Source of the DNA: Thioalkalivibrio sp. ALJT
GTDB taxonomy: Bacteria; Pseudomonadota; Gammaproteobacteria; Ectothiorhodospirales; Ectothiorhodospiraceae
Reading direction: 5' to 3'
DNA: 64,000 nt
Assembly: GCF_000381825.1 (NCBI RefSeq)
Contig: NZ_KB907125.1
Location: 62,001-126,000 of the forward strand
Below the pieces are notes generated by a model, which was not told the origin of the DNA, ran no database searches, and was given only the letters and a program-made list of their open reading frames with translations. Positions 1-64,000 of the stretch are shown one piece after another. The translations under genes were made by a program, and so were the position numbers. How positions within the stretch are numbered: position 1 is the stretch's first letter; every line of letters starts with the position of its first letter.

Positions 1-1176
1 GAAACCCACGGTCGGCGGCACACCCGCCATCGAGAACAGCAACAGCAGCATGATGAACGCGAACCACGGGTTGCGCTTGGCCAGTCCCTTGAAGTCATCG
101 ATGTGGTCGGCCTCGAAGCCCTTGCGCGACAGGAACACGATCATGCCGAAGCCACCGGCCGCCGTCAGCGCGTAGACAATCACATAGAACATCGCCGAGG
201 CGTAACCGCTTTCCGTCCCCGCGAGGATCCCCATGAACAGGAAACCCACGTGGGCGATCGTCGAATAGGCCAGCATGCGCTTGATACTGGTCTGCGCAAT
301 CGCGATCACATTACCCACGGCCAGCGACAGCACCGCCAGGATGATCAGCATGCCCTGCCAGTCGGCATGCATCGGGCCCATGCCCTCCACCAGCAGGCGC
401 ATCAGGAAGGCGAATGCGGCGATCTTCGGCGCGGTGGCAATGAACAGCGTAACCGCCGTCGGCGCACCGTCATAGACGTCCGGCACCCACATGTGGAACG
501 GCACCGCCCCCAGCTTGAACGCAATGGCCACCACCAGGAACACCAGACCAAATACCAGTGGCACGTTCAGGCTGTCGTCGGCGGCCGTCAGTTCGGCCGC
601 AATCACCGCGATGTCCAGCGAACCCGTCATGCCGTAGATCATCGACATGCCGTAGAGCAGCAGGCCGGAGGCCAGCGCCCCCAGCACAAAGTATTTCATC
701 GCTGCCTCGGTGGCGCGGGTGTTGTCGCGCCAGAACGCGACCAGCGCGTACGAGGCCAGTGACAGCAGCTCAAGCCCCAGATAAAGCGTGAGCAGGTTGT
801 GCCCGGAGATCATGATCATCATCCCGAGCACCGCGAACAGGCCCAGGATGTAGAACTCGCCCTTGTGAATCCCGCGCTCCATCAGGTACGGACGCGCATA
901 CAGGAACACCAGGAAGCTGGTGACATAGACCGCGATCTTCAGGATGTCCGCCATCGGGTCCTGCACGAAGGTATCCGAGAAGGTCAGCACCGTGTCCGGA
1001 CCCATCAACCACAGGGTCAGGCCAGCGGCGGCGACCAGGGTCGCCTGGACCAGTCCGTAGGTGACATCGCGCCGCGAATCCGGCAGGAACGCGTCGATCA
1101 CCAGGATCAGGCACGCCATCCCGAGCACGAACATCTCGGGCACGGCGGGGAGGAAGTTGGGGATCTCGAAATTCAT
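1..1176 (-). CDS. nuoN: NADH-quinone oxidoreductase subunit N (partial, C-terminus off the left edge)
   Basis: This is an antiporter-like membrane subunit of respiratory complex I, which helps couple NADH oxidation to proton pumping in the inner membrane. The frame opens at an ATG at 1174-1176 ([10 protein letters not shown]...) and stays open to base 1, giving 392 residues. The reading still ends inside a membrane segment ([12 protein letters not shown]), so the C-terminal part lies outside the window. Nearly the whole product is hydrophobic, as expected for a 14-helix subunit. It follows nuoM by 13 bases in the same direction and is the last nuo gene of the operon. The start is supported by a complete N-terminus and by the close spacing to nuoM. 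Confidence 0.95.
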
Positions 1177-1189
1177 GTCAGGCGTCCGT

Positions 1190-2704
1190 TCAGAGCTTCG
1201 ACTGCGCGATATGCGCCACGAGGTGGTCGATGGTCGCGTTCATCACATCCAGCAGCGGCGCCGGCCACACACCCAGCAACAAGGTGAAGAAGGCCAGCAC
1301 GCCCATCAGGAAGAACTCGCGGCGGTTCATGTCCGACAGCCCGGCCACGTTGTCATTGGCCACTGCACCGAAGATCACACGCTTGACCAGCCACAACGTA
1401 TAGCCGGCGGCCAGAATCAGCGTGGTCGCAGCCAGGAAGGCGATCCAGAAGTCCGCCTTGAATGCGGCCAGGATGACCATGAACTCGCCGACAAAGCCGG
1501 AGGTGCCCGGCAGGCCGGTGTTGGCCATCGCAAACAGCACGAAGAAGGCGGCGAACCAGGGCATGGTGTTCACCACGCCGCCGTAGTCGGCGATCTGGCG
1601 GCTGTGCAGACGGTCGTACAGCACGCCCACCGCAAGGAACATGGCCGCGGAGATAAAGCCGTGCGAGATCATCTGCACCATGCCGCCGGCAATACCCAGC
1701 GAGGCCCCTTCCCAGTCACCGGTATTGCGGTAGATGTAGAACGCGAGGAAGAAGCCCAGGGTCACAAAGCCCATGTGCGCGATCGACGAATAGGCGATCA
1801 GCTTCTTCATGTCGCTCTGAATCAGCGCCACCACCCCGATGTAGACGATTGCGATCAGCGACAGCACGATCATCAGCGTATCCAGCACCGCCGAGGCATC
1901 CGGCGTGATCGGCAGCGAGAAACGCAGGAAGCCGTAGCCCCCGATCTTCAGCATAATGGCGGCCAGGATCACCGAGCCGCCGGTGGGCGCTTCCACGTGC
2001 GCATCCGGCAGCCAGGTATGCACCGGGAACATCGGGATCTTCACCGCGAACGCCATGAAGAAGGCGAGGAATATCAGTATCTGCGCGGTCATACCGATCT
2101 GCAGGGCATGGAAGTCCTGAATCAGGAAGCTGCCGGACTGGATATACATCCAGATCAGCGCGACCAGCATGAACACCGAACCGAGGAAGGTATAAAGGAA
2201 AAACTTGAGCGTCGCATAGACGCGCCGCGGCCCGCCCCAGATCCCGATCACCAGGAACATCGGGATCAGCATGGCTTCGAAGAACACGTAGAACAGCACC
2301 GCGTCCATCGCCGCGAACATGCCGATCATCAGGCCTTCCATCACCAGCATCGCAGCCATGTAGTAGGCGATGCGGTCTTTCACCGATTCCCAGGCCGCCA
2401 CCACGACCACCACGGTAATCAGCGTGGTCAGCAGGATCAGCGGCATGGAGATCCCGTCCACACCCAGGTGGTAGTTCACGTTGAACGCGGGAATCCACGA
2501 GGCCAGCTCCTGGAACTGCATCTCCGCGGTGCCGCGCTCGAACGCGAACCACAGCGGCAGACTGGCCACGAAGGTCGCTACGGCCACCGCGAGCCCGAGC
2601 CGCCGCGCCACATGGGGCGCGTCGCGCCCGGCGGCCAGCACCAGGAAACCGCCGAGAATCGGCAGCCAGATCAACAGACTCAAGATAGGCCAGTCAGCAA
2701 ACAT
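1190..2704 (-). CDS. nuoM: NADH-quinone oxidoreductase subunit M
   Basis: NuoM is one of three antiporter-like proton-pumping subunits in the membrane arm of complex I. The 504-residue product has the usual family length. It is made almost entirely of membrane helices, with typical blocks such as [13 protein letters not shown] and [10 protein letters not shown], where conserved charged residues sit in broken helices. It starts [10 protein letters not shown] and lies between nuoL (52 bases upstream) and nuoN (13 bases downstream). No frameshift or odd base use is visible. Confidence 0.97.
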
Positions 2705-2756
2705 GGTCGTTCCTTGAAACAGCGGTGGGCTTCGAGCGCATGGGTGTCGAAGCCGC

Positions 2757-4760
2757 TCAGATCACGAAGGCGAACATCAGGACCAGCAGGCCGATGATCA
2801 TCACGAACGCGTAGTGGTAGAGGAAACCGGACTGCATATGGCGGATACGCGAGGAGATCCACCCCACCGAACGCGCCGTCCCGTTGACCAGCAGTCCATC
2901 GATGATCAGCGCATCCCCGTACCGCCAGAGCACGCGTCCCAGGCGGACCGTGCCGCCGGCGAAGAACCAGTCATTGAAGCGATCGAAACCGTACTTGTCT
3001 TCGAGGATGCGCACGCCCAGCTTCAGGCGCTCCGCGATCCGCGCCGGCAGTTCCGGGCGCTTGATATACAGGTACCAGGCCGTCGCCAGACCAGCCATCG
3101 CCAGCCAGAATGCAGGCAGCATCAGGCCATGCAGCACGAAGCCGATCACCCCGGTAAAGCTCTCACCCTTGGTGGCCAGCACATCCTGCTCCGGCAGCAC
3201 GAACAAGGCATCCGAGAAGAAGTCGCCGAACAGCATGGGGCCGATAAAGTATCCGGCCACGACCGACGGGATGGCCAGCAGGACCAGCGGAACAGTCACG
3301 ACCCATGGCGACTCCTTCGGCTTCAGCGGCCCGTGGTCATGGTGATGGTCATCGTCGTGATCATCACCATGATCCGGCATGTACTTGTGCGCCTGGTCGT
3401 AACGCTCCTCGCCATGAAACACGAGGAAGAACATGCGGAAGGTATACAACGCGGTCACGAACACGCCCAGGAGCACCATCCAGTACGCGAAGGTCGCGCC
3501 CGGAATCTCCGAGTACCCCACCGCCTCGATGATGGCGTCCTTGGAGAAGAACCCGGAGAAGAACGGGAAGCCGATCAGCGCCAGCGACCCGATCAGCGCG
3601 GTCACGTAGGTGACCGGCATATGCTTGCGCAGGCCACCCATCGCGCGCATGTCCTGCAGGTGATGCATCGCGATGATCACCGAACCCGCGGCCAGGAACA
3701 GCAGCGCCTTGAAGAAGGCATGCGTCATCAGATGGAAGAGGCCCGCGGCATAGGCCGACGCACCAAGCGCCACGGTCATGTACCCCAGCTGCGAGAGCGT
3801 GGAGTACGCCACCACACGCTTGATGTCATGCTGCACGAGCCCGATCAGGCCCATGAAGAAGGCCGTGACCGCCCCGATGACCAGGATGAACGACAGTGCC
3901 ACCACGGAGAATTCGTACAGCGGCGACATGCGCGCCACCATGAAGATACCCGCGGTCACCATGGTCGCCGCGTGGATCAGCGCGGAGATCGGGGTCGGGC
4001 CTTCCATGGAGTCCGGCAGCCAGACGTGCAGCGGCACCTGCGCGGATTTACCCATCGCCCCGATGAACAGGAAGATCAACGCCAGATCCAGCAGGCCGAA
4101 GGTCCAGCCCGGCCAGATGGTGATGGTCGCATCCCGCATGGACTCGGCTTCGGCGAAGACCTCGGTGTAGTTCAGGCTGCCGGCATAGAACACCAGCGCG
4201 GCAATCCCGATCAGGAACCCGAAGTCCCCGACCCGGTTCACGATGAACGCCTTCATGTTGGCGTAGATGGCGGTCGGGCGCTTGTACCAGAAGCCAATCA
4301 GCAGGTAGGAGACGAGCCCCACGGCCTCCCAGCCGAAGAACAGCTGCATGAAGTTGTTCGCCATCACCAGCATCAGCATGGAGAAGGTGAACAACGAGAT
4401 GTAGGCGAAGAAGCGCTGGTAGCCCGGATCATCCTTCATGTAGCCGATGGTGTAGATGTGCACCATCAGCGAGACGAAGGTGACCACCAGCATCATCATC
4501 GCGGTCAGGTTGTCGACCAGGAACCCGACCTCGAACTGGATGCCGTCGGAGACCATCCAGGTGTAGACCGTCTCGTTGTAGACCCCGGCATCCCCGAACA
4601 CGTGGGCCCAGAACACCACCACGGACAGGATGAACGAGACCGCCACCCCCAGGATAGTGACGCTGTGCGCGCCGGTACGCCCGATCTGGCGGCCGAACAG
4701 TCCGGCGGCAATCGCGCCGAACAGCGGCGCCAGAACGATAAGTAGATAAATCGTATCCAT
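2757..4760 (-). CDS. nuoL: NADH-quinone oxidoreductase subunit L
   Basis: NuoL is the distal antiporter-like subunit of complex I, with a long lateral helix near its C-terminus. The product has 667 residues. Family blocks are clear: LPDSMEGPTPISALIHAATMV around residues 240-265 and the following AYSTLSQLGYM. One unusual feature is a very acidic, histidine-rich cytoplasmic or periplasmic loop at about residues 456-473 (DHGDDHDDDHHHDHG), which resembles a metal-binding tract. The gene starts six bases after nuoK ends, consistent with translational coupling. Confidence 0.97.
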   Translation of the reverse strand: MDTIYLLIVLAPLFGAIAAGLFGRQIGRTGAHSVTILGVAVSFILSVVVFWAHVFGDAGVYNETVYTWMVSDGIQFEVGFLVDNLTAMMMLVVTFVSLMVHIYTIGYMKDDPGYQRFFAYISLFTFSMLMLVMANNFMQLFFGWEAVGLVSYLLIGFWYKRPTAIYANMKAFIVNRVGDFGFLIGIAALVFYAGSLNYTEVFAEAESMRDATITIWPGWTFGLLDLALIFLFIGAMGKSAQVPLHVWLPDSMEGPTPISALIHAATMVTAGIFMVARMSPLYEFSVVALSFILVIGAVTAFFMGLIGLVQHDIKRVVAYSTLSQLGYMTVALGASAYAAGLFHLMTHAFFKALLFLAAGSVIIAMHHLQDMRAMGGLRKHMPVTYVTALIGSLALIGFPFFSGFFSKDAIIEAVGYSEIPGATFAYWMVLLGVFVTALYTFRMFFLVFHGEERYDQAHKYMPDHGDDHDDDHHHDHGPLKPKESPWVVTVPLVLLAIPSVVAGYFIGPMLFGDFFSDALFVLPEQDVLATKGESFTGVIGFVLHGLMLPAFWLAMAGLATAWYLYIKRPELPARIAERLKLGVRILEDKYGFDRFNDWFFAGGTVRLGRVLWRYGDALIIDGLLVNGTARSVGWISSRIRHMQSGFLYHYAFVMIIGLLVLMFAFVI

Positions 4761-4766
4761 GGCCCG

Positions 4767-5072
4767 TTATCCCTTCATTGCGTCCAGATCCTGGACGTTG
4801 ATGGTTCCGCGGTTACGGAACAGCAACACCAGGATGGCGAGGCCGATGGCCGCCTCGGCCGCGGCGACCGTCAGGATGAAGAACACGAACACCTGGCCCG
4901 CGAGATCCTGCAGGAAGAACGAAAAGGCAATGAAGTTGATGTTCACCGCGAGCAGCATGAGCTCGATGCACATCAACAGCACGATCACGTTTTTCCGGTT
5001 CAGGAAGATCCCGGCGACGCTGATGGAAAACAGCAGCGCGGCCAGCACCAGGTAGTGCTCTAGCGTAATCAT
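4767..5072 (-). CDS. nuoK: NADH-quinone oxidoreductase subunit K
   Basis: NuoK is a small three-helix subunit of the complex I membrane arm, homologous to MrpC of antiporters. The 101-residue product has the usual length. It carries the two membrane-embedded glutamates needed for proton transfer, seen here as Glu37 (MCIELML) and Glu73 (AAAEAAIG). It lies between nuoJ (98 bases upstream) and nuoL. That 98-base gap is the largest inside the operon, and no gene was seen in it. Confidence 0.97.
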
Positions 5073-5170
5073 GTTCTAGCCCTGAGTTCTTTCGGGGGCG
5101 AACGGCCACCCCCGGTGTCCGGGTCCCGGCCGACAGCCGGGATGTCCATTACTGGGATTGCACTCGGTTT

Positions 5171-5824
5171 CTACTTGGAGGCGTCGCCGTCAGACGTGCC
5201 ACGGGCGGGGCCCTGCGCGTCCCTACGCGGTGCCCTCTTCTTCTCGGACGGCATGGCGACCATCCGCACGCGGTCATCGCGGGACACCGCCATTTGCTGG
5301 CCCGGGTCAATCGACTTGTTATCCGGACGCTTGCGCATGGTCAGCGAGATGGCCGCGATGATCGCCACCAGCAGGATCACCGCCGCGATCTCGAACGGAT
5401 ATACGTAGTCGGTATAGAGAATCGCACCCAGGGCCTCGGTATTCGCATATTCCGGCCCGGCGCGCTCCGGCACCTCCATGGTGATGTAGCGCGTAATCAC
5501 CAGCACAAGGACCGTGGCCATGGCCAGTGCCACCACGATGCCGACCGGCAGGTACTCGGTGAACCCCTCGCGCAGCTTCGCGAGGTTGATATCGAGCATC
5601 ATCACCACGAACAGGAACAACACCATGACCGCGCCGACGTAGACCAGCACCAGCACGATGCCCAGGAACTCCGCCTCCGCCAGCAGCCAGATGGCGGCCG
5701 CGGCGACAAAACAGACGACCAGGAACAACGCGGCGTGTACCGGGTTGCGGACGCTGATCATGGCCAGCGCGCCCCCCAGCAGGATCGCGCCGAACACGTA
5801 GAAGAGAATCAGTTCGAACGTCAT
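5171..5824 (-). CDS. nuoJ: NADH-quinone oxidoreductase subunit J
   Basis: NuoJ is a five-helix membrane subunit of complex I at the junction with the quinone site. The product has 217 residues and starts MTFELILFYV. Helices fill roughly the first 165 residues, including the family block VLVYVGAVMVLFLFVVMML. About 45 polar, arginine-rich residues follow (KKRAPRRDAQGPARG), a tail longer than the core needs and probably cytoplasmic. It sits 15 bases after nuoI. Confidence 0.95.
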   Translation of the reverse strand: MTFELILFYVFGAILLGGALAMISVRNPVHAALFLVVCFVAAAAIWLLAEAEFLGIVLVLVYVGAVMVLFLFVVMMLDINLAKLREGFTEYLPVGIVVALAMATVLVLVITRYITMEVPERAGPEYANTEALGAILYTDYVYPFEIAAVILLVAIIAAISLTMRKRPDNKSIDPGQQMAVSRDDRVRMVAMPSEKKRAPRRDAQGPARGTSDGDASK

Positions 5825-5839
5825 GATGCGGTCCCTGCG

Positions 5840-6328
5840 TTACCGGTACGGGGCGTCGATCGCGCGTGCCCTGGCGATCTCGTTCTCGAAGCGATCACCA
5901 ATGGCCAGGAGCTTGTCCTTGGTCATGATCTGCTCGCCCCGGTTCTCGAAGTGGTACTCGAAGATGTGCGTCTCGACGATGGAATCCACCGGGCAGGCCT
6001 CCTCGCAGAAGCCGCAGAAGATGCACTTGAACAGGTCGATGTCGTAGCGCGTGGTACGGCGGGTGCCATCCTCCCGCTCTTCGGAATCGATGGTGATCGC
6101 CAGTGCCGGGCACACCGCCTCGCACAGCTTGCAGGCAATGCAGCGCTCCTCGCCGTTCGGATAGCGGCGCAGGGCGTGCAGTCCGCGGAAACGCGGCGAC
6201 ATCGGGGTCTTCTCGTCCGGATACTGCACGGTGAACTTGCGGCTCAGCAGGTAACGCCCGGTCAGGCGCAGCCCCAGCAGCAGCTCATAGAACAGGAAAC
6301 TCTTGAAGAAACGGCGCATCGCTTTCAT
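5840..6328 (-). CDS. nuoI: NADH-quinone oxidoreductase subunit I
   Basis: NuoI is the peripheral 2x[4Fe-4S] ferredoxin-like subunit that passes electrons toward cluster N2 and quinone. Both cluster motifs are visible: [12 protein letters not shown] near residue 62 and [12 protein letters not shown] near residue 101. The start chosen is [11 protein letters not shown] at 6328, preceded by GAGGAG at suitable spacing. An upstream ATG ten codons earlier ([10 protein letters not shown]) would overlap the end of nuoH and is less likely. The predicted length is 162 residues. Confidence 0.96.
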
Positions 6329-6338
6329 CACGAACTCC

Positions 6339-7403
6339 TCATGCGAACCACGGGCCAACGTTGAAGGCCACCAGCACGCCTTCGACGAACAGCCAGACGA
6401 TGGTCACCGGGATCAGCACCTTCCAGCCCAGCCGCATGATCTGGTCATAGCGATAGCGCGGGAAGGTGGCGCGGAACCACAAAAAGGCAAACAGGAAGAT
6501 GGCGGTCTTGAACAGGAACCAGTGGATACCATGATCCAGCAGCGAACCGATCACCGGCAGGTCGAAGGCAGCCTGCGGCAGGATCCCCTGGAACGGCGAG
6601 AGCCAGCCACCCAGGAACAGGATCGCGGTCAGTGCCGAGATCAGGATCATGTTCGCGTACTCGGCCAGGAAGAACACGGCAAAGGCCATGCCGGAGTACT
6701 CGACGTGGAAGCCGGCGACGATCTCGGATTCACCCTCGGCCACGTCAAAGGGCGCGCGGTTGGTCTCAGCAACCCCGGAGATGAAGTACACGAAGAACAG
6801 CGGCAGCAGCGGCAGCAGGAACCAGTGATAGACGCTGCCCGACTGCGCCTCGATGATCCCGCCCACGTTCAGCGTGCCGGCGGCCATCAGCACGCCCACC
6901 AGGGCAAAGCCCATCGCGATCTCGTAGGAGACAAGCTGGGCCGCCGAACGCAGCGAGCCCAGCAGCGCGTACTTCGAGTTCGAGGCCCAACCCGCGATGA
7001 TGATCCCGTAAACGCCCAGGGAGGTCAGCGCCAGCAGGTACAGCAGGCCCGCGTTGATATTGGCGAGGGCACCGCCATCAAAGAACGGAATGACCGCCCA
7101 GGCGGCGAGCGCCGGGGCAATGGTCAGCACCGGGGCACTCAGGAACAGGAAGCGGTTGGCGTTCGTCGGGACGATGACTTCCTTGGTCAGTAGCTTCAGC
7201 GCATCGGCAATGGGCTGCAGCCAGCCACGCGGCCCCACCCGGTTCGGCCCGACGCGTACATGCGCAAAGCCGATCACCTTGCGCTCGGCAAAGGTGGTGT
7301 AGGCCACGGCCAGCATCAGCGGGATCACGATCAGCTGTATGCCAATCAGGATCTGCATCACCGTCGGCAGGCTGTAGAAGAAGTTCATCATCCAGTCGAA
7401 CAT
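6339..7403 (-). CDS. nuoH: NADH-quinone oxidoreductase subunit H
   Basis: NuoH is the membrane subunit that forms much of the quinone-binding chamber with NuoB and NuoD. The 354-residue product has the expected length and eight or so helices. Conserved blocks include [23 protein letters not shown], the acidic loop [22 protein letters not shown] (partial quotation: [12 protein letters not shown]) and [13 protein letters not shown]. It begins [10 protein letters not shown] after a GAGGGA stretch and lies 12 bases after nuoG. Confidence 0.97.
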
Positions 7404-7415
7404 GTCTTAAGTCCC

Positions 7416-9815
7416 TCAGGCCCGCGCCAGCACGACGGGGGTATTCGCCGGGCCCAACGCACCCATGGCAGCCGAACCCGCGAAGGTCACGGCCAGACCC
7501 GGCGGCACCGACTCGTCCAGCAGCAGGGTCAGCTCCGTCTCGGCCGTGCCCTGGCGCAAACGCACCCGGTTCCCGTGCGCGTGACCCGGCGCCGACTGCG
7601 GATGCACCAGGACGCTCTCGGCCAGATGTCCCTCCGGGCTGGACTGCAGCGGACCGGCCCGGCGCGCGAGCGGATCGCCGCTGTACAGCGCCGCTGCCTG
7701 CACCCGGTACAGCCGGTTCTCGGGAGCGGCCTCCGGTAGTTCCACATGCACCTTGTTCAGATTCACGGCAGTGTCGAAACTTGCGCCGGCCAGTTGCGCC
7801 TTCAGCTCGTCGCGCACCGCCGGCGAATCCAGGTAGTCGATACCGCGCTGGTCGAGCAGGTTGCCGAGGACGCGCCAGACCTTCCAGCCCGGGCGGACAT
7901 CCTCCGGGGCGCGCGTCGCGGCGCGGAAGCTCTGCCAGCGGCCTTCGGCGTTCACGAAGGTCCCCGAGTGTTCGAAGCTGGTGGCGATCGGCAGCAGCAC
8001 ATCGGCCACCGTTTCCAGTTCCGGGCTCGAGAAGCTGGTGAGAGCAACCACCAGACCGGCCCGTTCCAGCGCGTGGCGCAATGCCGCGGGATCGGCGCCG
8101 TCGCGGCCGGGCTCAAGCCCGGCGATCACGAAGGCATCGCGGCCCTGCTCCACCATGTCGGCGGCATGGGCGCCGGGCTGATCCCGTTCCACCCCGGCCG
8201 GCCCCCGGTGCGGGAGCACCCCGGCCAGCCAGGCACCGGCGGCGTTGGCACCCGCCGGCAGGTAGCCCAGGCTGGCCCCGGTGTGTTTGCTGATCCAGCC
8301 GGCCAGTGCCCGCAGGGTCGCAAGGGCCGGCCCATGGAGCGCACCCGCACCGAGCAGAACGTGCCCGCGGGCACCGTCCAGCAATGCGCGCGCGGCGCGC
8401 TGGAAGGCCTCTTGCGTCGCGGCGTCTTCGGTCTCGGCCGCCTTGACCACTGCCTCCAGCTTTTTCGGCAGCGCCTTGCCCGTCGCCACAATCTGGCCGG
8501 CGATCCCGGCCAGCGCCAGGACCTGATCACGTTCGCTGCCAACCAGCTGGGCCTGCACCGGATAGGTGAGGTCCAGCAGCATGTCGTTCACCAGGAAGAC
8601 CTCGGCCCCGCGCGAGGCCGCCTTGCGCAGGCGGTGGGCGATCAACGGCTGCTCGCGGCGCGGGTTGCAACCGATCAGCAGCACGGCGCTGGCGTTCTCC
8701 AGATCGCTGATCGCCGCACCCAGATAGGGGAACAGCGGCGCCACGGCCTCGTCGCGGAAGTCGCGCTGGTTCACGCGGTGATCGATATCGACCACGCCCA
8801 TGCCACGCAGCACCTTCTGCGCGAGGTAGTGCTCCTCCAGCGAAAGTGACGGCGACAACAACGCACCGATGCGATCCGGGGCGGTCTCCTTCAGACCCTC
8901 CACCGCGTAGCTCAGCGCGGTCTCCCAGGAGACCTCCTGCCAGTGCCCGTCCACCTTGATGCGCGGTCGGGTCAGGCGGTCCTCGGTGTACAGGCCGGTG
9001 TAGCTGAAACGATCACGGTCGGAGATCCAGGTCTCGTTGACCGCCTCGTTCTCGCGCGGCACCACCCGCATCGCGCGGCCGTTGTCGGTATGCACGTAGA
9101 GGTTGGAGCCCACGGCGTCGTGCGCCCCGATGCTCGCCGCCTGGGCGTATTCCCAAGCCCGGGCACCGTAGCGTGATGGCTTCGCGGTAAGCGCGCCCAC
9201 GGGGCAAAGATCGATCACGTTACCCGACAGCTCGTGGGCCACGGTCTTTTCGACGTAGGTGCCGATACGCATGTGCTCGCCACGGCCGGTCGCGCCCAGT
9301 TCACGCACCCCGGCGATCTCCTCACCGAAGCGCACGCAACGGGTGCAGTGGATGCAGCGGGTCATCTCGGTCTCGATCAGCGGACCGATGTCCTTGTCCT
9401 TTACGACGCGCTTGGCTTCGGTGTATTTGGACACACTTTCGCCATACCCCATGGCCACGTCCTGCAGCTCGCACTCGCCTCCCTGGTCGCAAATCGGGCA
9501 ATCCAGCGGGTGGTTGATCAGCAGGAACTCCATGGTCCCCTTCTGCGCACGCAGCGCCAGCGGCGACTGGGTGTAGACCCTCATGCCATCCATCACCGGG
9601 GTCGCGCAGGCGGGGAGCGGCTTGGGCGCCTTCTCCACTTCCACCAGACACATACGGCAGTTCGCGGCGACCGACAGTTTCTTGTGGTAGCAAAACCGCG
9701 GAATGCGGATATCGGCATCGTCCGCCACGTCGATCAACATGGCGCCCTTGGGCGCCTCGATCGTGCGGCCGTCAATCTCGATGCTGACCAGATCCTGCTT
9801 CTGATCCTGACTCAT
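7416..9815 (-). CDS. nuoG: NADH-quinone oxidoreductase subunit G
   Basis: NuoG is the large iron-sulfur subunit of the complex I peripheral arm. The 799-residue product starts with a plant-type ferredoxin domain whose ligands appear at about residues 43-58 (CRMCLVEVEK). The His-Cys cluster motif HPLDCPICDQGGECELQ follows at about residues 102-118, then the [4Fe-4S] motif CIHCTRCVRF. The rest is a molybdopterin-oxidoreductase-like fold that has lost its cofactor in this family. The middle and C-terminal parts are alanine- and arginine-rich and more divergent than the N-terminus, which is usual for NuoG. It lies between nuoF and nuoH with short gaps. Confidence 0.96.
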   Translation of the reverse strand: MSQDQKQDLVSIEIDGRTIEAPKGAMLIDVADDADIRIPRFCYHKKLSVAANCRMCLVEVEKAPKPLPACATPVMDGMRVYTQSPLALRAQKGTMEFLLINHPLDCPICDQGGECELQDVAMGYGESVSKYTEAKRVVKDKDIGPLIETEMTRCIHCTRCVRFGEEIAGVRELGATGRGEHMRIGTYVEKTVAHELSGNVIDLCPVGALTAKPSRYGARAWEYAQAASIGAHDAVGSNLYVHTDNGRAMRVVPRENEAVNETWISDRDRFSYTGLYTEDRLTRPRIKVDGHWQEVSWETALSYAVEGLKETAPDRIGALLSPSLSLEEHYLAQKVLRGMGVVDIDHRVNQRDFRDEAVAPLFPYLGAAISDLENASAVLLIGCNPRREQPLIAHRLRKAASRGAEVFLVNDMLLDLTYPVQAQLVGSERDQVLALAGIAGQIVATGKALPKKLEAVVKAAETEDAATQEAFQRAARALLDGARGHVLLGAGALHGPALATLRALAGWISKHTGASLGYLPAGANAAGAWLAGVLPHRGPAGVERDQPGAHAADMVEQGRDAFVIAGLEPGRDGADPAALRHALERAGLVVALTSFSSPELETVADVLLPIATSFEHSGTFVNAEGRWQSFRAATRAPEDVRPGWKVWRVLGNLLDQRGIDYLDSPAVRDELKAQLAGASFDTAVNLNKVHVELPEAAPENRLYRVQAAALYSGDPLARRAGPLQSSPEGHLAESVLVHPQSAPGHAHGNRVRLRQGTAETELTLLLDESVPPGLAVTFAGSAAMGALGPANTPVVLARA

Positions 9816-9847
9816 GCTCGATTCCTGCTGCGGGTGCGCGGAGGGCG

Positions 9848-11128
9848 TCAGGCGGCGTCTGCCACCGGGCTCCGACCGTGCTGGATGTAGTATTCGAATT
9901 CGTGGCGGAAGTGCTTGACGAAGCTGCGCACCGGCATGGCAGCGGCATCACCCAGGGCGCAGATGGTATGCCCCTCGATCTTGCTGGCCACGTCGTCCAG
10001 GCGCTCCAGATCCTCGGGACGGCCCTGACCTTCCACGATGCGGGTCAGCATGCGGTAGAGCCAGCCGGTCCCCTCGCGGCAGGGCGTGCACTGGCCACAG
10101 GATTCGGAGAAGTAGAAGCGCGAGATGCGCTGCAGGGCCTTGACCATGTCGGCCGTCTCGTCCATCACGATCACCGCGCCGGAGCCCAGCATCGACCCGG
10201 CATGGGCGATGGAGTCGAAGTCCATGTTGGCCTTCAGCATCACATCCCCCGGGACCACCGGCACCGACGAGCCGCCAGGGATCACGGCCTTGAGCTTGCG
10301 CCCGTTCAGGACGCCGCCGGCCATGTCGAGCAGATCCTTGAACGGTGTGCCCAGCGGGATCTCGAAGTTGCCCGGCTTGTTGACATGCCCGGAGACGGAG
10401 AACAGCTTCTCGCCACCCGACTTGGGCACGCCGAGATCCGCGAACCACTGGCCACCGTTGCGGATGATGGACGGGATGGACGCCAGCGACTCCGTGTTGT
10501 TGATCGTGGTCGGCTTGCCGTACAGGCCGTAGTTGGCCGGGAACGGCGGCTTGAAGCGCGGTTGGCCCTTCTTGCCCTCCAGCGACTCCAGCAGCGCCGT
10601 CTCCTCGCCGCAGATGTAGGCACCCGCCCCCAGAGACGGGTGGAGATCGAAATCGACCCCGGAGCCGAAGATGTCCTTGCCCAGATAGCCAGCCTCGTAG
10701 GCCTCTTTCAGGGCTGCGGTGAAGCGCGTGTTCACCTCGTCCATGAACTCGCCGCGCATGTAGTTGTAGCCCACCGTGGCGCCGATCGCGTAGCCGGCGA
10801 TCGCCATGCCCTCGATCAGGGCATGCGGGTTGTACATCAGGATCTCGCGGTCCTTGCAGGTGCCCGGCTCGGACTCGTCCGAGTTGCATACGATGTACTT
10901 CTGCCCGGGGGTGTTGCGCGGCATGAAGGACCACTTGAGCCCGGTCGGGAAGCCCGCCCCGCCGCGGCCGCGCAGGTTGGAGGTCTTCACCTCCTCGATC
11001 ACGTCCTCGGGGGCCATCTTGCCCTTGTAGACCTTCTCCAGCGCCTGATAGCCGCCGACGCTCTTGTAGGTCTCGAGCGAGGCCGGATCGTCCAGGTAGC
11101 GGGTCGCGAAACAGATCTGGTTGGCCAT
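9848..11128 (-). CDS. nuoF: NADH-quinone oxidoreductase subunit F (NADH- and FMN-binding)
   Basis: NuoF is the NADH dehydrogenase subunit that binds NADH, FMN and one [4Fe-4S] cluster. Visible motifs are the glycine-rich nucleotide site [13 protein letters not shown], the FMN-site block [15 protein letters not shown] and the cluster motif [13 protein letters not shown]. The start [12 protein letters not shown] at 11128 gives 426 residues. A longer reading would add an arginine-rich stretch that overlaps nuoE, so it was rejected. nuoE ends one base before this start. Confidence 0.97.
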
Positions 11129-11129
11129 G

Positions 11130-11660
11130 CTACTTCTCCAGACCGTCGAGGATCTCGTCCACCTTCTCCGGCGTGAGATTCTCATAGTACTTGTGGTCTA
11201 CCTGCATCATCGGTGCACCACAGCAGGCTGCCAGGCACTCCTCTTCCATCTTCAGGTAGAACTTGCCGTCCGGCGTGCTTTCGCCGAGCTTGATGCCAAG
11301 CCGGTTCTCCAGATGCGCGATAATCTCTTCCGAGCCGCGCAGCATGCAGGAGATGTTGTTGCACACCATGATGGTGTGCTTGCCGACCGGCTCCAGCTCG
11401 TACATCGAGTAGAACGAGCCCACCTCGTACACCGCGATCGCCGGCAGGCCGAGGTACTCGGCGACCGCATCCATCTTCGCGGTAGAGAGATAGCCATCCT
11501 CGTGCTGCACCGCGCGCAGGGCGCCCAGTACCGCAGAGCGCTTCTGGTCTTCCGGATAGCGCGCCAGCCAGGCGTCGATCTCTTCACGCTCGTGGTCGCT
11601 GAGCTCCACCTTCTTGCCGGCGGGCTTGTGGAAGGCGACGGTTTTCTGTTCGGCAGCCAT
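11130..11660 (-). CDS. nuoE: NADH-quinone oxidoreductase subunit E
   Basis: NuoE is the thioredoxin-like [2Fe-2S] subunit (24 kDa type) that pairs with NuoF. The 176-residue product carries the ligand set expected for the cluster: CNNISC around residues 99-104 and CLAACCGAP around residues 143-151. The start codon overlaps the nuoD stop region by one base, consistent with tight translational coupling. Confidence 0.97.
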
Positions 11661-12913
11661 CAGCGGTCGATCTCCCCGAATACGATGTCCTGGGTCCCGA
11701 TGATCGCGACCACGTCGGCCAGCATGTGGCCGCGCGCCATCTCGTCCAGCGCGGACAGGTGCACGAAACCCGGCGGACGGACCTTCAGACGGTAGGGCTT
11801 GTTGGAACCATCCGAGACCAGATACACCCCGAACTCGCCCTTCGGATGCTCCACCGCGGCGTAGGCCTCACCTTCCGGCAGGCACATGCCCTCGGTGAAC
11901 AGCTTGAAGTGGTGGATCAGGGCCTCCATGTCAGCCTTCATCTCCTCGCGCTTCGGCGGGGTGATCTTGTGATCCTCCAGCAGCACCGGGCCCGGATTCT
12001 GGCGCAGCCAGTCCACGCACTGGCGGATGATGCGGTTGGACTGGCGCATCTCCTCGATGCGCACCAGATAGCGGTCGTAGCAGTCGCCGTTCACGCCCAC
12101 CGGGATATCGAAATCGAGGCGGTCATAGACCTCGTAGGGCTGTTTCTTGCGCAGGTCCCACTCGACACCGGAGCCGCGCAGCATCGGGCCGGTAAAGCCC
12201 AGCTGCTTGGCACGGTCGGGATCGACCACGCCGATGCCCACGGTGCGCTGCTTCCAGATCCGGTTGTCGGTCAGCAGTGTCTCGTACTCGTCCACGCAGC
12301 CCGGGAAACGCTCGGTAAAGGCCTCGATGAAGTCCAGCAGCGAGCCCTGGCGGACCTTGTTCAGGTCGTCCACGACCTCCTGGGACTTCCAGGACGACGG
12401 CTGATACTTCGGCATCGTTCCCGGCAGGTCGCGCGCGACACCGCCCGGACGGTAATAGGTCGCATGCATGCGCGCACCGGAGACCGCCTCGTAGCAGTCC
12501 ATCAGATCCTCACGCTCGCGGAAGGCGTACAGGAACACCGCCATCGCGCCGATATCCAGCGCGTGGGCACCCAGCCACATCAGGTGATTCAGGATGCGGG
12601 TGATCTCGTCGAACATCACCCGGATGTATTGCGCCCGCAGCGGGGCCTCGATACCCAGAAGCTTTTCCATGGCGAGCACGTAGCCGTGCTCGTTGGCCAT
12701 CATCGACACGTAGTCGAGGCGGTCCATGTAGCCGATGGACTGGTTATAGGGCTTGCTCTCGGCGAGCTTCTCGGTACCGCGGTGCAGCAGACCGATATGC
12801 GGGTCGGCGCGCTGCACAACCTCGCCATCCATCTCCAGCACCAGGCGCAGGACCCCATGAGCCGCCGGATGCTGCGGCCCGAAGTTCAGGGTGAAGTTGC
12901 GAATCTCAGGCAT
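11660..12913 (-). CDS. nuoD: NADH-quinone oxidoreductase subunit D
   Basis: NuoD is the 49 kDa subunit that forms the quinone pocket next to cluster N2; it descends from the large subunit of [NiFe] hydrogenases. The 417-residue product opens with [18 protein letters not shown], the N-terminal family signature containing the quinone-site histidine, and ends with [10 protein letters not shown], the normal C-terminus. It is separate from nuoC, unlike the fused nuoCD of E. coli. The two genes overlap by eight bases. Confidence 0.97.
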
Positions 12914-13625
12914 TCTCGGCTCCTTCGCCCGGCTTCTCGCCCTCGCTGTAGCGATGGTCGTCGCGGATGACCTTGGGCACCAGCACGCGTGGCTCGATGC
13001 TCACCGGCTGGTACACCACGCGCGCCTGCTCGGCGTCGTAGCGCATCTCGACATGGCCAATCAGCGGGAAGTCCTTGCGGAACGGGTGACCCACGAAGCC
13101 GTAGTCGGTCAGGATCCGGCGCAGATCGGGATGCCCCGAGAACAGGATGCCGAACAGATCGAAGGCCTCGCGCTCGAACCAGTTGGCAGAGGCCCATACC
13201 TCCACCAGGGATTCGATCTCCGGGAACTCCTCGTCGTCGATCCAGGCACGCATGCGTACCCGGCGGTTGTGCGCCACCGACAGGAGATGGGCCACCACCG
13301 TGAAGCGCGGGCCCTCCCAGTTGGATTCCCCCGGCGCATCATCGAAGGTGAAGCGCCCGGAGGTGGCCGCCTCGACGCCCCGCGAGAAGCCCGTGTTCGT
13401 CGCCGACTCGGTACCCCACTCGTCCTGGCCGTACTCGAGGTAGTCGACGCCGCACAGGTCGATCAGGATCTCGAAACCCAGCGCGTCGCGCAGCCTTTCG
13501 CCGGCCTCGCGCCAGGACCCGGGGACGATATCGACCGTCACCTCACCGTTGGCCTCGTGCAGGCTTTCCAGGGCATCGCCCAGTTCCGCCCGCAGGGCGT
13601 CGATCCAGTTGTCTTGTTCAGCCAT
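12906..13625 (-). CDS. nuoC: NADH-quinone oxidoreductase subunit C
   Basis: NuoC is the 30 kDa subunit of the complex I peripheral arm. The product has 239 residues from [11 protein letters not shown] at 13625. The family signature is present as [12 protein letters not shown] followed by [15 protein letters not shown] frame extending further upstream exists but overlaps nuoB in another register and is not a plausible start. The C-terminus is rich in Glu and Gly and overlaps nuoD. Confidence 0.96.
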
Positions 13626-13642
13626 CTGAAACCCCGGGTGCG

Positions 13643-14119
13643 TCAGCGCGCGATGGTGTTCGTGCGCTGGATCTTGTTCTGCAGCTGGATGATGCCGTAG
13701 AGCAGTGCCTCCGCCGTGGGCGGACAGCCCGGGACGTAGACATCCACCGGCACGATGCGGTCGCACCCGCGCACCACGGCATAGGAGTAGTGGTAATAAC
13801 CACCGCCGTTTGCACAGGAGCCCATGGAGATCACCCAGCGCGGCTCGGGCATCTGGTCGTACACCTTGCGCAGCGCCGGGGCCATCTTGTTGACCAGCGT
13901 GCCGGCGACGATCATCACGTCGGACTGACGCGGGCTGGGCCGGAAGATGATCCCGAAGCGATCGAGGTCGTAACGCGATGCACCGGCGTGCATCATCTCG
14001 ACCGCGCAGCAGGCGAGCCCGAAAGTCATGGGCCACAGCGAGCCGGTGCGGGCCCAGTTGATGAGCTTGTCCGCCGAGGTGGTGACGAAGCCCTTCTCAA
14101 GAACGCCTTCTATTCCCAT
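13643..14119 (-). CDS. nuoB: NADH-quinone oxidoreductase subunit B
   Basis: NuoB carries cluster N2, the last iron-sulfur centre before quinone. The four ligands are visible in GLACCAVEM (tandem Cys), [10 protein letters not shown] and [11 protein letters not shown]. The start [11 protein letters not shown] at 14119 gives 158 residues and overlaps the end of nuoA by ten bases. Longer readings run back through nuoA and were rejected. Confidence 0.97.
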
Positions 14120-14466
14120 TCCAGCGCCCCCTTCTTCCACTCGTAGATGAATCCGACGACCAGAATGAGCAAAAACACGGCCATCGCAAGAAGCCCGAAC
14201 AGGCCAATGGCATCCAGCGACACCGCCCACGGGAAGAGAAATGCGATCTCCAGATCGAAGATGATGAACAGGATCGCCACCAGGTAGAAGCGCACGTCAA
14301 ACTTCAGGCGCGAATCCTCGAAGGCCTCGAAGCCGCACTCGTATGGCGAATCCTTGGCGGCGTCCGGCTTGCGCGGACCCACGGCCATACCGACCACCAG
14401 TGGCACGATGCCGACCACGATGCCCACTGCGATGAACAGCAGGATGGGTAAATAACCTTCCAGCAT
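14110..14466 (-). CDS. nuoA: NADH-quinone oxidoreductase subunit A
   Basis: NuoA is a three-helix membrane subunit that stabilises the quinone chamber. The 118-residue product contains the family loop [21 protein letters not shown] with its conserved cysteine (SPYECGFE), followed by two helices. It is the first gene of the nuo operon, about 140 bases downstream of the predicted transcription start. Confidence 0.97.
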
Positions 14467-14608
14467 TTCTATCTCCCGTACGCCGCCTCGGGCGGGCAGG
14501 CTTGCGGGCCGTCGCGTACACCGGACGCGCCGACAAGCCGTTCAGCGTTGCTGGTTGAAAGCGCGGGTACGGGCAGCCTCGTTATGGTGAGACAGGGCCG
14601 CACACCGG

Positions 14609-14644
14609 GCACGGAGTCTAGGTGATGCCCAAAAACGGTGTCAA
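14609..14644 (-). promoter_or_regulatory. Predicted sigma70 promoter of the nuo operon
   Basis: On the minus strand a perfect -35 hexamer TTGACA (14639-14644) is followed after 18 bases by TAGACT (14615-14620), which matches four of six -10 positions. The start site would fall near 14608, giving a leader of about 140 bases before nuoA. It is the only clear promoter between tRNA-Leu and nuoA. The leader contains no obvious terminator. Confidence 0.6.
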
Positions 14645-14682
14645 GTATTCGTAATTTTATAAATTGCTGTTTTTATTGCGCT

Positions 14683-14722
14683 TTGATCCGGGCATGCACG
14701 GACTCAATAATACCCGGATCAA
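14683..14722. repeat. Perfect 10 bp inverted repeat just downstream of tRNA-Leu
   Basis: Arms TTGATCCGGG (14683-14692) and CCCGGATCAA (14713-14722) are separated by 20 bases. On the minus strand the hairpin lies seven bases beyond the CCA end of the tRNA, so it may end or trim the glmM-tpiA-secG-tRNA transcript. There is no following T-tract, so it is not a classical intrinsic terminator. The flanking DNA is AT-rich. Confidence 0.5.
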
Positions 14723-14729
14723 CAAAATT

Positions 14730-14814
14730 TGGTGCAGATGGTGGGACTCGAACCCACACGGCTTGCGCCACTACCCCCTCAAGATAGCGTGTCTACCAAT
14801 TCCACCACATCTGC
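14730..14814 (-). tRNA. leuU: tRNA-Leu (anticodon GAG)
   Basis: The 85-base gene starts GCAGATG on the minus strand and ends with the matching CATCTGC acceptor strand, a discriminator A and an encoded CCA (14730-14732). It has the class II layout with a long variable arm, the T-loop sequence GGTTCGAGTCC, and a seven-base anticodon loop TTGAGGG closed by CTATC/GGTAG. The GAG anticodon is at 14778-14780 and reads CUC/CUU leucine codons. It follows secG in the same direction, as leuU does in E. coli, so it is probably co-transcribed with secG. Confidence 0.97.
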
Positions 14815-14836
14815 CAGTTACTACAGCGTACCGACC

Positions 14837-15217
14837 TCAGTCGGGTACATCGGCCGGCCGGCCGGGCTGCGGGGTATCCCCGGCCGGTTCGCCACCCGGG
14901 ACGACCTCGGGCGGAAGGTCCGGCGGGCCATCGCCTTCTTCTTCCATGGCCTCCATCTGGTCCAGCAGGCTCTCGGCCTCGGGGCTGGACGCCGCCAGAT
15001 AGGCCAGCGTCAGGCTGTTGAGGAAGAACACCACCGCCAGCACGGCGGTCGAACGGCTCAGGAAGTTGGCCGAGCCAGCCGCCCCGAAGACTGTCGCCGA
15101 AGCACCGCTGCCGAAGGCGGCGCCGGCATCTGCGCCCTTGCCATGCTGCATCAGGATCAGCGCAACCAGGCCGATCGAGACCGCGACCTGGACCACCAGG
15201 AGCAGGCCGTAAATCAT
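14837..15217 (-). CDS. secG: Protein translocase subunit SecG
   Basis: SecG is the small SecYEG subunit that assists SecA-driven export through the inner membrane. The 126-residue product has the two expected helices around the conserved loop ILMQHGKGADAGAAFGSGAS. After about residue 80 it has a long acidic, proline-rich tail (EEEGDGPPDLPPEVVPG), as seen in several proteobacteria. It overlaps tpiA by four bases (ATGA) and precedes tRNA-Leu. Confidence 0.95.
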   Translation of the reverse strand: MIYGLLLVVQVAVSIGLVALILMQHGKGADAGAAFGSGASATVFGAAGSANFLSRSTAVLAVVFFLNSLTLAYLAASSPEAESLLDQMEAMEEEGDGPPDLPPEVVPGGEPAGDTPQPGRPADVPD

Positions 15218-15981
15218 GCCACGACTCGCTCGCCCGCGGCGTTGGCGATGGCGGTAAAGGCTGCGGCATCCAGCGAGGCACCACCGATCAGCCCCCCGTC
15301 AATGTCGTCCAGCGCGAGCAAGCCGGCCGCATTTTCGGCCTTCATGCTGCCGCCGTACAGGATCCGCAGGTCTGCGGCAACGCGCGGATCACGACTGGCG
15401 ACGCGATTGCGGATGAATGCGTGCACCTCCTGGGCCTGCTCCGGGGTGGCGGTCAGACCGGTACCGATGGCCCACACTGGCTCGTAGGCGATCACGGCAC
15501 GCTCGAAGGCTTCGACACCGGCAGCATCGAGGACGGCATCCAGCTGCTCGGCCACGACGTTCTCGGTGCGCCCGGACTCACGGTCAACCTTCTGCTCGCC
15601 CACGCACAGGATCGGGATCAGACCCGCGGACTGCGCGGCGACGAACTTGGCGGCCACCCAGGCGCTGGATTCATTCTGGCGTTCGCGGCGTTCGGAATGG
15701 CCGACGATCACGTAACGGCACCCGACCTCGGCCAGCATGGGGCCGGACAGCTCGCCGGTGTAGGCGCCCTTTTCCTGATCCGAGCAGTCCTGAGCGCCCA
15801 GCGCGATGACGCTGCCGGACAGATCGGTCGCGATCTCCGCCAGATAGACCGCAGGCGGGCACACGGCCACATCCACGCCCTGGATATCGCCCAGGCTGCC
15901 CTTCAGGGCGGACACGAGCGCGCGATTCGCTTCCCGCGAACCGTTCATCTTCCAGTTTCCGGCGACCAGCGGCGTGCGCAT
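15214..15981 (-). CDS. tpiA: Triosephosphate isomerase
   Basis: TpiA interconverts dihydroxyacetone phosphate and glyceraldehyde 3-phosphate in glycolysis and gluconeogenesis. The 255-residue product has the usual length. Catalytic residues sit in recognisable blocks: Lys in GNWKMNG near the N-terminus, His in IVGHSERR near residue 95, and the catalytic Glu in AYEPVWAIGTG near residue 167. The phosphate-binding blocks ILYGGSMK and GGLIGGASL are also present. It lies between glmM and secG, a common gammaproteobacterial order. Confidence 0.98.
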   Translation of the reverse strand: MRTPLVAGNWKMNGSREANRALVSALKGSLGDIQGVDVAVCPPAVYLAEIATDLSGSVIALGAQDCSDQEKGAYTGELSGPMLAEVGCRYVIVGHSERRERQNESSAWVAAKFVAAQSAGLIPILCVGEQKVDRESGRTENVVAEQLDAVLDAAGVEAFERAVIAYEPVWAIGTGLTATPEQAQEVHAFIRNRVASRDPRVAADLRILYGGSMKAENAAGLLALDDIDGGLIGGASLDAAAFTAIANAAGERVVA

Positions 15982-16170
15982 GCGGACCTTCCTCCTGCAA
16001 TCGGTCGGGCCCGTACGGATACAGCGGGTCCGATGATGATGATTAGAGCGGCGGGATGTTACCGACGCACCGGGTGCAAATCAACCACGAATGCGTCAGG
16101 GCATGGAGCGTGTGCCCGCAGGCAGGCCCGGGGGCGCACGCCGCCCGGCACGGACACCCGCATATCCGGG

Positions 16171-17514
16171 TCACAACGCCGCTCGAATACTGTCGGCAAT
16201 GCGCTCGGCCGCGCTGCGCGTGATCTCAGGGTCTTCACCCTCGACCATCACCCGCACCAGGGGCTCGGTGCCGGACGGGCGCAGCAGCACACGGCCGCGC
16301 TGACCCAGCTCACTTTCGACCGCCGCCACCTCCGCACGCACCGGGTCCGCTTGCAGACAGGCGGCAGCGCCGCCACTCACGGGGACATTGATCAGGCACT
16401 GCGGGAGCTTGGGGATGGCGCTGGCCAGCACAGAGAGCGGCTGCCCGGTACGGTGCATCAGATGGGCAATCTGCAATGCCGCGACCGTGCCATCCCCGGT
16501 GGTGGTATGGTCCAGACAGAGGATATGCCCGGACCCCTCACCGCCCAGGGTCCAGTCGCGCCGACGCAGCTCCTCCAGCACATAGCGATCCCCGACCCGC
16601 GCGCGCACGAACGGGATGCCGGCCGCCTGGAGGGCCTGCTCGAGACCGAGGTTGGTCATCTGGGTACCGACCACACCACCCGGGAAGCCTCCGGCCTGTT
16701 GCTCGGTCAGGGCGAGGATACCCAGGATCTGATCCCCGTCCACCACCGTGCCATCGGCCGCGGCCAGGATCACGCGGTCACCGTCACCATCGAGCGCAAT
16801 ACCCAGATCCGCGCCCGCGGCCCGCACACGCTCGGCGACATTGCGCGGATGCAGCGCGCCCACGTCGGCGTTGATGTTATAACCATCGGGGCTGGCCCCC
16901 AGCACCTCAACCTGCGCCCCGAGCTCCTCGAACACATGCGGGGACACGTTGTAAGTGGCCCCGTGGGCGCAGTCGATCACGATCTTCATGCCGCGCAGTT
17001 CGGAACGCGACGGGATCGCACTCTTGCAGAACTCGATGTAGCGCCCCGCCGCATCCGCAATGCGGACGGCCTTGCCCAGACGTTCGCCGTTGAGGCCCCG
17101 GGCGGGTTCCTCGAGCCGTGCCTCAATGGCCGCCTCGGTCGCATCCGGGAGCTTGTCCCCTTCCGGGGTAAAGAACTTGAACCCATTGTCATGAAACGGG
17201 TTATGGGATGCGCTGATCACCACGCCCGCCGTCGCACGGAAGGTGCGCGTCAGGTAGGCGATGGCAGGCGTCGGCATCGGCCCCAGCAGGGCCACATCCA
17301 GGCCGGCAGCGGACAGACCTGCCTCCAGCGCCGACTCGAACATATAGCCGGACACGCGCGTGTCCTTGCCAACCAGCACCGGCCCCTGACGGTGGCCGTT
17401 CTCCCCCAGTATCTCGCCCACGGCAAAACCCAAGCGCAACGCAAACTCAGGGGTCAGCGGCCACTCGCCGGTGCGCCCCCGAATCCCGTCGGTTCCAAAA
17501 TACCTGGCCATCAA
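16171..17514 (-). CDS. glmM: Phosphoglucosamine mutase
   Basis: GlmM converts glucosamine 6-phosphate to glucosamine 1-phosphate for UDP-GlcNAc, peptidoglycan and LPS synthesis. The 447-residue product shows the N-terminal RYFGTDGIRG block, the phosphoserine loop ISASHNPF around residue 100, the metal loop DGDGDR and the C-terminal phosphate site RPSGTEPLVRV. Two adjacent ATGs are possible (17514 and 17511), and both overlap the folP stop. A 189-base gap to tpiA contains no gene and could hold a promoter. Confidence 0.97.
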   Translation of the reverse strand: MMARYFGTDGIRGRTGEWPLTPEFALRLGFAVGEILGENGHRQGPVLVGKDTRVSGYMFESALEAGLSAAGLDVALLGPMPTPAIAYLTRTFRATAGVVISASHNPFHDNGFKFFTPEGDKLPDATEAAIEARLEEPARGLNGERLGKAVRIADAAGRYIEFCKSAIPSRSELRGMKIVIDCAHGATYNVSPHVFEELGAQVEVLGASPDGYNINADVGALHPRNVAERVRAAGADLGIALDGDGDRVILAAADGTVVDGDQILGILALTEQQAGGFPGGVVGTQMTNLGLEQALQAAGIPFVRARVGDRYVLEELRRRDWTLGGEGSGHILCLDHTTTGDGTVAALQIAHLMHRTGQPLSVLASAIPKLPQCLINVPVSGGAAACLQADPVRAEVAAVESELGQRGRVLLRPSGTEPLVRVMVEGEDPEITRSAAERIADSIRAAL

Positions 17515-18398
17515 TCCCCCCGCATGTCCTGTGCGTCAACGGCATCCGCCTGCAGTGCCGAGTATAGCGTCAGTGCATCCCGGGTTGCCCCGACATCGTG
17601 CACACGCAGCACCCGCGCCCCTGCTTGGACCGCCAGCAAGGCGGCAATCGCAGAACCGGGGTCGCGCGCCTGTACCGGGCGGTCCCCCAGCAGCGCACCG
17701 ATCATCGACTTGCGCGACACGCCCACCAGCAGTGGCAGCCCCGCCCCGGCCAGACGCGGCAGGCCCCGGAACAGGGCCAGATTGTGCTCCAGCGTCTTGC
17801 CGAACCCGAAGCCCGGATCCAGCAGGATCTGCGCACGCGGAACCCCGGCGTCCTGCAGCGTTGCAGCACGGGCGGCAAGAAAGTCCTCGACCTCGGCCAC
17901 CACATCGCGGTACTGCGGGGCCTGCTGCATGGACTGCGGTGCGCCCTGCATATGCATCGCGCACAACGCCACCCCCTGCTCGCGTGCCGCCTCGACCGCC
18001 ACATCCAGCGCGCCCTCGGCACGAAAGCCATTGACGTCGTTCAGCAGCCCGGCGCCGGCTGCCACCGCCTCGCGCATCAACTCCGGCTTCATGGTATCGA
18101 CCGACAGCGGCACATCGAATGCCGCGCTCAGGGCCTCGACGACCGGCAAAACCCGCCGCCGCTCTTCATCCAGGCCCACCGGCTCCGCGCCGGGTCGGGT
18201 GGACTCCCCGCCGATATCCAGGATCTCGGCACCCTCGGCCACCATCTCCCGCGCACGCGCCAGGGCAGCGTCCACTCGCGTGTAACGTCCGCCGTCGGAG
18301 AACGAGTCCGGGGTCACGTTCAAAATACCCATGATGCGCGGCCGATCCAGATCCAGAACCCGGGGTCCGCATTGCAGTCGAAGGTGCTCCGTGGTCAC
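17511..18398 (-). CDS. folP: Dihydropteroate synthase
   Basis: FolP joins p-aminobenzoate to the pterin pyrophosphate in folate synthesis and is the sulfonamide target. The 295-residue product has the standard blocks ILNVTPDSFSDGG, DIGGESTRPGA, PLSVDTMKPE and LLVGVSRKSMIG. It overlaps glmM and lies downstream of an intrinsic terminator that ends the ftsH transcript, so folP-glmM must use read-through or their own promoter within 18399-18507. Confidence 0.97.
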   Translation of the reverse strand: MTTEHLRLQCGPRVLDLDRPRIMGILNVTPDSFSDGGRYTRVDAALARAREMVAEGAEILDIGGESTRPGAEPVGLDEERRRVLPVVEALSAAFDVPLSVDTMKPELMREAVAAGAGLLNDVNGFRAEGALDVAVEAAREQGVALCAMHMQGAPQSMQQAPQYRDVVAEVEDFLAARAATLQDAGVPRAQILLDPGFGFGKTLEHNLALFRGLPRLAGAGLPLLVGVSRKSMIGALLGDRPVQARDPGSAIAALLAVQAGARVLRVHDVGATRDALTLYSALQADAVDAQDMRGD

Positions 18399-18421
18399 GC
18401 GCGCTCCTTGGTCTGTGCCAA

Positions 18422-18455
18422 TAAAAAGGCCGCCAGGAAAGGGGCCTGGCGGCCT
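18422..18455 (-). terminator. Intrinsic terminator downstream of ftsH
   Basis: On the minus strand a perfect ten-base stem GGCCGCCAGG/CCTGGCGGCC with a seven-base loop is followed by TTTTTATT. It lies 53 bases after the ftsH stop and 24 bases before folP, and would end most rlmE-ftsH transcripts. Confidence 0.85.
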
Positions 18456-18507
18456 GCGACTTCAACGGCCGCCGGGTCCTCGGACCCGGTGGCAACGACG
18501 GGACGGA

Positions 18508-20475
18508 TCAGGACTGCGGGGCCGGCCCTCCGACAACCCCCTTGTCGTCGTCATCGCGACCGTCCGCGCTGTCGACATCCGAAGAACCGGACTCGGTATC
18601 ATCACCGACCTGCGCGGAACCACTGGAGTCATCATCGCTGCCCCAGTTCGCCGGCTCGCGCGGTTCGCGCCCGGCCATGATGTCCTCGATCTGCTTGTCG
18701 TCGATGGTCTCGTATTTCATCAACGCCGCCGCCATCGCATGCAGCTTGTCGAGGTTATCCAGCAGGATCTGCCGTCCGTGCTGATAGTTGGCGTCGATGA
18801 TCCGGCGCACCTCGGCGTCGATCTCGCGCGCCGTCTCGTCGGACATGGGCTTGGAGGCGGCACCCATCTGCGCGCCCAGGAACGGATGCCCTTCTTCCTC
18901 GCCGTAGTCCAGCGGGCCGAGCTTTTCCGACAGGCCCCATTTGGTCACCATGTTGCGCGCAATCTGGGTCGCGCGTTCGATGTCGTTCGAGGCCCCGGTC
19001 GTGACCTTGCCCATACCAAAGATGATCTCTTCGGCCAGGCGCCCGCCAAACAGGCTGGCCAGCTGACTCTCCAGTCGGGTCCGGGAATGACTGTAACGAT
19101 CCTCCTCGGGCAGGAACATGGTCACACCCAGCGCGCGCCCACGCGGGATGATGCTCACCTTGTACACCGGATCATGCTCGGGAACACTGAGCCCGATGAT
19201 CGCATGGCCAGCCTCGTGGTAGGCCGTCAGTTTCTTCTCGTCTTCGGACATCACCATGGACTTGCGCTCGGCGCCCATCATGATCTTGTCCTTGGCGCGC
19301 TCGAAGTCGCTCATGTCGACCAGACGCTTGCCGGCGCGGGCGGCGAACAGTGCTGCCTCGTTGACCAGATTGGCCAGATCCGCGCCGGAGAAGCCCGGCG
19401 TACCACGGGCGATCAGATCCGGCCGCACATCGTCCGCCAGCGGCGTCTTCTTCATGTGCACCTTGAGGATCTGCTCGCGACCGCGCACATCCGGCGGCGG
19501 CACCACTACCTGGCGGTCGAAACGTCCCGGGCGCAGCAGCGCCTGGTCGAGCACATCCGGGCGGTTGGTCGCGGCAATCACGATAATGCCCTCGGTACCC
19601 TCGAAGCCGTCCATCTCGACCAGCAGCTGGTTCAGGGTCTGTTCGCGCTCGTCATGACCACCGCCCATGCCGGCGCCACGCTGACGGCCCACCGCGTCGA
19701 TCTCGTCGATGAAGATAATGCACGGCGCATGCTTCTTGGCCTCGGCGAACATGTCGCGCACGCGCGAGGCGCCCACGCCGACGAACATCTCGACGAAATC
19801 GGAACCGGAGATACTGAAGAACGGCACCTTGGCCTCTCCAGCGATGGCCTTGGCCAGCAGGGTCTTGCCGGTACCCGGCGAGCCGACCATCAGCACGCCG
19901 CGCGGAATCTGCCCGCCCAGCTTCTGGAACTTGGACGGATCACGCAGGAAGTCCACCAGCTCGGTGACCTCTTCCTTGGCCTCGTCGCAGCCAGCCACAT
20001 CACCGAAACCGACCTTGACCTGGTCCTCGGACATCAGCTTGGCCTTGGACTTGCCGAAGGACATCGCACCCTTGCCGCCGGCACCGCCGCCCTGCATCTG
20101 GCGCATGAAGTAGATCCACACGGCGATCAGCAGCAGGATCGGGAACCAGGAGATCAGAATGCTCATCAGCAGAGAACGCTCGGCCTCCTCGTGGGCATTG
20201 ACCTCCACGTTGTTCTGCAGGAGGTCACCGATCAGGCCGGGGTCGTTCGGATTCACCGTCGTGAATTGCTGGCCTTCCAGGGTGGTGCCCTCGATCTTCT
20301 CGCCCTTGATGGTGACGTTATCCACGCGGCCACCCTGCACGTCGCGGATGAACTCGGAGTACGTGATACTCCGCACCTCCTGCGTATGCTGCTGCGGGCC
20401 GAAGTTGTTGAAGACAGACATCAGGACGACGGCAATCACCGCCCAGATGATCAGATTCTTGGCCAGACCGTTCAA
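18508..20475 (-). CDS. ftsH: ATP-dependent zinc metalloprotease FtsH
   Basis: FtsH is an inner-membrane AAA+ protease that degrades misfolded membrane proteins and regulators. The 655-residue product has an N-terminal helix, a periplasmic domain and a second helix near residues 105-125. The AAA module follows with Walker A GSPGTGKT, Walker B IIFIDEID and an arginine finger region. The zinc protease site HEAGH sits near residue 420. The C-terminal 50 residues are acidic and serine-rich ([17 protein letters not shown]). rlmE lies 42 bases upstream, matching the common rlmE-ftsH order. Confidence 0.98.
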
Positions 20476-20517
20476 AACGACACCTCGAAAAACATTAGTA
20501 GTCAGTTACACGGAGCT

Positions 20518-21144
20518 TTACACATCCCGGGGCTCGCGCGCCAATACATACACTTCGCGTGACCGTGGGCGCGAGGCCCTGGGCTTGCGCACCTTGACCG
20601 ACTTGAAGCGCCGGCGCACCTCGGCGAGGTACGCATCCGAACCCTCGCCCTGAAATAGCTTGACCAGAAAGGCACCCCCGGGGTTCAGGATCCGGGTGGC
20701 CAGATCCAGCGCCAGTTCACACAAGTGGATGGAGCGCGGCTGATCAACCGCATCGGTCCCGGTCAGGTTGGGGGCCATGTCGGAAAGCACCAGGTCGGCG
20801 GACTCCTCGCCCAGGGCCTCCAGGATCGCCTCCAGTACCGCATCCTCGCGGAAATCGCCCGTCACCACCTCGGCCCCGGACACCGGATCCATCGCCAGGA
20901 TATCGGTCGCCACCAGCACACCCTTGCGGCCGATCTTCTGCGCGGCGTACTGGGTCCAGCCGCCCGGGGCTGCACCCAGATCCACCACGCGCATCCCCGG
21001 CTTCAGCAGGCGGTCGCGTTCGTCCAGCTCCTGCAGCTTGTACACGGCGCGCCCGCGATACCCCTCCTGTTGAGCACGCTGCACGTATGGATCGTCAAAG
21101 TGCTCCTTCAGCCAGCGCTGACTGGAGCGGCTACGCTTCGGCAT
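20518..21144 (-). CDS. rlmE: 23S rRNA 2'-O-ribose U2552 methyltransferase
   Basis: RlmE (FtsJ/RrmJ) methylates U2552 of 23S rRNA late in 50S assembly, using S-adenosylmethionine. The product from [11 protein letters not shown] at 21144 has 208 residues, the usual size. SAM motif I is [13 protein letters not shown], and [13 protein letters not shown] and [10 protein letters not shown] carry the Asp and Lys of the catalytic tetrad. An upstream ATG five codons earlier is possible but not needed. It is divergent from yhbY, with 66 bases between the start codons. Confidence 0.96.
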
Positions 21145-21210
21145 ATCCGGACCTCGCACCCACCGGTGGCGTGCTACACTTTTGTGTTTTCAACACTAAT
21201 AACGGCCCTC

Positions 21211-21510
21211 GTGAATCTGACCGACGTACAACGCCGCCATCTGCGCAGCCTCGCCCATCCCCGCAAGCCCATCGTCACCATTGGTCGCAACGGTCTGACC
21301 GATGCCGTGCTCGCGGAGCTGGAAAAGGCCCTGGACCATCACGAACTGGTCAAGATCAAGGTCAACATCGGGGATCGCGACGCCCGCAACGAAACCGTCG
21401 AGACCCTGTGCGCCCGCACCGGGGCCGAACGCGTCCAGCGTATCGGCTACATCGCGACCCTGTTCCGCCGCAACCCGGAAGCCCCGAAGGTCTCGCTGGA
21501 CCCGGCCTGA
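21211..21510 (+). CDS. yhbY: Ribosome assembly RNA-binding protein YhbY
   Basis: YhbY is a small CRM-domain protein that binds pre-50S particles. The product has 99 residues, close to the family norm. The domain signature LRSLAHPRKPIVTIGRNGLT is at residues 12-31, followed by HHELVKIKV and the C-terminal IGYIATLFRRN. Translation must begin at GTG 21211 (VNLTDVQRRHL), because no in-frame ATG fits the conserved N-terminus. It is convergent with greA; the 15 bases between their stops form part of a short ACCCC/GGGGT hairpin. Confidence 0.93.
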   Translation: MNLTDVQRRHLRSLAHPRKPIVTIGRNGLTDAVLAELEKALDHHELVKIKVNIGDRDARNETVETLCARTGAERVQRIGYIATLFRRNPEAPKVSLDPA

Positions 21511-21525
21511 ACCCCGCAACCGGGG

Positions 21526-22005
21526 TCAGTTCACGTAGCGGACCTCCAGGATCTCGTATTCCGTCTCCCCGCCCGGGGCCTGCACGGTGACCACATCGCC
21601 CTCTTCCTTGCCAATCAGCGCGCGCGCGATCGGCGAGGAGACCGAGATCATGTTGTTCTTGATGTCGGCCTCGTCCTCGCCCACGATCTTGTAGGTCACC
21701 TGACGCCCGTCTTCCGTCGCCTCCAGCACCACGGTCACGCCAAAAACGACCTTGCCGGTCTGCGGCAGGGCCGTAACGTCAATGATCTGGGCATTGGAAA
21801 GCTTGCCCTCCAGTTCGCGGATACGGCCCTCGATGAAGCTCTGCTGCTCGCGAGCCGCATGGTATTCGGCGTTCTCCTTGAGGTCGCCATGCTCGCGCGC
21901 CTCGGAGATCGCGTTGACCACCCGCGGGCGGTCCTCGCCCTTCAGCTTCTTCAGCTCTTCCTTCATCTTTTCCGCGCCGGTCACGGTCAAGGGCGTCTTG
22001 TTCAT
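21526..22005 (-). CDS. greA: Transcription elongation factor GreA
   Basis: GreA rescues backtracked RNA polymerase by stimulating transcript cleavage. The 159-residue product has the N-terminal coiled coil whose tip carries the acidic pair in [17 protein letters not shown] (acidic tip [10 protein letters not shown]), and a C-terminal FKBP-like domain ending [11 protein letters not shown]. It overlaps carB by four bases, so the carAB-greA genes are probably translated from one message. Confidence 0.97.
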
Positions 22006-25000
22006 GCGCTTTTCCCTTCAAGGTTTTCCTGGTGGAGGTCCTGCAGCCGGAAGACGTCATTCGCCCCCAGGTGATCCAGAGCCTGCACCGTGGCCCTGGC
22101 CCCGGCGATGGTGGTGGTGTACCCCACCTTGTGCATAAGCGCCTCGCGGCGAATGGTGTAGGAGTCGGAGGTCGACTGCTTGCCCTCCACGGTATTAATG
22201 ATAAAGCTGATCTCGTCGTTCTTGATCATATCCACGATATGCGGACGGCCCTCGGTGACCTTGTTCACGCGGGTCACCGCGATCCCGGCCTCCTCCAGCA
22301 CGTTCGCCGTGCCCCGGGTGGCCAGCACCTCGAAGCCCAGTTCGACCAGGCGCCGCGCGACCTCGCCCACCAGCGGCTTGTCGATCTCGCGCACGGACAC
22401 GAAGGCCTTGCCGGTGGACGGCAGCAGCACACCGGCACCCAGCTGACTCTTGGCGAAGGCCTCGGCGAAGCTGCGGCCGACCCCCATCACCTCGCCGGTG
22501 GACTTCATTTCCGGCCCCAGGATCGGGTCCACGCCCTGGAACTTGGCGAACGGGAACACCGACTCCTTCACCGAATAGTAGTCGGGGTAGACGGCATCGC
22601 CCACGCCCTGTTCGGGCAGACGCTGCCCGGCCATGCAGCGCGCGGCGATTTTCGCCAGCGGCCGTCCGACGGCCTTGGACACGTACGGCACGGTGCGCGA
22701 GGCGCGCGGATTCACCTCCAGCACATAGATATCGTCGCCCTTGATCGCGAACTGGGTGTTCATCAGGCCGACGACCTTGAGCCCCAGCGCCATCTTGCGC
22801 ACCTGTTCGACCATCGCGTCCTGCAGCGCCATCGACAGCGAGAACGGCGGCAGCGAACAGGCCGAGTCGCCGGAGTGCACGCCGGCCTGCTCGATGTGTT
22901 CCATGATCCCGCCGATGATCACGTTCTCGCCGTCCGAGATCGCGTCGACATCGACCTCGATCGCGTCATCCAGGAAGCGGTCCAGCAGCACCGGCGCATC
23001 GTTGGAGACGGACACCGCGTTCTGCATGTAGCTGCGCAGGTCCTCGCGGTCGCGCACGATCTCCATCGCGCGGCCACCCAGCACGTAGGACGGGCGCACG
23101 ACCAGCGGGTAGCCGATCTCGTCGGCCAGCTTCTCGGCCTCCTCCTCGCTGCGCGCGGTGCGGTTCGGCGGCTGCTTGAGCCCCAGCTTGTTCAGCAGGG
23201 CCTGAAAGCGCTCGCGGTCCTCGGCCAGGTCGATCGAGTCCGGGCTGGTGCCGATAATCGGCACGCCGGCCGCCTCGAGATCCCGCGCGAGCTTCAGCGG
23301 GGTCTGGCCGCCGTACTGCACAATCACGCCGGTCGGCTGCTCGGTCGCCACGACCTCCAGCACATCTTCCAGGGTCAGCGGCTCGAAATACAGGCGATCC
23401 GAGGTGTCGTAATCGGTGGAGACGGTCTCCGGGTTGCAGTTCACCATGATGGTCTCGTACTGGTCCTCGCGCATCGCGAGGGCGGCATGCACGCAGCAGT
23501 AGTCGAACTCGATACCCTGGCCAATGCGGTTCGGCCCGCCGCCCAGGACCATGATCTTCTGCTTGTCGGTCGGTTCCGCCTCGTCCTCCTCCTCATAGGA
23601 GGAGTACATGTAGGCGGTCGTGGTCGCGAACTCGGCCGCGCAGGTATCCACCCGCTTGTACACCGGGCGCACGCCCAGGCCGTGACGGTGCTTGCGCACG
23701 GCCTTTTCCGTCTCTTTCAGCAACTTCGCAAGGCGCCGGTCGGAGAAGCCGCGCTGCTTCAGGCGATACAGCTCCTCGGCGGTGATATCGCCCAGGATGC
23801 GGTCCTTCAGACCATTCTCGACGTCGACCAGCTCCTGGATCTGCGCCAGGAACCAGGGGTCGATCGCGGTCAGCTCGAAGATGTCCTGGATCGAGAAACC
23901 GGCACGGAAGGCATCGGCCACGTACAGCACCTGATCAGGGCTGGGGTTGGCGAGCTTCGTGCGCAGCTGATCGACCACGTCATCGGCCGTCAGATCGAGC
24001 CGCTCGTCGAGGCCGTCCATGTCGGTCTCCATCGAGCGCAGCGCCTTCTGGAACGACTCCTGGAAGGTACGACCAATGGCCATCGCCTCGCCCACCGCCT
24101 TCATCTGCGTGGTCAGCCGCGCCTCGGCCTGCGGGAACTTCTCGAAGGTGAAGCGCGGAATCTTGGTGACCACGTAGTCGATGGACGGCTCGAACGACGC
24201 CGGGGTCCGCCCGCCGGTGATCTCGTTCTTCAGCTCGTCGAGGGTGTAGCCCACCGCCAGCTTGGCCGCGACCTTGGCGATCGGGAAACCGGTCGCCTTG
24301 GAGGCCAGCGCGGAGGAGCGCGACACCCGCGGGTTCATCTCGATCACGATCATGCGCCCGTTCTCCGGGTTGATCGCGAACTGTACGTTGGAGCCGCCGG
24401 TCTCCACACCGATCTTGCGCAGCACCGCCAGCGAGGCGTCGCGCATGATCTGGTATTCCTTGTCGGTCAGGGTCTGCGCCGGGGCCACGGTGATCGAGTC
24501 CCCGGTGTGGATACCCATCGGGTCCAGGTTCTCGATGGAGCAGATGATGATGCAGTTGTCCGCCTTGTCGCGGACCACCTCCATTTCGAATTCCTTCCAG
24601 CCCAGCGCGGATTCCTCCAGCAGCACCTGGTTCACCGGCGAGAGATCGAGGCCGTTCTTGACGATGTACTCGAACTCCTCACGGTTGTAGGCGATGCCGC
24701 CACCCGAACCGCCCAGGGTGAACGACGGCCGGATGATCACCGGAAAGCCGATCTTCGGCTGGATCTCCTGCGCCTCCTCCCAGGAGTGCGCGAGCATCGC
24801 GGTCGGGGTATCCAGGCCGATATCGGCCATCGCCGCCTTGAAGTGGTCGCGGTCCTCGGCCATGTCGATCGCCGCCTCGTTGGCGCCGATCATCTCTACG
24901 CCATATTTCTCGAGCACGCCTTCCCGCGACAGGTCCAGCGCGCAGTTCAGTGCGGTCTGACCACCCATGGTCGGCAGCACCGCATCCGGGCGTTCCTTCT

Positions 25001-25235
25001 CGATGATCTTGGCGACCGTCTCCCACTCCACCGGCTCGATGTAGGTGGCATCCGCGGTCTCCGGATCGGTCATGATCGTCGCCGGGTTGGAGTTCACCAG
25101 GATCACCCGGAAACCCTCCTCGCGCAGGGCCTTGCAGGCCTGGGCGCCGGAGTAGTCGAACTCGCAGGCCTGACCGATCACGATCGGGCCGGCCCCGAGG
25201 ATCAGGATGCTCTGGATGTCGGTACGCTTGGGCAT
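22002..25235 (-). CDS. carB: Carbamoyl-phosphate synthase large subunit
   Basis: CarB makes carbamoyl phosphate from bicarbonate, ATP and ammonia delivered by CarA, for arginine and pyrimidine synthesis. The 1077-residue product has the duplicated ATP-grasp halves: [20 protein letters not shown] opens the first and [19 protein letters not shown] opens the second near residue 565. A C-terminal MGS-like allosteric domain follows ([18 protein letters not shown] onward). It is separated from carA by 69 bases that contain a perfect palindrome. Confidence 0.98.
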
Positions 25236-25285
25236 GTGACGGCTCTCGCAGGCTGTCGAAATCGGAAATCGGGAAAGACGGTCTC

Positions 25286-25307
25286 TAGGGAAACAAATGT
25301 TTCCCTA
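25286..25307. repeat. Perfect 10 bp palindrome between carA and carB, overlapping the carA stop
   Basis: Arms TAGGGAAACA and TGTTTCCCTA flank a two-base centre. The carA stop codon TAG (25305-25307) is part of the arm. In the carAB message this can form a compact hairpin exactly at the end of carA and 50 bases before carB. No T-tract follows, so it is not a terminator. A processing, coupling or protein-binding role, or a relic of an element with GGGAAACA ends, is possible. Confidence 0.6.
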
Positions 25308-26438
25308 ACTACGCGCGGCGCGCATCATCTCGACGAAGTCATCGAACGCCGGGGACACGTCATGCGGGCCCGGGCTGGCCTCGGGGTGCCCCTGCAGGCT
25401 GAAGGCCGGGCAGTCGGTGCGGGCGATGCCCTGCAGCGTGCCGTCGAACAGCGACCGGTAGGTCGGCGTCAGCGTATCGGGCAGGTTGTCCTCGTCGATC
25501 GCAAAGCCGTGGTTCTGCGACGAGATCATCACCCGCCCGCTTTCCTCGTGGCGGATCGGGTGGTTCGCCCCGTGGTGGCCGAACTTCATCTTCACGCTCT
25601 TGCCACCGCTGGCGATCCCCAGCAGCTGATGCCCGAGGCAGATGCCGAACAGCGGCAGCTTGCGCTCGCAGATGTCGCGGATCGCCTCTATCGCGTAGGT
25701 GCAGGGCTCGGGGTCGCCCGGGCCGTTGGACAGGAACACGCCGTCCGGCTTCAGCTCCATCACCTCGTCCACCGGCGTTTCGGCCGGCACCACGGTCACG
25801 CGACAGCCCCGATCCGCCAGCTTGCGCAGGATGTTCTGCTTCATGCCGAAGTCGTAGGCGACCACATGAAATTCGGCCTGCTCCGGTGTCACCCGCGCCG
25901 GCTCTTCGCCCAACTGCCAGGTGCCCTCCAGCCACTCGTAGCGGTTGCGCGTGGTGACCTCGCGCGCCAGGTCCATGCCCTTGATGCCGGGGAACTCGCG
26001 CGCGGCCGCCAGGGCGGCGGCCTCGTCCACCTCGCCGGCCTGGATGCAGCCGTTCAGCGCACCCTTCTCGCGCAGGATGCGGGTCAGCTTGCGGGTATCG
26101 ATCCCGCTGATCGCCACGATGCCGTGACGCAGCAGGTAATCCGGCAGCGACTCGCGCGAACGCCAGTTCGACACCAGCGGCGGCAGGTCGCGAATGATCA
26201 GCCCGGCGGCATGGGCGCGCGCGGACTCGTCATCCTCCGGGTTGGTCCCGGTGTTGCCGATATGCGGATAGGTCAGCGTGACCATCTGCCGGTGATAGGA
26301 GGGATCGGTCAGGATCTCCTGATAACCAGTCATCGCGGTGTTGAACACCACCTCGCCGACCGTCTGGCCCTGGGCGCCAATCGCCTGACCATGAAATACA
26401 GTGCCATCTTCCAGGACGAGCAGAGCAGGCGCAGACAC
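25305..26438 (-). CDS. carA: Carbamoyl-phosphate synthase small subunit
   Basis: CarA is the glutamine amidotransferase subunit that supplies ammonia to CarB. The preferred start is GTG at 26438, giving [11 protein letters not shown]... after the initiator, because GGAGG lies five bases upstream and homology-like sequence begins there; the product then has 377 residues. An ATG 31 codons upstream would add arginine-rich sequence without family character. The class I glutaminase nucleophile is in [12 protein letters not shown] and the His/Glu pair in GHPEASPG near the C-terminus. Confidence 0.96.
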
Positions 26439-26840
26439 GGGGACCTCCGGGTGGTCTGGACACCGCCGCCCGGCCCTGTGCCGGCGGCGATAACGCGGTT
26501 CGTTCGGGACCATGGACCCGGCCTCGTCCACACCGTTTCGGCGGGGAACAATCCCCGTTTCGGCAACGGTTCGATGCAGGCGAGAGCGGGTACGGATATG
26601 GCCTCAAGTGTACGCGAGCGCCGCGCGCGACGTCCAACGAACGCTCCTTTTCCGACGTCACCCGCCTCTTCATTCATGGCTGGCGAGAGCTTGCTATCCG
26701 GCGTTTTTAGCTGGCCCTGGTACAGCCTCCGGTGTCTACGTGCGCTTGGCCCGCCGCCTGCCTGCTGGTGGCCAGACGAAGCCCCCAAAACTCGACGACA
26801 AAGAATACTGCGCCCGTAAAACGCCGGTCGGCGCCGCCGG
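26439..26840. other. Intergenic region between dapB and carA
   Basis: These 402 bases hold no convincing gene. On the minus strand a weak promoter candidate for carA is TTGGAC (26632-26637) and TACACT (26607-26612) with a 19-base spacer, which would leave a leader of about 160 bases. Close to the dapB stop, CGCC-GACC-GGCG followed by four Ts (26818-26833) could be a weak terminator. No PyrR- or arginine-box-like site was recognised with confidence. Confidence 0.4.
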
Positions 26841-27680
<840 letters not shown>

Positions 27681-27707
27681 CTACGAAGCTTTGCCGCAAC
27701 GTGCCAG

Positions 27708-28871
27708 TTACAGGGTTCGCACCGGGGTGCGGAAACGCCATTCGCCGTACACCGAGGCGACCACCCCGGCTGCGGCAAGGAACGCCGCGAACACGTACAC
27801 CGAGGCGGGGCTGATGCCGTCCCACAGATAGCCGGCCACCAGCGAGCCCATCGCCCCGCCCAGCCCGAAGGCCAGCGAGGAGTACAGCGCCTGCCCGCGC
27901 CCCTGCAGCCGGCCCGGGAAGAAATAGTGGATCAGCGAGATCGCCGCCGCGTGGTACACCCCGTAGCTGGCCGCATGCAGCACCTGGATGAACAGCAGCA
28001 TCGGCAACGAATCCGGTACCGCCGCCAGCAGCCCCCAGCGCAGCGTGGTCAGCACCAGGGCTGCCGACACCAGCAGCCAGGCCCCGAAGCGCAGGATCAG
28101 CCGCGGCATCAGCAGGAACAGCACCACCTCGGCCGCCACCCCCAGCGCCCACAGCTGCCCGGCCACGGCGCGCGAGAATCCGGCCTCTTCCAGGTACAGG
28201 GTGAAGAAGGCGTAGTACGGCCCATGGCTGGCCTGCATGAAGAAGCAGGCCACAAACAGCGCAATCACCTCGGGACGGCGCAGCACGGCCAGCAGCGGCG
28301 GGGCGTTGTTGTCTTCCTCATGGTTGCGCGCCGGTTCGCGGACGAACTGCGCGGCCGCCACCACCGCGATCAGGATCGCCAGCACGATCCACGGCAGCCA
28401 GGCCACGTCGATATGATCGAAGGCCCAGCCCAGCAGCGCCACCGCGACGATAAAACCCACCGAGCCCCACAGCCGCACCAGGGCATAGCGGTGCGCATCC
28501 TGCCCCAGCGAGCGCATGGTGGTCGCCTCGAACTGCGGCAGGATCGCATTCCAGAAGAAGCTGTAGGCGGCCATCACCACCGCCAGCCACCAGTAGCCGG
28601 TGTACAGCAGCACCCCGGCAAAGGCCACCGCCCCGCCCAGCGCGCCCCAGCGCGCGATCGGCATGTGTGCGCCAGCACGGTCGGCCAGCCAACCCCAGAC
28701 ATTGGGCGCAATGATCTTGGTCGCCAGTACGATCGCCATCAGCTCGCCGATCTGGGCGCCGCTGAACCCCTCCTCGGAGAGATACGGCCCCCAGAACGGC
28801 ATGAAGGCGCCGAGGCTGGCGAAGTAGAAGAAATAGACCCCGGACAGGCGCGCGTTCTGCGTCACGGCCAT
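27708..28871 (-). CDS. MFS transporter of the HcaT-like family
   Basis: The 387-residue product is a 12-helix major facilitator superfamily permease. The N-terminal block LSGVYFFYFASLGAFMPFWGPYLSEEG is typical of the MFS_1_like/HcaT group, in which a few members carry phenylpropionate or nucleosides and most have no known substrate. Nothing in the context fixes the substrate: the neighbours are dapB and aroC. The product has normal family length and no broken region. Confidence 0.85.
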   Translation of the reverse strand: MAVTQNARLSGVYFFYFASLGAFMPFWGPYLSEEGFSGAQIGELMAIVLATKIIAPNVWGWLADRAGAHMPIARWGALGGAVAFAGVLLYTGYWWLAVVMAAYSFFWNAILPQFEATTMRSLGQDAHRYALVRLWGSVGFIVAVALLGWAFDHIDVAWLPWIVLAILIAVVAAAQFVREPARNHEEDNNAPPLLAVLRRPEVIALFVACFFMQASHGPYYAFFTLYLEEAGFSRAVAGQLWALGVAAEVVLFLLMPRLILRFGAWLLVSAALVLTTLRWGLLAAVPDSLPMLLFIQVLHAASYGVYHAAAISLIHYFFPGRLQGRGQALYSSLAFGLGGAMGSLVAGYLWDGISPASVYVFAAFLAAAGVVASVYGEWRFRTPVRTL

Positions 28872-28915
28872 TGCAGGGCCCTACCGGTTCAGGAGACTAC
28901 GGCCGGACGGCCGCG

Positions 28916-30019
28916 TCATTCGCCGGGATGATCGCGCAGTGCGAGGCCCGTATCCGCCACGTCGGCATTCTGCCCGCGATGGCGCAGGGCATGGTCCATC
29001 AATACCAGCGCCATCATCGCCTCGGCGATCGGGGTGGCGCGGATGCCCACGCAGGGGTCGTGCCGTCCCTTGGTCACCACCTCGACCGGCTCGCCCGCGG
29101 TGTTGATGCTGCGCCCGGGCAAACGGATGCTGGAGGTCGGCTTCAGCGCGATGCTGGCGCGCACTGCCTGGCCGGTGCTGATCCCGCCCAGCACGCCGCC
29201 CGCGTGGTTGGAGAGGAAGCCCTCGGGGGTGATCTCGTCGCGGTGCTCGGTGCCGCGCTGGGTCACGGACTCGAAGCCCGCGCCGATCTCCACGCCCTTC
29301 ACCGCGTTGATACTCATCAGCGCATGCGCCAGCTCGGCATCCAGGCGGTCGAATACCGGCTCGCCCCAGCCTGCCGGCACGCCGATGGCCTCGACGGTGA
29401 CCCGCGCGCCGATGGAGTCGCCCGACTTGCGCAGGGCGTCCATGTACTCCTCCAGCTCCGGCACCTTGTCCGGGTCCGGGGAGAAGAACGGGTTGTCGTT
29501 GGCGATCTCCGGCTGCTTCGCCTCCAGCGCGATCGGGCCCAGCTGGGCCAGCCAGCCGCGGATGGTGATGCCGTAGCGCTGTTCCAGATAGCGCCGCGCG
29601 ATGCCGCCGGCCGCGACCCGCAGCGCCGTCTCGCGCGCGGAACTGCGCCCGCCGCCACGATAGTCGCGCACGCCGTATTTCTGGTGGTAGGTGTAGTCCG
29701 CATGCCCGGGACGGAAGCGATCCATGATCTCGCTGTAGTCCTTGGAACGCTGATCGACGTTCTCGATCAGCAGCCCGATCGGCGTGCCGGTGGTGCGCCC
29801 CTCGAAAACGCCCGAGAGGATGCGCACCTGGTCCGGCTCGCGCCGCTGGGTGGTGTGACGCGACTGCCCCGGTCGGCGGCGATCAAGGTCGAACTGCAGA
29901 TCCGCCTCGCACAGCTCCAGACCGGGCGGACACCCGTCCACCACCGCGCCCAGGGCCGGCCCGTGACTCTCACCAAAGGTACTGACGACGAACAGTCGCC
30001 CAAAGCTGTTTCCCGACAT
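28916..30019 (-). CDS. aroC: Chorismate synthase
   Basis: AroC makes chorismate from EPSP, the last common step of aromatic amino acid and folate precursor synthesis, using reduced FMN. The start [12 protein letters not shown] at 30019 gives 367 residues. Family signatures include [46 protein letters not shown] and the C-terminal [17 protein letters not shown]. Longer readings begin in a cysteine/arginine-rich stretch and were rejected. It is divergent from the rhodanese gene. Confidence 0.97.
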
Positions 30020-30256
30020 GCGCGTAGTGTAGCCGCGGGCGGCGCGGCTGTCGCCTGTTCCCGCACTGGCAGCGGGTCGGACGCCGGTGGAATGGCCGGT
30101 TCGGCAAGCCCGTCTCCTGTCTGCGATGATCGTTGAACAGAACCCGAAACCACAGCACGGAGAACACGGTGACAAAGCCCCTCAGCCGCCTCGACTTCGC
30201 AATGTAACTGCGGCACCTGCGGGCCCGGGAGGCCTCCGCCGCCATAGGGAAACACG

Positions 30257-30712
30257 ATGGATGACCCACTCGCCAACCAGACGACCGTCGCCGCTCCAGG
30301 CGTGCACCGGATCCGCCCGCAGGAAGCCCACGCGCGGCTACAGCAACGCCCGCGCGACCTGCTGATCGACATCCGTTCGACCATGGAATTTCTGTTCGTC
30401 GGGCATCCGGTCGGCGCAATCCACATCCCGTGGATCGACGAGCCGGACTGGACCGAGAACCCCCAGTTTGTCCCCCAGGTGCGCAAACTGTTGCTCGGGG
30501 GCGCCACCGACCACGGCGCGGATGCACCCGCGCTGTACCTGATCTGCCGCAGCGGCAAGCGCACCCTGGCGGCCGGCCAGGCCCTGGTCGATGCCGGACT
30601 GGAGAACGTCTTCTCGGTAGAAGAAGGCTTCGAAGGCCCGCTGGACGAGCACCATCAACGTTCCACCCGCGGCGGCTGGCGCTACCACGGCCTGCCCTGG
30701 GAGCAGTGCTGA
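30257..30712 (+). CDS. Single-domain rhodanese-like sulfurtransferase
   Basis: The 151-residue product is a single rhodanese domain, a cytoplasmic family that transfers sulfane sulfur through a persulfidated cysteine. The active-site loop is LICRSGKRT around residues 95-103, with Cys first in the six-residue loop. The N-terminal LLIDIRSTMEFLFVGHPVGAIHIPW and the C-terminal block FSVEEGFEGPLD followed by GWRYHGLPW are typical of small rhodaneses in sulfur bacteria. The physiological partner is unknown. The gene is monocistronic, with 6S RNA downstream. Confidence 0.88.
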   Translation: MDDPLANQTTVAAPGVHRIRPQEAHARLQQRPRDLLIDIRSTMEFLFVGHPVGAIHIPWIDEPDWTENPQFVPQVRKLLLGGATDHGADAPALYLICRSGKRTLAAGQALVDAGLENVFSVEEGFEGPLDEHHQRSTRGGWRYHGLPWEQC

Positions 30713-30743
30713 CCCTCCGGGCAAACCCCCACTACAAGAGGGG

Positions 30744-30775
30744 TTGCACACCCCCCCGGGGGTTTGATTCATAAT
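30744..30775 (+). promoter_or_regulatory. Predicted 6S RNA promoter
   Basis: TTGCAC at 30744-30749 and CATAAT at 30770-30775 resemble -35 and -10 elements. The spacer of 20 bases is longer than the usual 17, so only the -10 is considered reliable. It predicts a start near 30782, which coincides with the first base that can pair in the terminal 6S stem. C/G tracts upstream (30725-30765) can also fold and may help to end the rhodanese transcript. Confidence 0.5.
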
Positions 30776-30781
30776 GGACCC

Positions 30782-30975
30782 GGACGCGTCACTGCGGCGT
30801 TCGATTGTGGCCCGGTGGTACCCTTGAGCCTTAATTCTTCACCACGGGACCGAGTACTTCCGTTTCGCTGTGCATGTCCGTCTTCGAGCGGAAAGCCTAA
30901 AGATCCGGAGACTTCTCCCACCTGAACCTCAGGTTCAAGGTCAAAGGTCACGCCGGCGCCTGCGGGGCGCGTCCA
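30782..30975 (+). ncRNA. ssrS: 6S RNA
   Basis: 6S RNA binds sigma70 RNA polymerase in stationary phase by mimicking an open promoter. Blocks shared with the E. coli RNA are recognisable: CCCTTGAGCC, then CATGTCCGTC followed by GAGCGGAAAGCCTAAA, and CACCTGAACC...GGTTCAAGGTCA. The ends GGACGCGT (30783-30790 area) and GCGCGTCC (30967-30974) pair to close a long rod, giving about 194 nt against 184 in E. coli. fthC (ygfA) follows immediately, the classic ssrS-ygfA arrangement. Confidence 0.9.
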
Positions 30976-31019
30976 CTTCCTGGGGGACCCGACGTTTCCC
31001 CTGCCAATCCCGAATTCCC

Positions 31020-31661
31020 ATGCCAGCGCAAAACACACCCGATTCGCTGTCGCCCAATGAGCTGCGCGCCCTGCGCCTGCGTCTTCGCCGTGCGCGCGTC
31101 GCGTTGTCGAATGACCAGCTCGACCGGCATTCCGCCGCCATCAGCGCGCACCTGCTGCGCTGGCTCCAACGCTGGCAGCCGCATTGCATCGGCGCCTATC
31201 GCGGCCTGCGTGGCGAGGTGGACCTGACCCCGCTGACCGTGGCACTGAGCCGGCGCGGCACCCGCATCGCCCTGCCGGTGATGGACGCCAAACGCCCCGG
31301 ACGCATGCACTTCCACGCCTGGGCGCCGGACGCGCCGCTTTGCTACAACGACTTCGGCATTGCCGAGCCCTGTTCCGACGCCCCGCGCATCTGGCGGCGC
31401 GAGATGCAGGTCGTGCTGCTGCCACTGGTCGCGTTCGACCATGCCGGCAACCGCATGGGCATGGGCGCGGGCTATTACGACCGCTATTTCGCCCGCCGCC
31501 GCTTCGGCATCCAGCGACCAAAGCTGATTGGCGTCGCGCACAGCCTGCAGGCCGTCCCGCGCCTGCCGGTGCAACCGTGGGATGTGCCACTGGATGCGGT
31601 CATAACCGAACATGGCTGGCATGCGCTGCCGGCACGTACGCGGCACAATACGCACACCTGA
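31020..31661 (+). CDS. fthC: 5-formyltetrahydrofolate cyclo-ligase
   Basis: FthC (YgfA) uses ATP to turn 5-formyl-THF into 5,10-methenyl-THF, returning stored folate to one-carbon metabolism. The start MPAQNTPDSL at 31020 gives 213 residues. The ATP/phosphate loop GMGAGYYDRYF sits near residue 148 and RGLRGEVDLTPL near residue 63. An upstream frame would run into 6S RNA and was rejected. In enterics this gene is co-transcribed with 6S RNA, and the 45-base gap here fits that. Confidence 0.95.
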   Translation: MPAQNTPDSLSPNELRALRLRLRRARVALSNDQLDRHSAAISAHLLRWLQRWQPHCIGAYRGLRGEVDLTPLTVALSRRGTRIALPVMDAKRPGRMHFHAWAPDAPLCYNDFGIAEPCSDAPRIWRREMQVVLLPLVAFDHAGNRMGMGAGYYDRYFARRRFGIQRPKLIGVAHSLQAVPRLPVQPWDVPLDAVITEHGWHALPARTRHNTHT

Positions 31662-31692
31662 CCACACACCCGACCCGGTACTGGGAGCCCGC

Positions 31693-32157
31693 ATGGCCTA
31701 CTGGCTGATGAAATCCGAGCCCGACGAGTTCAGCATCGACGACCTGGAACGCGTCGGCGTGGAGCCCTGGGACGGCATCCGTAACTACCAGGTGCGCAAC
31801 ATGATGCGCGACGAGATGAAGAAGGGCGATCTCGCCTTCTTCTACCACTCCAACGCCAAGCCCCCGGGCATCGTCGGCATCCTGCGCATCGAGAAGGAGG
31901 CTTACCCGGATTCCTGCGCCTTCGACCCCGAAGACCCGCACTACGACCCCAAGAGCGACCCGGACAACCCGCGCTGGCTGCGCGTGGACGTCGCCTTCGA
32001 GGAAAAATTCGGCGACATCATCACCCTCGACTGGCTGAAGCAGCAGCCGCAACTCGAGGACTGCCCGCTGGTGCGCCGCGGCAACCGCCTGTCGGTGATG
32101 CCGATCACCCAGGACCAGTGGGACTTCATCCTGAGCCATGCCCAGCGCGGGAAGTAG
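31693..32157 (+). CDS. EVE domain-containing protein
   Basis: The 154-residue product is a stand-alone EVE domain, a PUA-related fold thought to bind modified bases in nucleic acids. The typical start MAYWLMKSEPDEFSIDDL is present, with WDGIRNYQVRNMM and GDLAFFYHSN following as in thymocyte nuclear protein 1 homologues. The start is set by this conserved N-terminus, 31 bases after fthC. The cellular role is unproven; the family often sits near housekeeping or restriction genes. Confidence 0.9.
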   Translation: MAYWLMKSEPDEFSIDDLERVGVEPWDGIRNYQVRNMMRDEMKKGDLAFFYHSNAKPPGIVGILRIEKEAYPDSCAFDPEDPHYDPKSDPDNPRWLRVDVAFEEKFGDIITLDWLKQQPQLEDCPLVRRGNRLSVMPITQDQWDFILSHAQRGK

Positions 32158-32161
32158 CCCC

Positions 32162-32839
32162 GTGGCCACGCTCTACCACTTCCCGCATGACGCGAAGGCC
32201 GACCGGCTGCGCCTGGCCTGTGGCTACAAGGGGGTCGCGCTGGAGACCCGCGCGCTGGACTGGTTCGACGACGAAACCTTCTTCGAGCTGGGCGTGGCGC
32301 GTCAGTCGCCGATCCTGCAGACCGATGACGGCACCCTGGTCACCGACACACTCGCCGCACTGCGCGACATCGACCGCCTGTTCCCGAGCGGCGAGCCGCT
32401 GTCCGACGGCGTGATCGCCGAGGACGCCTGGCAGGCCCTGGTGGACTGGCGCGCCAAGGTGGAGATCGTACTGGACCGACTCTACGCCCCGCTGGCACCG
32501 GGCTTTCACGGCATCGGCGAGAGCGCCGAGGCCCTGGCCGACTTCAAGGCCCAGGTACAGCACCGCTTCGGCATGTCGCTGGAAGAACTCGCCAACGACC
32601 GCTACGACGGCTACAACCAGCTCGCCAGGCTCAGCCACCTGCCGGAACTAGCGAAACACCTGGCCGCCAGTCGCTTCTACCTCGGCCACCCGTCCATCGC
32701 CGACTGCGTGATCGCCGCCGACCTCTACCCCCTGCAGATGCACGACGGCATCAACCTGCCCGTCGACATGCTCTACTACCTGCGCCGCGTCGAGGAGACC
32801 TTCAACACCCCCCTCGACACCCACTGGCTCGCCCGCTAA
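32162..32839 (+). CDS. Glutathione S-transferase-like protein
   Basis: The product has an N-terminal thioredoxin-like domain (TLYHFPHDAKADRLRLACGYKGV) and an all-helical C-terminal domain ending in HPSIADCVIAADLYPLQM, the usual GST layout. GTG at 32162 is preferred, giving 225 residues, because GGAAG lies seven bases upstream. An ATG at 32138 would overlap the EVE gene by 20 bases. Substrate and glutathione dependence cannot be told from sequence. It is probably the last gene of a 6S-fthC-EVE-GST group, ended by a REP pair. Confidence 0.75.
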   Translation: MATLYHFPHDAKADRLRLACGYKGVALETRALDWFDDETFFELGVARQSPILQTDDGTLVTDTLAALRDIDRLFPSGEPLSDGVIAEDAWQALVDWRAKVEIVLDRLYAPLAPGFHGIGESAEALADFKAQVQHRFGMSLEELANDRYDGYNQLARLSHLPELAKHLAASRFYLGHPSIADCVIAADLYPLQMHDGINLPVDMLYYLRRVEETFNTPLDTHWLAR

Positions 32840-32845
32840 AGCCCG

Positions 32846-32922
32846 TGTGGGAGCGGCCTTGGCCGCGAACCGGCGGTAGGCGCCAGCCAAGGCCCCGGAT
32901 TCGCGCGCAAGCGCGCCCCCAC
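32846..32922. repeat. REP-like palindromic pair
   Basis: A unit of the type TGTGGGAGCGGCC-TTGGCCGCGAA (32846-32869) faces an inverted relative TTCGCGCGCAAGCGCGCCCCCAC (32900-32922). Both have the REP layout of a short GC-rich hairpin with a conserved GTGGGAGC-like head and a CGAA tail. The pair lies just after the GST stop and before the convergent higA, where it can cap both transcripts. Related units occur at 34514, 47181 and 63140. Confidence 0.75.
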
Positions 32923-32960
32923 CGGGCTGCTTGCTTACTCGACGAAAGGAACAGCACCCA

Positions 32961-33239
32961 TCAAGCAGCTGCAAACCGCCGGATGTGGTTCTCGTCGCGG
33001 GATTCGGCCCGGGCCAGATCGAAGTTCGTCTGCATGGTGAGCCAGTGGCGCGCCTCGCCGATGCCGCCGCTCTCGAGGCGCACGGCAAAGTCCGGCGAAA
33101 TCGCGGCATGTTCGTTCAGTACACGCGAGACCGCGTTGCGGGACATCCCCAGATGCTGCGCAAACTCCGTCACCGAAAGCCCCAGCCCGGGCAGCACGCG
33201 CCGGCGCAGGATCCGCCCGGGATGGGGCGGATTCCGCAT
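32961..33239 (-). CDS. higA: HigA-family antitoxin (XRE-type)
   Basis: The 92-residue product from MRNPPHPGRILRRRV at 33239 is a HigA/VapI-type antitoxin. A helix-turn-helix lies at about residues 24-50 (LSVTEFAQHLGMSRNAVSRVLNEH), and the family N-terminus PPHPGRIL is intact. HigA normally binds HigB and represses the higBA operator. Here the adjacent higB copy is broken, so this antitoxin is an orphan that may act only as a repressor or as protection against other HigB toxins. Confidence 0.88.
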   Translation of the reverse strand: MRNPPHPGRILRRRVLPGLGLSVTEFAQHLGMSRNAVSRVLNEHAAISPDFAVRLESGGIGEARHWLTMQTNFDLARAESRDENHIRRFAAA

Positions 33240-33258
33240 CGACGTATCCTCCAGAGGC

Positions 33259-33380
33259 TCAGTGGTAGTCTTCATAATCCACCTGGTCCGCATCGTCGCC
33301 ACTGAACGTGAAGGTGACAACCCGGTTGCGGTTCACATGTACAGGCGCTTCAGTCCCTTGTGACGAATCTTCCTGATCAT
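33259..33380 (-). pseudogene. higB: HigB-type toxin remnant (internal deletion)
   Basis: An ATG at 33380, preceded by GGGAAGG, starts MIRKIRHKGLKRLYM and then meets TGA. This matches the N-terminus typical of HigB (MI-RHKGLKRL). A second frame next to it encodes RVVTFTFSGDDADQVDYEDYH and a stop at 33259, which matches the family C-terminus. The 122 bases are about 157 fewer than a normal 92-codon higB and the two parts are out of frame. About 50 codons of the RNase core were deleted, so no toxin can be made. Confidence 0.8.
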
Positions 33381-33414
33381 CGGCCTTCCCTGGCAGACAC
33401 TTGCACTGTAATCC

Positions 33415-33424
33415 GTAACGTTAC
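33415..33424. promoter_or_regulatory. Putative higBA operator palindrome
   Basis: GTAACGTTAC is a perfect ten-base palindrome located 35 bases upstream of the higB start, where HigA would be expected to bind. The surrounding bases are the most AT-rich of this short region. Assignment rests on position and symmetry only. Confidence 0.4.
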
Positions 33425-33454
33425 ACGAGCCAAACCGACCCGAATGCGGGGGGC

Positions 33455-33730
33455 TCAGCCGAAGCGGTAGTGCTTGCGGATGTCGCGGTGGATTTCCCAG
33501 GTGCAGCCCATGCCCTCGGGAAAGGTCACCAGATCGCCCTCGCCCACGGTGACGGGCTCGCCACCATCATCCGGCGTCACCGTCACCTGCCCTTCCAGGA
33601 TGTAGCAGACCTCGCGCTCGTCGTAGTGCCAGGGGAAGGTCGAGACTTCCTTCTCCCACACCGGCCAGTCGAACACCCCCAGGCGTTCCAGATGGTCCTG
33701 TTCCGGTCGATGGATCACTTCGATGGACAT
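33455..33730 (-). CDS. Small cupin-domain protein
   Basis: The 91-residue product is a minimal cupin barrel of the EutQ/DUF861 kind. Blocks are WHYDEREVCYILEGQVTV and GEGDLVTFPEGMGCTWEI, the two conserved cupin motifs. Only a few of the usual metal ligands are evident (His and Glu in motif 1). Family members are mostly of unknown function; some bind small acids or sugars. It stands alone between higBA and a membrane protein gene. Confidence 0.8.
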   Translation of the reverse strand: MSIEVIHRPEQDHLERLGVFDWPVWEKEVSTFPWHYDEREVCYILEGQVTVTPDDGGEPVTVGEGDLVTFPEGMGCTWEIHRDIRKHYRFG

Positions 33731-33819
33731 GGCGCCTCCTACGTTGCGCTGCGTCGTATTGGGAATCGCGCAAGACCCTACCGTCTCGCTGCGTCACCGG
33801 CCAGCCCAGGCACTCCGGG

Positions 33820-34479
33820 CTATCGAAACAGCCGCCTCTCCTCGCGGCGGAAACGGCGCACGACCAGCAGCACGAAAGCCATAATGCCGAGTCCGGCCGA
33901 GATGTAATCGAGGGGCATCCCCAGTTCCCAGGCCATGTAGCCGGTGACCAGCGCCCAGAGACACGGGATGATCGCCAGGATCAGCGGCGGTCGCGGGTAC
34001 CCGAGCAGCAACAACCCCAGGGTCAGCAACATGGTCGGGCCCGGCGCCACCCCCACATACGACAGTTGCGACCAGGAAGTATCCACCAACGCGAGTCCAA
34101 CCAGGGGATAGGCGACGACTGCGTAAAACATCAGTACAACGGCCAATAAACCCGCCCATCCGCCGGGCCAGGCGAAGGCACCGCGCCCCATCACCGTCAG
34201 GGCGAACACCATCATCAACCCCTGCGCCACGAACACCCCAGCCAGCCAATGGGCGGCGAAGTGATACGGCGCCAGCGAACCACCAAAGAACGTCAGTCCG
34301 ATCCAGGCCCACAGCACGCCCATCAACAGTCCGATCGCGCGACCCGCGAAACGCCCACTGAAAAACGCCATCGCAATCGATACCAGCACGAACAAGGCCG
34401 CCACCCCATGCAGCGGCCAGATCGCCTGGTTGTACTGGTCGAGAATCGCCAGCCAGGTGGGTCCGTCAAACGGCAGCAT
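33820..34479 (-). CDS. Integral membrane protein, DUF6064-like
   Basis: The 219-residue product has about seven membrane helices covering most of its length and a basic C-terminal end (RRFRREERRLFR). The N-terminus MLPFDGPTW-LDQYNQAIWP resembles the DUF6064 family, whose function is unknown. No transport or enzyme motif was recognised. It is flanked by a cupin gene and by a REP unit. Confidence 0.7.
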   Translation of the reverse strand: MLPFDGPTWLAILDQYNQAIWPLHGVAALFVLVSIAMAFFSGRFAGRAIGLLMGVLWAWIGLTFFGGSLAPYHFAAHWLAGVFVAQGLMMVFALTVMGRGAFAWPGGWAGLLAVVLMFYAVVAYPLVGLALVDTSWSQLSYVGVAPGPTMLLTLGLLLLGYPRPPLILAIIPCLWALVTGYMAWELGMPLDYISAGLGIMAFVLLVVRRFRREERRLFR

Positions 34480-34513
34480 TTATCTCCCCGTACCCATGGG
34501 TTGAAGATCATTA

Positions 34514-34586
34514 CTGTGGGAGGCCAGTTCTCTGGCCGACTCGGCGTGCGACAAGACTTATCGGCCAGAGGGCTGGCCTCCTACAG
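34514..34586. repeat. REP-like palindromic pair overlapping the end of the aldo/keto reductase gene
   Basis: Outer arms CTGTGGGAGGCCAG (from 34514) and CTGGCCTCCTACAG (to 34586) face each other, with inner CTCTGGCC/GGCCAGAG repeats. The aldo/keto reductase stop codon TAG (34581-34583) is inside the right arm, so the repeat supplies the 3' end of that frame. Confidence 0.7.
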
Positions 34587-35793
34587 GTCGCCGACGTAGG
34601 CGACCATGCGTTCGCGCATGTCGGCATCCGGCAGGGGCCCGTACAGGGCACCCATATTCTCCTCCATGTGCGCGTCCACCGAAGTCGCCGGGATCGCGCA
34701 GGTGACATGCGGATGGGACACGATGAACTTGAGCAGAAACTGTGGCCAGTTCTCGCACTCGATCTCGTCCGCCCAATCCGGCAGCGGGTGCCCTTCAAAA
34801 CGCTCGATCAACGCCTTGCGCCGAAACGGGCGGTTGGCGATGACCGCAATGTCGCGCTCGGCCGCCAACGGCAGCAGGCGCTGCTCCGCCTGGCGATCCA
34901 GGATGTTGTAGGTCAGCTGCACGAAATCGAGGTCCTCCGAGCGCATGATCCGTTCCATCTCGTCATGCCGCCGCCCATGCGAAGTGGTGATACCGATGTA
35001 GCGAATCTCCCCGGCCTCGCGCCGTTCGCGCAGCGTCTCAAGGTGCGCCCCCCAGTTCTGCAGGTTGTGCACCTGCTGCAGGTCCAGGCGGCTCACACCC
35101 CACAGGTCCAGGGAATCCGCTTGCTGCTCGCGCCCCGTGGAGGTACTTCGGGTCCAGACCTTGGTCGCCGCAAACAGGCCCTCGGGATACCCGAGGGAAA
35201 CACTGATCCATGTACACACTCGCGCTCGAGTCGCTTTGGCGTGCGAACAAGGCGCGGTGACCGCCGTGCAGTCATTCTGCACAAGGGAGCCGCAACGCAG
35301 TGCGCACTCGAAAGCGGCCGAGCCCCTTCGGGGTTGGCACCCCAGGTTCCCCGATCCGGCGTTGCGCCACTTGGCCGTAGAATGGCTACGGCGCTGCGCG
35401 GCGCGCCTTGTCTCGGAAAACCTGGGGTGCCAACGCGAGTGTGTACATGGATCAGTATTTCCCTGGCTCGCGCAGGCCATGGCCTACCACCGCTTCGGCG
35501 CGCCCGTACATCGGCGAGGAGTCGATCATGCCGCCGCCACGCCGAAAGAACGTGTCCAGAATTTCTGTACGCACCGCCAGCGGATCCGGGCTCTCCGGCA
35601 CGTTGAAGGTAATCCACGTACCCATCCCGATCACCGGGATCTCCTCGCCCGACGACGGAATCGGCTTCAGGTTCAGCACGCGCCCCTCGTTGGCATGTGT
35701 CAGCAGAGGAATGCCGGCCCATGCACCCGCTAGCGAACCAGCCACCCATCGTAAAAAGGAGCGCCGGGACTGCCCGTGGTCGACCATAGACAT
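34581..35793 (-). pseudogene. Tat-exported aldo/keto reductase, split by a MITE-like insertion
   Basis: The N-terminal half (35793 to about 35466) begins with a twin-arginine signal (QSRRSFLRWVAGSLAGAWAG). It continues into an AKR fold with MIDSSPMYGRAEAVVGHGLRE, which holds the active-site Asp and Tyr. The C-terminal half (about 35194 to 34581) resumes with LGYPEGLFAATKVWT, which has the catalytic Lys, and runs to MRERMVAYVGDL. Between them lies a 269 bp element with inverted repeats, and the halves are in different frames. Removing 35195-35465 gives an in-frame E-L-G junction and a product of about 313 residues. As it stands, neither half has all catalytic residues. The natural substrate is unknown. 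Confidence 0.88.
35195..35463. mobile_element. MITE-like element, 269 bp, with 30 bp terminal inverted repeats
   Basis: The ends 35195-35224 and 35434-35463 are 30-base inverted repeats that differ at one base; they begin GGGAAACACTGATCC and GGGAAATACTGATCC. A second perfect 15-base inverted repeat (TTGGCACCCCAGGTT at 35334-35348 and its complement at 35419-35433) abuts the right terminal repeat. No transposase is encoded. No target duplication is visible; two extra bases (35464-35465) lie at the right edge if the host gene is rebuilt. This fits a non-autonomous element moved by a transposase elsewhere in the genome. The family could not be assigned. Confidence 0.85.
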
Positions 35794-35842
35794 GCCTCAC
35801 CCATTACGAGGAACTTGTTTACGTGGTCTCCAGCCACGGGCC

Positions 35843-36709
35843 TCAAGTTCCCGACCAATGCTTCGACAGCGCCGTGACCAGGGGCTTCATGAAGTACTGG
35901 GCGTCCGGAATTACACCGGGCACGATACCCGCCGAGCGCAGCTCATTTGCAACCACCGGGCCAATAGCAGCTACCACGGTTCGATGCAGAGCGGCAATGA
36001 GCGCTTCTTCGCACCTCCGATCTCTTGCAACGCGCAACAACCGCCGGACCTGCGCCTGGCTGGTGAAGGCGATGGCATCCAGTCTCCCATCGGCCAGGGC
36101 CACGACCAATTCCGCCACACGATCGGTTTCTGCACCATCCGCGTAGCGATAAGGCGCCACGCAGCGCACCTCGGCCCCACGGTTCTCGAGGAAGTCGACC
36201 AATTTCCAGTTGGGTTCCTCCCCATAGAGCTGAACGCCAATGCGTGGCGCCATGTCCTTGCCGGTAGCCAGACCCACCTCGGCCAGGGTGTGGATGATGC
36301 CCTCCGTGGTCGGCACTGCGGCCACCGTATCCGGCACCACGCCGAACGGCTTCATCGCCCTTCCGGGTTTCGGCCCGCGCACCAAGGTCGGGGTCGCGCC
36401 CACGGCCGCCAGCCACGGGTCTTCCAGCCCGGAGCGCTGGGCAAAACCGGTCAGACGGGTGAAGCCCTCGCCGGTCAGGAAGATCATCCGGTCGAATGGC
36501 CGTTCAATCGCCTCGCGCAGCCAGGCCTCGACCGCCGTGCGATCCGGACTATCGTGGATTGCCACCAGCGGACAGCGCCACACCTTGGCCCCACGCCGCT
36601 CCAGCAGACCAGCCAGCACCTCCAGGGCGCGACTTTCCGGGATGGCAATCCGACGTCCGGCCAGTTCGCCCGCCAGTGCCTGCCCCACCTCCTGAGCGAC
36701 GGCCGTCAC
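35843..36709 (-). CDS. hemD: Uroporphyrinogen-III synthase, nitrate-assimilation type
   Basis: HemD closes hydroxymethylbilane with ring-D inversion to give uroporphyrinogen III, the branch point to siroheme. The 288-residue product has two alternating alpha/beta lobes, with GRRIAIPESRALEVLAGLLERRGA at the start, IFLTGEGF in the middle and DAIAFTSQAQVRRLL near residue 215. HemD is poorly conserved, so the call leans on context: it is the last gene of the nitrate operon and overlaps cysG by four bases. It may be a second hemD dedicated to siroheme for NirB. Confidence 0.85.
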   Translation of the reverse strand: MTAVAQEVGQALAGELAGRRIAIPESRALEVLAGLLERRGAKVWRCPLVAIHDSPDRTAVEAWLREAIERPFDRMIFLTGEGFTRLTGFAQRSGLEDPWLAAVGATPTLVRGPKPGRAMKPFGVVPDTVAAVPTTEGIIHTLAEVGLATGKDMAPRIGVQLYGEEPNWKLVDFLENRGAEVRCVAPYRYADGAETDRVAELVVALADGRLDAIAFTSQAQVRRLLRVARDRRCEEALIAALHRTVVAAIGPVVANELRSAGIVPGVIPDAQYFMKPLVTALSKHWSGT

Positions 36710-38163
36710 GCGGCGCTCGCGGCCGCCGTCTGTGGCCCTGGCATCGGCTGCGGGAAGGCGGCATCGGCACCGGCATCCGGTTTAAACCAGGCCAGGCGCT
36801 GGTGGCAGGCCGCCACATCGCCCACCACGATCAGACTCGGCGAACCGACCCCAGCGCGCTCCGCCTGGGTGGCCAGCGTATCCAATGTGCCCGACACCAC
36901 CCGTTGCTGGTTCGTGGTGCCGTTCTCGATGATCGCGGCCGGGGTGGACCCGGCGCGCTGTGCCACCCCCTTCAGACCCTGGCAGATTGCCGACAGGGCG
37001 CGCCGCCCCATGTAGAACACCAGCGTCTCATGTGGATCATTTAGCTGGTCCCAGTCCACATCCAGGCGGCCCTCGCGGGTGTGCCCGGTAATGAACCGCA
37101 CGGATTGGGCATGATCACGATGGGTCAGCGGGATCCCCGAATAGGCTGCGCAGCCACTGGCCGCAGTAATCCCGGGGACGACCTGGTAGGCCACGCCATC
37201 GGCCGCGAGGACGTCCAGCTCCTCGCCGCCACGCCCGAACACGAAGGGGTCCCCGCCCTTGAGGCGCGCGACCCGCTTGCCTTCGCGCGCCAGACGCGAG
37301 AGCAACGCGCTGATCTCTGCCTGCGGTACACAATGGCGATCACGCTCCTTTCCGACATAGAAGCGTTCCGCCTCGCGCCGGGCCAGGTTCACCACCTCGG
37401 AGGACACCAGCCGGTCGTAGACGACCACATCCGCCTGCTGCAGCAGGCGCAGCGCGCGAAAGGTCAGCAGGTCGGGATCGCCCGGCCCGGCGCCGATCAG
37501 GTAGACCTCGCCGGGCGTGCTGGTTGCGGCATCCGCCAGTTCCTGCTCCAGGCGCGCCTCGGCCGCGTCCATGCGCCCGGCCAGGGCGAGCTCGGTGGCC
37601 GGACCGGCAAAGGCCCGCTCCCAGAAGGCGCGGCGCGCGTTCACGTGGTCGAAACGGGCGCGCACCCGGTCGCGCAGCCGCCCGGCGAGATCGGCCAGCC
37701 GGCCATAGCCGGCCGGGATCAGGCTCTCGATCTTCGCGCGCAGCAGGCGAACCAGCACCGGGGCGCGGCCACCGGAGCCGATCGCAATGGTCAGCGGCCC
37801 GCGCTCCACGATCGCCGGCAGGATGAAGCTGCACAGCTCGGGCTGGTCGGCGACGTTCACCGGGATCGAGCGTACAACGCAGTCTTCGGAGACCTGGCGG
37901 TTCACCTCCGCGTCATCGGTCGCGGCGATCACGATCGCGACCCTATCCAGGCATTCGCTGTCATAGACACCCGGATCGCGGCTGATCGACCCCGGTTGTT
38001 CGCGCAGCAGGCGCTCGGCGGCCTCGCTGTACGCCGGGGCCCGCAGGCGCACCCGGGCCCCGGCCTCCAGCAGCAGCGCCGCCTTGCGCGTGGCGACCGG
38101 CCCGGCCCCAACCACCAGGGCCTCGCGGCCGTGCAACTGCATATAGATCGGCAGGTGTTCCAT
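36706..38163 (-). CDS. cysG: Siroheme synthase (uroporphyrinogen-III methylase / precorrin-2 dehydrogenase / ferrochelatase)
   Basis: CysG makes siroheme, the prosthetic group of NirB, from uroporphyrinogen III. The 485-residue product is the full fusion. The N-terminal NAD-binding dehydrogenase/chelatase half has ALVVGAGPVATRKAALLLEAGA. The C-terminal SAM-dependent methylase half starts near residue 217 with VYLIGAGPGDPDLLTFRAL, and also has RLKGGDPFVFGRGGEE and PGITAASGCAAYSGIPLTHR. It sits two bases after nasA, inside the nitrate assimilation operon. Confidence 0.96.
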   Translation of the reverse strand: MEHLPIYMQLHGREALVVGAGPVATRKAALLLEAGARVRLRAPAYSEAAERLLREQPGSISRDPGVYDSECLDRVAIVIAATDDAEVNRQVSEDCVVRSIPVNVADQPELCSFILPAIVERGPLTIAIGSGGRAPVLVRLLRAKIESLIPAGYGRLADLAGRLRDRVRARFDHVNARRAFWERAFAGPATELALAGRMDAAEARLEQELADAATSTPGEVYLIGAGPGDPDLLTFRALRLLQQADVVVYDRLVSSEVVNLARREAERFYVGKERDRHCVPQAEISALLSRLAREGKRVARLKGGDPFVFGRGGEELDVLAADGVAYQVVPGITAASGCAAYSGIPLTHRDHAQSVRFITGHTREGRLDVDWDQLNDPHETLVFYMGRRALSAICQGLKGVAQRAGSTPAAIIENGTTNQQRVVSGTLDTLATQAERAGVGSPSLIVVGDVAACHQRLAWFKPDAGADAAFPQPMPGPQTAAASAA

Positions 38164-38165
38164 GC

Positions 38166-40856
38166 TTATCCCTCCCGCGCCACGGGGTCCGTGGGCGCCT
38201 CGGCTTCCTCGTTCAACAGGGTCTGGATCTCGGGTCGGCAGGAGCCACAGTTGGTCCCCGCCTCAAGGGCCGAACCCACGGCCTCGCAGGTGGCAAGCCC
38301 CTGCTCGCGGATCGCAGTGCGGATGCGCGTCTCGTCCACGCCGAAGCAGGCGCAGACCATGCGCCCGCGCGCGGCCTGGCCGTTCGGTGGACGCCCGGTC
38401 AGGAGCGCCATGCGCTCGGTATCGCTGATCGTCTCGGCCGCGAACAGGCCGGCCAGCCACTCGCGCTCGGGCAAGCCCCGGTCGGGGCCCGCGAACAGCA
38501 CGCAGGCGAGCCGCCCCTCGTGGATCTGCGCGGCGCGGTAGCGCCCCCCGGCGGGGTCGGCGAACTCCAGCCATTCCCCCGGCCCGTCCAGGCGTTCGCG
38601 CCACGCATCCACCGTGGGCGGTGTGCCCCGCCCGGCCAGTTCGGTACGCAGGTGTCGGCGACCACGGGCGGTGACTGCGTAGTCCGACTCGGGCGTGGCG
38701 ATCGGCTCGCGGCTCAGCACGAAGCCGTGCCAGTCCAGCGCCGCCGGGCGCAAGGCCACGGCCGTGTGCTTGAATGCCGGCTGCCCGGAGACCGGGTCGA
38801 CATGCGCGGGCACCAGCGCATCGACCCGGGCGAGCCGCGCGATCGGCCGGCTCCAGTGCATGGGCACGAACACGCTGCCGGGGCGCTGCTCGCGGCTCAC
38901 CTGCACCCGCGCCAGCAGGCGACCGTGGCGACTGGTCACCTCGGCGAGATCGCCGGCCTGGACCCGGAACAGCCCGGCATCCACCGGATGGATCTCGACG
39001 AACGGTTCCGGCTGATGCGCACTCAGGCGCGGGGTGCGTGCGGTGCGGGTCATGCTGTGCCACTGGTCGCGGATGCGGCCGGTGTTCAGGCGCAGCGGAT
39101 ATTCGGCAGCGACCGGGTCGGTCGGGGCCTGCGGGGTCACGGCCGCGAGCTGCGCCCGGCCGCTGGCGGTGAAGAAACGGCCATCGGCGTAGAGGTGTTC
39201 GGCGCCCGTCCGGCTCCCCGCCGGCAGCGGCCACTGCACTGGCTCCAGGGCGTCGTACTCGGCGTCGGACAGCCTGGCCAGTGCGCCAATGTCGAAGTCG
39301 CGCGTGCCGTGGTTCTCGAAGGTGGACAGCGCCGCATGCTCGCGGAAGATCTCGCCCGGGCGGGTATAGGGAAAGGCGTCGGCGAAACCCAGCCGCTGCG
39401 CGACCCGGGCCAGCGCCCACCAGTCGTGCCGGGCCTCGCCCGGGGGCGCGCGGAACGGGCGCTGGCGCGAGATGCGGCGCTCGGAGTTGGTCACCGTGCC
39501 GTCCTTCTCGCCCCAGGTGGTCGCCGGCAGCAGTACGTCCGCCACCCGCGTGGTCTCGGTCTCGCGCACGCAGTCGGAGACCACGACCAGCGGGCATGCG
39601 GCCAGGGCCTGCTCGAAGCGCGCGGCTTCGGGCAGGCTGAACAGCGGATTGGTGCCGATGATCCAGACCGCCTTCACCTGCCCCGACTCGACCGCGCGGA
39701 ACAGGTCCAGCGCCTTAAGCCCCGGCTGGCGAGCAAGGTTGGGTGCGCCCCAGAAACGCCCGACCCGGTCCAGGTCCGCCTCGTCGAAGCCCATGTGCGC
39801 GGCCAGCTGGCTGGCCAGTCCGCCGACCTCGCGCCCGCCCATCGCATTCGGCTGGCCCGTCAGTGAGAACGGTCCCATGCCCGCGCGCCCGAGGCGGCCG
39901 GTGGCCAGATGCACGTTGAGGATCGCCCCGGCCTTGTCCACGCCGCTGTCAGACTGATTGATGCCCTGGCAGAAGGCGGTCACGGTGCGCTCGGTACGGG
40001 CAAACCACTGGAAGAACGTTGCCACGGCCTCCGGCTCCAGCTCGCAGGCCTCGGCGGTCGCGGCGATCGACGGGCTGGAGGCCCGCGCGGCCGCCAGGGC
40101 GTCGGCAAAGCCGTCGACATGGCGCTCCAGGAAGCCGGGGTCCAGCGCATCCTCCCGGCGCAGATGGTCCAGCAGGCCGTTGAACAGCCAGGCATCCGTG
40201 CCCGGCGCCAGCGGCAGGTGCAGGTCGGCCGCCTGGGCGGTGGCCGTGCGCCGCGGGTCGATCACCACCAGCTTCATCTCCGGGCGCGCCGCGCGGGCGG
40301 CCTGCAGGCGCTGGAACAGGACCGGGTGGGCCCAGGCCATGTTGGAGCCCGTGACCACGACCAGATCCGCCTGCTCGAGGTCGGTATAGCTCCCCGGCAC
40401 GCCATCCACACCGAAGGCACGGGTATGGGCGGCCACCGCCGTGGACATGCAGAGCCGGGAGTTGGTGTCGATATTGGCCGAGCCGATGAAGCCCTTCATC
40501 AGCTTGTTGGCGACGTAGTAATCCTCGGTCAGGATCTGCCCGGAGACGTACAGGGCGACCGCATCCGGCCCGTGTGCCGCGATGGTCTCGCGAAAGCCGT
40601 CCGCGACATGATCCAGCGCGGTCTCCCAGTCGACACGCCGCCCGCCGATCTCCGGGTGCAGCAGCCGGCCCTCGTCGCCGAGGGTCTCGGCCAGCGCCGC
40701 GCCCTTGGAGCACAGGCGCCCGGCATTCGCCGGATGGGCGGGGTCGCCGCGCACCGCGACCGGAAACTCGCCTTCCGGCGTCGCGGTCACCTCCACGCCG
40801 CAGCCCACCCCGCAATAGGGACAGGTCGTACGGGTCACCGGCTCGGGCGTGGCCAT
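38166..40856 (-). CDS. nasA: Assimilatory nitrate reductase catalytic subunit
   Basis: NasA is a cytoplasmic molybdopterin enzyme that reduces nitrate to nitrite for assimilation. The 896-residue product begins with the [4Fe-4S] ligand set CPYCGVGCGVEV and LCSKG. The molybdopterin domains follow, including the block NSRLCMSTAVAAHTRAFG, and a C-terminal dinucleotide-binding domain. The last 70 residues carry an extra BFD-like [2Fe-2S] module (VCACFGVDETRI and GTNCGSCRPEI), as in Klebsiella-type NasA. It lies one base from nirD and is translated with it. Confidence 0.95.
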   Translation of the reverse strand: MATPEPVTRTTCPYCGVGCGVEVTATPEGEFPVAVRGDPAHPANAGRLCSKGAALAETLGDEGRLLHPEIGGRRVDWETALDHVADGFRETIAAHGPDAVALYVSGQILTEDYYVANKLMKGFIGSANIDTNSRLCMSTAVAAHTRAFGVDGVPGSYTDLEQADLVVVTGSNMAWAHPVLFQRLQAARAARPEMKLVVIDPRRTATAQAADLHLPLAPGTDAWLFNGLLDHLRREDALDPGFLERHVDGFADALAAARASSPSIAATAEACELEPEAVATFFQWFARTERTVTAFCQGINQSDSGVDKAGAILNVHLATGRLGRAGMGPFSLTGQPNAMGGREVGGLASQLAAHMGFDEADLDRVGRFWGAPNLARQPGLKALDLFRAVESGQVKAVWIIGTNPLFSLPEAARFEQALAACPLVVVSDCVRETETTRVADVLLPATTWGEKDGTVTNSERRISRQRPFRAPPGEARHDWWALARVAQRLGFADAFPYTRPGEIFREHAALSTFENHGTRDFDIGALARLSDAEYDALEPVQWPLPAGSRTGAEHLYADGRFFTASGRAQLAAVTPQAPTDPVAAEYPLRLNTGRIRDQWHSMTRTARTPRLSAHQPEPFVEIHPVDAGLFRVQAGDLAEVTSRHGRLLARVQVSREQRPGSVFVPMHWSRPIARLARVDALVPAHVDPVSGQPAFKHTAVALRPAALDWHGFVLSREPIATPESDYAVTARGRRHLRTELAGRGTPPTVDAWRERLDGPGEWLEFADPAGGRYRAAQIHEGRLACVLFAGPDRGLPEREWLAGLFAAETISDTERMALLTGRPPNGQAARGRMVCACFGVDETRIRTAIREQGLATCEAVGSALEAGTNCGSCRPEIQTLLNEEAEAPTDPVAREG

Positions 40857-40857
40857 C

Positions 40858-41229
40858 TCAGCCCGCCTCGCGGCAGGCGACCGGCACCGCAGCGGTATCG
40901 TCCGCGGCGTCGCCCGTGACGCCGGAGAGGTCCAGCCACACCTGACCGTCGGTCACCCGGATCGGGAAGGCATGGGTGCAGCCACTGTCCGCCCCGGTGG
41001 CCTCGCCGGACTGCAGATCGATCACCCAGTTGTGCAGCGGGCAGGTCACGCGCTCGCCGTGAACGATGCCCTGCGACAGCGGCCCGCCCTTGTGCGGGCA
41101 CTGATCGCGCAGGGCAAACACGCGGTCATCCGCGGTGCGGAACACGGCGATGTCGCCGTTCGGGCCCGCCACCACGCGCGCACCCAGCGGCGGGATGTCC
41201 TCGAGCGGACAGATCGCGAGCCAGCTCAT
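40858..41229 (-). CDS. nirD: Nitrite reductase (NADH) small subunit
   Basis: NirD is the Rieske-like partner of NirB in the NADH-dependent siroheme nitrite reductase. The start MSWLAICPLEDIPPLGARV at 41229 gives 123 residues. Two ligand-type motifs, CPHKGGPL and CPLHNWVIDL, are present, so unlike some NirD proteins it could hold a real [2Fe-2S] cluster: Cys-X-His pairs are visible as DQCPH and CPLH. It overlaps nirB by four bases. Confidence 0.94.
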   Translation of the reverse strand: MSWLAICPLEDIPPLGARVVAGPNGDIAVFRTADDRVFALRDQCPHKGGPLSQGIVHGERVTCPLHNWVIDLQSGEATGADSGCTHAFPIRVTDGQVWLDLSGVTGDAADDTAAVPVACREAG

Positions 41230-43706
41230 GCCGACACCCCCTGGCGCGGGGTCGCGTCCACCGGCTTGATCGGGATGAACTCGTGCGCCGCATGCCCGGC
41301 GGCCCGCTCGGCCCAGGGGTCCACCTGCGCCACCTCCTGCGACTCCAGGAAGCGCGCGTACAGCGCGGCGCGGTTCTCGGCGTCGTCCACCAGGCGTTCC
41401 TTCACCCGCGTCAGCCCAACGCGCTCGATCCACGGGGCGGTGCGTTCCAGATAGCGCGCGTCTTCGCGGTAGAACTGCATGAAGGCCCCGGCATATTCGA
41501 GCACCTCGGTCTCGGTCTCCACCTTGCAGAGGAAGTCGGTGGCGCGCACCTTCACCCCGCCGTTGCCGCCCACGTGCAGCTCGTAGCCCGAGTCCACGCA
41601 GACCACGCCCAGGTCCTTGATCGTCGCCTCGGCGCAGTTACGCGGACAGCCGGAGACCGCCATCTTGAACTTGTGCGGGGTCCAGGAGCCCCAGGTCATC
41701 CGCTCCAGCTGGATGCCGAGCCCGGTCGAGTCCTGGGTGCCGAAGCGGCACCATTCGGAGCCGACACAGGTCTTCACCGTGCGCAAGGCCTTGCCGTAGG
41801 CATGGCCGGAGACAAACCCGGCGTCGCCGAGATCGCGCCACATCGCCGGCAGGTCGGTCTTTTGGACTCCCAGCAGGTCGATGCGCTGGCCACCGGTGAA
41901 CTTGACCGTGGGCACCTGGTAGCGCTCGGCCACCTCGGCGATCGCCCGCAGTTCGGCCGGCGTGGTCACCCCGCCCCAGATGCGCGGCACGACGGAATAG
42001 GTTCCGTCCTTCTGGATGTTGCCGTGGGCACGCTCGTTGATGAAGCGCGACTGCGCGTCGTCCCGGTAGTCCTTCGGCCAGGCCGCCAGCAGGTAGTAGT
42101 TGAGCGCCGGACGGCAGACATGGCAGCCGTTCGGGGTCTTCCAGTCGAGGGCCTCGAACACCGCCGGCATCGATTTCAGGCCATCGCGGGCAATAGCCGC
42201 ACGCACCTCGTCGTGGCTGTGATCGGTGCAGGCGCAGACCGGCTTTTTCGCCGGGGCGTCGGAGTAGTCGCCGCCCAGCGTGGTGGCAAGCACAGACTCC
42301 ACCAGCCCTGTGCAGGAGCCACAGGAGTTCGACGCCTTGGTGTAGGCGCGCACGTCCTCCAGCGTAAACAGCTTGTGCTCGCTGATCGCCTGGACGATCT
42401 CGCCCTTGCACACGCCATTGCAGCCGCAGATCTCGGCCTCGTCGGGCATGGCCGCGACCCGCGAGGCCTCGTCGCCGTGACCGGAGTCGCCGATATGCGC
42501 CTGGCCGAACAGCAGGTTCTCGCGGATGTCGGCCACCGGCGTTCCGTCCCGCATCAGCTGGAAGTACCAGGAGCCGTCCAGGGTATCGCCGTACAGCACG
42601 GCCCCCTGGATGCGGTTGTCCTTCAGCACCAGGCGCTTGTAGACGCCGCGCGCGGCATCCTTGAACACCAGGTCCTCGGTGGTCTCGTCGCCGGTGAAGT
42701 CGCCGGCGGAGAACAGGTCGATCCCGGTCACCTTCAGCTTGGTGGAGGTCATCGAGCCCTCGTAGCGCCCGATGCCGTACTCGGCCAGGTGGTTGGCGCA
42801 GACCTTCGCCTGCTCCCACAGCGGGGCGACCAGGCCGTAGGTGGCGCCACGGTGCTGCACGCACTCGCCGACCGCGTAGATCGACGGGTCATACGTCTGC
42901 ATGGTGTCGTTCACCACCACGCCGCGCTCGCAGTGCAGCCCGGCGGACGCGGCCAGCGCAGTGTTCGGGCGGATGCCAACCGCCATCACCACCAGATCGG
43001 CATCGACCTCGCTGCCGTCGGTGAAGCGCACGCCGGTGACACGGTCCTCGCCCAGGATCGCCTCGGTCTGGTGCGCCATGCGAAAACGCATGCCGCGCTC
43101 CTCCAGCGAGCCGCGCAGCATCCCGGCGGCCTCGGCATCCAGCTGGCGCTCCATAAGGTGATCCATCAGGTGCACCACGGTGACCTCCATACCCTGGCGC
43201 ATCAGGCCGTTGGCGGCCTCCAGGCCCAGCAGGCCGCCGCCGATCACCACCGCATGCCGATGTGCGCGGCTGGCGGCGAGCATCGCGTCCACGTCGTGGA
43301 TGTCGCGGAAGGCGACCACGCCCTCCAGTTCGTGCCCCGGCACCGGGATCATCACCGGATCGGAGCCGGTCGCCAGCAGCAGGCGGTCATAGGACGCCTC
43401 GGTGCCGTCCTCGGCGATCACCCGCCGGTTCACGCGGTCGACCCGTTCGATGCGCTTGCCTTTGTGCAGGGTGATGCCGCGTTCGGCATACCAGGCATCG
43501 TCGTTCAGCATGATCTCGTCGACGGTCTTCTCCGAGGCCAGCACCGGCGAGAGCATGATGCGGTTGTAGTTGCCCCAGGGCTCGGCACCGAACACGGTGA
43601 TGTCGTACATGTCCGGCTTGAGCTTCAAAAGCTCCTCGACCGTGCGCATCCCGGCCATGCCGTTGCCGATCAGGACCAGCCGCGGCTTCTCGTTCGCGGT
43701 GTCCAT
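41226..43706 (-). CDS. nirB: Nitrite reductase (NADH) large subunit
   Basis: NirB reduces nitrite to ammonium in the cytoplasm using NADH, FAD, iron-sulfur clusters and siroheme. The start MDTANEKPRLVLIGNGMAG at 43706 gives 826 residues. In order it has an FAD/NAD domain with GNGMAG and VVIGGGLLGLEAANG, two BFD-like [2Fe-2S] segments (CGCNGVCKG and CGSCTGLVE, then CACTDHSHDE), and a sulfite/nitrite reductase module. That module carries the siroheme-[4Fe-4S] ligands in TCVGSEWCRFGT and SGCPRNCAEA. It begins one base inside the nrtD stop codon (TGATG). Confidence 0.97.
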   Translation of the reverse strand: MDTANEKPRLVLIGNGMAGMRTVEELLKLKPDMYDITVFGAEPWGNYNRIMLSPVLASEKTVDEIMLNDDAWYAERGITLHKGKRIERVDRVNRRVIAEDGTEASYDRLLLATGSDPVMIPVPGHELEGVVAFRDIHDVDAMLAASRAHRHAVVIGGGLLGLEAANGLMRQGMEVTVVHLMDHLMERQLDAEAAGMLRGSLEERGMRFRMAHQTEAILGEDRVTGVRFTDGSEVDADLVVMAVGIRPNTALAASAGLHCERGVVVNDTMQTYDPSIYAVGECVQHRGATYGLVAPLWEQAKVCANHLAEYGIGRYEGSMTSTKLKVTGIDLFSAGDFTGDETTEDLVFKDAARGVYKRLVLKDNRIQGAVLYGDTLDGSWYFQLMRDGTPVADIRENLLFGQAHIGDSGHGDEASRVAAMPDEAEICGCNGVCKGEIVQAISEHKLFTLEDVRAYTKASNSCGSCTGLVESVLATTLGGDYSDAPAKKPVCACTDHSHDEVRAAIARDGLKSMPAVFEALDWKTPNGCHVCRPALNYYLLAAWPKDYRDDAQSRFINERAHGNIQKDGTYSVVPRIWGGVTTPAELRAIAEVAERYQVPTVKFTGGQRIDLLGVQKTDLPAMWRDLGDAGFVSGHAYGKALRTVKTCVGSEWCRFGTQDSTGLGIQLERMTWGSWTPHKFKMAVSGCPRNCAEATIKDLGVVCVDSGYELHVGGNGGVKVRATDFLCKVETETEVLEYAGAFMQFYREDARYLERTAPWIERVGLTRVKERLVDDAENRAALYARFLESQEVAQVDPWAERAAGHAAHEFIPIKPVDATPRQGVSA

Positions 43707-44506
43707 CACGCGGCCTCCGACTCGGGGTTCTTGTGGCGCTCGTGGAGAAAGCGCAGCACCTCGGCCCGGTAGTGGTTGTATTGCGCGTTGTCGGCCATCA
43801 CCAGGCGCTCGCGCGGCTTCGGCAGGTCGATCTCCAGGATCTCGCCGATGGTCGCGGCCGGGCCGTTGGTCATCATCACGATGCGGTCGGACAGCAGCAC
43901 CGCCTCGTCCACGTCGTGGGTGACCATCAGCACGGTGTTGCCCAACTCGGACTGGATGCGCATCACCTCGTCCTGCAGGTGCGCCCGGGTCAGCGCGTCC
44001 AGCGCGCCGAAGGGCTCGTCCATCAGCAGGACCTTCGGCTCCATCGCCAGCGCCCGGGCGATGCCCACGCGCTGCTTCATGCCGCCCGAGATCTCGTCCG
44101 GGCGCTTGTCCAGCGCGTGGCTCATGCCGACCATGTCCAGGGTCTGCAGGATCCACTCGCGCCGCTCGGCGGCGGACTTGGTGCCCTTGAATGTCTTGTC
44201 CACCGCCAGCGCCACGTTGTCGCGCACGGTCAGCCACGGCAGCAGGGAATGGTTCTGGAACACGACGCTGCGATCCGGGCCCGGCTTGCTGACCTCCTTG
44301 CCGTCCAGGATCACCGCGCCGGTGCTGGTCTCCAGCAGCCCGGCGACGATATTGAGCACCGTCGACTTGCCGCAGCCGGAGTGGCCGATGATGGAGATGA
44401 ACTCGCCGCGGTCCACGTGCAGGTCGACGTCGCGCAGCACCTCGCTGGCCGTCGGGCCTTCGCCGAAGGTCTTGTGGACGTGTTCGATGGAGAGATAGCT
44501 GGTCAT
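43706..44506 (-). CDS. nrtD: Nitrate ABC transporter ATP-binding protein
   Basis: This is the ATPase of an ABC nitrate/nitrite importer. The 266-residue product has Walker A GHSGCGKST, the Q-loop FQNHSLLPW, the signature SGGMKQRVGIARA, Walker B VLLMDEPFGALD and the switch His in VTHDVDEAV. PFGALDALTR and the LPW block are typical of the nitrate/sulfonate/taurate class. Context between nrtB and nirB supports nitrate. It lacks the C-terminal NrtA-like regulatory domain of cyanobacterial NrtC. Confidence 0.94.
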   Translation of the reverse strand: MTSYLSIEHVHKTFGEGPTASEVLRDVDLHVDRGEFISIIGHSGCGKSTVLNIVAGLLETSTGAVILDGKEVSKPGPDRSVVFQNHSLLPWLTVRDNVALAVDKTFKGTKSAAERREWILQTLDMVGMSHALDKRPDEISGGMKQRVGIARALAMEPKVLLMDEPFGALDALTRAHLQDEVMRIQSELGNTVLMVTHDVDEAVLLSDRIVMMTNGPAATIGEILEIDLPKPRERLVMADNAQYNHYRAEVLRFLHERHKNPESEAA

Positions 44507-44532
44507 GATGATTCTCCTGTGAGGGGGCCGGC

Positions 44533-45471
44533 TCAGCCGGCCTGCGTGCCGCGGGTGACCCAGTTGCCGACGATCGCGACCAGACGGTCGAGGAAGAACC
44601 CGACCAGGCCGACGTAGACCAGGGCCAGCACGATGTCGCTGAGCATGGAGGCGTTCCAGGCATCCCAGATGAAGAAGCCGATGCCGACCCCGCCGATCAG
44701 CATCTCGGCGGCGACGATCGCCAGCCAGGCGAGGCCGATGCCGATGCGCAGACCGGAGAAGACATACGGCGCGGCGGCCGGGAGCATGATCTTGGTGAAG
44801 TACTCGAAGCCGTTCAGGCGCAGCACGCGGGCCACGTTCACGTAGTCCTGCGAGATGTTCCGGATGCCGACCGAGGTGTTGATGATGATCGGCCAGATCG
44901 CGGTGATGAAGATCACGAAGATGGCCGACGGGTTGCTCGCCTGGAACGCGGCCAGGGAGATCGGCAGCCAGGCCAGCGGCGGCACGGTGCGCAGCACCTG
45001 GAACAGCGGGTCCAGCCCGCGCATCGCCCAGGTGGACTGGCCGACCAGCACCCCGAGACCGATCCCGGCCACCACCGCCAGGGCATAGCCGTAGGCCACC
45101 CGCTCGAGACTCGCGAGCAGCTGCCAGGCCATGCCCACGTCGTTGCCCCCGTGGTCATAGAACGGATTGACGATCAGTTCCCAGGTGTCGGTAATCACCT
45201 GACTCGGGCCGGGCAGTACGGCTCCCTGGGAGGACGTCATCATTTCCCACAGAAACAAAAAAATCGCGGTCACGATCACCGGGGGCAGGACCACGGTGGC
45301 CGCGTGGCGCATACGCCGACCCCAGAGCCCGGGGTCGGGCGGCGGGGCACCGCCGGACCGGGCCGACGGCGGGGCCGAGCGGGCCACCGGGGCCGTGGAG
45401 GTCTCCGCGGCCGCCGGGCGTTCGCGCCCGGCGCCGAAGGTCATGTTGCGATCGAGAATGGCACTCATCAT
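44533..45471 (-). CDS. nrtB: Nitrate ABC transporter permease
   Basis: This is the inner-membrane channel of the nitrate importer. The 312-residue product has a proline- and arginine-rich cytoplasmic N-terminus of about 50 residues, then six helices. The permease coupling motif is seen as EMLIGGVGIGFFIWDAWNA, and LRTVPPLAWLPISLAAF is typical of the NrtB/SsuC/TauC group. It lies 26 bases before nrtD and 45 bases after nrtA. Confidence 0.94.
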   Translation of the reverse strand: MMSAILDRNMTFGAGRERPAAAETSTAPVARSAPPSARSGGAPPPDPGLWGRRMRHAATVVLPPVIVTAIFLFLWEMMTSSQGAVLPGPSQVITDTWELIVNPFYDHGGNDVGMAWQLLASLERVAYGYALAVVAGIGLGVLVGQSTWAMRGLDPLFQVLRTVPPLAWLPISLAAFQASNPSAIFVIFITAIWPIIINTSVGIRNISQDYVNVARVLRLNGFEYFTKIMLPAAAPYVFSGLRIGIGLAWLAIVAAEMLIGGVGIGFFIWDAWNASMLSDIVLALVYVGLVGFFLDRLVAIVGNWVTRGTQAG

Positions 45472-45516
45472 AGGATCCTCTTGAATCGTCTGTGCAGGTG
45501 TCGGCGGGCCACCGCG

Positions 45517-46821
45517 TCAGGACGCGATCGCCTTGATCTCCAGGCTGTCGAGGTAGGCCTGCGGGTCTTCCGGATCGAAGACCTTGCCGTCGAAGAACGT
45601 TTCCTGGCCGCGCGAGGTGGATTCGGGGATGTCGGCCGAGTCGATGCCGAGCGTGGTGGCCGCCTCGCGCCAGATGTCCTCGCGGTTGACCTCGTCCACC
45701 AGGGCCTGCATGTCGAGGTCCGGCGGCAGGTAGCCCCAGCGGATGTCCTCGGTAAGGAACCACAGGTCGTGGCTCTTGAAGGGATAGGAGGCCTGGTCGT
45801 TCCAGTAGCGCATGCGGTCGGGGTGGTCCTCGACCACGCGGCCGGTGCCGTAGTCGAAGTGCCCCTGCATGCGGTCGATGATGTCGCCGTACGGGGCATG
45901 GATGTAGCGCCGGCGCGAGCAGATCTCGGCGACCTCCTCGATGTTCGCCGGGTCCTCGCAGTACATCTGCGCCTCCATCACCGCCATGGTCAGGGCGCGG
46001 GCCGCATTCGGGTTGGCCTCCACCCAGTCCGCGCGCATGCCCAGCGCCTTTTCCGGGTGGTTGTGCCAGAGCTCGCCGGTGGTGTTCGCGGTGTAGCCGA
46101 TGCCCTGATTGATCAGCTGCATGTTCCAGGGCTCGCAGACACAGAAGGTGTCCATGGAACCGACGCGCATGTTGGCGACCATCTGCGCCGGCGGGACGAC
46201 GATGGTGGCGATGTCGCGATCCGGGTCGATCCCGCCGGCGGCCATCCAGTAGCGGATCCACAGGTCATGGGTCCCGCCGGGAAAGGTCATCGCCGCGCGG
46301 ATGTCGTCACCGCCAGCGGCCTTCTCGGCCAGCGCGCCCTTGAACTCGGTAGTGTCGGTCCCGACCTTCAGGTCCGCGTATTCGTCGCCCACCGAGATGC
46401 ACTGCCCGGCCAGGTTCAGCCGCGCGAGGATCGTCATCGGCGTGCCACGGCGGTGCAGCAGGTAGGGCATCGGCGTCAGGATGTGCGAGCCGTCGATACC
46501 GCCGCGGCGCGAACCCAGTTCCAGGTTGTCGCGCACCGTGCCCCAGGAGGACTGCTTCAGCACCTGCACGTCGGGCATGCCATGGGCGGCGAAGAATCCC
46601 TTCTCCAGCGCGACGAACAGCGGCGCGGCGTCGGTCAGGGCGATAAAGCCCAGCTTCGCCTCGGTCGTCTCCGGCTTGCCGTTGCCGGCCTTTGCATAGC
46701 CCCAGGGCGCGGCCCCGGAAACACCCAGCGCGGTCGCGCCGATCCCGGCAGCCATGCCGCCCAGGAAACGCCGGCGCGACAGGCCGGAGGTCTTTTTCGT
46801 GTCGTTCGTGTGATCGGTCAT
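45517..46821 (-). CDS. nrtA: Nitrate ABC transporter substrate-binding protein, Tat-exported
   Basis: NrtA captures nitrate in the periplasm for the NrtBD importer. The start MTDHTNDTKKTSG at 46821 gives 434 residues, with GGGAG nine bases upstream. A twin-arginine signal LSRRRFLGGMAAGIGATAL occupies residues 14-35. The binding core follows with KLGFIALTDAAPLFVALEKGFF and FCVCEPWNMQLI. It is the first gene of the operon and lies behind a regulated leader. Confidence 0.95.
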   Translation of the reverse strand: MTDHTNDTKKTSGLSRRRFLGGMAAGIGATALGVSGAAPWGYAKAGNGKPETTEAKLGFIALTDAAPLFVALEKGFFAAHGMPDVQVLKQSSWGTVRDNLELGSRRGGIDGSHILTPMPYLLHRRGTPMTILARLNLAGQCISVGDEYADLKVGTDTTEFKGALAEKAAGGDDIRAAMTFPGGTHDLWIRYWMAAGGIDPDRDIATIVVPPAQMVANMRVGSMDTFCVCEPWNMQLINQGIGYTANTTGELWHNHPEKALGMRADWVEANPNAARALTMAVMEAQMYCEDPANIEEVAEICSRRRYIHAPYGDIIDRMQGHFDYGTGRVVEDHPDRMRYWNDQASYPFKSHDLWFLTEDIRWGYLPPDLDMQALVDEVNREDIWREAATTLGIDSADIPESTSRGQETFFDGKVFDPEDPQAYLDSLEIKAIAS

Positions 46822-46856
46822 TTCGGGTTCACTCCCCTTGTCAGCAAACACGTTCC

Positions 46857-46918
46857 AAAAACGAAAAAAGGCGTCGCATCAGCCCGGCCGCGTTTGCAGC
46901 CGGGTGATGGACGCCTTT
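46857..46918 (-). terminator. Attenuator (intrinsic terminator) in the nrtA leader
   Basis: On the minus strand AAAGGCGTC (46910-46918) pairs with GACGCCTTT (46867-46875). A GC-rich inner stem (CCGGCTGC/GCGGCCGG) sits in the loop, and the hairpin is followed by a T-tract. It lies 36 bases before the nrtA start, inside the transcribed leader, so it should stop nrt-nir-nas transcription unless prevented. Its 5' arm is shared with the second ANTAR-type hairpin. Confidence 0.9.
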
Positions 46919-46988
46919 GTCCAGTCCCACGGGAGGCCCGGTCGTCGGGTATCCCTGTTGTCAGGCGACGAACCGCCGTTGGCTCGTC
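46908..46988 (-). promoter_or_regulatory. Dual ANTAR-target hairpins (antiterminator) in the nrtA leader
   Basis: Hairpin P1 (46967-46988) has an eight-base stem including one G-U pair and the six-base loop AACGGC. Hairpin P2 (46908-46923) has the five-base stem TGGAC/GTCCA and the loop AAAGGC. Both loops have A at position 1 and G at position 4, the known hallmark of ANTAR protein targets. P2 uses the bases of the 5' arm of the attenuator, so forming P2 blocks the terminator. NasR, encoded just upstream, is an ANTAR protein. P1 begins about four bases after the predicted start site. Confidence 0.8.
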
Positions 46989-47001
46989 TTGCCGATACTC
47001 T

Positions 47002-47017
47002 TGCAGGAGGTGTGCCA
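47002..47017 (-). promoter_or_regulatory. Sigma54 (-24/-12) promoter of the nitrate assimilation operon
   Basis: The minus strand reads TGGCACACCTCCTGCA, with GG and GC in the exact 12-base register required by sigma54. Six of the first six -24 bases (TGGCAC) match consensus. The start would be near 46991, giving a 170-base leader. An ATTAGC-N4-GCTAAT palindrome (47018-47033) lies directly upstream and is unexplained. Confidence 0.85.
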
Positions 47018-47128
47018 ATTAGCTATTGCTAATCGACCGAGAGGGCTCAAAGCCCATCCTGACGCGGAAAAATCGGACGGTTCCCGATACTCAATCGAAT
47101 CTTCACAGGGGAATATCACTCGCAAGCG

Positions 47129-47175
47129 GCACCACCCTGGGGCACACCGGCGGTGCAGATGAACCGCGCTGGTGC
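47129..47175. promoter_or_regulatory. Three NtrC-like enhancer sites
   Basis: Compared with the NtrC pattern GCACC-N5-GGTGC, three sites each differ at one base: GCACCACCCTGGGGC (47129-47143), GCACACCGGCGGTGC (47142-47156) and GAACCGCGCTGGTGC (47161-47175). Their centres lie about 145, 158 and 177 bases upstream of the predicted sigma54 start, a normal enhancer distance. Confidence 0.65.
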
Positions 47176-47180
47176 ACTAC

Positions 47181-47261
47181 CTGTAGGAGCCGCCTTGGCG
47201 GCGAAGCCCCTGCCAGTGGCGGACACTGGCAGGGGCTTCGCGGGCAAGCCCGCTCCCACAG
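47181..47261. repeat. REP-like pair forming one long hairpin downstream of nasR
   Basis: CTGTAGGAGCCGCC-TTGGCGGCGAAG (from 47181) faces CTTCGCGGGCAAGCCCGCTCCCACAG (to 47261). The centre adds a perfect 12-base repeat, CCCCTGCCAGTG/CACTGGCAGGGG. The whole 81 bases can fold as a single rod 39 bases after the nasR stop and just upstream of the NtrC-like sites. It may stop nasR transcripts from entering the nrt control region. Confidence 0.75.
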
Positions 47262-47299
47262 GGGCACCCCCCAGCGGCATCTCTTTCCCGGGGAATGGG

Positions 47300-48613
47300 C
47301 TACAGGCCGCCCTTGCCCAGCAGATCGGACATCGCAACGGTCGCCTCGGCGACCTCGGCCAGGCGCCGGTTCTGGTTCATCGCCGTCTGGCGCAGGAGTT
47401 TGTACGCCTGGTCCTCGCTGAGGCCGCGGTGCTGGATCAGCAATGCCTTGGCACGCTCGATGGTCTTGCGCTCGGCCAGGGCCTGGCGTGCCGCATGCAG
47501 CTCGTCCTCCACCGACTGCAGCCGGGCCGCCTGGCGCTGCACCAGGTCCATCACCGAGTGCCCGACGATGGGTACGTTGAGTGCGGCATCGCCCTCCTCC
47601 TGCGCGGGCTCCAGGCCCTCCGGCGCCCCGAAAAACACCGCATACGGCACGCTGCCGCGCAGCTCCGACTCGGCGAGTTGCGCGACCCGGTCACGTACCG
47701 CGCCCAAGTCCGCGCGATCCGCCGTGATCCGTGCCGAGCAGCACTCGTTCAGGTGCATCTCCAGCAGGTCCTCGACCTCCTTCATCGCGTCGATGCGCGC
47801 AGTGGTGCAGGCAAACCATTCCTCGGCACGGGCCGGGTCGTGGTGCCCGGAGGCCTCGGTACAGGCGCGCCGGCGCAGACGCTCGATGTCCGCCGCGAAG
47901 GCCGCCGTCTGCAGCTCGCGCCAGGCGGCACAGGCCGCCGGTGCCGCGAACTCGGAGAAGATGCGGAACGCCCGTTCCTGGGCATCGATGCGATGAACCA
48001 GCGCCTGGCGCAGCTCGGGCTCGAAACTCGCGGCCCCGAACCCGGCGGCCCCGATCGCGCGCTCCTGCCCTGCCAGCTCCTTGCCCTGCATGAAGTTCAA
48101 CAGGGCTACCAGGGCCCGCGAGACCTCGGGATCGGTCGCCGAATCCGCGGCCTCGAACACCACGGCCATCAGGGCACGAATCAGCTCGCTGAAACCGCGG
48201 GTTGAGTCCATCGGGCTGAGGGTCTGCTCCAGCACCTCCTCGCGCAGGCTGCCCAAGCCGGACAGGCCATGCAGCGCCAGCGCCATGCGCCCCAGCAGTC
48301 GGCTGCGCCCATGGGCGCAGGCGTCCGGTGCCAGCCAGCCATCCAGGTGCTCGCGGAACGCGGCCGCGGCGGCGTCCGATTCGGCGCGGTATTGCTCCAG
48401 TTCGCGGGTATAGCGCTGGCCACCGGACCCGATCCAGAGGCTGGATGCCCCGCGCTCGCGCTGCAGGGCATGCACCAGCGCGCGGATGCGCCCGACCAGC
48501 TGCACCGCCTCCAGCAGGCGCTCCAGGGTCACCACCTCGCACTTGCGCGAGGCGACCAGGAAATCGCCAATGGAGTCTTCGAAGGAAAAACTCGGGGATG
48601 TGTTCTGGGTCAT
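47300..48613 (-). CDS. nasR: Nitrate/nitrite-sensing ANTAR antiterminator NasR
   Basis: NasR senses nitrate and nitrite in the cytoplasm and binds leader RNA to prevent termination. The start MTQNTSPSFSFED at 48613 gives 437 residues. An N-terminal NIT domain covers about residues 40-330, with RALVHALQRERGASSLWIGSGG, and is all-helical as expected. A short linker and a C-terminal ANTAR domain follow (RQALAERKTIERAKALLIQHRGLSEDQAYKLLRQTAMNQ region, core ERAKALLIQ). It is transcribed in the same direction as nrtA, ends 479 bases upstream of it, and its likely target hairpins lie in that gap. Confidence 0.93.
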   Translation of the reverse strand: MTQNTSPSFSFEDSIGDFLVASRKCEVVTLERLLEAVQLVGRIRALVHALQRERGASSLWIGSGGQRYTRELEQYRAESDAAAAAFREHLDGWLAPDACAHGRSRLLGRMALALHGLSGLGSLREEVLEQTLSPMDSTRGFSELIRALMAVVFEAADSATDPEVSRALVALLNFMQGKELAGQERAIGAAGFGAASFEPELRQALVHRIDAQERAFRIFSEFAAPAACAAWRELQTAAFAADIERLRRRACTEASGHHDPARAEEWFACTTARIDAMKEVEDLLEMHLNECCSARITADRADLGAVRDRVAQLAESELRGSVPYAVFFGAPEGLEPAQEEGDAALNVPIVGHSVMDLVQRQAARLQSVEDELHAARQALAERKTIERAKALLIQHRGLSEDQAYKLLRQTAMNQNRRLAEVAEATVAMSDLLGKGGL

Positions 48614-48689
48614 GCTCGTCGTCCGTGGATGATTCCCGGAATCAGCAAGCATGCGATGTGCCAGCTCTAATAACTGGCGGCGAGATTGC

Positions 48690-48724
48690 AAAAAAAACGG
48701 GCGGGTGTGCAGGGCCCCGCCCGT
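48690..48724 (-). terminator. Intrinsic terminator downstream of the DsrE-like gene
   Basis: On the minus strand the nine-base stem ACGGGCGGG/CCCGCCCGT with a ten-base loop is followed by eight Ts. It lies 17 bases after the stop of the DsrE-like gene and 77 bases before nasR, so nasR is not simply a read-through of that gene. Confidence 0.88.
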
Positions 48725-48740
48725 GCCAAAGGAGGTTGGG

Positions 48741-49097
48741 TCAGAAGCTCATGGAGCGGTCAAACTCGGCGACGGCCTGGACGTAGTGGCCCATGCCGGC
48801 AATCTCGGCGTTCGGCAGGAAGTTGTGCTCGCCGACATCGCGGCCCTTGGCGCAGGCCTCGCAGACCCAGAACGGGACACCGGCCTCGACCAGCGAATCC
48901 ACAATGCCCTGCATCGCCGGCATGTTGTGGCCGACGATCTTGTCGTACACGTTGCGATTGGCAATGTTCACGGCCTCGCCCTGCAGCCAGACGGTCACGT
49001 CGTGGCCCTGCTGCTTCGCCACATTCGCGGCGATCATGCCCAGCGTGGCACGGGTAGGGTCGTCAGTACCGGCGGTAACAGCAACAATAAAGCGCAT
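48741..49097 (-). CDS. DsrE-family protein
   Basis: The 118-residue product from MRFIVAVTAGTDDPTRATLG is a DsrE/DsrF-like (YchN-type) fold. Family members handle sulfur-relay or tellurite chemistry; in sulfur oxidisers they often carry persulfides. Two cysteines in FWVCEACAKGRDV around residue 78 could be functional. GGGAG upstream supports the start. It has its own terminator and no obvious operon partner, so its role is open. Confidence 0.82.
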   Translation of the reverse strand: MRFIVAVTAGTDDPTRATLGMIAANVAKQQGHDVTVWLQGEAVNIANRNVYDKIVGHNMPAMQGIVDSLVEAGVPFWVCEACAKGRDVGEHNFLPNAEIAGMGHYVQAVAEFDRSMSF

Positions 49098-49188
49098 GGG
49101 GTTCTCCCGAGGTTGAAAAGGATGGCAGAACGGTAGCGACGCAGAGGCATCGCGTCGATTTCCCACAAACCGCAGACCAGCACTCGCG

Positions 49189-49434
49189 TCAGGGTGCGCG
49201 TCCGTCCGACAGGCTGTTGCGGTAGAGCTTGAATGCCATCAACAGCCAGGGGGCGGCATGCACCATCAGGCTGAAGAGATCCCGCGGCCAATCGAACTCA
49301 CCAGCCAGCAACCCGCGCAGTTTTTCGGCGACATAGGGTTCGGGAACCCAGGGGGCCAGACCAATGCTCGCCACGAGCAGCGCAAACAACCATAGCGGGG
49401 CGCGATCCACCCCGCGGACAAAGACCCTGATCAC
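49189..49434 (-). CDS. Small conserved membrane protein (81 aa)
   Basis: The product has two predicted membrane helices: WLFALLVASIGLAPWV near residues 14-29 and FSLMVHAAPWLLMAFKLY near residues 53-70. Such proteins are widespread in proteobacteria and are often labelled loosely as RND transporter, but no RND domain is present. It lies three bases after the TVP38-family gene and is probably co-transcribed with it. Function unknown. Confidence 0.7.
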   Translation of the reverse strand: MIRVFVRGVDRAPLWLFALLVASIGLAPWVPEPYVAEKLRGLLAGEFDWPRDLFSLMVHAAPWLLMAFKLYRNSLSDGRAP

Positions 49435-49437
49435 CAG

Positions 49438-50202
49438 CTAGGCACCTTTACCGCGCTGCGGTTCCTGATCCTGCGCCTCGGCGTACGCCTCGGTGCCCGG
49501 GGCCCGGGTGCCATCGACGGCCGGCAGCAGCTTCTGCCCCAACCAGATCCGGCGTACCAGGCGCGGCAACAACAGCAACAGGGCCAGCACTGCCAGCAGG
49601 GCCAGACCCAGCTGTATCCCGCTGTCGGCGCCGCTGGCCACCTCGCGGGTGGCATGGCCGAGCCAGGCATAAGCGAAAAGACTGGGAATGAGCGCGAGCA
49701 CCGTGCTCAGCGTGAACACGCGGAGCGGCAGCTGGACCAGCCCCAGGGCGTAATTGGTGGGGGCAAACGGAAACACCGGCACCAGTCGGGTCAGGGCCAC
49801 GACCCGCCACCCCTCGGCCTCCACGTCCGCACACAGGCGCGAGCTGCGCGGCCCCATACGCGGGGCCAGCCAGGGCTGCAGCCAGGTACGCGCCAGCATG
49901 AAGGCGATAATGGCCGCGAGCGTGGCCGCCAGCAGACTGAGAGCACCCCCGGTTAGCGGCCCGAACAGCGCCCCGCCCAGGAGAATCCAGAAGGTGCTGG
50001 GCAACGGGAACAGGGCCAGCACCATGAACGCCAGCACGAACACCACATAGGCTCCGGCACCCCAGCCACGTAACCAGGTCTCCAGCTCCGTCAGCGGAAG
50101 GCCCAGGCTGGACCACTCGGTGGTCAGCAGGATCCAGACCAGAGACACCGCGAACAGGAGGCCCGCGACCGTCAGCGTACGCTTGTAATGACGGATACCC
50201 AT
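49438..50202 (-). CDS. TVP38/TMEM64 family (DedA-like, VTT-domain) membrane protein
   Basis: The 254-residue product has about six helices and the SNARE-associated/VTT domain. Signature blocks are FPLPSTFWILLGGALFGPLTGGALS near residue 65 and RLVPVFPFAPTNYALGLVQL near residue 140. Relatives move or flip lipids such as undecaprenyl phosphate or phosphatidylethanolamine, but the substrate here cannot be told. The basic C-terminal tail is cytoplasmic by prediction. It lies five bases after rarA. Confidence 0.88.
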   Translation of the reverse strand: MGIRHYKRTLTVAGLLFAVSLVWILLTTEWSSLGLPLTELETWLRGWGAGAYVVFVLAFMVLALFPLPSTFWILLGGALFGPLTGGALSLLAATLAAIIAFMLARTWLQPWLAPRMGPRSSRLCADVEAEGWRVVALTRLVPVFPFAPTNYALGLVQLPLRVFTLSTVLALIPSLFAYAWLGHATREVASGADSGIQLGLALLAVLALLLLLPRLVRRIWLGQKLLPAVDGTRAPGTEAYAEAQDQEPQRGKGA

Positions 50203-50207
50203 GGCCC

Positions 50208-51587
50208 TCAGCCTCCGTCCCCGACCGTGGCATCCTGCGCCCGCAAGCGATCCAGCCGTTCCGCCAGGGTCCGCTCGGTGCCGTCCCGACGCGGCTGGTA
50301 GAAGCGCGCCTCTTCCAGCCCTTCCGGCAGATAGACCTGACCGCGCGCGTAGCCATCCGGCTCGTCATGATCGTAACGATACCCGGCCCCGAAACCTTCC
50401 GCGCGCATCAGTTCGGTTGGCGCGTTGCGCAGGTGCAGTGGCACACCGGGGCTGCCGGTGTCGCGAATGGCCGCACGCGCCTGCCCCAGCGCTACATAGG
50501 CGCTGTTGCTCTTGGGCGCCGCTGCCAGTTCGATCACGGCCTGTACCAGCGCAAGGTCACCTTCCGGTCGACCCAGCCGTTCCATGGTCTGCCAGGCGGC
50601 CAGCACCCGCGCCCCCAGCCCAACTGCCGCCAGGCCGATGTCCTCGTAGGCCATGCGCAGCAGACGCCGGCCGAGATAGTCCGGATCGCAGCCGGCATCC
50701 AGCATACGCGTCAGCCAGTACACCGCGGCATTCGGATCGGAACCACGCACCGACTTGTGCAGGGCGGATATCTGATCGTAGAAAGCGTCGCCCTGACGGT
50801 CGAAGGCCAGGCTTTGCGCGCCCATCACCGCGCGCAGGGCTGCGGCGGTAATCTCGCCGTCGCGGGCCAGATCCGAGGCGGTCTCCAGCCAGTTCAGGGC
50901 ACGTCGGGCATCGCCGTCGGCAGCCCGCGCCAGGCGCCGCTGCTCCTCCGGCTCCAGACTCAGGCCGCGACCGCCGAGGCCACGCTCCGGATCGCTCAGG
51001 GCGCGTTCGATCAACGCCTCGATGGCGTCGGCAGCAACGGACTCCATGCGGTAGACCCGGGCGCGCGAGAGCAGCGCGCTGTTCAGCGCAAAGGAGGGGT
51101 TCTCCGTGGTGGCCCCGACGAAGGTCAGGGTGCCATCCTCGATATGGGGCAGCAGCGCATCCTGCTGTCCCTTGTTGAAGCGATGGATCTCGTCGATGAA
51201 CAACAAGGTACCCACGCCATTGCCACGCCGGGCACGGGCGGCATCGACCACCGCGCGCACGTCCTTAACCCCGGCCAGCACCGCCGACAGCGTGACCAGG
51301 CGCTGGGCGGCAGTTGCCGCCACCAGGCGTGCCAGGGTGGTCTTGCCGCAGCCCGGCGGTCCCCACAGTATCATCGAGGGGGTCTGCCCCTGCTCAATGG
51401 CCTGACGCAGCGCCGCCTCTCGGCCCACCAGGTGGTCCTGGCCGACCAACTCGTCGAGACTGGCCGGGCGCATACGCTCCGCCAGGGGCGCAGACGCAAC
51501 CAGGGCCGCTACCACCGGCGGCTCGGGTTCTGCAGCGCCGAATTCCGGGTCCGGGCCGAACAGATCGCCTTCGAGGGATTCACTCAT
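50208..51587 (-). CDS. rarA: Replication-associated recombination protein RarA
   Basis: RarA (MgsA) is an AAA+ ATPase of the WRNIP1 family that acts at stalled replication forks. The 459-residue product has Walker A WGPPGCGKTTLARL near residue 75, Walker B LLFIDEIHRFNK and sensor 1 FVGATTENPSFALN. The C-terminal tetramerisation domain includes VYWLTRMLDAGCDP. It lies downstream of lolA, and ftsK-lolA-rarA is a common gammaproteobacterial order. Confidence 0.96.
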   Translation of the reverse strand: MSESLEGDLFGPDPEFGAAEPEPPVVAALVASAPLAERMRPASLDELVGQDHLVGREAALRQAIEQGQTPSMILWGPPGCGKTTLARLVAATAAQRLVTLSAVLAGVKDVRAVVDAARARRGNGVGTLLFIDEIHRFNKGQQDALLPHIEDGTLTFVGATTENPSFALNSALLSRARVYRMESVAADAIEALIERALSDPERGLGGRGLSLEPEEQRRLARAADGDARRALNWLETASDLARDGEITAAALRAVMGAQSLAFDRQGDAFYDQISALHKSVRGSDPNAAVYWLTRMLDAGCDPDYLGRRLLRMAYEDIGLAAVGLGARVLAAWQTMERLGRPEGDLALVQAVIELAAAPKSNSAYVALGQARAAIRDTGSPGVPLHLRNAPTELMRAEGFGAGYRYDHDEPDGYARGQVYLPEGLEEARFYQPRRDGTERTLAERLDRLRAQDATVGDGG

Positions 51588-51904
51588 GGGGCGATTGTAA
51601 CGCCTCGGGGGGAAGCCCCTCCTGTTTACTATGAGCCTGTCGGGTTTGGGCGATCGTCGCGATCGTTGGGCAGGGGAGCCGTCCCGAATCCGACAGGCTC
51701 CCGGGAAGCGGACAATGACAAGGACAATTTGCAGGAAACCGGGAAGACTCGAAGATGGGTGGGCCGTGGCGCGGTGCCGTGGCCATGAACGGGGAACCCG
51801 ATAAACGCGCTGCTATTGCGTTTCCCACCAGGGACCCTTCCCACCTTCCTGTCCGCCTGTGAAGCGCCCTTGCCGTGCGTCAACCATCGGCGACCGGATT
51901 TCGC
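51588..51904. repeat. Intergenic region with an 18 bp imperfect inverted repeat
   Basis: These 317 bases between lolA and rarA hold no convincing gene. An inverted repeat lies at 51633-51650 (GAGCCTGTCGGGTTTGGG) and 51683-51700, differing at two positions; between its arms is the palindromic tract CGATCGTCGCGATCG. It could be a small repeat family member or a large hairpin in the lolA-rarA message. No T-tract follows. The remaining bases show no recognised site. Confidence 0.55.
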
Positions 51905-52558
51905 TCAGGGACGATAGATGTCGGTGCCAGACGGCGGGTCGAAGGTGAAACGCGATTCATCCACGCCGGCATTGCGCTCGGTGGCACGGAAGCGGATCTC
52001 GGTCTGCTGACCAAAGATGTCGCGGAAGGCCATCCGGATCAGATCACTGTCCGGGGTCAGATCGAGCTCCAGATGGGTAAAGTCCGCCTGCTCGTTGCGC
52101 GGGATCAGCACCAGCCGCATTGCGGCCGCATCGTCAACCGGCCACACATCCATGTAGAAGTGCTCGTCCAGGCGATCGGTGCGGGTAATGGCCGCAATCG
52201 GGGTGGTATCGAAGGCATCCCCCAGCGGCCGCACGGTGGCCTGGGCGAGATCCGGGTCAAAGGTCCAGAGATCGACCCCGTCGGAGACGACGGTCTGCGG
52301 GAAGGGCTCGGTCACCTCCCAGTACAACCGGTCCGGAAGGCCCAGATGCATCACACCGTCGGATTCCTGCAGGACAAAGCCGGTTTCGTCACGAACGGTC
52401 TGGGTGAAGTCCGCCGAGAACGTCTCCAGCCCATCCACGAACCGTTCCAGCGCCGCACGTGCATCCGGCGCCGGCTCCCCGGCGTGGGTCGGGGCGACGA
52501 TCAGACCAGCGGCAACCGCGAGCGCCGGCAGCAGGCGGCAAAACAGACGTACGTACAT
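51905..52558 (-). CDS. lolA: Outer-membrane lipoprotein carrier protein LolA
   Basis: LolA ferries lipoproteins through the periplasm from LolCDE to LolB. The start MYVRLFCRLLPALAVAAGL at 52558 gives 217 residues with a signal peptide cleaved after about THA-GEP. The mature part opens with the family block LERFVDGLETFSADFTQTV and contains GVMHLGLPDRLYWEVTEPFPQTVVSDG (core YWEVTEPFPQ). Longer upstream readings overlap arginine-rich sequence near ftsK and were rejected. Confidence 0.94.
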   Translation of the reverse strand: MYVRLFCRLLPALAVAAGLIVAPTHAGEPAPDARAALERFVDGLETFSADFTQTVRDETGFVLQESDGVMHLGLPDRLYWEVTEPFPQTVVSDGVDLWTFDPDLAQATVRPLGDAFDTTPIAAITRTDRLDEHFYMDVWPVDDAAAMRLVLIPRNEQADFTHLELDLTPDSDLIRMAFRDIFGQQTEIRFRATERNAGVDESRFTFDPPSGTDIYRP

Positions 52559-52676
52559 GCAAACTCCGGTCGAGTGGATGAGCCCATACTGCACCCGGTC
52601 GCTTAACCGGCCGTGAATCGCGAGCAGCCAGGGAGGACCCGCAAGACGGGATCCGACAGGTGGACCTGATCCGGCG

Positions 52677-55010
52677 TCAGTCGTTCGGTCCCGGCACCAG
52701 GACCTCGCGATTGCCATTGGACTGTACCGGGCTGACCAGTCCCGCGGCCTCCATGTCCTCGACCATGCGGGCGGCCCGGTTGTAACCGATCTTGAGCCGG
52801 CGCTGGACAAACGAGATCGAGGCCTTGCGCGACTCGATGACCACCTGCACCGCCTGATCGTACAGTGGATCGGTCTCCGCCCCCGCCTCGCCCGGCGCCT
52901 CCAGGCCCGGGATCGCAGCGGCCCCGGCGTCCGGCTCGTCAAGGATCGCCTCGTTGTAATCCGGCTCGCCGGTGGATTTCAGGTATTCCACCACCTGGTG
53001 GACCTCGTGATCGGCCACGAAGGCGCCGTGCACGCGCTCCGGCATTGCCTTGCCCGGCGGCAGGTAGAGCATGTCCCCGTGTCCCAGCAGATGCTCCGCT
53101 CCCATCTGATCGAGGATGGTGCGCGAGTCCACGCGCGAGGAGACCTGGAAGGCGATACGGGTCGGGATATTGGCCTTGATCAGACCGGTGATCACATCCA
53201 CCGACGGACGCTGAGTCGCCAGCACCAGGTGGATACCGGCCGCACGCGCCTTCTGCGCCAGACGCGCAATCAGCTCCTCCACCTTCTTGCCCACCACCAT
53301 CATCATGTCGGCGAACTCGTCGACCACCACCACAATGAACGGCAACGGCTCCAGCTCCGGTGCCTCGGTCTCGGTCACCGCCTGCGCCGGGTCGAACAAC
53401 GGGTCCTTCAACGGCTCGCCGGCGGCTTGCGCCTCCCGCACCTTCTTGTTGAAGCCGCCGATATTGCGCACGCCCATTGCCGACATCAGCTTGTAGCGCC
53501 GCTCCATCTCCGCCACCGCCCAGCGCAACGCGTTGGATGCATCCTTCATGTCGGTCACGACTTCGCACAAAAGGTGCGGGATGCCGTCGTAAACCGACAA
53601 TTCCAGCATCTTCGGGTCGATCAGGATCAGACGCACCTCTTCCGGCGTCGACTTGTACAAGAGCGACAGCAGCATCGCGTTCACGCCCACCGACTTCCCG
53701 GAGCCCGTGGTACCCGCCACCAGCAGGTGCGGCATCCTTGCCAGATCCGCAATCACCGGCGACCCGCCGATATCCTTGCCCAGCGCCATGGTCAGCGGCG
53801 ACTTGTTCGTATCGAACAGCTCCGAGCGCAGGATCTCCGAGAGCGCGACGATCTCGCGGTTCTCGTTCGGGATCTCCAGCCCCACGGTGGACTTGCCGGG
53901 AATGACCTCGACGATGCGGACCGCCATCACCGACAGCGAACGCGCCAGGTCGGTGGAGAGCCCGGAGATGCGCGAGGCCTTGACCCCCGCCGCCGGCTGC
54001 AACTCGAAACGCGTGATCACCGGCCCCGGCTGCACTGCGACCACCTCGACCTCCACGCCGAAGTCCTTCAGCTTCAGCTCGACCAGACGCGACAGCGCCT
54101 GCAGCGACTCCTCGGAGAAGCCGTCCGGCGGGGGCGGCGGCTCATCCAGCAGCCCCAGCGGCGGGTGCGGATCCGCTCCCGACCCTTCAGTGAACAACGG
54201 GACCTGGCGCTCCTTCTGAACGCGCGGGCTGGGGGCCGGTGCCTGGATACGCGGTTCCACGCGCGAGGGGGCCCGCTTTTCGGTGCGCTTGCGTTCCTTT
54301 TCCACCCGCGTCTCGCGCTCGATCCGCTCGCGCACGCCGATACGGCGATCCCGCGCCGAGTCTAGTGCCGTGCGGCCACGCTCCCAGCCCCGTACCGCCA
54401 GGCGGCCAAGCCGATCCATCAGCAGGAACCAGGACAGCCCCGTGAACAGCGTCACTGCCGCCAGGAACAACGCGAAAAGCACCAGCGTGCCGCCCACCAG
54501 GCTCAATCCGGCAACCGCCCAGCCCGCGAACAGGTCCCCTAGAATCCCGCCCGCATGCACCGGCATCGCGCCGGGCAGCAGGTGCAGCGCAGCCAGCGCA
54601 GCACCCGAGATCAGCGCCACCACCAGCGCCAGGCCGCGCACGGTCAGCTCCATCGGACTGGCGATCCGGGCCTCGCGGCGATGCCGGAACAGCCACCAGC
54701 CGATGCCGGCAACCGCCAGCGGGATCAGATAGGCCAGGTAGCCCAGCAGATGAAACACGATGTCGGCAAACCAGGCGCCGGTCGTACCACCCAGGTTACG
54801 CAGGACCTGACCGTCACCGGTGGTGGACCAGGCGGCATCGCCCGGGTGATAACTCACCAGGGCGACCAGCAGATAAAGCGCCAGCATGCCGAAGATCAGC
54901 AGCGCACCCTCGCGCAGCCCGCGCAGCAGCTGCCCGCTCAGGCTCGACGGTGCCACCGGCTCCGCCGCCTTCTTGCCCTTGCCCCCGGTCTTGGCCTTGC
55001 TTGCGGCCAT
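52677..55010 (-). CDS. ftsK: DNA translocase FtsK
   Basis: FtsK links cell division to chromosome segregation by pumping DNA at the septum. The start [14 protein letters not shown] at 55010, after GGGGAG, gives 777 residues. There are four or five N-terminal helices (about residues 35-200), then a short charged/proline linker much smaller than in E. coli. The motor follows with Walker [15 protein letters not shown] and Walker [15 protein letters not shown]. The C-terminal gamma domain that reads KOPS is present ([21 protein letters not shown]). It precedes lolA. Confidence 0.96.
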
Positions 55011-55070
55011 GCGCTCCCCACTGGTCAGGCCCGCGCCGCGGGCAACTTGAATCATCGCGCAGTTTACCGG

Positions 55071-55826
55071 TTAAACCAGCGTTCGTGGGCGTGCCCGGCC
55101 CGGGCTGCGAACCGGTTCCGGGTCGGCGGACCAGATCCAGCCCTCGCGCGCGGCGATCGCGGCCTCGTCTGCCGTCGGCGCAACCGCCTGCCCGTCCAGA
55201 AAATCGGCCCCGGCGAGCACGCACAGCACGGCATCCAGCACATCGTCAGTGGCAGCATCCAGATCCGGCACGGGCGCCTCGAAGGCCCCCGGCAGCCGGG
55301 CTCGGACGTCGACCCGAGTCTCCCAGCCTCGGACCTTGCGCAAGGCGGCCGGATAGACCTCGATCGCGGACGAATCGGCAATCGGCCCGGCTACCCTGGG
55401 CAGCGGCAACGACTGTCCGCTGTGGTCGCGCAGCGCCTGCAGCAGATTGACCGCCGCCAGCGCGGTGCGCGCGATGAAATTCGCCCCCACCTCCAGTGGG
55501 CGTTTGCCAAGGCGCTCCCGGATCACCCGGTCCGTATGACGGTGGAACATTGCATCGGCGTGCGCCGCGATGCCCGCCCCGGCTTGGTGCCCGGCCAGCT
55601 CGCTTGCCAGGGCCGAGGGCCAGCCAAGCGGCGCATCCAGGCACAGCAGAACGGGTTCCGGCGTATCCATCCAGTCGCCCAGAATCACGACCGCCGGCTC
55701 GCTTGGATGCGCGCGCCGTGCCTGCTCCAAACGCAGGCCCCCGCCAGACCAGCGGGCCAGGGCCAGTCCCGTCTTGCGCGGCTGGGTCGCACAATCGACG
55801 CCGATGATGCGGACGGTGCCGCTCAC
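55071..55826 (-). CDS. DUF429 family protein
   Basis: The 251-residue product begins RIIGVDCATQPRKTGLALA and contains LLCLDAPLGWPSALA and AIEVYPAALRKVRGW, blocks typical of DUF429, an RNase H-like fold without a known reaction. The acidic residues of the predicted site (GVDCAT, LDAPLGW, EVYPA) are all kept. It overlaps the upstream methyltransferase remnant (ATGA) and lies 60 bases from ftsK. Function unknown. Confidence 0.82.
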   Translation of the reverse strand: MSGTVRIIGVDCATQPRKTGLALARWSGGGLRLEQARRAHPSEPAVVILGDWMDTPEPVLLCLDAPLGWPSALASELAGHQAGAGIAAHADAMFHRHTDRVIRERLGKRPLEVGANFIARTALAAVNLLQALRDHSGQSLPLPRVAGPIADSSAIEVYPAALRKVRGWETRVDVRARLPGAFEAPVPDLDAATDDVLDAVLCVLAGADFLDGQAVAPTADEAAIAAREGWIWSADPEPVRSPGRARPRTLV

Positions 55827-56670
55827 GGCCGCCGCCCCCAGACCGCGAACACCGGATCGGCATGCTCCAGTCGCCCGGCATACGGGTCGTCCGGGGGCCG
55901 CGGCAGCCCACGCAGGGAGAAGGTCGCCAGATCCACGAAGCCGGCGCGCAGAAAGACATCCAGCACCAGCCCCATGCGCTCGAAGTCGTACAGCGGCTCC
56001 CAGGCCGCGATCGCCTGGGTCGGAAAGCAGCGATCGGAGAACGTGACCATGAACACCTCGTCCGGGCGCAGTACCGCGCGGAACACCGCCTCGGGCTGCG
56101 TCAGGTACTCAACCGACGCGGTACAGACCACGGCGTCGAAGCTCGCCGCCGCATACGGCAGTTCCGGGCGGAGGTTCAGGTCGTGCACCCGGGATGACGT
56201 CAGCCGAGGGTTGTCCGCCAGCTCCTCGGCGTTCATGCCCGGGCCCATCACGGCTTCCGGGCCTCGACCCGGAACAACTCGCGATCCCCGGCCTCGATCC
56301 CCGCATGACCGGCAAGGAACGCACGCGGGTAGAAACACCCCGCACGGGGCTCCAACCGGCGGTGCCGGCGCAGGCCCCGGTTAAACGCCGACGCCGGGAG
56401 TTCCAGCACACGGTCGGTCTCCTCATGCGGAACCAGGGCCGCAGCGGTCTCGCGGGAAGCCTCGTGCGCCGCCCCCGCGCCCAGCCCGCGCAGGCCGGCA
56501 CCGAGACTGCCCGGCCAGCGGTCCCGTTCCGGCTCCAGCCACGGCAGGAACAGACATTCCCGGTGACGGGCCTCGGCACTCGCCCAGTCCAGCGTGAAGC
56601 CAACATCCACCGCCACCCCCTGCGTCGGTCGCGCTTCACTGTTATTCGGATCGGCGAATGGATCCCGCAT
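55823..56670 (-). pseudogene. FKBP-like / SAM methyltransferase gene, internally deleted
   Basis: From ATG 56670 (GGAGG eight bases upstream) a frame MRDPFADPNNSEARP runs to FRVEARKP and stops at 56248. It resembles the FKBP-like N-terminal domain of a family fused to a methyltransferase. In another frame from about 56240 the sequence MGPGMNAEELADNPRL, DAVVCTASVEYLTQP and GLVLDVFLRAGF matches the C-terminal two-thirds of such a methyltransferase, ending at 55823. The linker and SAM motif I between them are missing, and the frames do not join. I read this as one gene that lost an internal segment; recall of the fused family is the weak point. Confidence 0.6.
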
Positions 56671-56715
56671 GAACACCCTCCGGGAGCGATTCCCAAGGGA
56701 AACACTGAACGCAGC

Positions 56716-58260
56716 TCAACGCCAGGGCGGGTCTACGCCCTCGACGCGATACTCACGGCTCAACGCGCGCAGCAGGCTGAAGCAGCAGAAGACCAGGATG
56801 ATCGCGACCGGCAGCCCGGCGGTCAGCGATCCGGTCTGCAGGCTGTCCAGCGCGCGCTCGCCGCCGACGATCAGCAGCGTCGCGGCCACCGCCCCCTCGG
56901 TAATCCCCCAGATCACCCGCTGGCGCTTCGGCGAGTGCTTCGAGCCGCGCGAGATCAGTGCATCCACCACGTAGGTGCCGGAGGCCGACGAGGTGATGAA
57001 GTAGGTCGCGATCAGCAGGGTCGCCACGCCGGAGGCGATCGTGGTCCAGGGCAGCTGGGCAAGGGTTGCGTACAGGGCCACGGTGGTATCCTCGGCGACC
57101 GCCGCAGCGATGCCCGCGCCGTCGTCGAATAGCTCCATGTGCAACGCGGTGCCGCCGAAGATCGCCATCCAGGCGAACACGAACAGGCTGGGCAGCGCGA
57201 GCACGCCGACGATGAACTCGCGGATGGTGCGCCCGCGCGAGATGCGCGCGATGAAGATGCCGACGAACGGCGACCAGGCGATCCACCACGCCCAGTAGAA
57301 CATGGTCCAATCCTTCTGCCACTGCGAGCCGCCGATGGCGTCGGTGTGCAGGCTGAGCTGGATGATCTGCTGCAGATAGCCGCCGGTGGAGTCGAGGAAG
57401 AAGCGCAGGATGAACAATGTGGGCCCGGCGATCAGCACGAACAGCATGAAGCTGACCGCCAGCACCAGGTTGAACACGCTGACCCACTTCAGCCCGCGAT
57501 CGAGCCCGGAGATCACCGACAGCACCGCCACCGCGGTGATCGCGGTGATGATGCCCACCTGCCACCAGTGCGAAACCGGCATATCGACCAGGACGTTGAG
57601 CCCGGTGTTCAGCTGCATCGCCCCGAAACCCAGCGAGGTGGCCAGCCCGAACAGGGTGCCGAACACCGCGAGGATGTCGATCACATGCCCGATCGGGCCG
57701 TAGATGCGATCCCCCAGCAGCGGGTAGAAGATCGAGCGGATGGTCAGCGGAAGGCGGTGACGGAAGCTGAAATAGGCCACGGACAGCCCCAGCACCACGT
57801 ACACCGCCCAGGCGTGCAGCCCCCAGTGGAAGAAGGTGTAGACCATCGCCTGGCGTGCGGCCGCGTCGGTCTCGCCATCGCCGGTCGGCGGGTGCTGGTA
57901 GTGCAGGATCGGCTCGGCCACACTCCAGAACACGAGGCCAATCCCCATACCGGCGGAGAACAGCATCGCGAACCAGGCGGCAAAGCCGAACTCCGGCCGG
58001 TCGTCCGGCTGCCCCAGCCGGATCACGCCATAGCGGCTGAAACCCAGCCAGATCAGGAAGCCGAGGAAAAAGGTCACCACCAGCAGGTAGCCCCAGCCGA
58101 GATACTCGGTGATGAAGCCGTGGATGCTGGCGAACACCTCGCTGGCCGTGGCGGGGAAGATCACCCCGAAGGCGACGAACACCACCACCATGATCGCGGA
58201 GGCGGTGAACACCGTCGGGTTCACCGTGGCGAAGAAGGCCTCCGGGCGATAGTGGCTCAT
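56716..58260 (-). CDS. BCCT family betaine/choline/carnitine transporter
   Basis: The 514-residue product is a 12-helix secondary transporter for quaternary ammonium compounds, used for osmoprotection. The tryptophan-rich family signature is WTMFYWAWWIAWSPFVGIFIARISRGRTIREF (core FYWAWWIAWSPFVG) near residues 320-350. GMGIGLVFWSVAEP near residue 105 belongs to the substrate and sodium sites. It lacks the long cytoplasmic C-terminus of osmosensing BetP/BetT. A betaine uptake role fits a salt-tolerant host, but the exact substrate is not determined. Confidence 0.93.
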   Translation of the reverse strand: MSHYRPEAFFATVNPTVFTASAIMVVVFVAFGVIFPATASEVFASIHGFITEYLGWGYLLVVTFFLGFLIWLGFSRYGVIRLGQPDDRPEFGFAAWFAMLFSAGMGIGLVFWSVAEPILHYQHPPTGDGETDAAARQAMVYTFFHWGLHAWAVYVVLGLSVAYFSFRHRLPLTIRSIFYPLLGDRIYGPIGHVIDILAVFGTLFGLATSLGFGAMQLNTGLNVLVDMPVSHWWQVGIITAITAVAVLSVISGLDRGLKWVSVFNLVLAVSFMLFVLIAGPTLFILRFFLDSTGGYLQQIIQLSLHTDAIGGSQWQKDWTMFYWAWWIAWSPFVGIFIARISRGRTIREFIVGVLALPSLFVFAWMAIFGGTALHMELFDDGAGIAAAVAEDTTVALYATLAQLPWTTIASGVATLLIATYFITSSASGTYVVDALISRGSKHSPKRQRVIWGITEGAVAATLLIVGGERALDSLQTGSLTAGLPVAIILVFCCFSLLRALSREYRVEGVDPPWR

Positions 58261-58284
58261 GCCGCGGCCTCCCCGCGGGCCGGA

Positions 58285-58755
58285 TCAGCCCGGCGCATCG
58301 GGATCCGTGCCCTCGTCGGCGGAGCACAGCGCCCCGGTGAGATCCGCCTGGTCCAGTACGTGCCCCTCGGCCGAGGCATCGAACTGGCTGCGGGTCGCCC
58401 CCGCCTCCAGCTCCAGGTCGGCATCCAGCGCCAGCAGGCGGAAGCGGTAGTGATGACACCCCTCCGGCGGCACCGGGCCGAGATAGCCAACCTTGCCAAA
58501 GGCATCCATCCCCACACGCCCCTCGCGGGGCAGGTGCAGGGCATCCACACAATGCGTATCCGGTGGCAGGTTCCAGACCAGCCAGTGTGTAACCGCCCCC
58601 AGCGGCGAGTCCAGGTCCTCCAGGATCAGCGCAAGGCTGCGCGCGCCCGCCGGCACCTCGCGGATCTCCAGCGGCGGAAGCTCGTTGGCGTCCCGCGCCG
58701 AGACCTCGATCGGCATCCGTTCTCCATCGGCAAACGCCGGACTGCTCAATCGCAT
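58285..58755 (-). CDS. YbhB/YbcL family Raf kinase inhibitor-like (PEBP) protein
   Basis: The product is a phosphatidylethanolamine-binding-protein fold. The ligand-site blocks are LALILEDLDSPLGAVTHWLVWNLPPD and PPEGCHHYRFRLLALDADLEL. ATG 58755 (MRLSSPAFADGE) is preferred over one three codons upstream because of its spacing from GGAGGAGG; it gives 156 residues. Family members have no settled bacterial function. It precedes the BCCT gene by 24 bases and may share a message with it. Confidence 0.9.
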   Translation of the reverse strand: MRLSSPAFADGERMPIEVSARDANELPPLEIREVPAGARSLALILEDLDSPLGAVTHWLVWNLPPDTHCVDALHLPREGRVGMDAFGKVGYLGPVPPEGCHHYRFRLLALDADLELEAGATRSQFDASAEGHVLDQADLTGALCSADEGTDPDAPG

Positions 58756-58930
58756 GGCCCGCATCCTCCTCCATTACCTGATGACAGGCTGGCTCGCGGT
58801 GGCAGGCGGGTCAACCCGCCCCGGTCCCGGAAACCCCGGGCCAGACAGCCCGGGCGAACTCTGTTCGGCATATCCATCAATCCGGTTTTCGCTTGCCCAT
58901 TACACCTGCGTCAGGCATACACTTCAGCGT

Positions 58931-60331
58931 ATGGCACAACTGACCTTTCAGGGGGCGACCGGCGAGGTCACCGGATCGCGTTATCTCCTCGAGACCGACG
59001 ACGCCCGCATTTTGCTGGAATGCGGCATGCACCAGGGCAACAGCGATGCGGACGCGGCGAACCGCGCACCGCTCGCCGAACTGGCGGAAAGCCTCGACGC
59101 GGTGGTGCTGTCGCACGGCCACCTCGACCACTCGGGGCTCCTGCCCAAGCTGGTGCGCGACGGGTACCGCGGTCCGATCTACTGCACGCCGGGCACCGAG
59201 GAGCTGCTCGAGATCATGCTCGAGGATGCCGCGTTCGTGATGAGCAAGGACATCGAGTGGGAGAACAAGTGGCGCCGGCGTGCGGACAAGCCGCTGGTGG
59301 AGCCGGTCTACGACATCGATGATGTCGCCACCACCCTCGGGCTGTGCGAGGCCGTGCCCTACGGCCAGGCGCGCAAGATCGCGGGCGGAATCGGCCTGAC
59401 CTTCCGCGATGCCGGGCACATCCTCGGTTCCGCGATCGTGGATCTGATCGTGCCCTCCGGCGGGCGCGACCGTCACCTGGTGTTCTCGGGCGATCTCGGC
59501 AATGACGACGCCGTGCTGATGCACGAGCCCGCGCGCCCGGAACACGCCGACCACGTGCTGCTGGAAAGCACCTACGGCGACCGCGACCACCGCCCGATGG
59601 AAGAAACGGTCGAGGAGTTCGCGCAGGTGCTGGCCGAGGCCGACGAGAGCGGCGGCAACGTGCTGATCCCGGCCTTTGCGGTCGGTCGCACCCAGGAGAT
59701 CCTCTACCACCTGAGCATGCTGCACCACGCCGGGCGCCTGCCCCAGCAAAAGGTCTTCCTCGACAGCCCGATGGCGATCAAGGTCACCGAGCTGTACGCC
59801 CGCCTGCGCCGCACGCTGGACCCGGAGGACATGGACCGGCTGCACCAGGCCGCGAACGGGGACCCGGCTGCGTACCTGCCCGGGCTGCAGGTCTGCCGCT
59901 CGGTGGAAGAGTCCATGGCGATCAACCGCATCACCGGCGGCGCGATCATCATCGCCGGCTCCGGCATGTGCAATGGCGGGCGCATCCGCCACCACATGAA
60001 GTACAACCTGTGGCGGCGCGAGGCCCATCTGGTGATCGTCGGCTTCCAGGCCGCCGGCACCCTGGGGCGGCGCCTGGTCGACGGCGCCGAACGGGTCAAA
60101 CTGCTGGGCGACGAGGTCGCGGTGAATGCCAGGCTCCACACCCTGGGCGGCTTTTCCGCCCATGCCGGGCGCAGCCAGCTGCTCGACTGGGCACGCGGAT
60201 TTCAGGACCAGCCGGTGTTCCATCTGGTCCACGGCGAGCCGGAGGCGCGCGAGGCCCTGGCCGCCGGGCTGCGCGACGAGCTGGGGGCCGAGGCGCATGT
60301 GCCGGCCTTCGGTGAGACCATCACCCTGTAA
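58931..60331 (+). CDS. Metallo-beta-lactamase / beta-CASP RNA nuclease (CPSF/YsgA-like)
   Basis: The 466-residue product has the zinc motif LSHGHLDHSGLLPKL near residue 60, then an MBL core with DAGHILGSAIVD and FSGDLGNDD. A beta-CASP insertion follows (about residues 200-370), including PAFAVGRTQEILY and IAGSGMCNGGRIRHH. The C-terminal RNA specificity (RMMBL) segment LGGFSAHAGRSQLLDWARG completes it. Such enzymes cut or trim RNA. The start MAQLTFQGATGEVTGS is the conserved N-terminus. The gene heads an operon that ends in an RNA ligase. Confidence 0.93.
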   Translation: MAQLTFQGATGEVTGSRYLLETDDARILLECGMHQGNSDADAANRAPLAELAESLDAVVLSHGHLDHSGLLPKLVRDGYRGPIYCTPGTEELLEIMLEDAAFVMSKDIEWENKWRRRADKPLVEPVYDIDDVATTLGLCEAVPYGQARKIAGGIGLTFRDAGHILGSAIVDLIVPSGGRDRHLVFSGDLGNDDAVLMHEPARPEHADHVLLESTYGDRDHRPMEETVEEFAQVLAEADESGGNVLIPAFAVGRTQEILYHLSMLHHAGRLPQQKVFLDSPMAIKVTELYARLRRTLDPEDMDRLHQAANGDPAAYLPGLQVCRSVEESMAINRITGGAIIIAGSGMCNGGRIRHHMKYNLWRREAHLVIVGFQAAGTLGRRLVDGAERVKLLGDEVAVNARLHTLGGFSAHAGRSQLLDWARGFQDQPVFHLVHGEPEAREALAAGLRDELGAEAHVPAFGETITL

Positions 60332-60352
60332 CGCCGAACCCCCACAGCCGCG

Positions 60353-62035
60353 ATGCCGGAGGCCGAAGCCGTCAGCACCTATGCCCTGATCGCCGGCTTC
60401 CTCGGCGGTCTCGGGCTGTTCCTGCTCGGGATGACGCTGCTGACCGACGGCCTGAAGACCGCTGGCGGCAAGGCCCTGCAACATATCCTGGGGCAGTGGA
60501 CCCGCACCCGGCCGCGCGCCCTCGCCTCGGGCATGGGCGTGACCGCGCTGGTGCAGTCCTCCAGCGCGGTCACGGTCGCCACCATCGGCTTCGCCAACGC
60601 CGGCCTGCTGACGCTGGGCCAGTCGGTCTGGGTAATCTTCGGCTCCAACGTCGGCACCACCATGACCGGCTGGCTGGTCGCGCTGATCGGCTTCAATATC
60701 CGTATCGAGGCCTTCGCCCTGCCGGCGATCGGCATCGGCGCCCTGCTCTACCTGTTCATGAAGGCCGCGCGGCCGCGCTATCTGGGCCTGGCCCTGGCCG
60801 GCTTCGGCCTGCTGTTCTTCGGGATCGACGTGCTGCGCGAGGCCTTCGAGGGGCTCAGCGCGACCTTCGACCTGGGCGCCCTGGCCCGCCCCGGCTTCCT
60901 CGGGCTGGTCATCATGGTCGGGATCGGCGCGTTGCTGACCGTACTGATGCAGAGCTCTTCGGCCTCCATGGCCATGGCCCTGACCGCCACGATGAGCGGC
61001 GCGGTCCCGCTGGAAGCGGCCGCCGCGGCCGTGATCGGCGCCAACCTCGGCACCACCATCAAGGCGCTGCTGGTGGTGATCGGCGCGACCCCGAACGCCA
61101 AGCGCGTCGCGGCCGCCCATGTAATCTTCAACGGCCTGACCGCGATCGTCGCCCTGCTGATCCTGCCCTGGTTCCTGGCCGCGATCGCCTGGATCTGGGG
61201 CAGCACTGGCGAGGCCCCGGCCCCGGCGGTGCTGCTGGCGCTGTTCCACACGGCATTCAACCTGCTCGGGGTGGCCCTGATGGTGCCGGTCGCCCCGCCG
61301 ATGATCCGCTGGCTGCAGACTCGCTTTCGCACCATCGAGGAAGACATCGCCCGGCCGCGGTACCTGGACCGCAGCAGCTCCGGGGTCCCGGATCTCGCCC
61401 TGCAGTCACTGATTCAGGAAACCGAGCGCCTGGCCGACATCGGCTATTCGATGGCCCGCGCGGCGCTGCAGACCGCACCACCGGCCGCCGGCACCCTGGA
61501 CCGCAGGCGCCTGGCCACGGAACAACTGACGCGCGCCATCGCAGAATTCGCGGCGTACACGGCCCACCACCCGATGCCGGAACAGGTCGGCCATGGCATC
61601 GCCGAGGCCGTGCGCATCGCCCGCTATCATCGCGAGATCGCCATCCTGGCCGACGACATCGCCGAGCTGCGCCGGCAGTCCAGCGGCGAGGAGCGGCCGA
61701 TCGTGACCGAACAGCGCCGCGCCTGGCAGGAGCAGGCGGTCCGCGCGCTGGACCTGTGCAACCTGGAAGCAGACGATGGCACCCACAATGGCCATCAACT
61801 GGCCGCCACCGAGGCCGTGGAGACGGTGGAGACCGCCTACGCCGAACTGAAGGCAGCCCTGCTGCGCGAAGGTACCTTCGGTTCAATGAGCATGGCCGAG
61901 ATGGAACGCCAGCTCCGGATCATCAGTATGGCACGGCGTCTGGTGAGCCAGGCCGCCAAGGCCCGCCATCACACCGAGGCCCTGAAGGCCCGGATCCGCG
62001 GGCTGCGCAAGACACTGGAAGCGGAGAGTGCATGA
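60353..62035 (+). CDS. Na+/phosphate cotransporter family protein with PhoU-like tail
   Basis: The 560-residue product carries the duplicated Na/Pi-cotransporter core: LVQSSSAVTVATIGF near residue 65 and LMQSSSASMAMALTA near residue 200 are the twin QSSS motifs, with GSNVGTTMTGW and GANLGTTIKALL. After about residue 330 it has a cytoplasmic helical PhoU-like domain (RRLATEQLTRAIAEF to the end). It sits 21 bases after the nuclease gene and overlaps the ligase start (ATGA), so a low-affinity phosphate carrier is co-expressed with RNA enzymes. Confidence 0.93.
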   Translation: MPEAEAVSTYALIAGFLGGLGLFLLGMTLLTDGLKTAGGKALQHILGQWTRTRPRALASGMGVTALVQSSSAVTVATIGFANAGLLTLGQSVWVIFGSNVGTTMTGWLVALIGFNIRIEAFALPAIGIGALLYLFMKAARPRYLGLALAGFGLLFFGIDVLREAFEGLSATFDLGALARPGFLGLVIMVGIGALLTVLMQSSSASMAMALTATMSGAVPLEAAAAAVIGANLGTTIKALLVVIGATPNAKRVAAAHVIFNGLTAIVALLILPWFLAAIAWIWGSTGEAPAPAVLLALFHTAFNLLGVALMVPVAPPMIRWLQTRFRTIEEDIARPRYLDRSSSGVPDLALQSLIQETERLADIGYSMARAALQTAPPAAGTLDRRRLATEQLTRAIAEFAAYTAHHPMPEQVGHGIAEAVRIARYHREIAILADDIAELRRQSSGEERPIVTEQRRAWQEQAVRALDLCNLEADDGTHNGHQLAATEAVETVETAYAELKAALLREGTFGSMSMAEMERQLRIISMARRLVSQAAKARHHTEALKARIRGLRKTLEAESA

Positions 62036-63135
62036 TCGACCACGAGACCCTGCAGGACGCCATCACCGCGCACCGGGCCGAGGCCCTGACCTTCGACGGG
62101 CTCGAATACGCCCGGCTGCTGGAGCCGGTCAACCACTACCCGCGCGGTTCGGTCGTATTGCCGGATGGCGCAGTGGTGCCGGGCTACCCGTCGATCGGGC
62201 GCATCCAGTCACTGGAGGCCGGCCTGCCACGGCAGTTCGAGCAGCCGTTCTGGGCAGAGGAGAAGATCGACGGCTTCAACGTGCGCATCCTGCGCCGGGA
62301 TGGCCGAGTCTGCGCCTTCAGTCGGGGCGGCTTTGTGTGCGCCTTCAGCACCGACCGGGTGCCCGATTTCGTGGACCTCGGGGTGTTCGACGCCGAGTCC
62401 GACCTGGTGCTGTGCGCGGAGATCGCCGGACCGGATACCCCCTATCTGGAAGGTTCTACGCCGCGCGTCGCACAGGATGTCGGCCTGTTCGTGTTTGACC
62501 TGATGCGGCTTGGCCGCCCCGGATTCGTGCCACAGGACGAGAAATTCGCCCTGATGCAGCGCCACCAGCTACCCCCGGCACCCCTGCACGGACGCTTCAC
62601 GCCCGCGGACAGCGCAGCCCTCGGGCAGCTGATCCGGCAACTGGATGCGGAAGGGGCCGAGGGGCTGGTACTGAAGACCGCGGACGGCCAGCACCGCGCC
62701 AAGTACGTGGCCGGGGGCTCCTGCATCAACGACATCCGCGTGTGCTCCGAGCAGCTGCTGGACCTGCCGCCGGAATACTTCACCAACCGCCTGACCCGCC
62801 TGGCGGTGTTCCTCGCGGAGCACCCGCCCAGCGAACGTGCCGCCGTGGAACGGGAACTGGGCGAAGCCCTGCTGTCCGGGCTGGCGACCGCGGTGGACAA
62901 GAGCCGGCGCGAGGGGCGCGTCGGCCATACCTACCGCTGCCGCTTCCGCGAGCGCGCGGGGGCACAGCGCTTTATCGACCACATGCAGGCAACCGGCGGG
63001 CGCCACGTGCGCTTCCTGCCGAACACCCCGCGGCAGGAAGAGAGCGGCTACTGGCTGCTGGAGTTCGAGCGCCTGTTCGATCGCATCACCGGCACCCTGG
63101 CCTCGGCCCTGGCGGGTGACCGGCAATACGACTGA
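62032..63135 (+). CDS. ATP-dependent RNA ligase, Pab1020/Rnl3 family
   Basis: The 367-residue product has the nucleotidyltransferase motif I EEKIDGFNVRI (AMP-accepting Lys) near residue 80, motif III-type LFVFDLMRLG, and motifs IV/V in GAEGLVLKTADGQHRAKYV. A C-terminal helical domain extends from about residue 240, as in the archaeal circularising RNA ligase family. An alternative would be an Rnl1/Rnl2-like ligase, but length and the SPPEYFTNRL-like segment (DLPPEYFTNRLTRLAVFL) fit Rnl3 better. Translation is coupled to the upstream cotransporter gene. Confidence 0.88.
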   Translation: MIDHETLQDAITAHRAEALTFDGLEYARLLEPVNHYPRGSVVLPDGAVVPGYPSIGRIQSLEAGLPRQFEQPFWAEEKIDGFNVRILRRDGRVCAFSRGGFVCAFSTDRVPDFVDLGVFDAESDLVLCAEIAGPDTPYLEGSTPRVAQDVGLFVFDLMRLGRPGFVPQDEKFALMQRHQLPPAPLHGRFTPADSAALGQLIRQLDAEGAEGLVLKTADGQHRAKYVAGGSCINDIRVCSEQLLDLPPEYFTNRLTRLAVFLAEHPPSERAAVERELGEALLSGLATAVDKSRREGRVGHTYRCRFRERAGAQRFIDHMQATGGRHVRFLPNTPRQEESGYWLLEFERLFDRITGTLASALAGDRQYD

Positions 63136-63139
63136 GCCC

Positions 63140-63197
63140 TTCGCCTGCAAGCAGGCTCCTGCAAAGCAGGACCTGTAGGAGCCTGCTTGCAGGCGAA
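63140..63197. repeat. REP-like perfect 21 bp inverted repeat between convergent genes
   Basis: TTCGCCTGCAAGCAGGCTCCT (63140-63160) pairs perfectly with 63177-63197; the arm is given by position and is 21 bases. Each arm contains its own CCTGCAAGCAGG palindrome. It belongs to the same GTAGGAGC-type family as the units at 32846, 34514 and 47181. It lies between the RNA ligase and its convergent partner and can cap both transcripts. Confidence 0.8.
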
Positions 63198-63223
63198 CAC
63201 GGGAAAGGCCCCGACTTGCGGCC

Positions 63224-63823
63224 TCAGGCGCTGCCCTGACCGGGGATCCCCGACTCGGAGAGATTCTCCATCACCTGGCGCAGGTAGTCGGCGGTGACCA
63301 GCTTGATGCCCATGCGATTGCCCAGCTTGCGCATGCCCTCGTCGGCGCTGGCCAGCTCGGCATCCAGCTCCATCGCCAGCAGCACGGCATCGACGTCCTC
63401 GCGCGAGTCCACCAGGCCCTTGCGCATCGCCTCACGAAAACGCTCACGCAGCTGCGTGATCAATTCCGGGCGCAGCGAATCGGCCGCCCCCGCCTGGCGG
63501 GTATGCTCCTCGGCGATGCGCAGGCCACGGTCAATGCGGGTGCGCACCTCGTCGATGAACTCGTAGAGGATGTCGCTTGGCAGGGTCAGGGCGAAGCGCC
63601 GCGGCGAGCGCACCCACACCACCGTCTCGAAGTCCGCGGCCAGGGTCTGGAGGTCGCGCATGCCGCGAAACTCGTCATAGACCGAAAGCGGCATGTAGAA
63701 CTCGGCGGGACAGTGCCGAGCCAGGGTGAGAAAGGTCCGCAGGATATCCTCCGGGTCCTCGCCAAACTGTCCGGCCACATGCGGGTTGGTGAAGACGCTG
63801 GTATCGAGCACGAAACGGCGCAT
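63224..63823 (-). CDS. RNA ligase partner protein (PIN domain, MJ_0950-like)
   Basis: The start MRRFVLDTSVFTNPHVAGQFG at 63823 gives 199 residues. LDTSVFTNP carries the first PIN-domain acidic residue, and further acidic residues sit in SREDVDAVLLAMELDAELASADEG. The layout matches the family known as RNA ligase partner, which co-occurs with Pab1020-type ligases across genomes. PIN domains are Mg-dependent RNases, so a cut-and-join pair is plausible. Function is not established. Longer upstream readings lack family character. Confidence 0.88.
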   Translation of the reverse strand: MRRFVLDTSVFTNPHVAGQFGEDPEDILRTFLTLARHCPAEFYMPLSVYDEFRGMRDLQTLAADFETVVWVRSPRRFALTLPSDILYEFIDEVRTRIDRGLRIAEEHTRQAGAADSLRPELITQLRERFREAMRKGLVDSREDVDAVLLAMELDAELASADEGMRKLGNRMGIKLVTADYLRQVMENLSESGIPGQGSA

Positions 63824-63951
63824 GGATGACCTCCTGTCGACTCGCTTCATCTTCGGCAGGGCCGGCCGGCCCGTCAACCAGCATGGCGCGGACGGGCCAG
63901 CGACGTATGGCATAATCAGCGCCTCTACGCCGCCCCGGACAGGGAACGCCC

Positions 63952-64000
63952 TTGGCCACTCGAACGGAAGTTGAACAGTTTCTGGACCGACTGCGTCAGG
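63952..64000 (+). CDS. Unidentified protein (partial, N-terminus only)
   Basis: A TTG at 63952 begins ATRTEVEQFLDRLRQ after the initiator and runs off the right edge. AGGGAA lies eight bases upstream and a -10-like CATAAT is at 63911-63916, which is why a gene is suspected. Only 16 residues are visible and no family can be named. It is divergent from the RNA ligase partner gene. Confidence 0.4.
   Translation, partial: MATRTEVEQFLDRLRQ

Follow-up and report, generated by a model that had tools for sequence, protein, structure and literature searches.

A probable Klebsiella nasF-type control region with a long, helix-containing linker ahead of the nitrate-assimilation operon of Thioalkalivibrio sp. 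ALJT

The DNA between nasR and the nitrate-assimilation operon of the sulfur-oxidizing bacterium Thioalkalivibrio sp. ALJT very probably combines two inputs, NtrC and NasR antitermination, in a control region like that of Klebsiella nasF. Control of this type is already in print; the novel part, a modest one, is a long linker between the two recognition hairpins that holds a conserved third helix, which is itself no ANTAR site. We analyzed one 64-kb stretch of the genome (the window), in which the elements of the leader lie on the minus strand within 46822-47176. The two-input reading draws on the domains and residues of NasR, the gene content, a hairpin tandem found beyond chance expectation, the co-occurrence of leader and NasR, the computed displacement of the second hairpin, the leaders of relatives, and synteny with Klebsiella.

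On the upstream side, nasR (47300-48691, minus strand, start codon uncertain) encodes the expected antiterminator, a protein with both a NIT and an ANTAR domain (Pfam, 195 and 66 bits) and the sole ANTAR match in the genome. Its best structure match is NasR (4akk, E = 1.6e-58), and it is 36% identical to K. pneumoniae NasR; the ten closest named NasR loci (83-98% identity), among the best 80 of 132 relatives, all belong to Thioalkalivibrio. Numbered as in 4akk by an offset fitted in this analysis, nine of 13 residues named for RNA binding or autoinhibition are identical (E191, R193, Q194, D201, R340, K341, K347, R366, and N373), and differences are found at Q204E, K345R, E359D, and W362Y. As described in PMC7496416, NasR K345R bound RNA like the wild type, and NIT-ANTAR proteins carry aromatic residues other than F at position 362. 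Judged from its residues, the protein thus appears equipped for RNA binding and autoinhibition, and we counted it so. A DsrE-family gene (48741-49166) lies directly upstream of nasR on the same strand; in the Klebsiella record a DsrE/DsrF/TusD gene also adjoins nasR, but in the opposite orientation.

The first gene past the switch is nrtA (45517-46821, minus strand), which encodes a substrate-binding protein (Pfam NMT1_2, 337 bits) and was named by position; the syntenic Klebsiella gene is annotated CmpA/NrtA. The remaining operon (36706-45471, minus strand) carries nrtB, an nrtC/D ATPase gene, nirB, nirD, a nasA-like reductase gene, and cysG. Matches of the nasA-like molybdopterin reductase fell below equivalog cut-offs, and its name comes from context. 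Elsewhere in the window, Rfam gathering scores place a 6S RNA at 30786-30971 and a tRNA gene at 14733-14814.

A sequence-only reading of this DNA had claimed three near-consensus NtrC sites and a -24/-12 promoter in perfect register ahead of nrtA, and both claims hold. Against the NtrC consensus TGCACC-N5-GGTGCA, site A (47160-47176, minus strand) agrees at 11 of 12 positions, and sites B (47141-47157) and C (47128-47144), on the same strand, each at 10 of 12. Site A is the sole 11/12 match in 64 kb, and 12 places in the window score exactly 10/12. Sites A and C lie 32 bp apart, center to center, a spacing that recurs in NtrC-like pairs of nine of 11 Thioalkalivibrio regions; in other lineages, pairs 30-31 bp apart occur in regions L016, L044, L047, L049, L053, L054, L122, L123, and L124. 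With a cutoff of at least 9/12 within 200 nt upstream of the promoter, 60 of 78 regions show NtrC-like sites, where shuffles predict 12.0, and 18 show none. The sigma54-type promoter, TGGCACACCTCCTGCA (47017-47002, minus strand), fits 10 of 11 fixed positions with GG-N10-GC spacing, and all 16 letters recur unchanged in every aligned Thioalkalivibrio region but L040 (10 of 11). Two other sites in the window score just as high, so a promoter match of this quality is not rare in itself. In the genome, one protein passes the ntrC cut-off and there is a single rpoN; the -24/-12 element, paired upstream sites, ntrC, and rpoN expected of an NtrC-activated sigma54 promoter are thus all present. The predicted transcription start lies near 46991, 12 nt from the -12 C and about 3 nt ahead of the first hairpin.

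Two further features flank these elements. Directly upstream of -24 lies a dyad, TTAGC-N4-GCTAA (47019-47032), possibly the site of some regulator. Of the 11 aligned Thioalkalivibrio regions, seven have it exactly and four in altered form, and the genome contains one exact extended copy; its use as a regulon mark was dropped, a second copy with one mismatch lying in a stretch with no visible -24/-12 element. Between nasR and the NtrC-like sites is an REP-like palindrome (47181-47261) with 53 genome matches listed, some of them the two strands of one place; related sequence occupies the same place in most but not all aligned Thioalkalivibrio regions. MicroRNA-named Rfam matches at 47179-47263 fall on this palindrome and were rejected.

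The leader RNA contains the two hairpins with loops AACGGC and AAAGGC that the sequence-only reading had described. P1, GACGAGCC[AACGGC]GGTTCGTC (46988-46967, minus strand), has 8 bp, with the first loop base (A1) at 46980. P2, TGGAC[AAAGGC]GTCCA (46923-46908, minus strand; loop 46918-46913), has 5 bp and would serve as the antiterminator. The intrinsic terminator (46918-46864, minus strand) combines a 23-bp stem with one bulge (46918-46867) and six T (46869-46864); as had been claimed, its 5' arm consists of the loop and 3' stem of P2 and begins at the first loop base. In an alignment of 10 distinct Thioalkalivibrio leaders, 100% of cells are paired in P1, 98% in P2, and 99.1% in the terminator; loop positions A1 and G4 are invariant, position 3 of the P1 loop varies, and both loops are C:G-closed in all 10. 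Loss of A1/G4 in orthologous leaders, which the earlier reading had named as grounds for refutation, is therefore not seen in this set. Tandem C:G-closed AxxGxx hexaloops with an overlapping terminator occur at one place in the window, both strands scanned, compared with 0.03 per window in 100 dinucleotide shuffles.

These features agree with the dual-hexaloop ANTAR-target definition as set out in PMC3369931 (stems of at least 3 bp, six-base loops, A1/G4, and a variable linker), and P1 and P2 both have the C:G loop closure described for NasR SELEX in PMC7496416. In computed folding P2 also overlaps and excludes the terminator, as expected of an ANTAR target. P1, the core of the linker helix (Pm), and P2 each reach a probability of at least 0.95 at seven RNA lengths from 86 to 112 nt, after which P2 falls to 0.42 at 116 nt and 0.00 at 120 nt as the 3' arm of the terminator emerges. 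Isolated energies are -11.9 (P1), -12.1 (Pm), -5.6 (P2), and -41.3 kcal/mol (terminator). P2 is thus predicted to be short-lived during elongation unless held, and the mechanical switch proposed earlier from the P2-terminator overlap is clear in the model. The published behavior of NasR on the nasF leader, with read-through of 52% with nitrate and 5% without as given in PMC7496416, fits such a short-lived P2. Between Pm and P2, the sequence GGGAC (46924-46928) is invariant in 10 of 10 leaders, even though none of the three helices includes it; some prefix folds extend P2 by pairing the GGG of this sequence with CCC in the terminator stem.

Among known systems, Klebsiella nasF shares with the window the gene order nasR-leader-nrtA(nasF)-nrtB, a -24/-12 element (K. 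pneumoniae record), A1/G4 hexaloops in P1 and P2, and a P2 that overlaps the terminator. In the K. pneumoniae leader the linker is 9 nt (25 nt from loop to loop) and a U-G pair closes P2, whereas the window leader has 43 nt (62 nt loop to loop) with Pm and closes P2 with C:G. Joint control by Ntr and NasR is described for Klebsiella (PMC5424462), and NtrBC acts together with NasR in the account of Azoarcus in PMC8467165. The eut leaders of Enterococcus likewise have two A1/G4 hexaloop hairpins, with P2 and terminator mutually exclusive, but EutV receives its signal through response-regulator phosphorylation, and linkers longer than 5-12 nt fail (PMC3369931, PMC8934654). The nas leaders under NasS-NasT in Paracoccus also show nitrate-responsive ANTAR antitermination ahead of nas genes (PMC5424462); there, sensor and antiterminator are two proteins, whereas the window encodes a single NIT-ANTAR protein.

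Two Rfam families come close to the leader, and membership in either was rejected, both scores lying below gathering. P11 (RF00625) aligns with 46870-47029 on the minus strand, promoter included, at 36.3 bits against a gathering score of 70, and narK RNA (RF03032) aligns with 46957-47016 on the minus strand at 30.3 against 43.2. A genome search with P11 (E <= 1) returned this place only, but was also positive in six of 14 control genomes and so says little. No gathering-score match was found at L015, L016, L017, L043, L044, L048, L056, L068, L074, L107, or L124; the NasR leaders of these 11 loci are therefore unannotated in Rfam, and the window leader is below threshold as well.

The leader tracks NasR across the genus. 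R1, a covariance model built on the 10 distinct Thioalkalivibrio leaders, finds it in 15 of 30 genus genomes, the same 15 that have a NasR match with E below 1e-100; among the remaining 15, two have weak partial NasR matches (G030, G032). Each leader is a single sense copy directly ahead of the nas operon, and a weaker second match in many genomes is the opposite strand of the same place. No match to the leader was found in the E. coli collection.

Beyond the genus, regions came from named genomes (best 80 of 132 loci), the family (47 genomes), and a class sample (369 genomes), in which 11 genomes had NasR at E <= 1e-30. We retained 90 regions downstream of nasR, requiring a NasR alignment that extends to residue 448 or further and a minimum of 400 nt of following sequence; repeats were removed only among those with P2. 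The set excludes loci truncated by a contig end (such as L013, L039, and L103) as well as matches that are partial or distant (L018-L031). In 80 of the 90, a P2 overlaps a terminator, and 76 of those 80 have P1 as well (for L106, both were placed by hand). By these rules 10 regions have no P2 (L055, L059, L091, L092, L094, L095, L100, L126, L127, and L128), and four with P2 have no P1 (L064, L073, L125, and L130). Because A1/G4 were search criteria both here and in the tandem scan of the window, those counts show no conservation of the two bases. When the choice of P2 instead ignored the first four letters of its loop, it succeeded in 52 of 90 regions, and all 52 have both A1 and G4. This choice used a strict 8-of-8 pairing rule that takes in loop positions 5 and 6; it missed 38 of 90 regions, including all 11 from Thioalkalivibrio, probably because of the terminator bulge. 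Six further nasR loci came from plasmid records (Klebsiella, Pantoea, Erwinia, Burkholderia pyrrocinia, Pseudoalteromonas, and Azospirillum). The P1-P2-terminator leader is present in the first three. In B. pyrrocinia (L137), between nasR and a formate/nitrite transporter gene, a P2-like loop reads AACAGC, position 4 being A instead of G, a counter-example to G4 from outside the 52-region set. The leader was not found in two scanned Pseudoalteromonas stretches, and Azospirillum nasR was left out of the scan because nitrate genes do not follow it.

The linker is where the window leader departs most from published ANTAR targets. The sequence-only reading had remarked that 43 bases is long and might hold an extra element; the count is exact (46966-46924), and the linker contains Pm (46931-46955, minus strand), a helix with a 5-nt loop and two mismatched pairs in the window copy. 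Linkers are 43-44 nt in all 11 Thioalkalivibrio regions. Across the 10 distinct leaders, 92% of Pm cells are paired and five of ten pairs are invariant, with one A-U to U-A change. Over P1, Pm, and P2 together, two pairs are changed on both sides; 17 of 500 shuffles match this, so covariation is weak evidence. Pm was rejected as a third ANTAR site in Thioalkalivibrio, since its loop has 3 or 5 nt in computed folds (8 nt in L033) and no C:G-closed AxxG hexaloop occurs at Pm in any of these leaders.

Long, mostly folded linkers are found repeatedly in several lineages. Among the 76 leaders, linker length is 9-16 nt in 43, 19-44 nt in 32, and 76 nt in one (L129, whose P1 is uncertain); none falls between 16 and 19, and the division at 19 nt was set after the lengths had been seen. 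Polaromonas and Pseudorhodoferax linkers form stems of their own, and B. pyrrocinia L137 has a folded 38-nt linker (-16.4 kcal/mol). EutV, for its part, has linkers of 5-12 nt in nature and is described as inactive with 14 nt or with 20 nt added (PMC3369931, PMC8934654).

Taken with the published work on NasR and EutV, these elements suggest the following sequence of events. Under nitrogen limitation, phosphorylated NtrC bound upstream would drive the sigma54 promoter, as the sites, promoter, and gene content imply. In the nascent RNA, P1 would fold first, followed by Pm and P2. If neither nitrate nor nitrite is present, P2 is predicted to give way to the 3' arm of the terminator, and polymerase would stop some 125 nt past the predicted start. 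When either is present, NasR would be released from autoinhibition and, by analogy, bind the A1/G4 loops of P1 and P2; with P2 held, the terminator could not form and the operon would be read. The 43-nt linker, folded as Pm, would stand in for the short linker of other leaders. The NtrC-plus-NasR interpretation offered earlier is thus supported as far as sequence can tell, given the neighboring NIT-ANTAR gene and the single ntrC and rpoN.

The point most in dispute is the linker. Our tentative preference is that Pm brings P1 and P2 close enough for one NasR dimer; Pm appears to be a conserved structure, for which the role of a ruler is plausible. The switch might equally operate as described with a helix that has no role, NasR tolerating long linkers and a GC-rich spacer folding on itself, and this we regard as a serious possibility, though short of an even chance. 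It would account for a window linker no more stable than its shuffles (p = 0.14), for further linkers that do not beat theirs (L124, p = 0.17; L086, 0.22; L106, 0.37), and for the C. koreensis-type linkers L108 and L111, which barely fold (p = 0.78 and 0.80). Nor is the count of unpaired linker bases below chance relative to shuffles, and one Pm pair is broken in six of 10 leaders. Against a role-less helix, nine of 11 Thioalkalivibrio linkers are more stable than dinucleotide shuffles at p < 0.05, and eight lineages, represented by one linker each (the first listed), combine to p = 0.004 (Fisher) or 0.002 (Stouffer). Five Zoogloeaceae keep a GTTCG/CGAAC stem while the linker ranges from 21 to 40 nt, and the failure of lengthened EutV linkers also weighs on the side of a function.

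Other alternatives touch the two inputs themselves. That the sigma54-dependent promoter answers to another activator, or to a further regulator and not NtrC alone, is unlikely but deserves notice: besides ntrC itself, the ntrC model gives 12 other matches in this genome above 280 bits, presumably activators of the same class, and the dyad sits beside -24. The dyad, however, has one exact genome copy, the spacing of NtrC-like sites here and in nine regions elsewhere favors NtrC, and an ntrBC knockout in Azoarcus olearius lowers assimilatory nitrate reductase expression as described in PMC8467165. It is improbable that the terminated RNA is itself the product, titrating NasR as EutX/Rli55 does EutV, with operon attenuation a side effect. 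A small RNA sequestering EutV is in print (PMC8934654), and P11, the nearest Rfam match though below gathering, is filed as a Pseudomonas sRNA; yet the only sense copy that R1 detects in each genome stands immediately before the nas operon, and a single ANTAR protein leaves no second target to compete. Least credible, and very improbable, is a plain terminator of a short transcript on which NasR does not act, given that P1 and P2 fit the published recognition pattern and adjoin nasR and that leader and NasR co-occur (15 and 15 of 30 genomes).

A second class of leaders bears on the possible ruler role. In 33 leaders, mostly from Variovorax, Xenophilus, and Pseudacidovorax, P1 and P2 lie 27-31 nt apart, and an extra hairpin, usually with a GACC/GGTC stem, lies near the RNA 5' end, where P1 lies elsewhere. 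Its loop is AxxGxx in seven of the 33, GxxGxx in 14 (five of which, GGCGAC, can also be read as GNRA tetraloops), and of other kinds or not a hexaloop in 12. Three tandem hairpins with A1/G4-type hexaloops, 28-29 nt apart, are found in L074, L078, L096, L101, L107, L109, and L110. On a tree of 75 NasR proteins, a quick one with long branches, leader classes are clustered, requiring 5 changes compared with 32.0 for shuffled labels; L124 was left out because its NasR lies in two pieces. In the open full-text literature searched, no ANTAR leader was found described as three-hairpin or helix-linked.

A speculative scheme, which we consider rather doubtful, would unite these classes: in their basic design, NasR leaders would be RNAs with three hairpins, any two of which can carry the ANTAR loops while the third serves as a structural ruler, the ANTAR dimer reading spatial distance and not linker length. 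If true, the part of ruler would fall to the middle hairpin in Thioalkalivibrio, Zoogloeaceae, and Polaromonas, and the 5' hairpin would have been freed in the relatives of Variovorax, where three AxxG loops persist in seven of 33 leaders; a long linker would then function solely by virtue of a helix that bridges the distance from P1 to P2.

The linker of the window leader departs from the short-linker rule derived from EutV. A survey of actinobacterial ANTAR targets kept linkers of 2-25 nt only (PMC8164766), a rule absent from the 2012 definition; at 43 nt, the window leader falls outside this range and would be missed by such a survey. The P1/P2 model with A1 and G4 is described in PMC3369931 and in the commentary PMC3369936. 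On whether an ANTAR dimer engages the two hairpins at once or in turn, the 2012 and 2022 papers disagree; successive, not simultaneous, binding is proposed in PMC8934654. The natural linkers of 9 to 44 nt in NasR leaders form a series for testing joint versus sequential binding of P1 and P2 by an ANTAR dimer.
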